Made by a program: the position numbers and the translations under genes. From Acytostelium subglobosum LB1 (taxonomy: Eukaryota > Evosea > Eumycetozoa > Acytosteliales > Acytosteliaceae), in assembly GCF_000787575.1 (NCBI RefSeq), contig NW_012236528.1, forward strand, positions 621,552-685,551: a stretch of 64,000 bases of DNA, read 5' to 3'. Below the pieces are notes generated by a model that was not told where the DNA came from, did no database searches, and saw only the letters and a program-made list of their open reading frames with translations. Of the stretch, positions 1-64,000 are shown one piece after another. Numbering within the stretch: position 1 is the first letter of the stretch; each line of letters starts with the position of its first letter.

Positions 1-139
1 ACACTTCAAACGAATAAAGAATGACATTGAGTACTCATTGTTGTGTTCAATTACATCTCACAACACAATGTAATTGATCCACTCTTATTACTTGTATTAT
101 ATCTATCAATCTATTATTATTAATGAAATAATAACAGTC

Positions 140-2651
140 ATGGACAAAGATAATAATAATAATAACCAAAGTAGTCAATTTCATAATGATGATTCCATTG
201 TTATCAATGAGATAAAGATTGAGGATAGGGGAGGAATTGGCAACAACAATGAAGATAATAATAACAACAACAATAATAATAACATTTATAATAGTCATGG
301 TAGACAACAAAGACCAAGATATTTAGACCCTTCATCTGCAAACTCAATTGGTCGGTCTAGTAACTCAGCTGCCCATGCTCTAGTGTCGGACTTTGCAGTC
401 AACTCTCCAATGGTACCAAAGAAGTATGACTCATTGCCAAGACGTAGGAGAAGACCATCACTTTCATTCGATATGTTCCAACAGCATCAACAACCTCAAC
501 AGCAACAACAACAACAGCAACATATTCTTCCAACTACACCAATGCAATATGATGATACAATGAGTGATTATGAAGAGGAGGATGATGATCCATCAGGACT
601 ATCTTCCAGCTTCTTCCACAGGAATATGATGCACATGCCATTGCCAACAATGGCTAGCGAGATGACATTGGAGGAGGATATTGTCTGTACTGTGGCCCGA
701 TCCGCCATGATTATTCCCTTCCAATTTAGTAATCATCGTAGTCCAACATCCTTTTGGCTTCAAGGTCTACTGGACCGACGTATCCTTGATACGGACGGAG
801 TGACACAGTTGTCCGTGTGGACCCAGCTCAATGAACTACCTCGTGAGATTGAGGAGCTCAGTCGCCAGTTCAAGAACAATCTCGGTATCCAACATGGCCA
901 GCCATCCGACTCCAAGTCCACCTGGCGTTGTCGACGTCTCAAGATGAGTGACAAGGTCAAGGACATCATATTCCCCGAGCCAAAGTTGTGGACTGTGGAG
1001 AACAATGCGGGCGAGGCCAAGGATATCTACAAGAAGGTCAAGTTCGAGAGCGTCCACCTCATCGTCTTGCCGCTGGGCGTGGGCATCTTGGTGTTCAACA
1101 TCGACTGGTTGACCAACTGTCTGCATCAACATTGCGAGAAGGACAAGTCTGGCAAGACTACATCAGCCAGTGACTACCACCATCACCATCCTGAGAGCTG
1201 TGCAAAGGGCTCCAGTGACCAGTTCCTCTTGGAGGAGTTCAGGACCTGGTTGTACGTCTCAAAGTTCCGTCATAAGGTACGCAACGTAGCCAACGGATGG
1301 AACTTCAAGCGGGCCACTGATCCAACGACACCACCAAAGCCTGCACCAGAGGCAGTGTTCAAGCCATCCAAGGACTACACGTCCATTCCACCTCCATCAT
1401 ACTCTCCACAGCCGCAACAGCAGCAGTCACAGTATCAACAATCGTCTCAGTTCCCGCCTGGTGCCGATGTTCCGACGCCTGACAAGAGGATTGAGGCACA
1501 TTACGAGTCGATTGGAAAGAAGTTGGTCAAGGCGATATACGGGGACAAGTTGGTGTCCCTCAACACGATTGCCAATTGGCTGCTTCTGTTGTCTGATGAG
1601 AAGGCTAACAAGATCTTGCCAAAGGTTGGCACTGGCAGTCGTGCATACCATCACTCGACAGTCGTGTTGGATAGGAAGCCAAACAACAAGACGTTGCACA
1701 CCTACTTGTTCCATCTTCGTCGCGCACTCGGTCAGAAGAACCGTCCTCCATTGACAGAGTTCAACGATGACAAGAAGGGCTTGTTGGACCGAGTCTTGAT
1801 CCCTCGTATGAACAGGTACATTGGCATATCTCGTGAAGGTATTGCCTGCATCACATGGGCCACAGAGGATGCCGACAGGAACAACGTGCTCAACTGGTAC
1901 AACAAGTTCCAGGGAGTCTACCTCGTGCTGGGACTGCATGCACATGCTGAGCGTGCAGTCCTCGAGGAGCTGAGCACCATGGCGTCGCTACAGGCAGAGA
2001 ACATGAAGCTGGAGATTGAGCGCACCAACCTGGAGGAGCTGGCCACATCCAGGAGACAGCTGAGAGAGCTGGCCACACTAGTCGCACGTTTCACCATATC
2101 GATGAGCAGCGATGACTGTGGTGGCCAATCAGAGTTCTCCGAGTTCTTCTTGACAATGCGACAGGTGTTTGGCATACCATCACAGAGAAAGGAGTTGCGT
2201 GAGGAGCTAGAGGACACTCTGGCATTGCTCGAGAATGACTACCTGGAGGAGCGTCGCAAGATCAAGATTGAGGAACAACGTGAAGAGAGGACAGAGAAGG
2301 ATCGTGCCAGAGTCCAGAAGTTAAAGAAGGAGAGTGCCAAGACACTCTATGAGTTCCTAATCTCTGCCTTCTCCTCATTCACTATACCAATAGTGTTGAT
2401 ATCATCAATCTATGGAATGGTAAGTGTCAAACATTATCAAACACAACCTGGCCATGACTTTTAACAATGTTGCTACCTTACCTTGTGTTCTCTAGAACTT
2501 GGCTGATCTGCCGATATTACCATTCTGGGCGATGATATTGATTATGATGGTGATGTCCTTGTTCCTGTTGACTCTGATCATGTTGTTCAAGAGGAGGATC
2601 GATAGGAATATTGATCAAGCAGGAGACTATAATATTAGAGCGCCAATATAG
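140..2651 (+). CDS. CorA/Alr1-like magnesium transporter-like membrane protein
   Basis: Two exons, 140-2419 and 2496-2651 (phase 0), give about 811 residues. The in-frame sequence before 140 has no ATG, so the Met opening MDKDNNNNN is the start. The N-terminal third is Asn-, Gln- and Ser-rich. A predicted soluble domain follows, then a charged helix (about 690-735) and two C-terminal membrane segments. The first ends SSIYGM and exon 2 opens NLADLP, so splicing creates YGMN, the GMN signature at the pore mouth of CorA-family channels. A second hydrophobic helix and a basic tail (FKRRIDRN) complete the CorA topology. In that family the N-terminal domain is cytosolic or matrix-facing and the protein works as a pentamer. 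The soluble domain is too divergent for me to assign a subfamily; the call rests on the GMN motif and the two-helix C-terminus. Confidence 0.7.
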
Positions 2652-2886
2652 TCTTTCCTTCATTCAAAGCTAGGTCTGGTCGTCTAGCAATCCATCCACC
2701 AACAATATATATAAACCATCTAGATAGGATGTCCATAGGGATAGTTATACTCCATTCGATTGATTTGATTGGTTGTTTGATGTTGGGAGTTATCAGATTC
2801 GTGAATGATCAAAAGTTTGAAGATGAACTTGAAAGATGTCTCAGTCTTGTTATAACTTTTCAGATACAGATATATAGATATATACA

Positions 2887-4872
2887 ATGAGTAGTAGTGC
2901 AGGTACACCAAATTCTACCTCATCGGTATCTAGTGCTGCTCAACAACAACAGCAACAACAGCAACAACAACAGTCACAACAACAGCAACAATCGGGATCA
3001 GCATCCACTACAAACCCCGCGACACCAGTGGCCTCATCATCATCGACCACCGACTATACAAAGGCTCATGTTGACACACTGACCAAAGAGCTCAAGCAAC
3101 TCAAGACCAAGCTAGACAACTATGAGCGTGAGAATAAGGACTTGAAGAAGTCAATCTTTGATCTGACTGCAAGATACGACATGCTGGTGTACCAGACGGG
3201 CAAGACGCACAAGCCATTCAACATTGATGCCATCCTGTCCAACCAGGCACCAGAGGTGACCACCGGTGGCTCAATCGAAGTGACCACAGCCATCCCTTCG
3301 CCACCTCCATCACTAGTGTCCGATGTCAATGAGGAGAGTAAGTGTTGTTATGATCATAACAGGGCCACAAGACCATGATGATTAACTGACTGACGCGACA
3401 ATAGGAGTGAGCTCAGCACAACAAAGAACAAAGAAGATGGATGAACGACACTTCTTCTACAAGTTCACACTCAAGGGACATAATGCCAGCGTCTACACTG
3501 TCAAGTTCTCGCCATGTGGCAAGATGCTAGCCTCTGGCAGCTTTGACAAGAGCGTCAAGATATGGGACGTCTTTAACCAGCGTGAGGTAAGGAGGTCACA
3601 TGTCAGGTACACGTGTCCACCAACTAACATCAATCAATCAATCAAACAAACAGATAACAACACTATCGGAACATAATGTAAACGTCAGCGAGTTGGCTTG
3701 GAATAACAATAGCACTGAGATACTGTCTTGCTCGTATGACAAGACTGTCAAGCTGTGGGACTTGCAGACACAGAAGTCACTGCTGTCATACAGCACATCA
3801 GGATTCGTCCTGGACGTCATGTTCTCGCCAATCGACAACAACATCTTCTGTGCTGGCAACTCGCAGAACCACATCATTGGCTTTGACAAGAGAGCACCAA
3901 ACTCTGTCTTTGTCATCGAGAACGACTCGATGATCAACTCACTGTATGTTACAATGTCGCCATGTTGATTGGACACCTTCACTCACCTCCCTCCCCTGCC
4001 AGACACATATACAAGGATGGCGAACATATCCTCACAGGAGACTCCGGCGGCAAGCTCAAGGTTTGGGACATTCGCAAGGGTACCAAGATCAATTTGCCCG
4101 AATCATTCAGCAGTGACTCGAGCGTAGATGGCATGGCTGGATCGCAGAGTGCAGTAGCACACACACCTCTTGATTCTTTGGAGACCTCTGTCGAGGGCAG
4201 ACCAATCTCTGGCATCACACTATCCACCTCTTCGAACGAAGGTGATGACGCCAGATTCCTGGCAGTCAACAGCTATGACAATGGTATGTGTCCAGACAAT
4301 GATTAATTGATTGGACATCCTGGAGCTGACCTCCCTTCCCTTCCCAACAGTGATCAGAGTATATGATAGGTCCAAGGTATCGATCGTCTCGCATCCATAC
4401 TCCTTGTCACCAATGCGACTCCATCATTCTCTCACAGGACACAAGAATAAGAACTGGCCTATCAAGGGTTCCATCTTTGTTGGAAAGGACTTCAGTATGT
4501 GTCTCATGCATGTGACTTGGCATTCATTGTTGCCGACACTAACACTCAATCAATCATTACTTTGTAGACGATGGCAACAGTAGCATGAAGATGAGCAGAG
4601 AGCAGGTCAAGTCTGAGGAGGATGACGACGAGGAGAGCAAGAGCGACATCAACCAATCTGTATTGTTAGCAACGGGCAGCGCTGATTACAACGCCTATCT
4701 TTATGACATTGGATTCTCCAAGCAGTCGGGCAGGGTAATGCAGAAGCTGGAGGGTCACACCGACAGAGTGTACTCGGTCAAGTTCCATCCATCAGAGCCC
4801 ATCCTTGCCTCATGCTCGGCAGACTCTACCATCCGTCTATGGACTCCAAAGAAGAAGATATTCAATCAATAG
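2887..4872 (+). CDS. WD40 beta-propeller protein with N-terminal coiled coil
   Basis: Six exons join in phase: 2887-3337, 3405-3586, 3654-3943, 4003-4283, 4351-4494 and 4568-4872, about 550 residues. The N-terminus is a poly-Gln and Ser/Thr stretch, then a charged helix (KELKQLKTKLDNYERENKDL) that looks like a short coiled coil. The rest carries about seven WD-type units. Clear ones end KSVKIWD, KTVKLWD, GKLKVWD, VIRVYD and STIRLW, with GH dipeptides before several. An acidic insertion (SEEDDDEESKSD) sits before the last blades. Such propellers are usually protein-interaction scaffolds. I could not place it in a named WD40 subfamily, so the partner and cellular role are unknown. Confidence 0.85.
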
Positions 4873-5033
4873 AGGACTCCATATTCATTCATCATTCATT
4901 CATTCAGTCGTTAAGACGACTACTTTGATGGGTTAAATCGCAGCAGCAGGTACATGCGCTGATACGTTTACTGTTAAAGTTGGGTGGCTGTCTATGATAT
5001 ACAGGAGGGTGAAGTGATTGATTGGGTCAAGGA

Positions 5034-5958
5034 TCATGATTGTTGTTGCTTCTGTTCCTCGTTATTTGAATCCAATGAGACTGGCGTTGGTGTTGGGAAC
5101 ACCAACGAGTTGATCCAGCCAGACAGCTCCTTCGCCAGCTGCTTCTCAGCTCCTCCATAGAAATGATCCACATTAACAAAGATCCTTGACTCTAGAGGGT
5201 CGGGGAACTCCTCAATCCTGTTACATTGTGAGTTTGAGTTAGTTACGATGATGATGAGGGATGAGGACATGGTCTTACCTTGCTCTGAACCTTGCCAGTC
5301 CTGTAAAGTCATCACGATCGCCAATGACAAAGAATTTGGGCTTCTTGGACTTGGCCGCATCGAGCAGGTGACCGAGAAGCATGAGAGTGAGTGGTCCGAA
5401 TGGATAGGAGATTGCTGCGTAGGCCATGATGGCATCATCCATATCTGCAACTGATGCGCCAATGACAGAACCATATGAGTATCCAATAATGATGACTCGC
5501 TTTGGTCGACGCTGAAGTGGTGCCTCGTTGATTAGGTAGCGCACTGCGGCCAGTGTGTCCTCCTGCTCGTACGAGCCGCGCCAGCTGCCCCTGCCCTCAC
5601 TCTTGCCCACGCCTCTAAAGTTGAAACACAGTGTTGGCAGATGCATGTGATTGGTGAGGTAGCTGGCAACGCCCAGCACTACGTTGTTCTGGTAGTTTCC
5701 GCCAAGCATTGGATGTGGATGTGTGATTACGATGCCAATGTCGGACAGGGGCGACTCTACACCCTCTGGACTGATATTACTGTTATGTGATGGCTCTACA
5801 GATGATAAGAAGCCTTCCAACTGATATGTATTGTTTCCCGACTTTACTGGGAACATAACAACCTTCTTTCCCAACTTTGTAGGTTGTCTAAATGGTAGAG
5901 ATGGTTGATATGGTGGTGATGTTATTGTTGTTTCTTCAACATTTGTTATTGATGACAT
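5034..5958 (-). CDS. Alpha/beta hydrolase, dienelactone hydrolase-like
   Basis: Two exons on the minus strand, 5279-5958 and 5034-5217, joined in phase 2, give 287 residues. The pattern is a compact alpha/beta hydrolase: HPHPMLGG (oxyanion-loop region), FRGVGKSEG after an early strand, the nucleophile elbow GYSYGS, a late Asp in IGDRDDFT and the catalytic His in VDHFYGG. All three triad residues are present, so an active esterase or hydrolase is likely, but the substrate cannot be read from sequence. No signal peptide or membrane segment is visible, suggesting a cytosolic enzyme. The His lies in exon 2, so failure to splice would remove the active site. Its 3' end is about 160 bp from the convergent WD40 gene. 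Confidence 0.85.
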
Positions 5959-6464
5959 GTCTTATTAATTATATGTATATAAATATAATAAGTAAGTAAT
6001 AGTATAGTTATACTTATAAGTATTGATTGTGTTGTTTGTGGTGAATGTCGGTAATGAAAGAATGAAGCTACAAGTTGGACAAACCACCAAAGAACAACTT
6101 TGTCAAAAGTGTCCCATAAACTCAAATTCATAGATTCTCTTTGTTCCTTGGGTGAATCAACTTTGACAACTACCTCAGCAATGAATCTGAATAGTTAATG
6201 ATCATTTTGTATTGTTATTATAAATATATATATGTACATAATCGTTTAAACATCATATTAACGGCAGGTCACATTCAATACCAACAACAACAACAACGAC
6301 GATAGACCAGGATAGTTTGACACAACTCAATCAAGTGAGATATAGATCACACTCACTCAATCAATCGATCGATCAACTACATAAGTTGAAGTCTCGACAG
6401 GTCCCATCTATCTACATATACATATACATATACATACATACATACATCATATATACTCACAGCA
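5959..6464. other. Divergent intergenic region, hydrolase and beclin 1
   Basis: AT-rich spacer between the minus-strand hydrolase and the plus-strand beclin 1 gene, so it should contain both promoters. It holds runs of TATA-like sequence (around 5965-6000 and 6220-6235), a CAA/ACG-rich patch near 6280-6305 and a CATA/TACA microsatellite at about 6412-6447 directly before the beclin start codon. The short reading frames here look non-coding. No RNA gene was recognised. Confidence 0.6.
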
Positions 6465-9102
6465 ATGGACTTATACTGTCAGAAATGCTCAAAGGCATTG
6501 GAACTTAATGAGTCTTTGTTGGATATCGATCATAGTGTATTCTTGAATAAGGGTACGAACCAATGACTCTGATGTGTGACTCGATAACATGCACTAACTC
6601 ATTCATTCTCATTGAATAAATACAGACTGTGATCAAGTATTAGCAACAGTAAAGGAGTTACAGGAAAGGGCACTAAAGAGCAATGTACAACAACAACAAC
6701 AACAGCATCAACAACAATATCATCAGAACCCTTCGATGCTACAGAGGACTGAATCATTGCAGACTATGATGATGGGAGGGCCACACTCTGCATCGATGGT
6801 GTCGATGCCAGGCACTGGCTCATCAATACCTCTGTCTTCATCGTTCGCCGCGACATCTGGGTACCTGCCCAACCCTAGCTATAGCACAAACAACATGTCG
6901 ACGCTATCCGCCTCGTACGCAACATCACATCTTCATCAACATGACAAGGCGACGAACCAACCACTGATGAAGTTCAAGACTGGTCTGTTCCGCAAGAAGA
7001 GCTCCCACCACGCTCACGTCAAGCACATCGAGTATCAGCAGCAACACCCCATCAGCAACAGCAACTTCCAGCCACAGACCACGCTGAGCAGCAGCCAGCA
7101 GTCGATGGCCGCACCAACGTCTGCCGCCGCCCTGGACAACAGCAGCGGCAGCATCAACAACGACACCACCGCCAACTCATCCACCTCATCGTTGACCGAT
7201 TCGACCGGCTCAGGCGTAAGCATGAGCACGTCACCGTCATCATCATCGTTTGGATCACTGTCCAAACATCGCACAAAGACCATGCCCACCCAGCCCAGAC
7301 TGCAGAAGCAACACTCCACTAGCAGTCTCAACTCTGAATCACCCTCGGCGACCACAGACATGTCCAAGCAGTTCGAAGGCATGGACATCACTCAATCTGG
7401 TGGCGGTGAGCCGACCAAGAGAGCTGTATCATCGTCGTCGACGACAAAGAGACAGGGCAACATCAGATCGAGCACCAACAGGAGCACTCTTGGCATGTCG
7501 TCTCAGGGCACGCCACCAACATCGCCACTGTCCAGCAGCACAAGGCCCAACAACTTTGTCAGTCCTCAGCAGCAGCAAAAGAATAGCAAACTCAAGTACT
7601 TGCGATCCAACTCCAAGTCTTTCAGTCTGGCATCGCTGCCCAACATCCAGGGCGACCTGGCTGCATCGGCACCAATGTCCGTGTACAACAACAATCAAAT
7701 GTCGCCGCCTCCCCATGGTGTGAGCAACTACAACTCACCCCAGTCGCCGCCCAACCACCTCGTCCCCAATGGCCTTCAAAACTCAGTGTCGTCAACAACG
7801 TCGCCAATCGGCTCGCCACCAGTTGCTGTCACTACTGGCGGTGCAGCACTCGGCGGCGTAGGCAATGGCGCTGTTCCCCACAACTCAATCAAATACCTGC
7901 AGGTGATCACATTGTTCAAGACGAGCACTGAGCTGATCGGCTACGACCTTCCCCTGTGTTTCGAGTGCGCCAAGCTCGTCCTCACCGAGATGGACTCGGA
8001 CAACAGTCTGGCCGAGCGCGAGATAAAAGTGTACAGCGACATGCTGGAAGGACTGAACAGACAGGTGTCTGCACAGGATGAGGCCAGCGTCGACCGCGAG
8101 ATTGAGCAGCTCGAGGAGACCGAACGGTTCTACTTTAACAATCTGGACGCGCTGCGAAGAGAGCGTCAGCACATCGCGACGATCACCGACGATCTGCTAC
8201 AACGACAACAACAACTGGCCACATTGGAAAACAAGTATTGGAGCGCCTACAGCGAGCAGCAGGTCGACTCGTACCGACTCCAAGATGACCGCGACTCGGT
8301 GCTCACTCAGACAACCACCACCATCGACAGGCTGCGACGCCTCAAGGAGACAAACATCCTGAACGATGCGTTCCACCTCTGGTACGATGGACACTTTGGC
8401 ACGATCAACTCGCTGCGTCTGGGCCGACTCCAGTCGCAACCGGTCGAGTGGAATGAGATCAACTCGGCGTGGGGTCTGTCCATCTCGCTGTTGGACAACC
8501 TTGCCAAGCGTCTCAACTACAAGTTCAAGCAGTACAGGCTGATACCCAACGGCTCAACGTCCAAGATAGAGGACATCACCAACAAGACCGTCTACGAGCT
8601 CTATGGCTCCAGCGACATCTCGCTCGGACGTCTGTTCTGGTATGGTCGCTTCGACAATGGCATGGTATCATTCCTGCAGTGTCTAAAGGAGCTGTGTGAG
8701 CACGTCAAGAATGCGCACGACCCAACATTCGAGGTGCCCTACACGATCGAGAACGATCACATCAATGGCATGCTGATCAAGATGCAGTTCACCAACGAGG
8801 ACACGTGGACCAAGTCACTCAAGTACATGCTGACCAACCTCAAATGGCTGTTGTCATGGGTGGCCAAGAATGAGTCCACACAACCAATGGAGATACACTC
8901 GACCAAGCGATCCAACAATGCATCTGGCAACAGTAGTCTGTCCACAACGCCATCGCCACATTCAAACAACAACAACAATACACCAAATGGAGGAAGTAAT
9001 GCGACAAACAATGGCGGCATCATCACAACGACCACAACATCCACTGGCAGTACACCAAGCAAGTCCTCTTCTTCTTCTTCCAAGTCCAGCCACAATAAAT
9101 GA
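6465..9102 (+). CDS. atg6: Beclin 1 / Atg6 autophagy protein
   Basis: Two exons, 6465-6552 and 6626-9102 (phase 1), give about 854 residues. Exon 1 opens MDLYCQKCSKALEL, the Cys-X-X-Cys motif found at the N-terminus of beclin orthologues. Residues about 70-450 are a long Ser, Thr, Asn and Pro-rich insertion absent from animal beclin. A coiled coil follows (about 490-600), then the conserved C-terminal domain with FHLWYDGHFGTINSLRLGR, VEWNEINSAWG, LFWYGRFDNGMVSFL and WTKSLKYMLTNLKWLLSWV. A low-complexity Asn/Thr/Ser tail ends the protein. Beclin 1 is the scaffold of the class III PI 3-kinase (Vps34-Vps15) complexes that make PI3P for autophagosome nucleation and endosomal traffic. The C-terminal aromatic and hydrophobic membrane-binding region is retained, so the protein looks functional. 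Confidence 0.95.
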
Positions 9103-9350
9103 GTCAGTCAGTATTCCAGTTTGTAACATACACACATGTCGTGATCACGTTCATTCATGAATCTACCCCCACCTTTACGATCTCATCAAAAGACAATGAA
9201 TGACACAAAACGGGTATTTTTGCACATTTTGTCAGTCTAACAGTTCATTCATTCTCTTTGTCAGTACACAGACATTTATAATTATAACTATTATAACATA
9301 ACAAATCATAATACATACATAATAGTGATAGAATAGAATAGAGATAGAGG

Positions 9351-12290
9351 ATGTTACACTTATCAGGCACGTTGAACGTGTTTGTTTATTTGGAGTCATT
9401 GCGTGTCATTGATTTGATACGTAAGGGTATCTATAGTGTAAGGATCAAATGTTATAAGGATAATGATACAAGTGTATTGTTGGCAACACCTCAGCTTGGA
9501 CAATCAGATCGTCGTGGTGATGCAGTACACAATATAAAGAAGCCAGAGATACAGCAGCACTACTACTGTTCCAAACAGTTCTTTATCAGTCACATGAAAG
9601 AGATCATCCAACTACAGAACAGTTGTAACTTTATGATTGAACTACCACTCAATGTAAGTTGATGTACTGATTAGCTGATCTACACGCCTCCAGTCGTCAG
9701 TCGCGTGACTAACTCATTCAATCAATCAAACATATAAAGGCATTCTACTCGCACAGCTTATTCCTCGAGTTTGAACTCATTCAACATAATGAACAAGAGT
9801 AAGTCACAGTCTTGGAACACTACCCTCTCTCTTGTCTCAATCAATCAAGACTAACACAAAGAATGAATGAATAGTGGCGCAACAGAGGAGATGGTCGCGG
9901 AGAAGGTGGTTTGCCAACATAGAGTTAGAGTCAATAGGGCTGGAAAGGGAATTCAACAATATTATCCCGTGACGTTTACCGATTGGTACTTCTCAATACT
10001 CAAGATTACGATCAATACATCATTACAAAGCATTGGCTACAGGATACAATCACAGGCAATCAGCAACATGTTGAACTCATCCAGTGACAGCAATCCAAAC
10101 TCACCGCACAAGTCACCAATCAGGACGACGCAACAACAGTATCTCAGGAGCTCACAGTCGCCTACCAACAGTCCGACCATTGGCCAACGAGGAGTACTAC
10201 TCCCAGGACAACAACCACAGCAACCACAACAACAGCTGCCAACCCAACAGGTTAACGCTGAGGAGGAGAACAATCAATACGTCTTGGACAAGTATCAAGA
10301 GATACAATCATACATTGTGGAGACATACTGCAAGACGGTCAATCGGTACAAGAAGTTGCTGCTCCTTCTCAAACAGAGCCAGGTGAGCCAGATCGGCGAC
10401 CTGGCCAACCTGCCGCCCCTCAACATCCCGCCCCTCGACATTTGGAGTTGGAAGAATGCCCTCAACACGGTGAGCGGCCCAGCCGAGCCATCGTTCCGCT
10501 CCAACTCCAACTCGCGCTCCTCAGATGTTGGCGCCATCAACATTGGCTCGTTGGAGCTGAGCAGCGACACCAACACAGAGGACGAGGACGACACCTACCA
10601 TCTCCTGTCCAAGGACACGGCACTCAGCTTCAGCAGCTTCAGCAGCGACGAGAGTGGCGGCAGCAACAGTGCCTATCAGATACCGTCCACGGCAGCTGGC
10701 GTCATGACCATCCCCAACTACGTGGATCAGAGCTCTGCTGGCGATGACACCTCAATCATCCTATGGAAGAAGATGATTGAGAANCCTGCAAAAGATCTGT
10801 GAGCAAGTCTGCACACTCTGGGAGAACTACAAGACCATCTTTGACATGGTGGCACGTGAGCACTGCTTCAAACTGTCCCTACACTACGAGAGCAAGTGCG
10901 TCGATCGCTGGGATCGTCGAACCCAGAGAATGACCCTTCATATCCAAGACATCCAGGACTTACTGATCATGGACTCATCGTATGTATCACTCACTCTATC
11001 AATCCCGATCAAACTCTAACACATCCTTCAGACCTCCATCATCAGAGTTCATCCAGGCATACTTCCAGTTCAAGCCACTGAAGATTGAGTCGATCCCTGC
11101 CAAGATCGACACGGTGTATGATACGATGCCAGTTTTCTTTGAACAGAAGATTAAGTTCCATCAGACACCAACAGTGCCAGTTCGTGAGGTTGATCTGGTC
11201 CAGCAGCAACAGGCCGCGCAGCTAGAAGCTGCACAGGTCCAGAGTGCACAAGAACAGATCACTGAGAATCTCAATCAGGAACACCTGAGCGCCAACAAAC
11301 GCTTCATGTTGTCCATCTCCAACAACCCAGGTCGACACCTGTTCGTCTTTGTGCACGGTCTGTCTGGCACAAGCTACGACCTGCGCCAGTTCAAGAACTA
11401 CTTCTCGATCCACTTCCCTCACGCCATCTACCTGACGTGCTCCTCGATCGAAGAGAACACCCTGGATGACATCCAACAGCTTGGCGAGAAGATCGCCACC
11501 GAGGTGTCGGCCTTCCTCCAGGAGAATGTATTTTATAACATCACAAGGATAAGCTTCGTCGGACATTCTTTAGGTGGAATCGTTGTAAGAAGTGCTCTCA
11601 CATCACCAAGCCTGCAGGAATACCTTCCAAGACTACACACGTACATCTCATTATCATCGCCACATCTTGGCGTCAAGTTCTCAGGTTCCAACCTCGTGCC
11701 ATCTGCCATGTGGCTATGGCAGAAGTTCTCCAACTCCATCTGTCTCAAGCAACTATTGATGCAAGACACCACCGGTCCAATAACCGATTGTTTCCTCTAC
11801 AAGCTCAGTGAATGCAAGAGTATGTGTACATCCATTGATTGATTGATCGATTGGACATGTTACTAACACGCACTTTACAGCACTGGAACACTTCAAGTAT
11901 ATATTCCTCATTGGATCAGAGCAAGACTCTTATGTACCATACCATTCAGCTCGTATTGAGTTCCCTAAGGAAGTCAAGAAGGATAAACATAGTATGTATA
12001 CATACTTACTTCATGCTCTCCCTCCCAACCATGCTCACTACTAACTATGACCACATAAAGGATCAGTACTTACTACAATGCTACAGAACATATTGGCACC
12101 AATTAAGAACAAACCAATTGAATACTCAAGGTATAACCTGCCTGTTGAGTCAATGATCAAGTTGAATGTTCTGTTTGAGGCACATAAAGGTGTCGATGGA
12201 GTCATTGGACGATCAGCACACATTCGAATGCTGGATCAACCATGGTTCATGCAGATGTTTGTACAGCTCTACAAGTCCTACTGGGAATAA
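9351..12290 (+). CDS. FAM135-like serine lipase/esterase (DUF676 domain)
   Basis: Exons 9351-9653, 9740-9798, 9875-10979, 11032-11819, 11881-11991 and 12061-12290 join in phase, apart from one break in exon 3. The N-terminal part (MLHLSGTLNVFVYLESLRVIDL and onward) matches the FAM135 N-terminal domain. The middle is Ser/Gln-rich. The C-terminal part is the DUF676 lipase fold: FVFVHGLSGTSYDLR, nucleophile elbow GHSLGG, SSPHLG, and a late region with GSEQDSYVPYHSARIE holding the probable acid residue. FAM135 proteins are poorly characterised predicted lipases, so role and substrate are unknown. At 10784 an ambiguous base coincides with a reading-frame change: codons before it and after CTGCAAAAG are in different frames, equal to one extra or two missing bases. 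Both sides look coding, so I read it as a consensus error rather than a pseudogene. Confidence 0.85.
10780..10790. other. Ambiguous base with frame break inside FAM135 exon 3
   Basis: The base at 10784 is n. The frame used upstream (ending KKMIE) terminates at a TGA at 10800-10802, while good coding sequence (LQKICEQVCTLWENYK) continues in the next frame from just after the n. No intron signal fits here. Confidence 0.9.
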
Positions 12291-12515
12291 TAAACCTTGA
12301 TTGACTATCATCATTATGTCCATGCATTCCTTGTCGCGAGTTGGCAAATGTGTCAACTTTGATGAAGTGTTGGTGATGTTCACTTTTTGATTCATCAAAT
12401 TGATGTTGTGTAGGGTCATTCATTCATTCATTCATTCATTAACATTGAGGTAGTAGTTGTAGTAGTTAGTAGTAGACATTGACAGGACAGGACAGAAGGC
12501 ATATTTACATCGATC

Positions 12516-15500
12516 ATGATGGAGCATCAACAACAGCATGCTGGTGGTAGTCTACAACAACATGTTCAATCAAAGGCTGCCACAACAACCTCCTTTGATA
12601 CAATGTTCAAGTTTAGATACAATACTAGAGTGGCACTTACACTAGTACCATCACTTATAATCGCCCTATTCTTGCGAGGTCACATTGCAATCTACTCAGC
12701 TGCTCTAGTTGTCCTCTTCACATACTTTGTAGACTTTTTAAACATGCCTCAAGTGTAGTGTATCATCAACATCGTCATCGATCAATCATTCAACTGACAC
12801 TGATCAATCAATCAATCAAACATAGAACTATTACATGTATATGGGCAGGACTGTTTGTCGTTGACCTCTCGATTATGATGGGCGGAGTACTTCTGTTGCA
12901 GCACTCATTCGTCAATATATTTCTGTTGTTCAATTTGGCTATGTTGCTGGCACTGCTTGGAGTGTGGATAACATTGCAGTTCAAATGGATTACATCATCA
13001 TTCCCAAATATCTGCACGGCGATGGGAGCGTATCCTATTCGGTTGTCTACCATATCCCACCGCCGTGTTCCTTACATGGTGCACGATCGTTATGCGAGGC
13101 ATCGACTACAGTCCCTACTATCTACTCTGTATCCTCGCGGCCACATACTATCTCTATGGCATCCCACTTCGCTCGTTCCGTGTACGAGCTTCAAAGCCTG
13201 TCACTTCCGTCAATGGTATGATGGTGGAATTCCAAGCTCACTCAATCACGCATGCTAACACCTCATTCCCATCACGTCTAGACTTTGTCCTTGGCAGAAT
13301 GGAATCTGGACTGATGACAATGTCACTGATCACACTGCCTGGCTGTTTGTACATTGCGATCTACAACTCGGTGTTCTTGGGCGCGGACTTTTGGCTGCAC
13401 TTGTCGAACTTGACGCTGCTGGTCACTCTGCCCACGACGTACTGCTTGGTGCTGTCGGGACAGGGCTCACTTTGGTGGCTTCTGCCGCACTTCTGGGACG
13501 CACGTCTCCAGAACAGACCTCCACCACCCGACACTACACTATACTTTGCAGTTGGACGAGTGATCAAGATAGCCACACTGGTGCTGCTCGTGGCAGCAAT
13601 TGAGTATAGAGTGATCTACAACTCGCCCACCTTTTACAACTCGCTGCGCCTGTCGTCGCGCCTTTCCATCATCGCTGTCACACTGGCCATGTACACAATG
13701 GGCGCGCTGCTCTATCTTGTGTTGTTCTCGGCACCTGACCACACGGTGATTGGACACGTGCCCGCTGGCTACCAGGTGGTCATGCACACACTGGCCGGCG
13801 CATTCAGTGTGGCAGCATGCTTCCTGCTCGAGACTCCGATGTACATCTTCCCATTAGCCATTATCGCTGCACTGGCCATCACACTGTACCTATTCCACCT
13901 CAATTCAGACATGCTCTTCTACGTCTTCCTGGCGTGCTCCACGCTCTGTCTGCAGTGGTTCGTCTACGATCGCTTCAGCTTCATCACGTACACATTCCCC
14001 ATGCTGAACATCACTCTTCAATCATTCACATACTTTATCACGCTGCTCTACGTCGCGTCCATGATCGCGGCCAAGTCATCTCTGAATGCCTCGACCAACA
14101 CCACGTCCAAGGTGGTGCTCAGCCTGCTCTCTGTGCTACAAGCCACCCTGTTGGCGCTGATCGAGATCACCCTCAACTCAACCGACGCCGATATGTACCC
14201 CGTGTACCTGATGTTCCTGACCTCTGCCGTGGGCATGCTCGTCAACCATCGTCTCTATGAGGGCAAGTGCATCTCATTCTTTATCCGTTTCGTCTCGGAC
14301 TCTTTGCTCATCGCCAAGGTGCTGGCCACTACACTGCTCCCGCCCGCCACAGACACCATCATCCCAGTATCGCTGCACACGGCCACAGTCTACAGTCTGT
14401 TGATATACCAAGAGAAGCACATCGATCGCAAGTACGCCGCGCTACAGTTCTTCTCTAGCTTTGCCCTGTCAGCCGTGTACGTTGGCATCCCATACCGCAT
14501 CCTGGCCATGTTCCTCAGCAGCGTCAGCTACAATGAGGACGGCACGCCCGCCTCCTACACCATGCTGTTTGCCAGCTTCCTTTTGTCCTTTGGTCTGGCC
14601 GTCTTCAACCTGCCGTTCAAGTTCTATCCCAACAACAAGACATTCCGCAACTTTGTCGTGATGGTGCTAGCCCTGGGCACCGTGCTCCTCTTCCTCAACC
14701 CATCCAGCTCACACATCCCCCTCGACAGTTGGTACCTGGCACTCATTGGCCTGGTCCTGTTGGTGGCGCTCTACACCAGTCGCGCTAGAGTATCAAGATC
14801 GACAGCACTCAAGATCCTCTACGCACTGGCCATTGGCACACTATTTGGTTTGCAATTTAGCTTTAACTACTTTGCCCTCAAGACACAAAGCGCCGCCACC
14901 AAGAGACTGCCCAGCAAGCTGCTCGCTGGTGAATGGCTGATCCACGGACTTCTCGTGGTCATCTTCAACTGCTTCACAACACTGCTCATGTTTGCACAGT
15001 ACCCATCACTCAATTCACCTCGCTCCATGACCCAGTTACACATCATCTTTGTCTCGCTCCTTTCACTGCTCTACTCTTTGTTGCCCAGGATCTATCGTCC
15101 TACCACGATCAAGATGCAAGCACACCTAGAAAACACACAACTCTCGGCAATGGCACTGGCGATTGGACTCAACATGCTCATTGTACTATACATCAAGCAT
15201 CACGTGTCACAACTCAAGCAACATGGTATCAAGAGCACAGCATACGGCTTGCACTCCCCAATCAAGAAGCAATCAGGTGGCGGCGGCCACTCACAAGCCG
15301 ACTCAATACCAGGTGGCGAGACATGGATGTTCCGTGTGTCCACTCTCGCGTGTCTCTATGCCTACGTCATTAGCGTTGCTCTCAATATGATGTGGCTTGG
15401 TGGAAGCGAACTATGTGTCTTTGTCCTGTCGCCCATTCTCCTGCTGCTCAACACTGAGCGAGGCCCTCTTCGCAAGCTGGCCGAATCACATCGCTACACA

Positions 15501-15884
15501 CCGATGCTGATTGCCATATCATCATTGTTGGCCATCTTTGCGCTGGTGGACCTGGTGGCTATTGCATCCAATGCCGAGATGTCCTACGAGTGGTACCGGT
15601 TCTTTGGCGTGTCATCCGGCTTCTGGCGTCTGTGGTGGAATATCAAGAACTGGGTGTTGTACGCGGGCACATTACCCTCTGTATATTACCTCAATCGTTA
15701 TCTATGGAGGTTTGAACGACAGAGACATTTCATATGGCTACTGTGTACACCACCTGCATTGCTCTCAGTACTCTTTAGTGACATCTTCTCGATCAATCTT
15801 CTTGGAGTGATTGGTCTGAGTGGATCAGTCATTCGTCAATTAGTATCATCACATATCCAAAAGCGAGGAAACCAAGTCATCTAA
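12516..15884 (+). CDS. Large polytopic membrane protein, NEF1-like
   Basis: Exons are 12516-12754, 12826-13215 and 13282-15884, together about 1,077 residues. After a Gln/His-rich start the protein is almost entirely hydrophobic helices, well over ten, separated by short loops. A soluble loop with KKQSGGGGHSQAD lies near residue 860. The pattern LQFKWI, then WERILFGCLPYPTAVFLTW, resembles the plant NEF1 (no exine formation 1) family, and the length fits too; this is from memory, not a search. Intron 2 (13216-13281, 66 bp) is a multiple of three with no stop and is called on its donor, branch-like CTAAC and acceptor. Between about 12990 and 13028 the frame shifts by one without a convincing intron. 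Function is unknown; NEF1 is required for lipid and wall formation in pollen. Confidence 0.65.
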
Positions 15885-16498
15885 TAATGGATGGGTCAAA
15901 TCAGTCAATCATTCGAATCATTCCAATCAATCAACATCAACCAAATCAAGTTAATAATAGACATACCAACTCAACCAATTGAAGCAAGTGACGTCGACAC
16001 CAACTTGTTTATAATTATCCCCCAACAACTCAATCATTAGTCTAGACTTATGCACAACACAAACAATGGGCCGTATCTTTGCCTTGATCATGTCATCAAA
16101 TTAATTAATTAATTGTGTGGGTTTGAACAAAAACGACGATCAGTGTGACGTTTTGAGATCTATCAGGTGTAGATGGCGATCAGAACTGATTTTAACTGAA
16201 TTGATTCAAAGTATGGTACCATAAGACGGTCTATCTGACCGATAACTTATTCTTAAGGTTGATATCATCCCCATCGACATTTCATTACAGCTCGCACATC
16301 ACTTCAAACATCTCATCTCATCTCAACCTCTCGCCTTGAGGACCATTGAACTGATCAAACAATGTTTGCTTGCTACAAGCATCTATCAACTGAATCTATG
16401 CAATCAATCCAGAGTTCTATTTTAAACCAAGTTGGTCCTGTGTCATTCATTATTGATATCCAACTTATACCAATACATACATATACATAAATAAAACA
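15885..16498. other. Intergenic region 5' of small membrane protein gene
   Basis: AT-rich spacer between tandem plus-strand genes. It starts with CAATCATT/AATCAATCAACATC repeats (15900-15960) and includes a TTAATTAATTAATT run (about 16100-16114). No reading frame, RNA gene or longer repeat is supported. Confidence 0.5.
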
Positions 16499-17246
16499 AT
16501 GGCGTAAGTATAATCTCTCTTTGGGTCCAATCAATCAACCGATTCCATGTCCTAACCACCCGCCCTCGCCCCCGCCCTCGCCTTCGACCTAAACCCACGC
16601 ACTCATACATAATAGTTGCTGCAGCTGCTTTAAAGGATGCAAGAGGATTATGTTCTTCTTCTATGGATTCTTCATGGTGAATAACTTTGCCACGACAATC
16701 TCATTCGTAGTGACATTATACAACTATCCTCATATTGATGACCTGGATGACGAGGGAAAGAAGAACCTAAAGATATGCCAAATCATCTCGACTGTTGGTC
16801 TGGGACTGGACGTGCTCACCCAAGTCTGGAACACAGTTCGCAAGGAATTCTGGGTATGCTCCATCGTTATTGTTCCACCAGTCTCTTTGATGCCCGGTGA
16901 TAAATGGGTTGAGCTCAACCAACAAAAGGGAACATGGCCAGTGTTCAAGCTCAAATGTTGGACGATGTGCACGCACAACTTCCTGCTCCTGGCTTCGACT
17001 TCTTTCTACATCCATGTGTTGGCGCAACACGCACCGGTAGGCCAACGAATCTCTGTCTACTTCAAGATCATCTCTTTGCTGATATCGATGGGCATCTTCT
17101 TCTTTATCGAGCTGCCCATCAAGTGCTGCATGCACAAGACTGGCAAGGAGATCGACAAGAAGAAGGAGAAGATCAAGCAAAAGTTCTCAAAGAAGGATCC
17201 AGAGACCGCTGGAGGTGATGCTGTCGAGATGACCACCGAGGCTTAA
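16499..17246 (+). CDS. Small four-helix membrane protein, unknown family
   Basis: A 5-nt first exon (16499-16503, ATG GC) joins 16616-17246 in phase 2, giving 211 residues. The N-terminus MACCSCFKGCKR is Cys-rich and basic and could be palmitoylated. Four hydrophobic segments follow: about 14-34, 58-95 (with intervening polar residues), 125-145 and 150-175. The tail is a highly charged Lys-rich helix (KEIDKKKEKIKQKFSKKD) ending in an acidic patch. The layout is tetraspan-like, but the Cys-Cys-Gly signature of tetraspanins is absent. The intron is C-rich, with CGCCCTCGCC repeats near 16560-16590. I do not recognise the family and assign no function. Confidence 0.75.
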
Positions 17247-17412
17247 TCAATCCACCTTGTATCAATAGTAATAAACTCAATCAATCATTCATGTGATTGT
17301 GTGAAGACAACAAGTATTGACGTGTGATGGAATCATTCCAGGTTTGATCAAAAACTGGATTGGATTTGATTTGCATTATAATAGTAAGCAAGGTGTTAGG
17401 ATAATTGTTTAT

Positions 17413-18790
17413 TTAGTTCAAGACCTTGTGGATGATACCAGCACCAACAGTCAACTGTCCCTCTCTGATGGCGAAACGAAGACCCTCGTTCAATGGGGTT
17501 GGGGAAATGAGCTCGACCGTCAGCTCGAGGTTGTCTCCTGGCATAGCCATTGGAGTGTTTGGTGGCAACTCAATACGTCCAGTAACGTTGGAAGTACGAA
17601 TGAAGAACTGTGGCCTGTTTTGTTTGTAATTTGATTGATTGATTGGATTGGGTTAGTCATCTGTCTTTTGATTGTGCCTGTATGTGTATCCTGCTGTTGA
17701 TTGATGATGCTTACTTGTAGTTGGTGGCGAAACCCTTCTTTCTTCCACCCTCGACGTCGGTAAGGATGTAAGTCTTGGCAACGAATTTAGTATATGCCTT
17801 CATGGTGCCTGGCTTGGCAACGACCTCTCCTCTGAGGACGTCCTCACGCTTCAAACCTCTGAGCAAGACTCCGACGTTCTCGCCGGCCTGAGCAAAGTCC
17901 AATATCTTTCCGAACATCTCGAGACCTGTGACTGCAACCTTTGGATGTGGCTTGAGACCAACGATGGCAACCTCATCACCGACCTTGACGACACCCTGGT
18001 CGATACGACCGGTGGCGACGGTACCACGACCAGAGATGGAGAACACCTCCTCGACTGGCATCAGGAAGGGCTTGTCGACGGCACGATGGGGCAGTGGCAC
18101 CTTGGTGTCGAGCACCTCGACCAACTGGTCGATGGCCAGACGACCGTACTCGGTTGGTGCGCTGGGGTCCTCAGCGAGGGCGACGGCGGCGGCACCCTTG
18201 ACGAATGGGGTGTTGTCGGCATCGAAGCCGTACTTGCCAAGCAGCTCTCTGACCTCCATCTCGACGATCTCGACGAGATCTGGGTCAGCATTGTCCATCT
18301 TGTTCAAGAAGACGACGATCGAGGGGATGCCGACCTCACGCGACAAGATAACGTGCTCACGTGTCTGCTCCTGGGGTCCATCGGGGGCGGACACGACCAG
18401 GATGGCACCGTCCATCTGTGCAGCACCAGTAATCATGTTCTTGATGTAATGCTGATGGCCTGGGCAATCGATGTGTGCATAATGACGGTTGGCCGACTCG
18501 TACTCGATGTGAGACGCTGTGATGGTGATACCACGATTACGCTCCTCTGGCGACTTGTCGATCTGAGCGTATGACTTGAAGTTGGCCAGGCCTCTGTCGG
18601 AGAGCACCTTGGTGATGGCGGCAGTGAGCGTAGTCTTGCCGTGATCGACGTGACCGATCGTACCCACATTGACGTGGGGCTTGTTACGCTCGAACTTCTT
18701 CTTTGTCTCTGCGGCCAAGGCGACAGATGAAGATCTGAAAGATCGCATGCCGAGCATGCTGGCAGTGTTGAACAAGTTCTTTGATAACAT
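17413..18790 (-). CDS. tufm: Mitochondrial translation elongation factor Tu
   Basis: Two minus-strand exons, 17715-18790 and 17413-17614 (phase 2), give 425 residues. The first 30 or so residues ([21 protein letters not shown]) are basic and Ser-rich without acidic residues, a mitochondrial targeting presequence. The GTPase domain is complete: GHVDHGKT (G1), RGITI (G2 region), DCPGH (G3), NKMD (G4). The second and third beta-barrel domains follow, ending with the conserved EF-Tu C-terminal pattern around [12 protein letters not shown]. The protein delivers aminoacyl-tRNA to the mitochondrial ribosome with GTP hydrolysis. The intron carries GATTGATTGATTGG on the plus strand, which is CAATCAATC in the sense direction. 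The sequence is well conserved and the identification is secure; it is bacterial-type, not cytosolic EF-1A. Confidence 0.96.
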
Positions 18791-19634
18791 TGTCTATTCT
18801 ATATGTTATTATAATGAATATATATATATATAAGTATATGTATTATCGAGTAGTGCACTAACGCATTAGACACAAAAGCAACACGCAAGCATGATCACAC
18901 AATGAACGAGACACAACTCCACTCGTTTTTTTTTATTTTTCAAAATCATCCAAGTATTCGTACTTTTGTTCATTCATCATTCATTCAAGTTTGATCGATG
19001 TATGATATCATACATACAAATAAGAACTATTATTATATTCTCTTTCTTTGGGTAATGTCAATCAAGTATCAATCAAAATGATTGGGAACAAAATTATTAA
19101 TGCCCGGGCATTTATTTCAAATCACTCGTCTTTGTAAACACATCAACAACACACAATCCAAAACAACACCTGACTTGAAAAATTTATTTAATAGGATGTG
19201 CAAAAAAAACGAGAAAAAAGGAATTCCAACAACAACTACCCCACACATTGTTGTTCGCGACTCCTTCCATCTTCTATTCGTATCACTTGCATTCAAACAA
19301 ACAATACAAACACATAATATATATTTATAACTATCTATATTATATATATTCCCAACATTACATTACATTAACTTAATATAACATTTATAAATACATTTGT
19401 TTGTGTTTTATAAACTTGTTATAAATTTGTTTCATAACTTGCTTGCTTACTGACATTCAAGTGATTGATTGACAGACAGATAGCTAGCTCGTTCGAACAA
19501 ATAGCCTCCATCCCATCGCATCATCAAATAAACTACCCAGTATCCAGTTCAGTTTGAGAAGTAGAAAGAAAGAACGAGAATAATTATCTCTGTATTTCTA
19601 TCTCTATCTCTCTATTTGTGAACTTGTGATTGTG

Positions 19635-20019
19635 TTGACGTGTAGTAGTAGTTGACAAAGTTGACGAAACGACCCAATCAGTCTGACGAGTACTTGACCC
19701 ACCAAGTCGACGACTCAGGATAACTTGACGAACGAATACCCAGCCAAGGCTGCCACTTCAACCCCGCATAACCCTGTCGTTCATAACAACAACACAAGAG
19801 CATAACCTATAACCTCTTTGACAAGAGAATAGGAACAGCCAGACAATTATCGGGTGATTTAAAGTGAGCATACCTGACTCTTTATTCATTGCCTGCCTGT
19901 CTGCCTCCCCCATCAGTCAACGTCGCCATACGCCTTTGCGCCCGACGCTTTGCCATCCTCTCTTTAAATATTACCATTTACGAGAGTGACTGTCGTTGTT
20001 GACAAGTCAACGCGTTGAC
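19635..20019. promoter_or_regulatory. Cluster of TTGAC cores with nested palindrome
   Basis: TTGAC occurs at 19635-19639, 19652-19656, 19661-19665, 19694-19698, 19735-19739, 19999-20003 and 20015-20019, and reversed as GTCAA at 20006-20010. The last group forms GTTGAC-AA-GTCAAC-GC-GTTGAC at 19998-20019. TTGAC is the core of the W-box bound by WRKY factors, which dictyostelids possess. Whether these sites are bound is inference. Confidence 0.35.
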
Positions 20020-20096
20020 TGCTTTAATTTCGAACGAGTGTTTGCTTTGATTATCCTTCCTATAATAAGGTAGAAGCATCACCAGTGCCTGGCGCG

Positions 20097-20137
20097 CCCT
20101 TACCCTGCCCTTACCCTACCCTTACCCTTACCCTACC
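20097..20137 (+). repeat. Telomere-like C-rich hexamer array (CCCTTA/CCCTAC)
   Basis: A short array of CCCTTA, CCCTGC and CCCTAC units lies about 220 bp before the RRN3 start codon, C-rich on the gene's sense strand. It is too short and too internal to be a chromosome end. A matching array in the same relative orientation precedes the kinase gene (40683-40724). Confidence 0.7.
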
Positions 20138-20271
20138 TCCCCGTGTCCATCTTTAACTTAAATTCATCATTCATTAATTCTTCCCGTCAAACGAACGAAC
20201 GACCGTTCGAGCTTCAACACCCCACATTCACACCTACCATCATAAACTCGCCGACGAGTCATTACATTAAG

Positions 20272-20355
20272 GTAAGCAAGCAGAGGGAATGGATTGCGTG
20301 TCATGGGAGGTTCATTGCATGCTGACCATTCAATCAATCAATCAATCAATATTAG
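20272..20355 (+). other. Probable 5' UTR intron of the RRN3 gene
   Basis: A good donor (AAG|GTAAGC) at 20272 and an acceptor after ATCAATCAATCAATATTAG at 20355 bracket 84 bp. The start codon ATGCCAATG follows the acceptor immediately. There is no in-frame ATG in the exon-like sequence just upstream, so the exon before it would be untranslated. Confidence 0.55.
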
Positions 20356-22587
20356 ATGCCAATGGAAGTACGTATCAACCATCCCCAGCCAACACCAATA
20401 CCATCCAAACTGGGCGGTCAGTTGACACAACAACAGATGCAGCAGATGCAACAACTACAACAGCAGCAGCAACAGCAGCAACAACAACAGCAACAGCAAC
20501 AGCAACAACAGCAACAAGACCTATCATACGGTGCACTATGGAAGAAGGTCACCCAAGAGAGAAGGAAACTTAATCTAATCGATCGTAGGTATCATCCATG
20601 CATGTATCCACATTGTGAAGTTGGACCCAGTCACTAATCCAACCAATCATAACAATATCATAGTTGTAACATTCGATTGGACAAAGGATGAAATGTCCGC
20701 CAACAAGTTTATAGAGTTTGCCATCAACTTGGTCACATTCAATCAGAGCTACGTGACGGATGTGTTCCAAATGTTGACATCTATATTCGAACCATACAAG
20801 CATACGCAATCTAATAATAATGGACCTGGCAATTTCATCGACTATGACAAGTACAATAGGATCACAACCAGAGTGCACTATGCCATCAACAAGATACTGG
20901 CTGTTCTGCCGCTCAGTTCACAAGCATTGATTGAGGTCATCGTCCAGAAGTTCCCTCACTTTGCCCATCCAGTTGAAGTGCATCACTTCTTCATCAAGAA
21001 TGCCCTACTCGTCACCCGTTACTGTCCCAGCATCTCCTCAAGAATGATCTCATCGGTCATGAATGCACTTGTCCTCATTGATGTAAGTACCCATGTCCAT
21101 GGTCCTCATCCACATGGAACCATTCCACTCACTCAATCAATCAATCATAGACTACTATAACAATTGAAGAGTTACCTGATGAAGAGGACTTGCAGTTTGA
21201 TATTGATGAGAAGAAACAGGATGATAATAAGAGCGCTACTAATGCCAACAAGTTGGATATGTTGATGTGTTTGATGTTCCAGTATTTGGACGCATGCTTC
21301 TCCGTGCCCCAACAAGATGGCACTGGCAATATATTCGTGTTTGAGGGAAGCGCCGAAGCCGACCTCATGTCGCAGGACGACCTCTTTCACAACCTGATCA
21401 AGGCGTTCGATACCAGCGTCCTCCCCACCTACAAATCCAAGTACACCCAGTTCCTGCTGCTCTATGTGTGCCGCATCTATCAGCGCAAGAACGCCTTCCA
21501 GCCACTCAACGTCAACTCCTCTCTCCTGCAGGCTCAGTCCCTGCTGTCACCATTTAAGCAGCCGTCGTCGCCAGGCGGCATGGGCCTCTCGCCCAAGAAG
21601 TTCTCATCATCACCTCGCAAGCACAAGACCTTCCTACACAACGAACCGGTCCAAGTGGGCGACCGCTCACTCTACGCCGAGTCCTACCTGCGCTACCTCT
21701 TTGGCAAGCTCAACAACGACAGGAACCCATCGATTGTGCGCACGGCCTGCGCGGCATACGTCGGCGGCTTCATCTCTCGCGCGCGCTACCTGCCGCCCCA
21801 TCTGATCCGTCTGGCGTTCAAGGAGCTGGTGCTCTTCTCCGTGCAGTACGTAGACCGCAACGACACCAAGATGGGCAGTGACTTCACATTCAATCCAAAG
21901 CTACACTCGGTCTTCTACTCAGTGTGCCAATCTGTATATTATATCTTCTGCTTCAGGAACAACATCATCCTGGACTTTAGCCAGGAGAACGACGCGCAGG
22001 GCGAGAAGAAGCGCGAGTACTGGCAGGACCTGCATGAGGCCTTCCGCAAGGTCAGCTCGTCGCGTCTCAACCCCTTCCACGTGTGTCTGAGGAGCGTCGT
22101 CAAGCAGTTCTGCGCGGTGTGTCTGCGCGTGGGTATCTTCACCAAGTGCACCAGCATCTTGCAGGCCAACAAGAAGGTGACCAAGACCACAGCGTCTGGC
22201 TTCCAATCGCAGTTCCAGTCACAGCAGCAGCAGAACCAGCAGTTCGATTCATTCTTCCCCTTCGACCCATACTTGCTGCTGGCGTCCAACAAGTACGTGG
22301 AGAACACATATCTGCATTGGAAGGATGTCATGAAGGATGAGGACGACATTGACCTCGAGGAGATGTCCGATCAGGAGGACGACGACAACGATGCCAAGAA
22401 GATGTCGTCAGACTCTGACTCTGAATTCAGTGACTTTGACTCGGAGGATGATAGTGATGACAATAACAGTGATGAAGAGGTTGGATCTGACTCTGAGATT
22501 GATCAACTCACCGAAGACTTTATGTCATTCACTCCCACCGGTATGCCAGATGCCGCTCATCAACACTTTAAGAACAGAGGTCTATAA
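20356..22587 (+). CDS. rrn3: RNA polymerase I initiation factor RRN3/TIF-IA
   Basis: Exons 20356-20584, 20664-21082 and 21151-22587 join in phase, giving about 694 residues. After a Gln-rich N-terminus (about 19 consecutive Gln) come helical repeats typical of RRN3, including TTRVHYAINKILAVLPL, LYAESYLRYLFGKLN, IVRTACAAYVGGFISRARYLP and FYSVCQSVYYIFCFRNN. The last two are the most conserved blocks of the family. The C-terminal 100 residues are strongly acidic (runs of Asp, Glu and Ser), also seen in family members. RRN3 binds Pol I through its stalk and brings it to the rDNA promoter; in animals and yeast it is the growth-dependent switch for rRNA synthesis. No frame break is seen. The leader has a probable intron and a C-rich array. 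Confidence 0.92.
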
Positions 22588-22913
22588 TTAAAGTCGACTT
22601 ATAAACATAATATTATTATATTATTGATTGATTGATCGATTCGATCAATCAATGGATCAGGAGTGGTCAAACAGGAGTGTCCCAGGAGTGTCAGCTGATC
22701 GATGGATGCCATTCGCCGAGTGGACCTGGCGCACGAGCGCGTGTGGTCCAACCCCCTTTTGAACCCAAAGGGGGTTGCTTTCTCCCCCACCTTCCTACTT
22801 CGTTGACTCGCCCTTCATCTTCAACAACATCAACATTCATTCATTCACTATCAAGTGATCCCAACTTGTACATACTTATAAATAACATATATATATACTT
22901 TATCAAACAAATA
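22588..22913. other. Intergenic region homologous to the spacer before the paralogue
   Basis: The part from about 22660 (GGTCAAACAGGAGTGTCC) resembles 24625 onward (GGTCAAACAGGAGTATCC), so upstream sequence was duplicated with the following gene. It contains the hairpin at 22750-22776 and ends in CATTCATTCATTCACT and TATATATA runs before the start codon. Confidence 0.6.
22750..22776. repeat. Perfect 10-bp inverted repeat (hairpin)
   Basis: AACCCCCTTT at 22750-22759 and AAAGGGGGTT at 22767-22776 are perfectly complementary around a 7-nt loop (TGAACCC). The position is about 140 bp upstream of the F-box-like gene. It is followed by a pyrimidine-rich stretch rather than a T-run, so it does not look like a simple terminator. 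Confidence 0.8.
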
Positions 22914-24518
22914 ATGGGAATTAAGTCATCAAAAGTTCAATCAAATAATAACAATGTCAAAGATGGAGATGACACTACAACAACAACTGATGCAACAGGT
23001 CAAGTGGATAATGTTGATTCGGCACTGCATAGATTACCAATTAATATACAACAGATTATTGTACAATATGTTTGGATATATCGTGGAGAGTACCCTTCTA
23101 GATGGTTGATACCAATGAGTTTAGTTTGTAGACGTTGGTTTAAATTCATTGGATCAATGGTGGACCAGACATATACATTGTACGATGATGCCTGTCCCAA
23201 TGACCATCACCTCACCAAGTATGTCAAGCATCTGTCCAATCCACGTTGTTTGTGGAACCACGTCCGCAAGGTCATCTGCATCGTTCATTCTGACAAGCAG
23301 CTGGCCCGACTGCGTCGCCATCTCACCTCAAAGAGCACACAGACCATCTTGCACAGCGTTCAGAACATGCGCATCGAGACCTCAATGGATCTGTTTGAAA
23401 AGGTCATCGACACTATATCTCTGGCACAGTGGTCATCGGACATTGTGATTCGAATCGATCTCTTGGATGTGATTGACATCATGCCAATTGATCTGGGTGT
23501 CTTGGCGACGGTGTGCGCCCAACTGCCACACACTATCGAGGTCATTGGCAGTCACTCGTTATCCACACCCCACAACTCTATACAATTCCCAGCGAACCTC
23601 TCTTTGGTGGACCTCCACGTGGACCTTCGAGCAGACATCAGTTCATTCATCGACACCTGCGCGTCCACACTCCTGTCCAACATCAAGATCTTCAATATTA
23701 CATTCCACGACATTGAGATTGATCTGATGCCACTACTGCGGCTTGACACACTGGTGTCAGTCTCGCTGTGCACTCCGTCCGACCTAGCAGTACCTCCCAA
23801 CGTCATGAACTATCTGCAGCAGATGCCAGAGAGCATCACTCGTCTCTACTTGGCTGTGTGGACAGTGGACGATGCGCTCAAAGGTATCATCGAGCATCTC
23901 AAGTGCACAACGTTGTGTCTATCATTCCGCCGAGTGACATGTCAGCCCGACATCCAGCTGCCTCAATGCATTCAAAACTTCTCGTTTTCCAATGGCAGTA
24001 TGACACCGAATCCGGACTGCAATCCAGACGTGCGATGGCTCCGACTTCATGACAATGGACGCAATCTACGCAGTCTGAGCTTGAGTGGAGTGATCGGTCA
24101 TCTGATTGGACTGGATGACATACTGGCGGACAGTGGCTGCACGCTGACCAAGTTGAAGATCAGTCTTCACTCGACAAACATCGGCTTCACTCCACAATTC
24201 TTTGAGCGATTGACTGGCTGTGCCACACTGCAACACTTCATACTGGATAGCAGTGCCGACATTGATGTTCAGATGGTCAATCAATTCATTCAACGATTGG
24301 GTTCAGACTACCAAGTGGCACCACTTCTGACTTACATCGAGATCAATCTGTATGATCTGCGGAAGGGATCATTCCCCAAACAACTCACAAGGTATCGAAC
24401 ACTAGAGTACCAATGTGGCTATGGCAAAGGCATCAAGTTGTTCATGAACTATCCAACTCTCCCTTCTTCCTCCTATTCTTATACAACTCCAGTATCACAA
24501 CATCAGATTGTGATATAA
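22914..24518 (+). CDS. F-box-like repeat protein with N-myristoylation signal, copy 1
   Basis: A single exon of 534 residues starting at MGIKSSK; upstream in-frame sequence has no continuity with the paralogue. Gly2 and Ser6 fit an N-myristoylation signal. Residues about 40-75 (LPINIQQIIVQYVW, MSLVCRRWFKFI) look like an F-box. The remainder is a leucine-rich, repetitive alpha/beta region (for example LPHTIEVIG, FPANLSLVDLHVDLR, GLDDILADSGCTLTKLKISL) consistent with LRR-like substrate binding. If so, it would be an SCF ubiquitin-ligase adaptor held at a membrane, which is inference. It is followed by a clear tandem paralogue at 24977-26563. I know no characterised orthologue; many such families are lineage-specific in dictyostelids. 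Confidence 0.75.
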   Translation: MGIKSSKVQSNNNNVKDGDDTTTTTDATGQVDNVDSALHRLPINIQQIIVQYVWIYRGEYPSRWLIPMSLVCRRWFKFIGSMVDQTYTLYDDACPNDHHLTKYVKHLSNPRCLWNHVRKVICIVHSDKQLARLRRHLTSKSTQTILHSVQNMRIETSMDLFEKVIDTISLAQWSSDIVIRIDLLDVIDIMPIDLGVLATVCAQLPHTIEVIGSHSLSTPHNSIQFPANLSLVDLHVDLRADISSFIDTCASTLLSNIKIFNITFHDIEIDLMPLLRLDTLVSVSLCTPSDLAVPPNVMNYLQQMPESITRLYLAVWTVDDALKGIIEHLKCTTLCLSFRRVTCQPDIQLPQCIQNFSFSNGSMTPNPDCNPDVRWLRLHDNGRNLRSLSLSGVIGHLIGLDDILADSGCTLTKLKISLHSTNIGFTPQFFERLTGCATLQHFILDSSADIDVQMVNQFIQRLGSDYQVAPLLTYIEINLYDLRKGSFPKQLTRYRTLEYQCGYGKGIKLFMNYPTLPSSSYSYTTPVSQHQIVI

Positions 24519-24976
24519 ATTTTGGATTCAATTATAAATCAAAGTGATCAATTTGTTTGATGAATACTGTTATGATGATTTGTAACAATGTGTAACATCT
24601 ATCAATCAATATGATTCGGAAGGAGGTCAAACAGGAGTATCCTGGAGGTGTAGTTCACCGCGTGGATATCGTGCATGAGCGTGTCATCATTGCGCCAATA
24701 GGCCCATCAATGATCAAACTAGTTAAGTGAATGATATCAAACTAACTCCGACAGGTAGGAGATAATTTCACCCAGTGACAAGGAGACGTTGCATTCACAG
24801 ATCTAGATTGCCTGCCCATTATCCTAGGCCAATCAAACCCGGTGGCCTTCAAAGATATTTTCAAACTTGATTCCCCTCATCAACTTCACAATTTGTTGTC
24901 TTGCTCAAGTTCATTAACCTTCATTCTTCATTCATTCATTCACTACTAATATTTATATTAATAATATATAGATAGA
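24519..24976. other. Intergenic region between tandem F-box-like paralogues
   Basis: Contains the second copy of the GGTCAAACAGGAGT sequence (about 24625) and a stretch resembling the upstream region of copy 1, ending in CATTCATTCATTCACTAC and an AT-rich run before the start codon. No gene is seen. Confidence 0.6.
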
Positions 24977-26563
24977 ATGGGAATTACATCATTTCAATCA
25001 AATAATAATGTCAATGATGGTCAGGACACATCAATACATGACATTGTCATCATAGATGAGGACACATCAATACATAGATTACCAATTAATATACAACATA
25101 TTATTGTTCAATATGTTTGGTTGTATCGTGGAGAGTACCCTACTAAATGGTTGATATCAATGAGTTTAGTATGTAGACGTTGGTTTAAATTCATTGCTCC
25201 AATTGTAGACAAGACATACACATTGTATAAAGGAGCTAAAGGCTATGGCCGTCCCGAAGTCGATCACCTCACCAAGTGCGTCAAGCATCTGTCCAATCCA
25301 CGATGTTTGTGGAGCAATGTCCGCAATGTCGTCCTCATCCTTCTCGACCGCTATCAGATAGCCGGAGTGCGTCGCCAGCTCACCTCAAAGAGCATACAGA
25401 CCATCTTGCACAGTGTCAAGAACATTCGCATCGACACAGCAATGGACCAGATTGAGAATGTTATCGACACATTGTCTCTGGCCAAATGGTCTCCAGACGT
25501 TGTGTTTCGAATCGATCTCAATGATGTGTATGAAGGCATAATACCAATTGATATGGGTGTCATTGCGACTGTGTGCGCGAAACTGCCACACACCTTCGAG
25601 ATCATTGGCCAACACGTGTTGTCTGCACCCCACAGCTCTTTACTATTCCCAGCGAACCTCTCTCTGGTGGACCTCCGCCTGGACCTTCGATCAGACATCA
25701 GTTCATTCATCAATACCTGCGCCCCGACACTCCTGTCCAACATCAAAATCCTCACAATTAGCCCCAACGAAATTGAGTCTGATCTGACACCTCTGCTAAG
25801 GCTTGGCACACTGGAGTCAGTCTCGCTGTTTTGTTCGTCCAATCTACCAGTACCTCCCAACGTCATGAACTATCTTCAGCAGATGCCGGCGAGAATCACT
25901 CATCTCTACCTTGCTGTAAGGACGGTGGACGATGCGGTCAAAGGCATGATCGAGCATCTCAAGTGTACATCGCTGAAACTGTCATTCAGTAACGTGACGT
26001 GCCAACCCGACATCCAGCTGCCTCAGTGCATTCAACACCTCTCGTTAATCGATTTAAGTAGGACACCGAATCAGGGTTCCAATCCAAACATGCGTTGGCT
26101 CCGACTGCATGACAATGGACGCAATCTACGCAGTTTGAGATTGTATGCAGTTGCCAGTCATCTGATTGGGCTGGATGACATACTGGCGGACAGTGGCTGC
26201 ACGTTGACCAAGTTGGAAATCGGTCTTCACTCGACAAGCGTGGGTCTCACTCCACAATTCTTTGAACGATTGACTGGCTGTGCCACACTGCAACACTTCA
26301 TACTGGATAGCCGTGCCGACATTGATGTACAGATGGTCAATCAATTCATTCAACGACTGGATTCAGACTACCAAATGGCACCACTTCTGACTTACATTGA
26401 GATCAATTTCTATGAATTGCGAGAGGAATCATTCCCCAAACAACTCACAAGGTATCGAACATTAGAGTACAAAAGTGGACATTATGGAGAAGGCATCAAG
26501 TTTTTCATGAACTATCCAACTCTACCTTCTTCCTCCACTTCTTCTTGTTCAACTCCAGTATAA
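24977..26563 (+). CDS. F-box-like repeat protein with N-myristoylation signal, copy 2
   Basis: A single exon of 528 residues, paralogous to the preceding gene over its whole length. Shared blocks include LPINIQ, IIVQYVW, MSLVCRRWFKFI, GLDDILADSGCTLTKL and FFERLTGCATLQHFILDS. It starts MGITSFQ, keeping Gly2 and a small residue pattern for myristoylation, but position 6 is Phe rather than Ser, so the signal is weaker than in copy 1. Divergence is concentrated in the mid-protein leucine-rich segments, as expected if these bind different partners. Frame and length are intact, so both copies appear to be under selection. Confidence 0.75.
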   Translation: MGITSFQSNNNVNDGQDTSIHDIVIIDEDTSIHRLPINIQHIIVQYVWLYRGEYPTKWLISMSLVCRRWFKFIAPIVDKTYTLYKGAKGYGRPEVDHLTKCVKHLSNPRCLWSNVRNVVLILLDRYQIAGVRRQLTSKSIQTILHSVKNIRIDTAMDQIENVIDTLSLAKWSPDVVFRIDLNDVYEGIIPIDMGVIATVCAKLPHTFEIIGQHVLSAPHSSLLFPANLSLVDLRLDLRSDISSFINTCAPTLLSNIKILTISPNEIESDLTPLLRLGTLESVSLFCSSNLPVPPNVMNYLQQMPARITHLYLAVRTVDDAVKGMIEHLKCTSLKLSFSNVTCQPDIQLPQCIQHLSLIDLSRTPNQGSNPNMRWLRLHDNGRNLRSLRLYAVASHLIGLDDILADSGCTLTKLEIGLHSTSVGLTPQFFERLTGCATLQHFILDSRADIDVQMVNQFIQRLDSDYQMAPLLTYIEINFYELREESFPKQLTRYRTLEYKSGHYGEGIKFFMNYPTLPSSSTSSCSTPV

Positions 26564-26684
26564 ATACCATCTTGAGTGTCGTGATTTAAATTTTCTTGGT
26601 TGATTGAATGATTTTCTTGGTTGATTGTTGAACATCAATTTGATGAATACTGAGATGATTGTTTTTGATATGGCAATACTGTAT

Positions 26685-27014
26685 TTATTGTTTGTTGCAA
26701 TATGTTGCATCGATTACATATGTACAGAAACGATCTTTCTCTGCTCTGCTCTCACTGTCTTCACAGACGGCAGTGACTGCTTCATTCTTCAGACTGACAC
26801 AGAAGGCTCTCCAAAAGTCTTGGTATGATCCAGTATCAATGCCATAGTTGCACACTTCATGTAGACGACATACACCTGATTTTCCACTACCAACTGAAAG
26901 ATTTAATCTCTCTCCAATTGAAGAGATCAGATCAGATGGTGCAACACCACTGGTGTATACATATATTGACGAAACCAATATGATGATTGAAATAGCTATT
27001 ATAGATGTCTTCAT
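26685..27014 (-). CDS. Small secreted cysteine-rich protein
   Basis: A 109-residue single-exon frame. It opens with a clear signal peptide (MKTSIIAISIIILVSSIYVYTSG). The mature part of about 86 residues contains six Cys (VCRLHEVC, FCVSL, VCEDS, FCTYV, YCNKQ), compatible with three disulfides. The gene is convergent with the F-box-like copy 2, and plus-strand frames over the same bases have no comparable features. I do not recognise the family; possible roles such as an extracellular signal or matrix factor are open. Confidence 0.6.
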   Translation of the reverse strand: MKTSIIAISIIILVSSIYVYTSGVAPSDLISSIGERLNLSVGSGKSGVCRLHEVCNYGIDTGSYQDFWRAFCVSLKNEAVTAVCEDSESRAEKDRFCTYVIDATYCNKQ

Positions 27015-27570
27015 TCTGGAATCATTGTCAGTCAGTATATTTCATTCTAAGATTCTTGGACATGGTTTGAACAATTACTTACTTATAATATTTGGATTGA
27101 GAGTGTATTATATGAATGAGTGATTCAAGCGAAGTTAAATATTGGATGGTCGAATATTTAATGAATGGACAATTATGGCGCTAAATAGTCTTAAAGTTCT
27201 ATCATCTACACAATAAAGTACTGTTCAATGCAAATATTGGATCTAAATTCGAAACGACAAAACGAGCCCTCGATGAGTCCTCCATATCCTTTTTATAGAA
27301 TCAATTGATTGATGTTGACATCATCAAACGAATGTAGGTACCTCAATTTGAAAATAACCAAAGTCTATTCATTATAATGATAACTTCACGAACCATAAAC
27401 ATAAAGTACTACTTTTATCACAATGAATAAAAACTATTATCTCTTTTTGGGCGATATTTTGAAGGACCTGTTTTGATCAAAACAGACCTACCACATTACC
27501 ACTTTGAGTCCTCAAGATTGACACAAGTCATTCAACAAAGTAGATACAGATAAACATTAATTTTATTTAT
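27015..27570. other. AT-rich intergenic region
   Basis: About 550 bp between the divergent secreted-protein and PH-domain genes. Mostly simple AT-rich sequence; a short palindrome-like TTTTGATCAAAAC occurs near 27471-27483. Nothing coding is supported. Confidence 0.5.
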
Positions 27571-30500
27571 ATGATCATGTCTCATACAAACAATGGGAAG
27601 CCTCATTTAGAAGGTTGGCTTGACAAACAAGGTGTAAGTGTCGTCTAAATCACACCAACCTAATGTCCAACTTTAGTTACTGACTGATGACAGCACTGCA
27701 TCCAATAATGTAGGAGAAAGGATTGTATAGATCATGGAAGACTAGATACTTCAAACTGGCTGGAAATCTTTATGAGTTGCACTACTATGAGCAGGCACCT
27801 GCTGATCGATCTCATTCATTGTCCAAGGTGGTCACACAGTACTCATTGGGATTCATTGACTTGCGACAGGTCGAGGGCACCAAGATCACAGACGCTGCCA
27901 CCTTCACATTCTCAATCGATATACCAAACCGATCGTACATACTCAAGGCCAAGAGTGAGTCGGACATGCAGTACTGGATACAGGGCGTGGACAATGTGCT
28001 CAACTATCACCGCACACTCAGTGATCAAATGGCCAACAACAGCAACACGACTTTATTGTTGGAGAGCACCATCCAGATCAAGGATCAGGAGTTGAACAAG
28101 TTGAATGAGACCGTGGAGGCACAGCGCAAGCAGATCAATCAGATGACCATTCGTCAGCAAAAGGATGAGTTTGACCTGCAGTCACTCAATGAGAAGTTGG
28201 ACCTGTCACGCAAGGAGCTAGAGTTGGCAAGGCGCGAAGCACTGGTCGCGAATGGACAAGGACTGGAGCGATTGGCTGCAGAGATCAGTGAGCTGCGGAA
28301 CAGGGAGCAGGCAACAATCACAGAGAAGGATGCGGTGATCAGACAGCTGGAGCAGGACTTGCTGAGCAAGGTTGGCGAGTTGGGTGACAAGGCAAGGGAG
28401 GCAGAGAGTTTGTTGATGGAGCAGCAAAACAGCAAGGACAGGGAATCACAACTCAACGCGAGATTGTCAGAGAGCCAACAAGAGTTGGATACTCTGAGAC
28501 AACAGTCATCTATGATCAAGAAGGAGGCCGAGGACAAGGAGGGAAGATTGATCAAGGATTTGGAGGAGCGAGATGTTGAGATCCAGAAGCTTAGAGATGA
28601 TATGTTGAAGAAGACCAATGAGATTCGTTCTCGTGTCCAGGAGAAGGATGCCGCGTTGGATCAGGCACAACTTGAAGTTGCCACATACAAGAGCATGGTC
28701 AAGGAGTTGGAGGACAAGGCCAGTTCACTCCACAAGGAAATTGGCAATTTAATGGTTGTGATGAAGGAGACTTGTTCCCAATCTGAGGATACAGTCAGCC
28801 AGTTGAGCGCACAACTCACAAACAAACATGAACAGTTGGAAAACATGGAGAAGGAAGCACATCAGAAAGATACAGAGATGCAGCAGTTTCAACAAACAAT
28901 CGAGTCACTCAAGAAATCATTGGATGAGGAGAGATCCAAGTTGGACATGCACTCTGGTTCACTTCAACAGATCGATCAGGAAAAGACAAAGGAGATTGCT
29001 AGATTGCAAGAGAACAGTGACAACCAGATCAAGGAGTTGGAGGCAGAGACAACCAGAATGAGGGAGGCTCTCAGACAGAATGAGTTGGAGATCACTGGAC
29101 TGAGGAAGGATCAAGTGGATATTAACATCTTGAAGCAACAACTTGAGGAGAGTGGTGAGAGGATTGAATCATTGAATGGAGAGGTACAGAGCAAAGAGAC
29201 ATCATTCAGAGAGAGAATCCAGGAGTTGACCAGGATCAACGAGGAGCAAAAGGCAACAATCGATCAGCTAGAGCATGCGAACGAGACAACCAACTCACAA
29301 TCAAACAAAGAGACAATGGTGCTGCGAGCCGAGATTGACGTGCTGAAGGGCGAGATCTCATCACTCAACACAATCAACGAGAGCAGGACAAGCGAACTGG
29401 AAGGACTCAGAAGTATTATATCAGAAAAGGACATGGAGCTTACAAAGTTGAGTACATTGGTGGAGGAGCACAACAAGGATGGTGGAGCACATGGTATTGA
29501 GATCGAAGGTTTAAAGGCAACAATAGAAAGAATGGAAAAGGAGAGAGAGGAGCAGTTTGGAAAGATGATCAAGGAGCACGAGCAGACACTCGTCCAGAAA
29601 GAGGAAGAGTTGGCAAAGTTGAGAGCCGAAAGTAATGCAAACTCACTAATATTGGAGAGGATGAAGGATGAGACAAAGGACAAGGAGACACTTCAGGTAG
29701 CAAGTGATCAGTTGAGTGCAGAGGTGGACAGTCTAAGGATACAATGTCGAGCGCTTGAACATCAATGCTCAGAGATTGAGAGCATCAAGGAACAGTTGTC
29801 CACAATGACCCAGTCGAAAGAGACGTTGGATATCAAGTTGGACACAGTCCAGCAACAAGTATCATCGTTGAATGAAGAGTTGGCAAAATCAAGGATCACC
29901 TCACAACAACTAGAAACAAGCAACGCCCAACTCAAGGATGATAAGGACCGTTTACAGGCAGAGAACAACAACCTGGTATCATCCAAGAGTGATGTAGATA
30001 GTGAAGCTGTAGATGCGATGGCCGAGAGAATAGAGTCTTTGAATCAACAACTCAAGAATGTACAGGATAATTATGAGGTGCTACAAAGCGAGAGAGACAC
30101 AATGGAGAAGACATGTCGAGATCATTTGGCCAATATCAACACTGTCACGCAACAAACAGAAGAGCAGGTACACAAGATCAAGAAGTTGGAGAGTGACAAC
30201 CAAACATTGTTACAAACAAACGAGGCACTTGGAAAGCAGTGCAACACTCTTTTAGATCGTATCAAACAGTTGGAGAGCACCGAAATCAGTGCGACGGACA
30301 TTGATCGTCTAAAAGAATTGTAAGTAGATTGAATGATTTATCGATTGATGGCAGAGTACAGGACGTAGAGTTTAATGTCTAACCTGTGATTGATTGAATG
30401 AATGAATGTATGTTCAGGCACTTCTTGACTGTCGCAAAGAGCATCAAGCTGCAGGTTGCAACGCTGGGCTGGGAGTTCAAGGGTAACGTCTACGAGATGT

Positions 30501-30592
30501 ACGAAGAGTTCAAGCGCCTTCCAAAGATGCGCTTCGAGGAGTGGCCAATTTGGATCGCCAAGCAACTTGAATCCAATAAAGTTCCAATGTGA
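27571..30592 (+). CDS. PH-domain protein with long coiled coil
   Basis: Exons 27571-27633, 27714-30319 and 30418-30592 join in phase. Start at 27571 (MIMSH) or 27577 (MSHTNNG); about 945 residues either way. Residues about 10-110 are a PH domain: LEGWLDKQG, SWKTRYFKLAGNLYELHYYE and the invariant-type Trp in MQYWIQGVDNVL. From about 115 to 880 the protein is one continuous heptad-rich coiled coil, high in Glu, Gln, Lys and Leu. A short globular C-terminus (VATLGWEFKGNVYEMYEEFKR) follows in exon 3. This suggests a membrane-targeted tether or scaffold, with the PH domain binding phosphoinositides. Lipid specificity and partners cannot be inferred, and I assign no orthologue. Confidence 0.85.
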
Positions 30593-30671
30593 AGAGTAGG
30601 TCGAGCAGAACGTAGGTGTGCGTGAGTGGCACTGAGGGATGGAGGGAGGGCCTTTATCAATCAATCAATCA

Positions 30672-32357
30672 TCAATCCAAGTCGATGACCTCTGCGTCAG
30701 AGGGCAGTGGAGCAGGCTTGGTCGCTCGGTTTAGCGGTTTGGAAGGGGTGGTCGGTTTTGATGATGATCTGTAGTCATCATTGCTAATGATTGATACAAG
30801 GCGTGCAGGGGATGGCGGGCTGACCTGCTGTACGATCTTGGGCTTGGATGGGGAGAACACTGGGACTGGGAAGTCCAGACCCTGGTCCTCGACGGATGTT
30901 CCACCGTATATCTGCGGAGTCTGCTTTGGCTTGGTGGGTGTATCCAACTTTGTCCCTCGTGAGACGTTCTGTTTGGTAAACTGATATTGGGTATCGTCAA
31001 AGTCGTCTTGGATTGGGTCCTCATCGTCAACGAGGTTGTTGCTGCTGATTTTCTTGATGGTGAAGTTGCTTGAGCGAGTGGTATGCAGAGGTGCCCAATT
31101 GTCTCCATCATCGTCACGTTCCTCGAGCGTTATACTGATGTCATTGATTTCAGTGTCCATTGGTGGTGGCCTACTGAAGAAGGAGCCTTCGCTTGATTGT
31201 GTGGCGATTGGGAAGTCTTGGCTGTTCTGATTATCGTTGAAACTGTAGTCATTGTAGTCATCGTCATTATTGCCATTGTTATCGACATTGTTGTTGTTGT
31301 TGTTGTTTGGTGGTGATATGGGCGACAATGGTGGATTGTCATCAACATCGTCATTCTGTGAGTGTGGCGCCGTGGCCAATATCTCGTTGTCAAAGAAGTT
31401 GGTGTTGATGACTATGGGTGACATTGGTTGTGGAGATGTTGTCAATGGAGGAGGAGGATTAGTTGTCATTAGAGGAGTTGGTGAGGCCCAAGATGTTGAT
31501 GATGATGAATTTGATGTCGTTGATGTTGGTGATTTCATAGTGTTTGAGGCTGTTGTCGTTGTAGTTGTGGTCGTAGTCGTCGTGGGTGGTGCGGAGGTTG
31601 TCATTTGTACATCATCGTCGTCATCCACCAAGTGAGAAGATGTCGTCAGTTTCTCTATTTGCTTGACTGACACAGTATACTTGGCAAAGCTCATTTCCTC
31701 GAGTGTAGGCTTCTGTCTACTCTGATACACTGTGTCTTCATTTGGGTTTAGGACTATATAGAGAGTGAGTGATCAGTTGATTGATTGAATGATTGAATGA
31801 ATGGAGGTGATATTGACTTACTCTTTGCATTTGAGTATCTTTGTTTGATGGCGACTACACTAGGCGGTATGTAGTCACAGTCAGCGGCGAATAATAATGA
31901 GTTTGCATCATCTACGTCATGATAATGATTCAAAGCCTCTTTGGCCTTCCTCTCTTCCTCCAACTTGACATTCTCGTGGTAGATGTGTATGTTTGACAAT
32001 ACCTCATCCCTGTTGATAACGAATGCATCACAGTCTAATAGTTGTTGATCTTGTAGACAGTGCACAATCCATTGATAGTCGATCGCTGATACATATTCAC
32101 CGTCTGACGATGTGATCACCTTGTAAGCATCCACTTGATAAGGATCCTTGACGAACCAAAAGTATGCTGATGATGATGTCTGTGTAGTCCCTCCGTGTTC
32201 CCCTATTGAATCATCAAAGTGTCAGCATTCATTCATTCTTTGATTGATTGATTGATTGATCGATCAGCTGATCATTCAAACACATACTCCAGGAGACCTT
32301 TACTTCATAAGGTATATCCTTTGAGAACCAAGCTGTCAGTGGGCTGAACATCTGCAT
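30672..32357 (-). CDS. BRCT-like protein with long disordered tail
   Basis: Three minus-strand exons, 32288-32357, 31822-32202 and 30672-31753, join in phase, giving about 510 residues. The first 95 or so residues (FWFVKDPYQVDAYKVITS, EYVSAIDYQWIVHCLQDQQ) look like a BRCT domain, with the Trp and Cys typical of its last helix. A charged helix follows. The rest is low-complexity: 11 consecutive Thr, long Asn and Asp runs, Pro-rich stretches and a C-terminal EVIDLD. BRCT modules usually bind phosphopeptides in DNA-repair or telomere proteins, so a nuclear role is plausible. The single degenerate domain does not let me name the family. Confidence 0.65.
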
Positions 32358-32749
32358 GTTAATGTAAACATGTATGTGTATATATAAATATCTATCTCTA
32401 TGTATTGATGAGTGTAAATGAATGAATGAATGTATGAATCTCAAAAGATGGACATGGTCAGTTTTCAAAGAAGAGGTCGTGACAGATTGACTGTGATGTG
32501 TGAAGTTCATTGATTCGTTCATTGTCGTCAAACAAACAGATATTAATACAAAGAGATATTAGAGATATCTTGATATTACATTATTATTATCATTTTGATT
32601 GATTCAATCAAACCGATAACTTTGTTTCCAAAGTTACAAATATGGGCAAACCAATGCACATCACCACCAATCAATCTTGTTGCATGCAATCATTCATCAT
32701 CTAAACACTATTATCTGTAATACAAATATATATAATATTATACAACAGG
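32358..32749. other. Divergent AT-rich intergenic region
   Basis: About 390 bp containing TATATATAAATATC near 32378, GAATGAATGAATG near 32418 and an ATTATTATTAT run near 32580. It probably includes the promoters of the BRCT-like and acetyltransferase genes. No RNA gene seen. Confidence 0.5.
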
Positions 32750-33370
32750 ATGAACAACAATAATATAGTCATTGGTATCACAAAGAAATCAAATAGACAA
32801 TTATGTTGTAGAGCAGCCGAGATCAAGGATGTTGATGCATTGGTTGACTTGATAAACTTTGCATACAGAGGCACTGGAAGAGAGGACAACGACAAGTCAG
32901 TCCAATCAAAGGGCTGGACAAATGAATCGCACTACATCTCAGGGAAGCGTTTGACTCACGACTCACTCAAGCCTCGTGTAGAACAACAGAACCCTGCACG
33001 TGCACTCACATTCGTCGTGGAGTTTGCAGATGGCAACGATGCAGAGCGCAAGCCAATCGCTTCGATTGGTGTTGTCCGTGATGATGATGTCAATGCACAT
33101 TTGGAGGCTCTCAGCGTTGAGCCAATGTATCAGAGCGAGGGCATTGGTGGCATACTGATGGCCTATGCCGAGGAGTACATTGTCAAGCAATGGGGATGCC
33201 GCGTCATCTCAATGTGCGCCGTATCAATCCGCAATGAACTACTGAGCTGGTACTACCGACTTGGTTACAAGCCCACCGGTGTCTACGTGCCCTTCCACAA
33301 TGACGACCATGAATCACGACCATTTGTACAAGACATCAAGTTTGAACAGTTATCAAAGAGCTTCAATTAA
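32750..33370 (+). CDS. GNAT-family N-acetyltransferase
   Basis: A single exon of 206 residues. It shows the GNAT order: an N-terminal strand-helix region (CRAAEIKDVDALVDLINFAYRG), a central strand ending in LEALSVEP, the acetyl-CoA-binding motif QSEGIGGILMAYAEEY (Q/R-x-x-G-x-G/A type) and a C-terminal motif RNELLSWYYRLGYKPTG. The acetyl-CoA site is intact. Substrate is unknown; the tail VYVPFHNDDHESRPF does not match a family I can name. No signal peptide is visible, so it is probably cytosolic or nuclear. It converges on coatomer gamma about 100 bp away. Confidence 0.85.
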   Translation: MNNNNIVIGITKKSNRQLCCRAAEIKDVDALVDLINFAYRGTGREDNDKSVQSKGWTNESHYISGKRLTHDSLKPRVEQQNPARALTFVVEFADGNDAERKPIASIGVVRDDDVNAHLEALSVEPMYQSEGIGGILMAYAEEYIVKQWGCRVISMCAVSIRNELLSWYYRLGYKPTGVYVPFHNDDHESRPFVQDIKFEQLSKSFN

Positions 33371-33474
33371 AGTTGGATGGTTTGTTTATTTACTGTTATA
33401 ACATATTGATTGATTAGGATGCATGGGATGGAAGGGATGGGATGTAAGAGAGCGGTGTGAATGTGGATGGATGT

Positions 33475-36400
33475 CTAGACATATGCTGATGTGACGAATT
33501 CATTGACGATCTCATCCTCTGACTTGACAGTGAGCTCTACGTCTGTGTTCTGTCCATTGCCATCGATCTTCATCCTGGCACGCACCAGAACACTGACTCC
33601 ATTGACAAAGCGTCCAGACAGATAGAGAATGTGCTTGTTGGCCTTGGGCTGTGCAACCTCGGACTTCTCGCATGGCGCCATCGACAGCGTCTTGATGAGC
33701 TCCTTGATGGCGTCGTCGATGGTCTTGATCGTCACGAGCTGGAAGGTCTGCACCGATTGGATTTCCTCGGGCAGACGCTTCCACTCCTCCTGGAAGTTGG
33801 GACACATCGCGCGCTGCATATAATCCTTGGGCAGCAGCTCCAAGTCCTCGATCTTGTACTGCTCGTCAAAGCCTCCGTCGTCGGGCTCGCCAGTCGATGG
33901 GTCGATCTCGCGCACCTTGAACTTGAGTGTGTTAGCAAAGGCCAGTGTCGGAGTTGCATCGGGTGGGATGCGGATGGCGACGTAGGACGATGCGGGGTCG
34001 CCATAGGGCAGAGAGTCCACAGGCAGGTAGCACTCGAGCTTCACCAGCTTGGGGTTGGATGGTACCATCTTGACAAAGACGTTCTCCAACAGCTGATCGT
34101 TGAGTGTGTTGGTGATGTTGAACTGGAAGACGATGTGCTCGGCAAAGATGTGCTTGACGCAGTTGACCACGTACTCGGTCTCAGTCTCGGTGAGCTCGAC
34201 AAACTCGCTGGACTTGAGCAGCTTGCCATAGGCGGCAAACTGTGGGATGGCCGACAGCTGGGAGGCGTAGCTCTCCTGTGCCGATACCTTTTCCTGTTGC
34301 TGTGACTGCATCTTTGGTGTGGATGGACCACTCGCTTGCTGCTGCTTGGTTGGTGCTGACTTGTCGCCCATCACTGGGGACACGACCTCAATCACCGTCG
34401 ACACCTTGGTGATGTCGAATGGCTCTGCTGATGGCGACTCGACGTAGGCCTCCAATGAGCGTTGGAGGTTTGCAAGAGGCACGGGGATGTCATCCATCAG
34501 CAACTTGTTGAGCAGCTTGACGTTGTCACTCTTGAGCAGTGCCAGGTAGAGCGTGGCTCTGTCACGGACCTCATCGTCCTCGTCCTGCAGACAGCGCTGA
34601 ATCAAGATGATGATCTTGTGTCTCATTGGCTCAAAGAGCAGTCCAAACTTGGCCAGCGAGGAGACGGCGGCAGCACGAATCGTGCCGCTGTCCAGCGATA
34701 TTCTGTTGAAGATGTAACGAATGTACTTTGATGGTGACGATGTCAAAGGGCCTTCCTGGCCCAGCAAGTGAAGGATCTGGACCGACAAGTCTGGATACTC
34801 GCAATCCTCGATAAAGTCACAAAGCTCATTCAAGGCTAGAGTGATTGAATGAAGTCAGTTAGTCGCGATGTGAATAAGGTCAGCCTTGCGTGGCGTGATG
34901 ATGTCACATAACATACCAATCTCCTTGGACTCTGGGATATGATTTACAACATTGAGAATGGCATCGAGAGTCTTCTGCTTGAGTTGGAGTGATCCTTCGT
35001 CGCGAAGAATCTTGTTGAGGAACAGGATCAAGTGCTTGTACTTCTTGGGGAACTTGATGCTGAGCATTGTGATCGACTCGACCACAACAACCTTGAACTC
35101 ATCATTGATGTCGCCCAAGAAGTTAGTAATCTGTTTAATCAATCTCTCTACATTGGATTCATTGCCAATCTGATCGTCATTGGATGGATGGATGGATGGG
35201 AGTGTGAGTGGATGTGATGGGCCAGGAAGGACGGATGATGGACTTAACATAACATACCTTAAGCAGTGTGGTGATTGCGAGTGTAGCAATGCTTCTGTTG
35301 GAGTCTGTGATGAGGTTCTCCATGTCGAGGTTGCATGGAACAACTGCGACTGGATTGGTCTGTGCAAGTTTGTTGAGTGTACGTACGGCGGCAAAGCGAA
35401 GCGTTGGCTTGGATGAGCTCAAGAACAACTGGAGCACGCCCACTGCCGATGTGAGCTCCTTGAGTGAGGAGTTCTTGAGTGAGCATACCGAGCGGGCTGC
35501 TTCATAAGCGACCATTTCGTTCCTATCTCTCAGACGACTCTCAATATAGTCATAGAATGTACGGTCACTACAGTGGCAAAGAGTTAGCATGTGATTGATG
35601 TGATTGGATGTGATGTACATACTCTGTGTTGGTCTCTTCGATCACTTCGACAGCACAACGAATGAGATAGCATTGAGCATATGGTGATCTTAATGATCCA
35701 CGGATGAGTGAGCTGACCAGCTTGGTAACGGCCAGACGATCATGCTGCTTGATACGGTGCAGAAGAGCGAGTGCATGGTATTGGACCATGTTGGATTTGT
35801 TTGAGATGGCCTCCTGTACCTCGTTGGCCCATCGCTTGACAGTCTCTGGACTGACCTTGAGCAAGTGAATGCTGGATACCAATGCCGCAGACGATACATG
35901 TGGATCCTTCTCGACAATCGACTGCTTGAAATGTCTCTCAACCTGTGGCAGTGATGATGCCTGTAATGTATTATGGTCGACCATCAGTACCTGCTGTTGT
36001 TGTTGTCATTGCTGTGCTGTGGATGATCAACTTACATCAATAATCTTACAAAGTACTCTAATGGCATTGGCACGATATAGTTCGATCTTGTGCGACATAT
36101 CCTTGATGAGTGAACTGGTGACGATGATGGCGTCCTGTGAGATGGTGGAGAACTCCTTGAGCAACAGATAGGTCATTCTACGCAATGGTATATCCTTTGA
36201 TTGGAACAACTTTGTCGCAGCAAAGAATATATCAGTTGCCTCTGTCTTTGTGAATGTATCTCCACGTGACAACAGATACAAGAACTTTGAAATAACCAAC
36301 GCGCACTGTCTTGGTTGCAACTGTGTATCATTGAATGCTCTCTTCTCTTGAACTACCTGTCCCTTGTCCAAATTCTCGAATGGGAACTCTGTACATATAT

Positions 36401-36519
36401 ACAATAATAGTATTGTCAATATAACCTGTTGTACCTGATGTTGATTGATTGATTGATTGAATGATTGATCGCGATCACATACCATACTCATCGTCATCTT
36501 TCTTTTCAAACCTGTTCAT
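33475..36519 (-). CDS. copG: Coatomer subunit gamma (COPI coat)
   Basis: Six minus-strand exons, 36483-36519, 36036-36388, 35623-35960, 35258-35567, 34917-35169 and 33475-34835, join in phase, giving about 883 residues, the usual family length. The N-terminal alpha-solenoid is evident ([63 protein letters not shown]). A Ser/Gln-rich linker follows near residue 610, then the C-terminal appendage with [15 protein letters not shown] and a beta-sandwich and platform. Gamma-COP is part of the coat that drives Golgi-to-ER and intra-Golgi transport and binds cargo and Arf GAPs. All introns are short and one holds a (ATTG)n repeat. Identification is secure. Confidence 0.95.
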
Positions 36520-36878
36520 TCTTGTTGTTGTTGATGTTAATGTATATACTTTGTTATCTCAAACAAAGTACATATACTTGTATATATAGTGTAAGTCAAT
36601 GAATGAATGAATGAGTCAGTGAGGTGATGAATGCAAGTCATTGATTTGACTTCAAGTTCATCAAGCCCACAGTGACTTCATCACTTTGTTCATAAAAAAT
36701 AAATTTATTAATTTACATTGTGATGTGCTGTGGAGGAGATTGATGAAAGTGATGTGTGACCAGCCACCTGTGCAGGTCAAAGCTGGACACCACACACATC
36801 CTCCAACCTTGTGATCAAATGACCATGTTCATCCAGTCTCTCTCCAACTCTTGGATAAATCGGAAATATATATATACA
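36520..36878. other. Intergenic region between coatomer gamma and kinase gene
   Basis: AT-rich, with GAATGAATGAATG near 36599 and AAAAAATAAATTTATTAATTT near 36692. It should hold the coatomer gamma promoter and the 3' end of the kinase gene. Nothing coding seen. Confidence 0.5.
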
Positions 36879-39800
36879 TTACATCATCACACCACTGGTC
36901 TTGATCTCCTCCAATAGTACATTGTGTATCTGTTGTAGGTCTAGGTTCTCACCTTTGAGTGCGCCAATCTCAAGTTGTTTGTTCTCCAGGTCTTGTTGAG
37001 TGGTGGTCAACTGCTCGTTGAGTGTCTGCACCTCAGCCTCCATCTCATTGAGTCGACCGATGAGTTGGTCACTGTTCTCCTTGAAGCGTGTGATGTTCTC
37101 TCCATTGTTGATCTCCAAATCCTTCTTCTCCTTCTCAAGCTGGACGATGGCCTCATCCTTGGTGCGCAGTAGATGGTCACAATGCTCCCTGTACTCCTTG
37201 TATTGCTGCTCGGCTTCGGTCATCTTCTTGGTGAGCTCCTCTTGTGAGTTGATCATCTTCATGTTGATCTCGGTGGTGATGCTCGTCTCAAACATCTGGC
37301 TCTCGAGTTGTGCCACGCGATTGGCGCTCTCTTTCTCGATCTGCTTCATCAGCTGTAGCTGCTTCTTCAGCTCGGCAATCTCTGAGTCCTTATCGGCCAT
37401 CTCCTTGTCCCGCAGCGCCTTCTCCCTCTGCGCCTTTGCCGCAGGCACGTAAATCTCTGTGGTCTCGTCCGATGTTGGTTCGACTGGCGGGGCCTTTGTG
37501 GCTGCCCCGCCTCTATAGATGACTGATCCCTGGTCTGAGCCCACGTCCACATCGTCAACCTCAACATCAGCGTCAACGTTGGCAGCATTGATATCGGGTT
37601 GGGCCTGTCCAGTGAGGACTATCCTCGAGCATAGTAGCTCACCGATGGTGTCGCGCTTGGACCACTCATGGTGGACGGCAAGAACATTTCCAGTCTGTCT
37701 CGGCAGGAACTTGTGCAGCACATTGTCAATGCGTTCATTGATCATGGGCACAAAGTATTTGGGACGCACGGAGGACTTCTCAAACATGTCCCTAAACTCA
37801 AGCTCCATGCCAATGAGATCGTTGTACTCGATGGCCGTTTGCGTTTGGCGACGGAGGTAGTTGGCCTTGAAGGCGGCGCGGCGTTGCAGCTCGGCCTTGC
37901 ACAGGTCATAGTAGTCTGGTATGCGGTTAAGCTCGTCTATGACCTCCTTGGCATCGGACAGGTGGCTGTGGACGCCGCCCAGATACGAGACTGACTTGAT
38001 GAGGTCGTTGGTGTAGTTCTGCAGGCTGAGAACGGTCGAGCCGAGGCCAGCAGTGATCTCTTGGAATGTTTCGCAGACCTTGTCAAAGTGGTCGTTGCTC
38101 TCCTGAAGCGTTGAACGAGTCGTCAGGATGAATCCAATGTCGCTGTCCTGATTATCATTGTTCATTGACACCAGTTTGCCATTGATCTTCTTGTGCTCTG
38201 TTGTTAGTTCCACCATCTTCTTGACAGTTTGGGAGAATCTTTATGTTGGTGCGTGTAATGGAATGCATTGGTTAGTGACATGTCCAGACTTTGTTGAACA
38301 ACGACAACAACAATGTGATGATAGTTTACACTTTGGAGAAGTCTTGAGTAACTTGATTGTCAACTTGGCTTGAGCTTTGGATGAAATTGGCATAGTGTGT
38401 CAAGTTCTGATCAATGAATGATCGAATAAACAATGGAAGGTAGTCAATAAGTAACTCATTAGTGTCCTCTCCATTCTCATCGAAATTCCTAAGTTGTTTG
38501 ATCTATTTTGTAGTCATTGATTGATTGATGTTGATTGATTGAGTGAGTACGTAATGTCATCTGTAATGGATCAACTGGAACATACCTTATCACATGTACT
38601 CCTATTTGATTGGAACACTTTGGAGAGTTCATCCTGGCTGTTTACCAACTTCTTCAAGTCTACATTGTTGCCAAGTACTCCACGAACCTGTGATTGATAA
38701 TAGTCTCGCAGCAGTATGCAGTAACTGTTCAACTCGTTCGCCTTCCTCAACAACTCATTCAAGTATCTAAGTATCTTCTCCGAGTCCTCTTGCTTCTCCT
38801 AAATGATTGATTAATTGATTGATTATGTATTAGGAATTATTCCATTGACAACTCGTTCCTCCAACAGATACTTACAAACTCTGCTTTGATCTGATTGACC
38901 AATGTTGATTGAATGTCGCCATAATCCCTCACACTTGGTACATCTTCGTGCTTTGTATTGGTGTGGCGACTGGTCAGACTTCCAAGCTCGCTGATCTTTA
39001 GTGTGACCGTCATCTTGTAGAGGTCAATAAGGTAGACACGATCCTGTTTATAAGTATCCGAAGTGTTAGTAATGATGAGATAATCCAGCCGGCTGTGTAG
39101 TATCCAATCTACTTACAATTGTATATAATGGTCGAGATGGTGTCACGTTGAGTGGATGTAGACTGTCCGAATCAAAGTATGTCACCAATATCAGCTGATC
39201 CTTGAGCGACAGCTTATACTTGCTCTCAATGTTGCATGCTGTGAAGTTCTTGTGGCTATGGGGGGATGGATGTCAGCGACTCACTCAAACATACTCAAAG
39301 TACAGTATACATACTAGATCTGATAGACATCGTTGAGAGTGATGACATCTTTGTGCTGTCCCAATTGTATGTCCAGGTAGACGATCTTGCTCATGACCCA
39401 GTCGGAGCGAATGATGTCGGCCATCGTGATTCGCTTTGAAGGGTCTGGCTCGACCATCCTCAGGAGCAGCTCCCTGTACTCATCGGTACATCTATCGGCG
39501 GGCAGATCATTGATGCCCTGGACATAGTTGATGTTGTCCGATGGCTCTGGAAGTGAGATATGATAGAACAATGCACCCATTGCATAAATGTCCACTGACG
39601 ATGTATATCCGTATGGCAAGAATTGTTCTGGTGCCATGTACTTGAATGATCCAACACGTGACTGTGCCATATCATCGCCATTGATCGCTTTAGACAATCC
39701 AAAGTCTGACACTATTGATTGATTGATCGATGAGTGAGGGTCGTGGTCATCAATTGTTCGCGAACAATGAAACATACATTTGAAGACTAGTCTCTTCTTG

Positions 39801-40518
39801 TTTACAATGTTCAGGAGGATGTTGCCTGGCTTGATGTCTCGATGAATGATGTTCTTATCATGCAAGAACTGTAATGCAGAGAGTACTTGAAGGAAGATAA
39901 TCTTGAGTGTGCTCTCATCCATCTTGCCTCTGTTTGTATGATAGAACTCATACAATGTCTTGCTATTGCAGTACTCAAATACATAGGTATACTTGTCCTA
40001 TTATATATTGAATAATGTAATGTAATGTGTCAATCAAATGTGAAGTTGGATGGCCATGATAGTGTAACGGGTGATATGAGAGAACCTACAAGTATATCAT
40101 GGATTGCAACAATGTGTGGATGTGCAATTCCTTGTAGACTGGCTAGAAGAGAGTGCTCGCGATCAATGTAGGGCTTTAACTCTTTGCTGTCATAAGCTTC
40201 ACGCTTCAACAGTTTGACTGCGTATAGCTTGTTGGTGGCAGGGTCGACTGCTTTATAAACGTAACCAAATGCGCCTCTGCCCAGCTCATCCTGTCGAATG
40301 TATGTAGTCGCATTAAGAACAGCAGTCGATGATGATGAGTCTGTTGTCTGTGACGAAGAAGATGAAGATGATGATGCCAGTGGACCTGTCCTTCTAAAGA
40401 AAGGTGAATGAGCTTCATTGACATGCTGTTTCTCTGGTGTTGATCTTTGAGGTGATGATGATGGTGATGGTGACTGAGGTGTACCATTCTGGTTCCTTGT
40501 CCATTTGAATATATTCAT
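36879..40518 (-). CDS. Protein kinase fused to ubiquitin-like and ATG11/FIP200-like (or TBK1-like) scaffold
   Basis: Eight minus-strand exons, 40090-40518, 39778-39997, 39315-39711, 39117-39255, 38876-39043, 38586-38798, 38330-38502 and 36879-38238, join in phase for about 1,032 residues. Residues about 74-330 are a complete kinase: GRGAFGYV loop, AVKLL Lys, HRDIKPGN, SDFG and MAPEQ. From KIVYLDIQLGQ (about 330) to VYLIDLYKM (about 405) a ubiquitin-like fold is suggested. A helical region follows with LNRIPDYYDLC and ELQRRAAFKANYL (about 680-700), resembling the Atg17-like region of ATG11/FIP200, then a coiled coil to the end. Kinase, ubiquitin-like, helical and coiled-coil order is also that of TBK1/IKK-epsilon. 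A TAG appears at 39314-39316 only if intron 3 is retained; spliced, the codon is TA|C. Orthology is uncertain. Confidence 0.75.
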
Positions 40519-40682
40519 TCTTATGTCTATGAATACATATATAACTATACAGATACAGATAATAATAATAAATAGTAGAGAATAATACAAGGTGGTGAAG
40601 ATGTAGTTGTGTTTTTGCTTTGCACGTGTGGTTTTTGAGTTTTTGTCTCAAGTAAGTGGGAACTTGAAAGTATGAAGTGTGA

Positions 40683-40724
40683 GGGTTAGGGCAAGGGTAA
40701 GGGTTAGGGTTAGGGTAAGGGAAG
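40683..40724 (-). repeat. Telomere-like GGGTTA/GGGTAA array upstream of kinase gene
   Basis: Plus strand reads GGGTTAGGGCAAGGGTAAGG and continues with further GGGTTA units; on the sense strand of the kinase gene it is C-rich (CCCTAA/CCCTTA). It begins 165 bp upstream of the kinase start codon and is flanked by unrelated genes, so it is interstitial. Confidence 0.7.
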
Positions 40725-40756
40725 GATTGATCGATCAATAATAATAATGATATTCT

Positions 40757-42966
40757 TTAATCAAGATTGAGCATTAGATTGTATTCTAGATGTGTGGAGA
40801 GTAGTGACTCCAATTTGTCACGTGATGTAATTGTTCCACCTTCAAGCCGATGATTGAGTACTAATATATCACATTGTTGTTGTTGTTGATTATTATTACT
40901 ATTACATTGTCCAATCTTCCTAATATATAACTTTTGGAATAATCCATCTACTAATATAAGGCTATTAACCATGGAGTCCATTAACCATTTTACCCATTCT
41001 TTGCTCTTGAACATGAATTTGGTTGGTGGATAGATGTTGTAGTATATAGTCAATTGCTTCAGGTTGAGATTGATGTTTGGCAATGTCTTGATATCACCGC
41101 TCAATATTAGTTCGATTGGATGTTTGGCAACTGCGGCCATGAAACGATCGCATGACTCATCCACCACACGGTTTGAAGAGCTGCGCAGCCAAGAAGTAAA
41201 GAATGATGTGATCTTGCCTGTAACTGTTGAGCCCATTGAGTTTGACCCGATCATCCAATTGTACAAATGATCGAGAGTGAACTTGTCTGTGTAGGTCTTG
41301 AAGAAGTCTGTTGCAATGACAAGAATGATTGTTGTAGTGCTCACGACGGATCCATGGCCACTACCACCATCGTGATCAATGGAGAATGTCAGATTGGTGA
41401 GTGACACGGGTAGAATAGACGCTGAGAGTGAATGAGTATACTTGCTGCCAAGGGTCAACTTGGCTAGACTGGCTGGGAGTGAGCCCTGTTCAAACTTTCT
41501 CTTGTAGTTATGACCGAGGACGAGCTCAGTGAGTGAAGGTGGAAGGACGCCAGGTGGAAGTGGCATGTCGAACCCAACTCCAAACCTGAGCACTGTGAGC
41601 GATGAGGGCAGTGATCTAATCTCAATCGATTTGTTGAACTGTGCGCCTAAGTCGAGGCTCTTTAACGAGTCTGGTAGGATGTCTGGCGGCAGAGGATGAT
41701 CATACATGCCAAGCCTCAACTCTGTGATTGTGTCAGGCAGCTCTCCAACATGTAGTGGTTGATTGAACATCTCCAACACCAGCTTTGTGACGCCTGGCGG
41801 TATGGCGCCAACAGAGAGTGCGTTGTTGAACTGGAAACTGAACAATAGTTTGGTTAATGATCTAGGGAATGTTTCAGGTGTCACAGGTTGATCGAATCTC
41901 TTCATCAACTTTAGAAATACAAGAGTGGATGGTAGTGATCGAGGTATGATGTGGCTCACGTTCATGGACAGCTCCTTCAGGCCCTCGGGGAGCACTCCGC
42001 GAGCCAGGGTTTGATCAAAGTTGTCCCCCAAAGAAAGGATGCTAAGTGAGTTGGGCAGCACACCAATGTCCAGTGGCTGATTGAACTGTCGACCGAATAT
42101 AATGTTTGTGATACTGTGTGGCAACACGTCTGGCATGATTGGGCTGTTGTAGTTCTTGCCAAAGATCAGCTTCCTCAGGGACTCGGGCAGGACACCCTGA
42201 CCAATCGGAAGGTTATACGACATGCCCAGAGATATGATCTTCAGTGACTGTGGCAGAACGCCAATGTCGATGGGCTGGTTGAAGTTGGCGCCCATCAACA
42301 GACTGGTAAGGCTCGATGGCAAGGCATTTGGTGGCAGTCTCTGGTTGTACCCATCACCAAGTATCAAGATGATGAGGTTCGGAGGCAACACCGGTTGTCC
42401 ATTGTAGGACATTAGGTCATAGCTCCTATTGAATCTAATCATCTTTAAAGTGTCTGGCAGTATACCTGGCGATATATATTCAACTTCGCCGAAATATATA
42501 CATTCACATGACTTCACAGACGAGGATGACGAAGATGATTGATCGCTATTACTAAGCTGTCGTCTATACTCATCGAAAGTAATATGAGTCATTGTCTCTG
42601 GGGTCGTTGTCATTCTCAACATTGATCCGACCTTAAGATCCACAACTACGTAGGTAGGTACGTTGTAAGTTGAGTTGGGTTGAGATGAGTTGTTAACAAC
42701 ATTCATTCATTCATTCTCGATAATGACTCCAATGACGTACCCAACACATCTTTATCAATCTGTTTCTTGATAAGATCACGATACATTGGAATCAGTCGCT
42801 GTGTCTGAGAGAAGTAATTGGAGTATTCAAAGGTGATGTATTGTTGTCGCTGACCATACATTCTCCTACAAGTCAATGACAAACAGATCACATCCACCGG
42901 ATTGTCGCCCAACATCCTAACAACATGCTTCAACAGCACATTACTAAGATCATTCAATGATTGCAT
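40757..42966 (-). CDS. F-box / FNIP-repeat protein
   Basis: Two exons, 42741-42966 and 40757-42645, joined in phase 1, give about 704 residues. The intron (42646-42740) has a GTACGT donor and a CTACGTAG acceptor. Without it the sequence looks like two overlapping frames at GAATGAATGAATG, which would split an F-box from its repeats. Residues about 5-60 (NDLSNVLLKHVVRMLG, CLSLTCRRMYGQRQQYITF) are F-box-like. About a dozen FNIP repeats of roughly 22 residues follow, with the pattern FNQPLDIGVLPNSLSILSLG. A divergent C-terminal domain ends the protein. FNIP repeats form LRR-like solenoids and are hugely expanded in dictyostelids; a role as SCF substrate receptor is inferred from the F-box only. 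Confidence 0.85.
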
Positions 42967-43370
42967 TGGTGTCGTGGTTGGTACTTCTGAATGGATTGAA
43001 TGATTGAATGATTGAATGAATGAATGATGAATGAGAGTGATTGATATAAATAGAAGTAAGTATCTTATCTATATATCTATCTTGGGATACTAAGATAAGA
43101 TAAGATTAGTATAATTATGTATCTTTGAGTTGAATGTTTAAAGATATTATTGTTAATGACGTGGTGTTCACTTTGGCTCGGAAGTTTAGTCGCCACTTCC
43201 GACCCCAAGGACCAGCCCAATACCGAGCAAGAAAAAGACAACTCCACTTCAGTTGATCATGTGAAACGCTCTCGAACATTCCATGCCACAGTACATTAAC
43301 CATTCAACAACAATGCACCCTTTCATTCATTCACTCAATCACCTCAAACATCTCAATCAAACATTCAATC
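42967..43370. other. Intergenic region with nested inverted repeats
   Basis: Divergent region between the FNIP gene and the papain-like gene. It starts with GAATGATTGAATG repeats (42997-43030), includes AGATAAGATAAGAT near 43090 and a less AT-rich block at 43160-43240. In that block CGGAAGT (43179-43185) pairs with ACTTCCG (43195-43201), and GCTCGG (43176-43181) pairs with CCGAGC (43223-43228). Confidence 0.55.
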
Positions 43371-44451
43371 ATGAATAACAACAAGTTAATCACCATTGTA
43401 GCACTCATTTGCTTTGCAATTGCTGTTACTGCTGCCGCCAGACCAACAACAACAGAGACAGAGTACCGCTCATTGTTTGCTGGATGGATGCTAAAGTACC
43501 AACGTAACTATGAGCACCATGAGTTTGCTCATCGTTATGCTACCTTCAAGGCCAACCACCAGTACATTGTCAACTGGAATGCTCGCAACAGCCAGACCAA
43601 GCTCGGTTTGAACAAGATGGCCGACCTCACCAACTCTGAGTACCAAGCACTCTACCTCACCCTTCGTGCCCGCACCGTCCAGACCGAGGTCGAGTCATTT
43701 GTTCGAGAGACACCAATCGTTGGAAGTGATGTCACCATCGTTGACTGGAGGTATGTTGTGGTGAAGAGTGGGATAGTTAACATAAGGTAGCGAGTCACTA
43801 ACATGATTGATTGATAGGGCTCATGGATTCGTCACACCTGTTGACGACTTTGGTATGTGTGCTGCCAGCTATGCCTACGCCGCTGTTGGCTCGATGGAGA
43901 CAACAGAGGCCATCGTTAATGGCAAGTTGATCCCACTGTCTGACCAACAAATCATTGATTGTTCGGCCAAGTTTGGTAACCAGGGCTGCAACAGCGGTCT
44001 TCCCCTCTACACCTTTGAATACGTGGTCGAGAACAATGGAATTGATACTGCCGCCGCCTACCCATGGACCGGCAAGTCGGGCAAGTGCAAGTTCTCACCA
44101 ACTGAGATCGGCGCCAAGTTCTCAAGCTACGTCAATGTCACCACTGGCTCCGAGGCCAGTCTCGAGGCTGCCGTCAACCTCACATCAGTCGCCGTGTTGG
44201 TCGACGCCTCCCACTCCTCCTTCCAGCTGTACGACGGTGGTGTCTACTACGAGCCAGGTTGCTCATCCACCGAGTTGGACCTAGCCATGCTCGTCGTCGG
44301 ATATGGTATTCAAACACCATCGACTGGCTACTGGATCGCCAGAAATGACTGGGGCGTTGACTGGGGTGTCAATGGATACATCATGATGGCCAAGGACAAG
44401 CACAACAACTGTGGTATTGCCTCAGCCGGAAACTATCCAATCGTTGCTTGA
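43371..44451 (+). CDS. Papain-family protein lacking catalytic residues (pseudoprotease)
   Basis: Two exons, 43371-43750 and 43818-44451 (phase 2), give 337 residues. It has a signal peptide (MNNNKLITIVALICFAIAVTAAA), an inhibitor_I29-type propeptide (LKYQRNYEHHEFAHRYATFK, LGLNKMADLTNSEY) and a papain-fold mature domain. The active-site segment reads TPVDDFGMCAASYAYA where active enzymes have a DQGQCGSCW-type sequence: oxyanion Gln becomes Phe, catalytic Cys becomes Ser and the next Trp becomes Tyr. The catalytic His in the usual NHAV segment is replaced by Leu (LDLAMLVVGYG). The Asn of the NSWG motif survives in RNDWG. Structural Cys (QGCNSG, DCSAKFG) remain. The frame is intact, so this looks like a preserved non-enzymatic secreted or lysosomal protein, not a decaying gene. 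Confidence 0.9.
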
Positions 44452-44557
44452 ACAACAACACTGTTGCTATATTAAAGAGAGTAATCCAGTTTATTACATC
44501 ATCATCATCATCATCGTCATATTGCCACTCGCTCGCTCGCTCGCTCACTCACACCTC

Positions 44558-46132
44558 CTAAGATGCAACTGCCGCTTTGATGGGTGGACATGAGTTGATG
44601 CATGAATGAACATTGTTGTTGGCCTTGATAGAGGGACTACTGAGTTGTCTACGATTGTATACCTCCACTTGGATTGTAGTATGTTCGATGCCATAAGTTT
44701 GTTGTAACATTTGATTGGCGTATGATAGGATGTCTTCACCGTCAGCACCATCTTTGACCTGGATATGACATGTGAGTGATGGCTTGCCAACTGTGATTGA
44801 CCAGATGTGTAGGTCATGTACCTCGACCACACCAAGCAGGCCGGCCAAGTCATTGTGCACATCTGATACGTTGATACCATGAGGCACAGCCTCCAACAAC
44901 ACCAATAACGTCTGTTTCATCAATCTAACTGTCGTCAACATGACAATCACTGAGAATATGAACGTTGTGATTGGATCGGCTATCTTCCACTCTGGTTTGA
45001 CCCAGATGATGATCGATGCAATGATCACTCCTATACTCTGGAAACAATCACCAAGCACATGAATATATACCGAGTGTACATTGATATTCCTAACATGTCC
45101 ATGATTGTGAGCCACTCTTTCTGTCTCTGAATGTTCATGTTCATGTCCATGATCATGATCATGATGCACTTGTTCTTGTCCATGACCATGTCCACTGTGT
45201 GAGTGACCGTGACCATGATCTTTGTTGCTGGTATGTGCGACATGTGATGGTGCACTTCCACCATGCGAGTGTCCATGTGAGGCACCTCCAAAGTGTAGTA
45301 TGACAGCATCGACAACATTGATTATTAATCCAATACATGCAACGATCAACATTGTCTTTCCATCCACTTTATCAGGTGGATATAGTACACGATGTACTGC
45401 CTCATATACCAATATGGCTGTGAGTATCCATATCATCAGTACACTTGCCAATGCACCAAGTACTTCCACACGATGGAATCCAAAACTAAGTAATGCAGTT
45501 GGTTGTTTCCTTGCCAGTAACATGGCACATATACTGTATGATTGATTTAGTCAGTGAATGTACCATGTGATCAAATGTATACATTATCAATGTATTTACC
45601 TTAGTATCATCGCGCCAATATCTGTTAGAAGGTGAGCTGCATCAGACATCAGGGCCAGGGAGTTGGCCAAGTATCCTCCAATAACTTCGGCAATCATAAA
45701 TAGTATAGTAAGACATAGTGCCAATATGAGTGAATTCAATGCTCTCTTCTTTGATCTCGTAGCATGATCATCCTTCTTATGATGATCATGATTATGTCCG
45801 TGTCCCTCTGATGATGTTGATGTTGATACAACTTTTTCATCATCATGGTGATGATCATGATCGTGTCCATGATCTCCGTGATCTCCGTGTCCATGACCAT
45901 GTCCTTTGCCATGTTTATGACCATGTTTATGACCATGTCCATGTCCATGTCCATGATCATGATCATGGTCATGTTCATTATGATGTTCGGTGGCAATATC
46001 AAGAGGAATGATAATATCCAATTCTATTTGGGAATCATGTTGTTGTTGTGACCTGTTTGCTAATGTATCCCTGTCTGCCAATGTTGCCAGGTCATTAGCC
46101 TCACTAATACTGCTATTGGTACTCTCTGACAT
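44558..46132 (-). CDS. Cation diffusion facilitator zinc transporter (ZnT type)
   Basis: Two minus-strand exons, 45600-46132 and 44558-45533 (phase 2), give about 502 residues. A cytosolic N-terminus contains a His/Asp/Gly-rich stretch (about 50-120, HDHDHGHGHGH type). Six membrane segments follow, with HLLTD in TM2 and HVLGD in TM5 supplying the metal-site His and Asp pairs typical of zinc-selective CDF proteins. A second His-rich loop (about 300-345) lies between TM4 and TM5, as in vesicular ZnTs. The C-terminal cytosolic domain has the ferredoxin-like pattern VHDLHIWSITVGKPSLTCHI. The protein should export zinc from the cytosol into vesicles or out of the cell by proton exchange. No signal for a particular compartment is visible. 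Confidence 0.93.
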
Positions 46133-46559
46133 AACTATAATATATATAATCTCTAAATATATTTATTTATGTATTAAGGATGTTGATTGAACTTAAGATA
46201 GGATAATGTTAATGTGTTGATGGAGATCTCAACTGGTCCGCCAGACCATGCTTGTAGCATGAGTGGTATCCCCTCCTACACAATCTAGGCTGGCCATTTG
46301 TTCTCAAGTGAGTGATTGATTGACCACTTAGGTGTAAGTGGTCTTCTATATGTGTGTTGATGGTGTTGTTGTAATGTATCTGTGTCATGTGCTCCAAGTG
46401 AACTTATGAGGTGGACCACACTCTCTGATCACTTTTGGAGTTTGTGATAAAACACACTCAAGGTTTTGATCACTGGTCCCTGATTACTGATCATTCAATC
46501 TCAGTATTGTTAAATGAAACAAATAGTTTATTATTAAATAAGATAGTAACTCCTCGCTC
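46133..46559. other. Intergenic region, ZnT promoter side
   Basis: No gene supported. A small hairpin CATGCT-TGT-AGCATG occurs at about 46248-46262. Several TGATCA/GATTACTGATCA repeats occur near 46470-46496. The rest is AT-rich. Confidence 0.5.
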
Positions 46560-47822
46560 TTATATATTGCAGCTTGGGAATCCATATGACCATTCAACAA
46601 CACCATTACAAGATTGACAGGTGTTGCCATAGAAGTTTGATCGGCATGTGCAAGTTCCTTGTCCACAGTAAGCAAATGGTACCTGGAGGCACTCATAGTC
46701 ATAGATACATGTCTCTGGCTGTCCATTTGGAAGCTTAGCAACACACTCTGGCACACCATCAACCCAGCGTGTGGTACCAGTGCATGTCTGGCACTGAGCA
46801 CCGGTGAAGCCTCTGGCACACTTGCATTGGCCCAATGGTGATGCAGCTGGGTCAAAGATCACAACACCACTAGGTGGTGGGGCTCCTGGTCCGATCTTCT
46901 TAATCACTGATCCAGTCTTGTAGTAGACAAAGGTGGCGGTGCTGTCGACAACCATGCTCTCAGACACTGGATCGGTCGTTATCCATGCTCCAATAGCGCC
47001 TCCAGTGTCGGCATAAGACTTCCAAATGCCAGACTTTTGTGTCGTCCATTGCGATGGGTGTGTTCCAAAGTAGAGATAACCAAGAGCATACTGGAAGGAA
47101 TACACCTCGAATGGAACAGATCCCACCAGGATCAAGCTGGATGATGAGCAGTTGTGGCAATTGGAGTCAATCTTGTATACGTTTGTCGAGTTGGTAGTGT
47201 AGTTGAAGTAGTCGACAACATAGAGCAAATTGGGAGCAACAGACATGAAGTTACATCTCATGTAACCGTCCATCAGAGGCTTGCGGTCCACCATATCAGT
47301 TGAATGAAGGATAATCCTATCGAGATAGTTCAAGCTCCAATCACACCAGTAAGTCTTGTCCTTGGGGCCGTCAAAGGCCAGACCAAGGTTGTATCCTCTG
47401 GTGAAGAAGATGCCATCGTAGGTGTTGGAGGCATGGTTGTATGGTCCAATAGCAGGGGCCATTCTCTGGTTGGTCTTGATGTATGGGAGGTTGCCCAATG
47501 GTTCATAGGCAAACAGAGCAGAGGTCACACGGTATCCAGATCCTCCAATGATATCGGTGGTGATCTCATACTCTTTGGTGAGGGCACCGCCTGATGTTGA
47601 AAGGCTGACCAATGTTGGATTACCATTTGGACCTTGGCTATTATTATATTTGCCGACCATTACCAATTTGTTCTCGGATTCGTCCAGGCCCAGACCAGGG
47701 AAACTGTCAAAGTTGGTCAAACAGAATGAATATGGAGGGTTTCCACATTCCCAATCTTGGGAACATCCATATATTAAATGTGCCAGGCACAATACAGATA
47801 AAAATAATATTAACTTGTTCAT
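46560..47822 (-). CDS. Secreted EGF-like domain protein
   Basis: A single exon of 420 residues with a signal peptide (MNKLILFLSVLCLAHLIYG). The N-terminal 300 residues are a beta-rich domain without a motif I recognise; repeated GYLYFGTH and LLYVVDYFNYT-type strands suggest a propeller-like fold. The C-terminal part has EGF-like modules: CKCARGFTGAQCQTC and CTCRSNFYGNTCQSC, with paired flanking Cys (ETCIYDYECLQVPFAYCGQGTC). It lacks a transmembrane segment, so it should be secreted or lysosomal. Dictyostelids have many such extracellular proteins; I assign no function. Several NxS/T sequons (NYTTNST, NCSSSS) suggest N-glycosylation. Confidence 0.8.
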   Translation of the reverse strand: MNKLILFLSVLCLAHLIYGCSQDWECGNPPYSFCLTNFDSFPGLGLDESENKLVMVGKYNNSQGPNGNPTLVSLSTSGGALTKEYEITTDIIGGSGYRVTSALFAYEPLGNLPYIKTNQRMAPAIGPYNHASNTYDGIFFTRGYNLGLAFDGPKDKTYWCDWSLNYLDRIILHSTDMVDRKPLMDGYMRCNFMSVAPNLLYVVDYFNYTTNSTNVYKIDSNCHNCSSSSLILVGSVPFEVYSFQYALGYLYFGTHPSQWTTQKSGIWKSYADTGGAIGAWITTDPVSESMVVDSTATFVYYKTGSVIKKIGPGAPPPSGVVIFDPAASPLGQCKCARGFTGAQCQTCTGTTRWVDGVPECVAKLPNGQPETCIYDYECLQVPFAYCGQGTCTCRSNFYGNTCQSCNGVVEWSYGFPSCNI

Positions 47823-48486
47823 ATATTATTGATTGATTGATTGATTGATACCTTTATGTATATATATAAGTATAAAGGATAAGTAATAAGTAGAATGATT
47901 TGATAGTCAATCCATGGATTCCGGTTTATATAACTTCCACCACATAGTCGACTTAAATGGAACACACTCAAACCTCACATCTTTATTGATATATTTAGAC
48001 ATAATTGATAGCCTGTCAATACAAGTTTAAATCATATAAGTTGTTGTTGTAAGTGTGTGTGTGAGTGATAAAGTGTCAGTCGATTGGATTATGTGTTTGT
48101 GTGTGTGTGTTTGAGAATGTGTTGGCAATGACACCTCCAACACCACGCCACACTACATACACTAGACTAAACAAACCTCTAAAGTTGGAAGTGGTACACC
48201 ACTTGGCAACAACATCTCTAATGTCATACACTGACATTGACACTTCAAATCAAACACTCTGGTGTTGTGGTTGTTCCATGAACAGATAGATGCCATACGT
48301 CACAAAATTCTGTAACCCACCCTGATGAAGTAGTAGGTAGTAGTAGTTGATTAGCCCTCAACTCAAATACTCGATTCCCTTCCGATGCATGGAACCTCAT
48401 ACAACAAACAAGCCCCCACACCTTAATCGTATCAATTGATTGGAAGGAGAAAAGAATAGAACAAAACAGAACTGACTCATATCCCT
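47823..48486. other. Intergenic region between secreted-protein and fucosidase genes
   Basis: Upstream of the secreted EGF-like gene: TATATATATAAGTATAAAGGATAAG (about 47858-47882), a (GTGT)n run at 48088-48110 and an AT-rich remainder. A 74-residue frame (48065-48289) lacks supporting features. No RNA gene seen. Confidence 0.5.
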
Positions 48487-49602
48487 TTATTGGCTCTTTC
48501 GAGTTGTTGTTGTTACCTCGGGCTCATCTGGATCGAGCTCGGCCTCGACTCCAATCAATTTGCCCAACTCCAAAAGACTCTCCACTTCAAAGGGGTCCAA
48601 TTGGCCATCACAGTCAGGTCCCAAGTTAAGAAGGAATCGACCTCCAAGTAACTTTACTTGGTTATAGAGGTCGAAAAGCCCTTGACCAGTTTTGTAATGT
48701 TCTTTGGTCTGTGATCTATTCCTACCCCAACTCATTCCAATAGTATTGATGTGCTCCCATGGGCATGGAGGTCGCTTGGCTGGCAAAGCACGATCATCAT
48801 AGACTCTGTAGTTGGAACGTCCTAGGTATCTTGGACTTTTGAACTCCACCTTTGATCCAATACGATCATTAATAAGTGCATTTGGAGTCATCTTGTGAAT
48901 CTGATCACATATGTTGCTCATCATAGTTTGACTATACTTGGTGTTCATTGACCAATGTCCATCGAACCACCATATATCAGGTTGGTGAGCCATCAACTCG
49001 GTCATTTGTGGCCGCACGACATTGTCACAGTACTCCTTTGTGCAGCCAACTTCAAACTCTGACCAAGAGTAGTAAAGACCAAACTGTAGACCATGTCGTT
49101 TGGCAGCCGCTTTGAATGTGGACACCAGGTCTAACTTTGGTCCGACCTCAACCGAGTTCCATTGATTGGCCGTTTTAGATGGCCATAAACAGTAACCATC
49201 ATGATGCTTGGCAGTAAGTATTACATAGGTGACGCCTACCTTCTTGCACAGGGTCATCCAGGCATCAACATCCCAATTCTCAGCGGTGAACAGTTTAGCC
49301 AAGCCTTTGTACTCCTGGTTTGGATAATGTGACTTGTGATACAATTGTGTCTCTTTGTATCCAGAGATAGGTCTGAACGAACCAGTCTCAATCAATCTCT
49401 TCAAATACCATTCACTTCCATTCATTGTCTTTCTACGTTGGCAACTTGAAGGGTCGTCATAAGCAGGTACTGAATACACTCCCCAATGAAATATGATTCC
49501 AAATGGAGTAACATCATCAATTATTTGATTGTTGATGTTGGAAGCATTCTTAGGGATTGATTTGGAATTTGAAATTGTTGTTGTTGTTGTTGTAGAGGAC
49601 AT
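48487..49602 (-). CDS. Alpha-L-fucosidase, glycoside hydrolase family 29
   Basis: A single exon of 371 residues from ATG at 49602; codons further upstream lack an ATG. GH29 signatures are clear: FGIIFHWGVYSVPAY near the N-terminus, LTAKHHDGYCLWPS, GLYYSWSEFE and the nucleophile motif DIWWFDGHW (Asp), then LLNLGPDCDGQLD near the end. The enzyme removes alpha-linked fucose from glycans with retention. The protein starts in Thr/Ser/Asn-rich sequence with no signal peptide, unlike secreted or lysosomal family members. It may be cytosolic, or a 5' exon may be missed. A short acidic C-terminal tail follows the catalytic domain. The gene is intact and a functional enzyme is likely. Confidence 0.9.
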   Translation of the reverse strand: MSSTTTTTTISNSKSIPKNASNINNQIIDDVTPFGIIFHWGVYSVPAYDDPSSCQRRKTMNGSEWYLKRLIETGSFRPISGYKETQLYHKSHYPNQEYKGLAKLFTAENWDVDAWMTLCKKVGVTYVILTAKHHDGYCLWPSKTANQWNSVEVGPKLDLVSTFKAAAKRHGLQFGLYYSWSEFEVGCTKEYCDNVVRPQMTELMAHQPDIWWFDGHWSMNTKYSQTMMSNICDQIHKMTPNALINDRIGSKVEFKSPRYLGRSNYRVYDDRALPAKRPPCPWEHINTIGMSWGRNRSQTKEHYKTGQGLFDLYNQVKLLGGRFLLNLGPDCDGQLDPFEVESLLELGKLIGVEAELDPDEPEVTTTTRKSQ

Positions 49603-49664
49603 TGTTGTAACTAACAAATAGTTATTACTGTTGGATTGGATTGGAGTTACCGAAATAATTACTA

Positions 49665-49676
49665 GACCCTAGGGTC
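49665..49676. promoter_or_regulatory. Perfect palindrome GACCCTAGGGTC in fucosidase promoter
   Basis: A 12-bp self-complementary site 63 bp upstream of the fucosidase start codon. Symmetry and position suggest a dimeric protein-binding site; that is inference, as a 12-bp palindrome can arise by chance. Confidence 0.35.
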
Positions 49677-49927
49677 ATATCCATTATAACCATAATGTTG
49701 ACAATAGTGTTGAGATATCTACAATGTGTAATTCCTGGAATTGAATGTATCACTTGTTATTGTCAACACGCGTGAACTGAGAATTGTTTGAGTTAACGCC
49801 AAAACAAACAAACACACATTGAAAGAACTTCAAGAATGGTCAGATCCACTACAAAATCATTGACGCTACATAAAGACCATTGACACAACAAGTGTGTTGG
49901 GCTGCCCATAACATCGACTAAATCAAT

Positions 49928-50161
49928 ATGTTATGTTCGATAATCAGTCGTATCGAGGAATTAGAGATGTACTTGGACCTACCTGAGTTCACTCACTCAG
50001 TTGACAATTGTAAGACCTTTGGAGTGACCCACCCCAATGAAGATGAGATCTGTGGCATTGGTATTGCCTACCATCTACTATCACATAAATGTCGTACCCA
50101 ACTGACCACGACCACTGTCCGTATCCAGACGACCGTTACGATTTCATTTGATTTGATTTAG
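49928..50161 (+). CDS. Uncertain small protein (77 aa)
   Basis: A frame with a real ATG (MLCSIISRIEELEMYLDLPE). Codon use (ACC, GTC, GAG, ATC) resembles local coding exons, unlike the surrounding AT-rich sequence. There is no signal peptide, domain or neighbour support, and no intron signals suggest a larger gene. It could be an exon remnant, a small gene or chance. Confidence 0.3.
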   Translation: MLCSIISRIEELEMYLDLPEFTHSVDNCKTFGVTHPNEDEICGIGIAYHLLSHKCRTQLTTTTVRIQTTVTISFDLI

Positions 50162-50410
50162 GTTTTATTTGTTTTTAGTGGTTGGGTGTGAAAATCAATT
50201 AAAAAAGAATTAAATTAATCAATCGACGAGTCCAATCCAACAACCGAGTCTCACAACACATGTTCTCGCTCACTCGCATAACACTCGTTCCTAGCTTTTG
50301 ACCATTGCCATTGTTAGTCAGTCTATACAACTAAGCAAACGTACACACAAGTATAAACATATATACTTACACTTACACTTACACACAAACACTTATATAA
50401 TATATACACA

Positions 50411-51430
50411 ATGAGTTTCAGAGGTGGTTCATCAAGAGGAGGCGGTGACTTCAAGTTCAGAGGTGGTCGCGGCGGTGGCAGCTCGTTCGGCGGTGGCGGT
50501 CGTGGTCGTGGCGGTGGTGGCCGTGGTGGTGGTCGTGGTGGCTTTGGCGGTGGTGGCAGCGGTGACTGCTTCAACTGTGGCAAGTCCGGTCATATGTCCA
50601 GAGAGTGCCCAGACAAGTATGTAATTCAATCAGTCAGCTGATCAATCAGCTGACCGACATCATATCACGTGACTTAAAACAAATAATTAACATGTTCAAC
50701 TTCTCTCATTCTCATTCTCATTCTCTTATTCTACCAACCTACCTACCTACCTACCTACCCATTCCTTCCTTACTTCCTATTCGTATCACTCTTTAAAGGC
50801 AAGGAGGTGGTGGTGGCGGTTACGGTGGCATGAAGTGCTACACTTGCCAAGAGCAAGGCCATTCGTCCAGAGATTGCCCACAAGGAAGATCATGCTTCAA
50901 CTGCAAGAAGCCAGGTCATATGTCTAACGAGTGCCCGGAGAAGAAGGGAGACGGAAACAACTGCTTCAACTGCCAGAAGCCAGGTCATATGTCGAGAGAG
51001 TGCCCAGAGAAGAGCAGCGGCGGCGGCGGCAGAGCCCCAGCCACTTGCTACAACTGCCAGAAGACTGGCCATATGTCCAGAGAGTGCCCAGAGAAGAGCA
51101 ACGGCGGCGGCAGAAACGGAAACAACAACGGTGGCAACAGCTACTTTGCTGACAAGAACTCGAACAACAAGACCCCAAGAGACACAGTGACCTTTGACTC
51201 TGATGAGGAGGAGGATGAGCAGCCAAACAAGGTAAGTCATACATACATTCATACAAACATTCACATAACTACAATGAATGAATAACATTGCTAACAATCA
51301 TTCATATACATTCTACTTCTCGTTCTACCTACAACAGAAACAAAAGCCAGACAACAAGAAGAAGGCTCAAGCCGAGTCTGAGTCCGAGGAGGAGAAGAAG
51401 GATTCCGAGTCCGAGGAGGAGTCCGATTAG
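50411..51430 (+). CDS. RGG / five zinc-knuckle nucleic acid-binding protein (CNBP/Gis2-like)
   Basis: Exons 50411-50616, 50799-51231 and 51338-51430 join in phase, giving 243 residues. An N-terminal RGG/GGR-rich segment (about 4-50) is followed by five CCHC zinc knuckles of C-X2-C-X4-H-X4-C form: [56 protein letters not shown] and [14 protein letters not shown]. The tail is acidic with Ser/Glu and Lys runs ([16 protein letters not shown]). CNBP/Gis2 family proteins bind single-stranded DNA or RNA, often G-rich, and act in translation control. The tandem knuckles are intact. The RGG tract is a likely site of arginine methylation, which is inference from composition. Confidence 0.93.
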
Positions 51431-51729
51431 AGAGGAGGTAGCTGGAGTTGGCGTGTAGCTCCTTCATAAAAGTCTTAGAAGAACGAACGGCGGAGAGGTG
51501 GCTGGCAGGACATCAGGTCAAACGATCGGATTGTGTGTGGAGCCGTGGTGTGGTCTGGTTGTTTGATGAAGGATGTCGTAATGACGGAGCCGTGGAGGCT
51601 GTCAGAGAGAGGAGAGAGAGAGAGTAGAGTGAGAGAGATAGAGTTGGCACTGCCAGAGATGTAATAAGTTGGTGGTGGAGATAGAAGTAGTCAGCTGGTT
51701 AGCTGGACGAATGGAAGGATGCACAAATT

Positions 51730-51776
51730 GAAGGAAGGAAAGACGGAAGGAGAGAAGGAAGGAAGGAAGGAAGAGG
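51730..51776. repeat. Purine tract (GGAA)n
   Basis: About 45 bases of almost pure purine: AAGGAAGGAAAGACGGAAGG, then AGAGAAGGAAGGAAGGAAGG and further purine. A lone pyrimidine occurs near the start. Confidence 0.85.
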
Positions 51777-52564
51777 ACAAGACAGAGTTGGTCAAGTCAG
51801 TCAAAGGTAAGTTTCCACTCGATATACATGTAGTAAGAGAGTTGGTAGTGATGGTCAACAAACGAACGAACAATTAAGTAACAAAGGTAAGTATTATCGA
51901 TTGATTTGATGGTGTACATTCAATAGCAACTGTTGTTGGAAATCAATAAAGACAATGTCTTCATGCCCAAAACAAAGTAGTCATCATCAGTGGCGCGTAT
52001 GTTTGGTTGGGTTCAGAGCTTGGGTGATCAATGGTTATGAAGGAAGATTGGTGTGGAGCGTCTTTACGACTCTTTCGTGCGGCTAATTGTTCGGACGCAT
52101 ATTGTAGTCTCGACGCGATAACTTCGACTCACAATGTTGGACGAATGCTTCAGTGCAAGCACCAGCAGTGGACTGATCCACTTCTTTTGACATGCGATCC
52201 ACTTTTTATTTGATTGATAGATAGAATGATATGAACATGTCCAACAATAAATAGGAACAACTTACCCTCACAGACATACCCTCTCATTGATTTAAATTAT
52301 TTTTTTTGACACACACCCAACAGAAACATTCATTCTTCAGGCCCCTCCAACATCATTATTAACTTCCAACATCACACACAAACAAACAAACATTCAAACA
52401 CACACCTCCATTTAAATTTATACCACATACATACACACACACACATCATTCATACTAGTTGTCTTGCCTTGCTTGTTTCAACCCAAGACATTCACGTTCA
52501 CATCATTCAAACAACCAACTATAAATCATAACACACTTCACGAGCAGACACACAAGTACATATA

Positions 52565-52690
52565 TATACATTCATTTATTCATACATTCATTCATACATT
52601 CATTCATACATTCATTCATACATACAGCAATTGCGCATAATCAATCAATCAATCAATCAATCATTCAATCAATCAAACAATCAAACAACA
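52565..52690. repeat. TTCATTCATACA and TCAATCAATC microsatellite
   Basis: Alternating CATTCATTCATACA units (about 52568-52625), then TCAATCAATCAATCAATCAA and TCAAACAATCAAACA units (52640-52690). These are simple repeats of the same TCAA/TCAT flavour seen in many introns here. Confidence 0.85.
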
Positions 52691-53443
52691 TCAACAAACC
52701 AATCATAGTCTATATCAATCTATTATCTATCTAGCAAGTCAAACAAACACACTCTCGACTCAATCATATCAAACAGCAGCAGCAAGCAGTAGCAGCAGCA
52801 GCCGTATTAGAAACATCTTTAAAGAAATTTATTATTATTAATCAGTTAGATCATCACAATCAATCATTAACAACTTATCATTATTATTATTATTATCTTT
52901 TTTTTTTTTGCAAATCGACACTTAAACAGCTAGCTCTCTCTCTTCATCATTAATTACATTATATAATATTTATATACATACATACAAACACATCACAACA
53001 GCCATCATCAACAACAACTCATCGTCACAACAACTACAACAATCACCAACACTCTCTCGCAAATACATATAGGATCAGCTCAGCTGTCACACCTCCCCTT
53101 TGGCGCCATAGTTAATATCTAGAATCGAACAACAATTACATTCATCAACTCGTCGACGACATTAGTCAAATATTATATATAGATATAACTCAACAACAAT
53201 TCGAACATCAAACAAACATACATAATATACATAGATACATACATCACTCAAAAAAGAATCGACATTGACATATTATTATAATTATCATCATCTTCAATTA
53301 CATTACATTGATATCTTGTAAACATCATTCTTATATCCTAATATAAATTTATATAATAATATAGAGGAGTCAGACATATCATTAGTTCGGTGTTCTCCTC
53401 ATTCACATTACAACGCCCAAAAAAACAACATCAACATCAACAT

Positions 53444-53474
<31 letters not shown>

Positions 53475-53594
53475 CACAACGACAACAATATCCACAACAA
53501 CAACAATAATACTTCAACTTCAATTTTAACGCACCTATTGATTCATAATCATCATCAACATCATCCAAAAGGGACACCCTGCCGATTGTATTGA

Positions 53595-56297
53595 ATGGAG
53601 ACCTCTCTCAGTAAGTGTCACACAACACATTGACCAACAACTACACATCCTTTTCATTCACTTACACAATGTACAACTATAGAAACTTCAAATGGTATGA
53701 GCTACCCCTCGTCAGGAGGTTTCGTCAAGCCTTTGAGCACTTCGGGAGGAATCCCATCTGGAAACGGCAGCGCGCCACAGCAGAAGCAGCAAATGCAACA
53801 GCCTCAGCAGCAGCAGCAGCAGCAGCAGCTACAACCTCAGCCACAGCAAACGCAGCAGCAACAGCCACCGCATTCAACAACAGGTAGTGGTGTTGTGAAG
53901 ACTCACACCCCACTTATCAATGCCAACGCTTCATCTGTGATGGTGTTCCCGACATTCAAGCACAAGAACCCTACTGATCATTCAAAGGGTCCCTTGGCCT
54001 CGTCCCAGCCCCCCACCAAGCTGTCCTCTTCCACCACGTCCATCTCATCCGGCTCGCTGTACAAGGCCAATGGCAGCGGACAAACCCAGCAGCACCAATC
54101 AGCGACGTATCCCCAAAAGAACACAGGATGGGGATCAAGCGGGTTCTCCCCTCAAATGAAGCCGAACTTCTCACCGACGTTCGGTACCACCTCCGATCAA
54201 GTTGACAACAAGCAACAGCAACAGCTTCCACAACAAGCTCAGGTCTCACAGCCAGTGCAGCAGCAGACGCAACCCCAGTCCCAACAAGCACAACAACCAC
54301 CGGCACAGCCGCCAGCCCAACAAGCCCAGGTCTCACTGCCAGCTCAGCAGCAGCAATCACAGCAGCAACAACAACAGCAGCAACAACAGCAATTAGACAA
54401 CCAACAATTGCGCAAGAGTGGACCCAACCAACTCAATCGACACCCTAGACCTCCACCACTATCACCCTCGCCAACCAGCAGTGGATTTAACAGGTCCAAC
54501 AGCGAGACCTTCAAGTACACACCAAAGTCAACGAGCTACAACAGCAACAGTAACAATGGTGTATCGATGCCATCACCAGGCAGCTACAGTCTCAATGGTA
54601 GCATTGGCAGCAACAACAACAGCAGCAGCGGCAACAGTGCTGGCAGCAGCGGCGTGAGCACAAGCAGCAGCGGCAGTAGCAGTGGCAGCATCAATAGCAG
54701 CACCAATAGTATAAACACCAACACCAACAGCAATAGCAACAGTGGCTTTGCTGTACCCAACACCAACGCCAACACCAATGGTGGTAACAACAAGACAATC
54801 AGTCATGCCAATGGCACCACGACCACCAGACAATTCCCACAAAGATCGACATCAACTCCATACATTGAGTACAGGGCCCCGTATCAACAACGATCACCAT
54901 CCCCGCCTTCCGAGAGCACCATTCCAGACAATGTCTACGAACAAACTGCCGACTACGAGTACAGACAGCCATCACCAAAGGAATCAACCTCTCCAAACCA
55001 GCTACACTCTTCTCTGTCCTCAGAGGAGAGCTTCCCCACACCATCCCACGTTGTCAGCAACAACAACAACAACATTAACAGTAACATCAGTAACAATATC
55101 ATCGGCGGTGGCAAGACAACAACCAACACAATCAACAACAACAACAACAATGCAGATGAAGATATCGATGCACTATTAGATAAGCTTCACTTATTCACAC
55201 ACAAGGCCGACGCACCATTGTCGAATGACCATCCTCTGTTCCTGTCCCGACTGGACCATCACGACGACGATGAGGACTACACTGGCTTTGATTCAGTCTC
55301 TGCACCTGCCACACCCATGCATCACTCGATGTCCACATCCAACCGAGACGTGTTCTCCAATGGATTCGTCACCAGCACCTGGGTGCCGCGAAGCAAGTCA
55401 CAAAACTCCAACTACCTCAACGCTACTGCTCAGCTCAACATCAACGGCAGCACAAGCAACCCCATCACAGGCATTCACCGTCCTCCACCCCCAGGCTTCA
55501 CCGCCTTTTCCCTTCAGCATGATATCAACAGTAATCATGTCGATATCAACAACGGCAACATCAACAACAACATGCTAGCATATCCCAATCATGGTGACAT
55601 GACTCATCCTTTAGTTAATTCGAAAGGAATTCATCATCAACAACAACAACAGCAACAGCAACAAACATTGCTACATCTACAACAACAGCAACAGCAACAA
55701 CAACACTTGAAGCAGTTGCAGATGCAGAAGCTCCTACAACAACAACAGCTTCAACAACTTCGTCAATTGCAACAACAACAGCAACAGCATCATCAGCAGC
55801 AGCAGCAGCAACAGCAGCTACAACAACAGCAACAGCAACAACAGCAGTTCTACTCAATGGCACATGCCAACCCATACGAGGTTGAATACTTCAACGCCAA
55901 CAACAACCCAAATCAACAGTCCTACAGCCAACCACCACCACCACAACAACAACAGTCCTACCCGAATGGCTATATGGGTTCCTACGGACAGTTCAACGAG
56001 TACCATCTCCAACAACAACAACATCAACAGTTGCAGCAACAACAACAACAGCATCACCAGCAGCAACATCCAACAGAGATGGGACACTACCCCACCGTCG
56101 GCAACCACTATACCAACGGTGGCGCGCCATTGTCATTCAACAACATGGACGGCAATGCACACCTCCACTACCATCCAGCACAGCAGCAGAAGGACACACC
56201 GGGTCTGGAGAAGTGGTTTGGTAACCAAATCAACTCATCATACCCCATGATCCCTTCGACAGTGAAGATCCACTCACTTGAGGAGATAGAGCAATAA
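53595..56297 (+). CDS. Large Gln/Asn-rich protein, unknown function
   Basis: A short exon 1 (53595-53610) joins 53683-56297 in phase 1, giving about 876 residues, starting METSLKTSNG. The protein is dominated by Gln runs (several of 8-15), Asn and Ser runs and Pro-rich segments. Islands less simple in composition are ADEDIDALLDKLHLF (about 480-500), FSNGFVTSTWVPRSKSQNSNYLNA, GIHRPPPPGFTAF and a C-terminal patch LEKWFGNQINSSYPM followed by IPSTVKIHSLEEIEQ. The conserved-looking islands, especially the last, could be protein-binding motifs; a weak likeness to eIF4E-transporter-type RNA-granule proteins is only a guess. The composition suits an RNP-granule protein. I assign no name. Confidence 0.65.
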
Positions 56298-56390
56298 ACA
56301 GAGCACCTCATCAACATCTCCACTATTAGAGATAGAACCAGTGCCTTCCTCAATCCACCAATACCTAATTTAATTGATGATTATTCTAAG

Positions 56391-58179
56391 TCAATGATTG
56401 AATATTGATCTCAGCTTGGAGATGTTGATGAATCCAAACTTTGTGATGTCTCCATAGGATCTGTTGAAGAATAGAGTACTTGATAGCCTATGTAAATCGA
56501 ATGTTGGTCCTAAGGAATCGATGATCATCAATTCCAGCTCAACAATGAAAGAGGGAACATGTTGGAGGAAGTTCTCAATTATTCTACCTTTGGGACTTGA
56601 CAATGACAACCTGCGTACAGACTTGGGGATCACCCCTGGTTCCAAATTGTTGAATCTTAAACCTAGACATAGATCTGTCAATGATTGAGGTAGATCTCCA
56701 GTTTGAATATTATGACCATAGTTTCTAAGATCAAGTTTAACTGTTGATTGAGGTAGTGAACCAGTGTCCAACTTGAAATATTTATCATGATTTGTTTTAA
56801 TTCCTTGGAAAAATTTAATTTCCTCTAGTCTTTGGGGAAATCCAGTTATCCTAAGAATTGTCATACCAGTAAGTTGCAGAGATGACAGTGACTCAGGAAG
56901 ATTTGATAGGTCCAATTCTTTAGTGTCTAACTCATCTCGAACCATCAGTATAANAAGTAGGTTGGGAAATGAATTTGAAGTTATGTATTTCAAAGTATGG
57001 CAACCAAGTATGTCAACCTAATTGATGTCAAAGATGGGAATATTCCTTGTAGATGTTGTCGAAATTGATTGTCCAATAATGATCCATCTTCAAGGAATAA
57101 AGTATTTTTGAGGGCCATTGGGAGAAGGAGTTCTGATCCAGAATCTCTACTACCATGAAGTTTCAATTTTTTAAGCGACTCAGGTAGGACATCACCTTCC
57201 AAGGATTGTTCAAATTCATCTCCCAAGGCTAATCTAGTAAGTGAGGTAGGGAGGGCTCCCTGGACAATAGGTTGGTTGAATAAGTCTGGGAGGCTTAGAT
57301 ATTCCAAACCTTGTGGGAGATCTCCAGGTGCAATAGGTTCGTCCCAATCAAATGATAAACTAAATTTGAGTACCTTCAAGTTGGGATGTAAAATATGATC
57401 CAATGGTTTCTTAAAACGTGGACCATCAATGTAGAGCTTGGTGAGAGTACTTGGGAGTTGACAAGACTCTAGTGATCCATATAGATGAAGTATTGTCAAA
57501 GGTATAGTCCATTGGGTATTTCCACTTGTAATGGGATTGAAGGTAAAGAGTTCTAGCTCTACTGATCGATTTGATAAGGATATAAATAGGTTGTCTTTCC
57601 AGTGTTCCCAATCAAATTGTTCCCGATTCCTTGAATTGAATACAATAGATTTAATGTTCGGAATTGTTACTATCTTCTCTGCAACCTCCTCATAAGATAA
57701 TTCATCTGTCCAAGATATATTGGCAATGTTAGTTGTAATTCTTCTTCATTAATAGAGTTCACCTTACCAAGACCTAATATAATATCATGTTTATAGTCTA
57801 CACTTTGGTATTTCTTATGAATGTAGATATAAATAGAAAATGGTCTATTATTAATAAAGTCATTATGAATCAATTGTTTATATGATAACATTCTGATGGT
57901 ATCTGGTTTGTATTTATATCTTGTAGGTATAGGAGTTGATTCAATATCCATATTAAAATGAAGATATTTATGACGACTCTCAAAAAATCGCTTTGACGTC
58001 AGTGAAAAAAATATACGGTCTTCATTCTTATCCAAATAAGATACTATATTCCAAAATATAGTTGTAGGTAAATTTTCTAAGTTACTCATATTTGTGATAA
58101 ATAAACAATAGTCATCTGTTTTATTTAGGTAATAATTAGGTCCATTCATAGGACACTCCTCAGATACTTTATTAAACAT
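56391..58179 (-). pseudogene. F-box / FNIP-repeat gene A with frameshift
   Basis: Two exons, 57768-58179 and 56391-57705 (phase 1), match the structure of the neighbouring gene B. Exon 1 has an F-box-like region (LENLPTTIFWNIVSYLDKN, FFSLTSKRFFESRHKYLHFN). Exon 2 has DELSYEEVAEKI, then FNIP-type repeats (FNQPIVQGALPTSL, FEQSLEGDVLPESL). Near 57000 the frame ends in VAIL-stop while coding continues in another frame (TLKYITSNSFPNLL). Aligned with gene B, the spacing is perfect if one base is missing there. An ambiguous base lies at 56954 in the second part, in frame. It may be a real pseudogene or a consensus error in a low-quality stretch. Confidence 0.7.
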
Positions 58180-58268
58180 TGGATTAAATAATCAAAATTA
58201 TCGTCCAAATTTGGTAATATAATTGAGCTCAATTAAACCAATAACTCTAAATATTATTATTAGTTGGA
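58180..58268. other. Short spacer between tandem FNIP genes
   Basis: AT-rich 89 bp spacer; the two FNIP genes are tandem on the minus strand, so it holds the 3' end of gene B and the promoter of gene A. Confidence 0.5.
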
Positions 58269-59977
58269 TTACATGTTCATAAGCATTGACCTCAACTTGT
58301 CAATTGAAAGGAATCCAAATTTGGTAATGTCTCCATTTGATTGATTAAAATAGAGTGTATCTGTTATCTTGAACAGGTGGAGCATTTGATTCTGGTGGAT
58401 AACGACCAACACTATCTCTACAATGATTGGAGTCTGCTCAAAGAAGTCCTCCAGGACATCCATATTTGATCTGTCGCTGGTCAATGTCAGTTTGCGTAAT
58501 GTACTTGGTAACACATCGTGAGACAGATAGAGGCAAGTGTGTAGTCGCAGGTGAGTGAGGTATGGAGGTAGTTGATCAGGGGTGATTGTACTATTGTAGT
58601 TGATAAGTTCAAGTGAGCGTGTTGACTCTGGAAGTACTCCTTTCTCCAACTTGAAGGGGCCATTAAGAATGAGATAGATTTCCTCGAGTTGTTGAGGATA
58701 TCCCTTGATTAGTCGTACATTGAGTCCTTGGAGCTCAAGAGTCTTCAGGGAACCTGGAAGATGTGACAGGTCTATTTCTAAACCTTTGGGACATCCACTG
58801 ATACCATCTCGTATAAATAGTATGCCAAGACATGGAAATGAATGGGAGGTGATACCATCTAGCTTGTCCAAATTGATCGACTCGAGTCTCAACTCTTTGA
58901 TTGATAGGAATGAGAATTGGGATGCTGGATTGAGGGAGAGTCGAGTGAAGTTGTGTCTCAATATATTATCATCTTTATCATCAAAAATGAATAATGATCC
59001 ATAGAGATTGGTAGGTAGTGTGACCTGTGATCGGTCGTTGCCTGAGCCTCTGAATATCAGCTTGGTCAAAGACTTGGGCAGACAACCATTATCAAGACTT
59101 TGATTGAACTTAACTCCAAAGCTTAACTTTGTTATTGATTGTGGCAGCATACCCTCGACAAGAGGCTGGTCGAACCTTCTCGAGAGGTGAAGTGTTCTTA
59201 GCATTGGAGGTAGGCCGCCAGGTGCAATTTGTTGATTCCAGAAGTTTGAGTAGCGCAATGAGAGTTTATTCAAACCAGCGGGGAGTATGTGATTCAAAGG
59301 TTCGTTGAATAAACTATCATAGATTGAAAGGCATGTGAGTGTGCTTGGGAAATAATGTGCCTCTGGTATCCAATCATCAGTGGCATGGATAACAAGTTTG
59401 GTCAGTGGCATGCCATTCCAATGAGCTGTATTACTGGGAATTGTGAGCAATGTGCACCTCAAATCAAAACATCGAGCTGCTAATGCTGTCTGGAAGTTGC
59501 CCCTCCACTGGCTCCAATCAAAGTCATCGCCTGATTCAAACTCTATCAACTTTATGTTTGTGATGTCCAAGACTTTCTGAGACACCTCATCATAGGTCAA
59601 CTCGTCTAAAGAATGAATGAATGAATGAATGAAAGAGTCAATCAATCAACCAAACACAAGTACTTACTTAAGTTGAATGAACAATCATAGTCATCAATAT
59701 CATTGATTTCGTCTGGTTCATTATTGTATATGTATACTGATAATGGTCGATTGGTCATGGCATTGTCGATCAACTGTTTGTATGATGTCAGGTCGATGTT
59801 GTCTGGTTTGTATCGATGTGCCAGAGGCAATGTTGATGTGTTGAAGTGAAGATATGAATGTCTATACTCAAACAAACTCTTTCAAGTCATTGACATGAAT
59901 ACTCTATCGACATTATCATCCAAGTATGATACAATACGTCTTAATATATTTAGTTGTAATGTATCAATGTTTGTCAT
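58269..59977 (-). pseudogene. F-box / FNIP-repeat gene B with in-frame TGA in the F-box
   Basis: Exons 59668-59977 and 58269-59605 join in phase 1, about 549 codons. Exon 1 starts MTNIDTLQLNILRRIVSYLDD, an F-box-like helix, but codon 32 (59882-59884) is TGA. Gene A has Ser at the same place (SLTSKRFFE against MT-stop-KSLFE), and coding sequence clearly resumes (FEYRHSYLHFNTS). Exon 2 has DELTYDEV, then FNIP-type repeats (FDQPLVEGMLPQSI, FNQSLDNGCLPKSL) and a leucine-rich C-terminus. The rest of the gene is open. It is either a recent nonsense pseudogene, a consensus error (TCA to TGA is one base) or initiates downstream at MFEYRHS. Confidence 0.7.
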
Positions 59978-60223
59978 TGTTATAACATATGTCATCTGTT
60001 GTTGGGTGATCTGATCGCATGTCATCATGTGAAATGGTCCTTTGACTTTGTTTTGGAAAACCTGGAACTGGATAAAGAGGTTACAGGACCATGATGATGC
60101 TCTTTATTGTCTGATTAGTTACGGCACTGCACAAGTTGATTGGGAGACCATCAGCACTTGATGGTAATCAATCAATCAATCAAATCAATCAAAGAATAAC
60201 GGAGGGACAGCTGAAACTACTAC
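59978..60223. other. Intergenic spacer
   Basis: About 250 bp between the FNIP gene B promoter and the 3' end of the BRPF-like gene. It holds TCAATCAATCAATCAAATCAAT near 60169. No gene seen. Confidence 0.5.
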
Positions 60224-63200
60224 TCATCTGTGTTTGCCAGGTGTGGCGCCAGAAGAAGCGGTGGGAGTCCGTTGTGACGCTTTCTCCAGATCCTCGACTC
60301 CACTAATGTTACAGAACTGCAGTATGGAGTCCTGTTGATGGAACAATGAGTTCCGCTTCACGCGCCTCTTGATCACTGATGCTGCTGCTGTGGGCGGCAG
60401 TGGCAATGTTGGTTTGGGTGATCGAAGCTTCTTTACAAATGGTACGAAGGGTGGAGGTGCTTGTTGGGCAGAATCCGAATGGACTGGTCCACCATTACTG
60501 TTGGCACTGCTATCGCCTCCTAAACTGCTGCTGCTGCTCGATGATCCAGTGACGATTGATGGGAGTGTTGGCAAAGGTGGAAGGAGGGGGGCGGTAGCGT
60601 CGTCGTCTTCGTGGTTGGCGTTTGTATCGGGCTCGTCTGAGATGTTCGTCAATATGTTGTTCGCCTTGGCTTGCAATCGATGTTTCCTTCGCATTGATGA
60701 CAGAGGCTTGAGTAGGGTTGGTGTTTTGGGCACGTAAACCTCCTCAGTCGCCTTTGTGTTTGCACTTGCGGTATCCACGACGCCTGCCTTGTTACCAGTG
60801 CTGCTCCTCGTACGCATGCTGGACTGGAGAGGTGGGGCTGGGGATGCATGGGGCTGAGCTGCACCCTTCCGCCTTCCATTCATCTGTTGTACAGGTGTGA
60901 TTGTCTTGGATGGAGTGGATGTTTGTGTCGTCGCCGTAGACTTCTTGCTCTTGGGGTGCAGTACATGCTGTATCTCTTGTTGAAGCTGCTCTTGAGAGAT
61001 GGTCATCTCCTGATCGTGGAGCATGGTCACCACGTCCTCCAAATGCTTGGCAGCCTTGTACACAGTGGACTTGGGGTTGTTGTAGAGCTTGGCGTTGGAG
61101 CACACCAACTGGAGGTCCTTGAAGAACTGCTCGCTGTCGTCGTCATAGTCATAGAGTGTGATCTTCTGATTGATGTCAGAGAATGACATGGGCGTGGCCA
61201 CCACCGTGAAGTAGTCGGGCGCCAGCGCCTCAGAGACTGGAAGCACAAAGTGCGAGAACTGCTCCACACTGGACAGGGCGTCGATCGTCGACTGGAAGAA
61301 GTGATAGTCCGTGTGGCAAAAGAGGTCGATGATCTGCTTCATGTTGCGAAGCTGGTCGCGCTTGGACTTCTCGCGTTTGCGCATCACCTCGAGAATGGTG
61401 CGCACGCGCTCCAGGTCCTTGCGAATGTAGATTAGGTTGTTGAAGTGAGAGATGGTGTTCTCGCCCGACTCTAGCGTGTGCAGCGTCGGACGCAGACTGT
61501 ACAGGATGGAGGGTTGGAAGCGCTTGATGATCGGCAGGCCGCTCCTGCTGATGCGCTTCTTCACCCAGAACTCGTAGACGCTCGAGACGAACGCGGCCGG
61601 GTGGTTCTTGATGAGCTTGAGCGCCTTCTTCAGTGATATCAGGCCGGACTTCTTTGCTGTGATGCCCGTTGTCGTCTCTGCCTTGGCCAGTGATGCTATT
61701 CTCTTTCGTTCGCTCGCACTCTCACGCTGCTTCTTCCCTTTGTTGTTTGTTGTTGATGTGGCGTTGGTAGTAGTGGTGGTAGTTGTGGTTGTAGTGGTGG
61801 TAGATTTGCCCTTGTACTCGTCCTCTTCTTCGTCCTCGTACTCCTCGGCGGTGGGCACTGATGGTGCGTTCCTTGATGCTCGCACCTTCTTCTTCTTTAG
61901 CACTCTCTTCATACTTGGTGATGATTGTGTTGATGATGGTGTCTGTTTGATTGGTACCATTGGTCGTCCAGCCTTCTTCTTCTGTTGTTGTCCTCGCTTC
62001 TTGAATGATAGTCGTTGTTGCTGTCGATGCTGTTGTGGCCGTGATGGTAGTTTTAGCTGTGGCAGTGGTGGTGGCGAGAGTGGGGCCGTGTCTGGATCAA
62101 CTGGTTCGTACTGCAGCCACAGTCGCTTCTGTGGGTCCTTGAATGGGCGTCCTCTCTTCCTCTTCAATTGTACACCATCATGTACTATATGTCTTGTTGT
62201 CGCTAGTTTTGAATCTGCTTTAGATGTCTTTGTTGTTGATGCTTGGTATTCGGCATCATCATCCTCCTCTTCCTCGTCTTCCTCTTCTTCTGCTTCCTCG
62301 TCTTCTTCCTCTAAACTACTACTACTGCTACTACTACATTCGTCATCATCTTCTTCTTCTTCCTCATCGTCGTCGTTGTCTTTGTCATTCTTGTTCTTCT
62401 TGTTTGAATGTGATGTTGGCTTGATGGTATCCTCAGTGTCCTTTCCTTTGTGATGTCCCTTGACATGCTTGGAACAGAATATCAGGAATGGCGTGGGACT
62501 GTCCTTCAGGATATCCTTCTGCTGTCTCTTGATGCAGTAGGGATGGAAGGCCACGGCACAGTTGCGTTCTCGACATTGAATGCATGCTCCACCCTTCTTC
62601 TTGCAGACTGTACACATGATCTTAAATCTCTGCTTGGGTATCATTGAGAACAACTTTGTCGGTCCCATCTTGTCCTTGCCAAATCCAGTGATTGCCTGTC
62701 GACCAATCTCTGGCATGTTCAACACGCACACCAAATGCGCCCATTCTCCATCAACAGTCTGTTTGAGTGCACCGCTTGACTTCTTACATAGTGCACATGT
62801 CTAGGATGGGTGAGTGGATGTGGTGGCGCGTCAGTCAATCAATCAAAGTGATCAATCACATCAATCAATCAAACCTACAATGTTGTCCTTGTTTGCAGAC
62901 TCGCACTTCTGACAGAACCAATGACCCTCGGGTATTAGTACAATGCCATAGCACTCTTGATGAACCGCAATGTCGCAACCATCACAATATACTATCTGGT
63001 TGGTGTCATCCGATGTACCGTCGAAGCACACCGAGCACACATCCTCCGCCTCGTGTGCGCTAAAGTGTGGAAACATGTCGCTTCCAATCGATTGTTTCTG
63101 TTTGAGCGTGGAGTGTAGTGAAGAGTGTTAGCTAGCTGCCCTGCCCTGGCCTGGCCTGTCCTGTCCTCCAAGTGACTTACATATGCAAAGGTCTCCTTCT

Positions 63201-64000
63201 CCAAACGATCGATGACCTCTTCAAAGTCGTCCTCGGTGAAGACGGTCTTGGACGTGGCGTTGTACTCTTCGAGCCACTGCTCATCCTCGCTGTCCATGTC
63301 ATACTCTACTTGTTCGTCCTGCTCCTCCACCGACTTGCCCTGGTAGATGATATAGTTGGTAGGCTTGTTGAATGGTGCTGTCTGCTTCTCATCGGTGAGC
63401 TCGCGGTATGATGGCTGGTTCAGCGCCGACTCATTCGCTTTGAGGAATCGATATCTTTGAATGTACTCGCGTTCGTTTGGCATGTGATGGTGATGATGTG
63501 CGTACAAAGGGTTGCCTGGTGATGGTGGTGGTTGCAAAGTGAGCTGAGGCACGGGTAATGCCGGTCGAGGTGATCTAGCACTACTGGCGCCAGCCTTCTG
63601 TCTTGGTGTGCTTGGTGCCTTGGGTGTACCCGGTGCCTTTGGGGTACCTGGTGCCCTTGGTGTACCCGGCATCTTTGGTGTGCCAGGTGTCTTTGTGAGT
63701 TGTGGTGGGGCGTCTTGTACTGTTGGCTCATCTGGTAGTATGACGCTAACGAGCTGTAAGGTGGGTGGAGTATGTAAGTATGGACAGTCAGTCTGTTGGA
63801 CACCTCGAGGGAGGGTGTGTCAGATCATACCTTTGATTGATGTATGATGTCATTGAGGTCGATGCCATCCAAACCAGAGTCGGACGTGATCACTGGCATT
63901 GAGAGGGTGATTAGATCGAGGGAGAATGGAGGTGGTGGCGTTCCTTGGCGATCGTCATCAACATCATCGTCAGATTCGCACATCGATGTGTCACTATCAG
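60224..64000 (-). CDS. BRPF/Nto1-type chromatin reader (EPL1-PHD-ePHD-bromodomain), partial
   Basis: Four minus-strand exons, 63831-64000 (open at the window edge), 63181-63753, 62879-63097 and 60224-62800, join in phase for about 1,179 codons; the N-terminus is outside. Exon 2 has an EPL1-like block ([30 protein letters not shown]). Exon 3 is a PHD finger ([31 protein letters not shown]). Exon 4 opens with the zinc knuckle and second PHD ([28 protein letters not shown]). After a long Asp/Glu, Ser and Lys-rich insertion comes a bromodomain ([36 protein letters not shown] pattern). This order is that of BRPF proteins, scaffolds of MYST-type histone acetyltransferase complexes. No PWWP domain is evident. 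Confidence 0.9.
63603..63692 (-). repeat. 18-bp tandem repeat encoding PGTPKA-type units
   Basis: About five in-frame copies encode PGTPK/RA in the BRPF-like protein's N-terminal linker. Copies differ slightly at the base level and stay in frame. It is a coding minisatellite, so length variation is plausible. Confidence 0.8.

Follow-up and report, generated by a model that had tools for sequence, protein, structure and literature searches.

A protein kinase family with a FIP200-like scaffold in Acytostelium subglobosum

Gene structure and domain organization

The window analysed here is a stretch of 64,000 nucleotides from Acytostelium subglobosum LB1 (contig NW_012236528.1, positions 621,552 to 685,551). 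It contains a gene in which a kinase is joined to a scaffold, and we designated this gene K1. Its two paralogues on other contigs were designated K2 and K3, and the three genes together are referred to as the K family. The genome searched comprised 30.7 Mb in 56 contigs. The features of K1, in window positions, are as follows.

36879..40518, minus strand: whole K1 gene, 8 coding exons, 1,032 aa
40518-40090, 39997-39778, 39711-39315 and 39255-39117, minus strand: exons 1-4
39043-38876, 38798-38586, 38502-38330 and 38238-36879 (stop TAA), minus strand: exons 5-8
39395..40302, minus strand: protein kinase domain, residues 73-322, exons 1-3 (Pfam Pkinase, E 1.5e-52, residues 74-322)
39005..39391, minus strand: ubiquitin-like domain (residues 324-408, encoded by exons 3-5) that follows the kinase immediately; profile match to FIP200
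39256..39314, minus strand: intron of phase 2 that interrupts the ubiquitin-like domain; K2 and both FIP200-type genes have it at the same site, one residue off in K1
39044..39116, minus strand: intron of phase 0, upstream of the final predicted strand of the ubiquitin-like domain; the FIP200-type genes have an intron of equal phase no more than 2 residues away
37932..39004, minus strand: scaffold region covering residues 409-682 (exons 5-8), conserved in the paralogues and predicted to be helical
37701..37931, minus strand: Atg17/FIP200-type block, residues 683-759, holding IPDYYDLCKAELQRRAAF, E..FRDMF and FLP
37434..37700, minus strand: acidic low-complexity linker, residues 760-848, from the sequence
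36882..37433, minus strand: C-terminal coiled-coil-like region, residues 849-1032, assigned by eye

All seven introns of K1 have GT..AG borders and lengths of 59-92 nt, and the exons form a single frame of 1,032 codons followed by a stop. A preliminary description had joined eight exons in phase into one protein, and its coordinates, strand, exon count and length were all correct. The domain order is a Ser/Thr kinase, a ubiquitin-like domain, a helical scaffold with an Atg17/FIP200-type tip, a linker and a coiled coil. The neighbour on the 5' side of K1 is a gene for a FNIP-repeat protein at 40757-42706 (Pfam, E 6.3e-94). FNIP repeats are linked with dictyostelids. A viral-contig scan found nothing.

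Paralogues K2 and K3

The paralogues were located by searching the genome with the K1 tail alone, which returned K1, two further kinase loci and one further match. Spliced models of the two loci gave proteins of 943 aa (K2) and 981 aa (K3), and both have the domain order of K1 throughout.

C26:281629-285157, minus strand: K2, spliced model
C49:317818-321195, plus strand: K3, spliced model

The identities to K1 were 49% for K2 and 37% for K3 in the kinase domain, and 33% and 25%, respectively, in the tail. The further match, at C38:566015 (E 8.2e-5), lay in an unrelated-looking frame that appeared uracil-DNA-glycosylase/FHA-like by eye, and it was dropped as a member of the family.

K1, K2 and K3 have introns 1 and 2 of the kinase in common, as well as the one that precedes the final ubiquitin-like strand, and K2 also has the remaining exon joins of K1. 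The exon joins of K1 are therefore supported by matching introns in its paralogues. K3 has no intron between the kinase C-lobe and the ubiquitin-like domain; a single exon (C49:318483-319021) covers both, which argues that the join between the two domains is real and supports the predicted K1 exon join across 39256-39314. The gene model might be an artefact in which a kinase gene and a scaffold gene are two neighbouring genes. This reading was already disfavoured and is exceedingly improbable, because the paralogues on other contigs keep the same order, the K3 exon crosses the boundary and the joins are in phase. The same order in two paralogues and the in-phase joins also bear out the earlier description of K1 as a single continuous protein. 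The proposal of a single natural fusion protein held in that the kinase and the scaffold lie in one chain, but K1 is not a one-off, as the genome has three paralogues.

Kinase domain

The front part of K1 has a P-loop (residues 80-85), a VAIK-type lysine (Lys102 in YAVK), HRD (195-197), DFG (219-221) and APE (243-245). These motifs and the Pkinase match listed above agree with the complete kinase that had been described there. The activation-loop serine is Ser234. A serine is found in all three paralogues at the position of the activation-loop serine of TBK1 (S172) and IKK (S181). The activation-loop length of the K family is also found in other kinases and is not diagnostic.

The kinase profile scores were 145 for ULK3, 141 for STK33, 141 for SNRK and 140 for SNF1, versus 104 for IKKb and 94 for TBK1; by score, the kinase is thus closest to ULK3 and to kinases of the CAMK/SNF1 type. 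ULK3 was the best PDB match of this domain, and the 60 top-ranking PDB rows did not include TBK1. When the genome was searched with TBK1 at E 1e-8, K1-3 were not among the 77 places found, though in the genomic sequence each of their kinase domains is divided among several exons. Four kinase trees were calculated from 28, 22, 18 and 22 rows, human reference kinases among them. The K family grouped with IKK/TBK1 in all four, with bootstrap/SH-aLRT supports of 74/90, 89/87, 82/82 and 77/85 that never reached the 95/80 mark, and the K1 kinase domain lay outside the ULK clade in the best trees. Long stems lead to K and to the IKK pairs in these trees, and thus attraction may contribute to the grouping. 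The phylogeny that had been suggested as a check therefore gave a divided answer: IKK/TBK1 was the neighbour every time, with bootstrap values of 74-89, but the alternative placement with ULK1-3 was not rejected (p 0.207-0.217). These trees suggest that the K kinase domain groups weakly with IKK/TBK1.

The kinase data bear on the main rival of the interpretation that we favour below. It states that a ULK/CAMK-like kinase was fused independently, in an amoeba ancestor, to the N-terminal portion of a FIP200 gene that had been duplicated, and that the K proteins work in a TBK1-like manner by convergence and are not orthologues of TBK1. The order of the profile scores and the unrejected grouping with ULK1-3 fit such a fusion, while the placement with IKK/TBK1 in every tree speaks against it, and low TBK1/IKK scores would be expected anyway from fast evolution. 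Taking these points together with the junction and intron data given below, we consider an independent fusion unlikely.

Ubiquitin-like domain

The K1 ubiquitin-like segment gave no ubiquitin-related Pfam match. When the ubiquitin-like domains of K1-3 were compared with those of FIP200 as profiles, the score was 20.4 (E 0.0036), and none of 200 column shuffles reached this value (maximum 16.8). The assignment of a ubiquitin-like segment in the earlier description is upheld by this match. Against the domains of TBK1 and IKKb, the score of K1-3 was 12.7, which is not significant, as the shuffle maximum was 20.1. The FIP200 and IKKb domains matched each other with an E value of 3.4e-5. In the K family, the kinase runs into the ubiquitin-like domain without a linker, at the spacing seen in TBK1 and IKKb, and this zero-linker junction counts against an independent fusion.

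The positions of the introns were also compared. The phase-2 intron splits a codon 19 residues before a conserved Gln in K2 and both FIP200 genes, and lies 20 residues before it in K1, which has a one-residue insertion relative to K2; it is absent from K3, where it was either lost or never present. Relative to a Tyr that aligns in the final strand, the phase-0 intron lies 4 residues upstream in K1-3 and 6 residues upstream in the FIP200 genes. The chance of one exact intron coincidence is about 1.5%, as a rough estimate that assumes a domain of 88 residues and two introns in each gene. A site common to the FIP200 genes of the same genome is a point in favour of the independent fusion.

Atg17/FIP200-type block and scaffold

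The tail profile of K1-3 was compared by hhalign with a set of FIP200 N-termini, consisting of the two genes of the same genome and the human protein, the letters of which were checked against 8soi. The score was 44.2 (E 6.1e-5), and the alignment fell in the block IPDYYDLCKAELQRRAAF..E..FRDMF..FLP. In the controls, 300 column shuffles gave a maximum of 25.4 and the reversed profile gave 18.1. The tails matched human FIP200 alone with E 0.0013 and the two amoeba FIP200s alone with E 0.0021. As a yardstick, human FIP200 and the two amoeba FIP200s scored 33.9 in the same test and in the same block. Profiles from which one paralogue was left out scored 36.0-40.1. The single proteins scored 24.9 (K1), 30.1 (K2) and 22.6 (K3), and K1 alone was not clear of the shuffles; therefore, the case for an Atg17-like region rests on the three paralogues together. 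When the block was removed, the K tails scored 20.8 (E 0.086) and aligned only in the ubiquitin-like domain, and residues 409-682 by themselves did not match FIP200 significantly. The Atg17/FIP200-like block that had been described around this motif is thus substantiated by the profile of K1-3, with none of the 300 shuffles reaching its score.

Pfam ATG17_like matched K3 with E 3.4e-5 over profile positions 186-347, scoring 23.9 bits, short of the 43-bit cut-off. A 135-residue piece of K1 matched with E 0.041, ranking below a V-SNARE match (E 0.015); the model was not listed for the 438-residue K1 tail, and K2 had no match. The Pfam search proposed earlier thus came out positive for ATG17_like in K3, under the cut-off, with nothing for K2, and negative for the TBK1 models described below. 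A whole-genome scan with ATG17_like gave seven weak matches, none of them over the cut-off. The top two were the FIP200 genes, the third was at C46:85629 and K3 was the fourth; weak matches were also obtained in 8 of 14 prokaryote genomes used as controls. Searches with the single K1 sequence found nothing for the scaffold. In a PDB search with the three-tail profile, FIP200 ranked third and fourth (E 0.29 and 0.49), behind two viral spike constructs; this result was not counted as proof. An alignment-free predicted model of residues 581-766 was all-helical at low confidence (pLDDT 55.7), and Foldseek with this model gave no match at E 0.001 among 392. The structure prediction that had been suggested as a check thus covered these residues and spoke neither for nor against the proposed fold.

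These results were weighed against the reading that the K proteins are ordinary kinases with a chance coiled-coil tail, and that the FIP200 similarity is an artefact of composition. The low-confidence helical model, for which the PDB offered no match at E 0.001, is compatible with it, and K1 alone scores at about the level of the shuffled three-row profiles. One coiled-coil control pair, the K coiled coil and one FIP200 coiled coil, scored 40.3, and such scores between coiled coils therefore mean little. Against this reading are the shuffles and the reversal, the scores of the tail against two FIP200 coiled-coil decoys (15.9 and 14.9), the leave-one-out profiles, the ATG17_like match on K3 and the common intron site. 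It was already disfavoured, and we regard it as very improbable. In the profile comparisons, the ubiquitin-like and Atg17-like resemblance exceeds chance, and by the same measure the Atg17-type block of K1-3 is related to FIP200/ATG11. Homology to the N-terminal half of FIP200/ATG11 appears to be the best explanation of the K scaffold.

Relation to FIP200/ATG11, Atg1/ULK and TBK1/IKK

K1 resembles FIP200/RB1CC1 and ATG11 in the succession of a ubiquitin-like domain, an Atg17-like region and a coiled coil, and in the ubiquitin-like intron site common to the FIP200 genes of its own genome. It differs from them in having a kinase in front and no C-terminal Atg11/Claw domain: PF10377 was not found in the K1 protein up to E 10, and its two matches in the genome are both in other genes. 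The genome has two separate FIP200/ATG11-type genes with a ubiquitin-like domain, ATG17_like (Pfam E 1.6e-19 and 2.2e-21) and an Atg11/Claw match, and an ATG13 exon is also present. Pan et al. describe ubiquitin-like, Atg17-like and Atg11 domains as features of FIP200 proteins, also in Amoebozoa (PMC7511232), and this set fits the two FIP200-type genes. Since K1 has no Claw domain and the genome encodes FIP200 in two other genes, the possibility that K1 is FIP200/ATG11 itself was discarded.

K1 resembles Atg1/ULK in the general type of its kinase domain, for which ULK3 is the best PDB match. It differs in that no Atg1 MIT/EAT C-terminus was found and in the scaffold in its own chain. The MIT/EAT model PF12063 was not listed for the K1 protein in the Pfam search, and a genome search with it was silent in all genomes, controls included, so that it carries no information on Atg1 itself.

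With TBK1, IKK-epsilon, IKK-alpha and IKK-beta, K1 has in common an N-terminal kinase, a linker-free ubiquitin-like domain, a helical region and a C-terminal coiled region, in addition to the serine at the S172 position in K1-3 and, weakly, the placement in the kinase trees. It differs in that K1-3 lack the TBK1 Pfam signatures, that the scaffold ends in an Atg17/FIP200-type block unmatched by TBK1/IKKb sequences, and that the family is found in an amoebozoan. TBK1_ULD and TBK1_CCD1 had no match in K1-3, and whole-genome scans gave one weak match each, neither of them in K1-3. Of these weak matches, C47:351539 lies in a frame that looks by eye like a ubiquitin-like plus von Willebrand A type protein, and C54:439483 in one that looks by eye like a neurofibromin/RasGAP-like protein; both were rejected. 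The tails of K1-3 gave no sequence match to the scaffolds of TBK1 (E 0.13) and IKKb (E 0.63). In the main text of Goldberg et al., 2006, on the Dictyostelium kinome, neither 'IKK' nor 'TBK' occurs (PMC1420674).

An early TBK1/IKK-epsilon-type kinase had been named as the main alternative to a FIP200 fusion. The domain order and, weakly, the kinase trees agree with it, and the TBK1 Pfam signatures do not. The two proposals do not form an either/or, because the TBK1 scaffold is a structural relative of the FIP200 N-terminus, as described by Shi et al. 2020 (PMC7337493). This structural likeness, together with the match between the FIP200 and IKKb ubiquitin-like domains, could also mean that K1-3 are conventional TBK1/IKK orthologues and that a FIP200-like scaffold tip is to be expected in all TBK1/IKK scaffolds. 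We consider this improbable, since the human TBK1 and IKKb scaffolds have no match to the K tails, the IKKb-FIP200 match is confined to the ubiquitin-like domain, outside the Atg17-type block, and the TBK1 Pfam models miss K1-3. At the sequence level, the K tails are similar to FIP200 but not to TBK1, which is also a point in favour of the independent fusion.

Discussion

Because K1, unlike FIP200, has a kinase and no Claw domain, and because it lacks the TBK1 Pfam signatures and shows no Atg1 C-terminus, we describe it as a TBK1/IKK-type kinase with a FIP200-like scaffold and as an unproven member of that group. It appears to be of the TBK1/IKK type in architecture and is probably so in descent. 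The interpretation that we favour, and hold to be rather probable, is that the K family consists of TBK1/IKK-type kinases that retained a FIP200-like scaffold and work as self-dimerising kinases activated by clustering. TBK1 is generally held to be activated by clustering. In K1, the scaffold and the coiled coil would hold the protein as a permanent dimer, with the ubiquitin-like domain packed against the kinase and the scaffold. The dimers would cluster on a target, which may be a damaged organelle, a bacterium or another autophagy cargo, and the clustered dimers would phosphorylate the activation-loop Ser234 and thereby switch on the kinase. The kinase and the scaffold would act as one molecule, where Atg1/ULK1 needs recruitment by FIP200. 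In the structural work, the FIP200 N-terminus resembles TBK1 and is a dimer with its C-terminal end at the dimer centre (PMC7337493); with the same scaffold in its own chain, K1 would therefore be expected to be a permanent dimer activated by clustering. In fission yeast, Atg11 activates Atg1 and works chiefly by making it dimeric; Atg11 can be replaced by giving Atg1 a leucine zipper (PMC7511232). The scaffold of K1 suggests a possible role in autophagy.

It was proposed on structural grounds that TBK1 resembles the FIP200 N-terminus with a kinase attached (PMC7337493). The K family might be a surviving intermediate of such an event. TBK1/IKK would then have arisen by fusion of a kinase with a FIP200-type N-terminal scaffold before the animal/amoebozoan split, and the amoeba copies would have kept the Atg17-type tip that the animal TBK1/IKK lost. 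We put this forward tentatively, as a possibility that falls short of a probable one. If it is true, the autophagy role of TBK1 would be older than its immune role. Among the papers listed in our literature search, which covered articles in open-access journals, we found no description of a kinase-FIP200 fusion or of an amoebozoan TBK1/IKK; this is no proof of absence.

In the work of Mesquita et al., their putative Dictyostelium FIP200 and Atg17 did not act like functional homologues (PMC4554924), and kinases with a part-FIP200 scaffold may bear on this puzzle. The K family represents a natural kinase, present in three copies in an amoebozoan, with a scaffold that matches FIP200 by sequence. 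It offers a concrete test of the origin of TBK1/IKK, and of whether autophagy kinases can consist of a single chain or of a complex assembled by recruitment.

Genes and telomere-like repeat adjoining the kinase gene

Two features lie directly beside the kinase gene in the window:

35568-36515 (-): Adaptin_N exons (Pfam)
40757-42706 (-): FNIP-repeat gene (Pfam, 10 matched stretches)

The FNIP-repeat gene is directly upstream of the kinase gene on the same strand, and the gene carrying the Adaptin_N exons appears by eye to be of the coatomer gamma type. Also upstream is a degenerate telomere-like (TTAGGG) repeat (40682-40723), which contains an exact GGGTTAGGGTTAGGG at 40701-40715. When the genome was searched with the telomere-like pattern allowing at most one mismatch, 90+79 matches, overlapping ones included, were obtained versus 14+10 for the reversed pattern. 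Therefore, interstitial telomere-like repeats are scattered through the genome.

Autophagy-related genes and a ubiquitin-like frame in the same genome

At the locus of a weak TBK1 match, separate from the kinase gene, the frame at 1465-2367 (L009) appears by eye to begin with a ubiquitin-like segment at the N-terminus, after which comes a domain of von Willebrand A type. The autophagy-related genes were:

C15:29499-29690 (-): ATG13 exon (PF10033, E 2.8e-10)
C47 from about 396217 (plus): FIP200/ATG11-type gene, L010
C55 from about 1748993 (minus): FIP200/ATG11-type gene, L011

Both FIP200/ATG11-type genes contain ubiquitin-like, ATG17_like, coiled-coil (by eye) and Claw regions. Their presence contrasts with the report by Mesquita et al. 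(PMC4554924) that the putative FIP200 of D. discoideum did not act as a functional homologue. From the ATG13 exon, the Atg1 complex is therefore present, at least in part.
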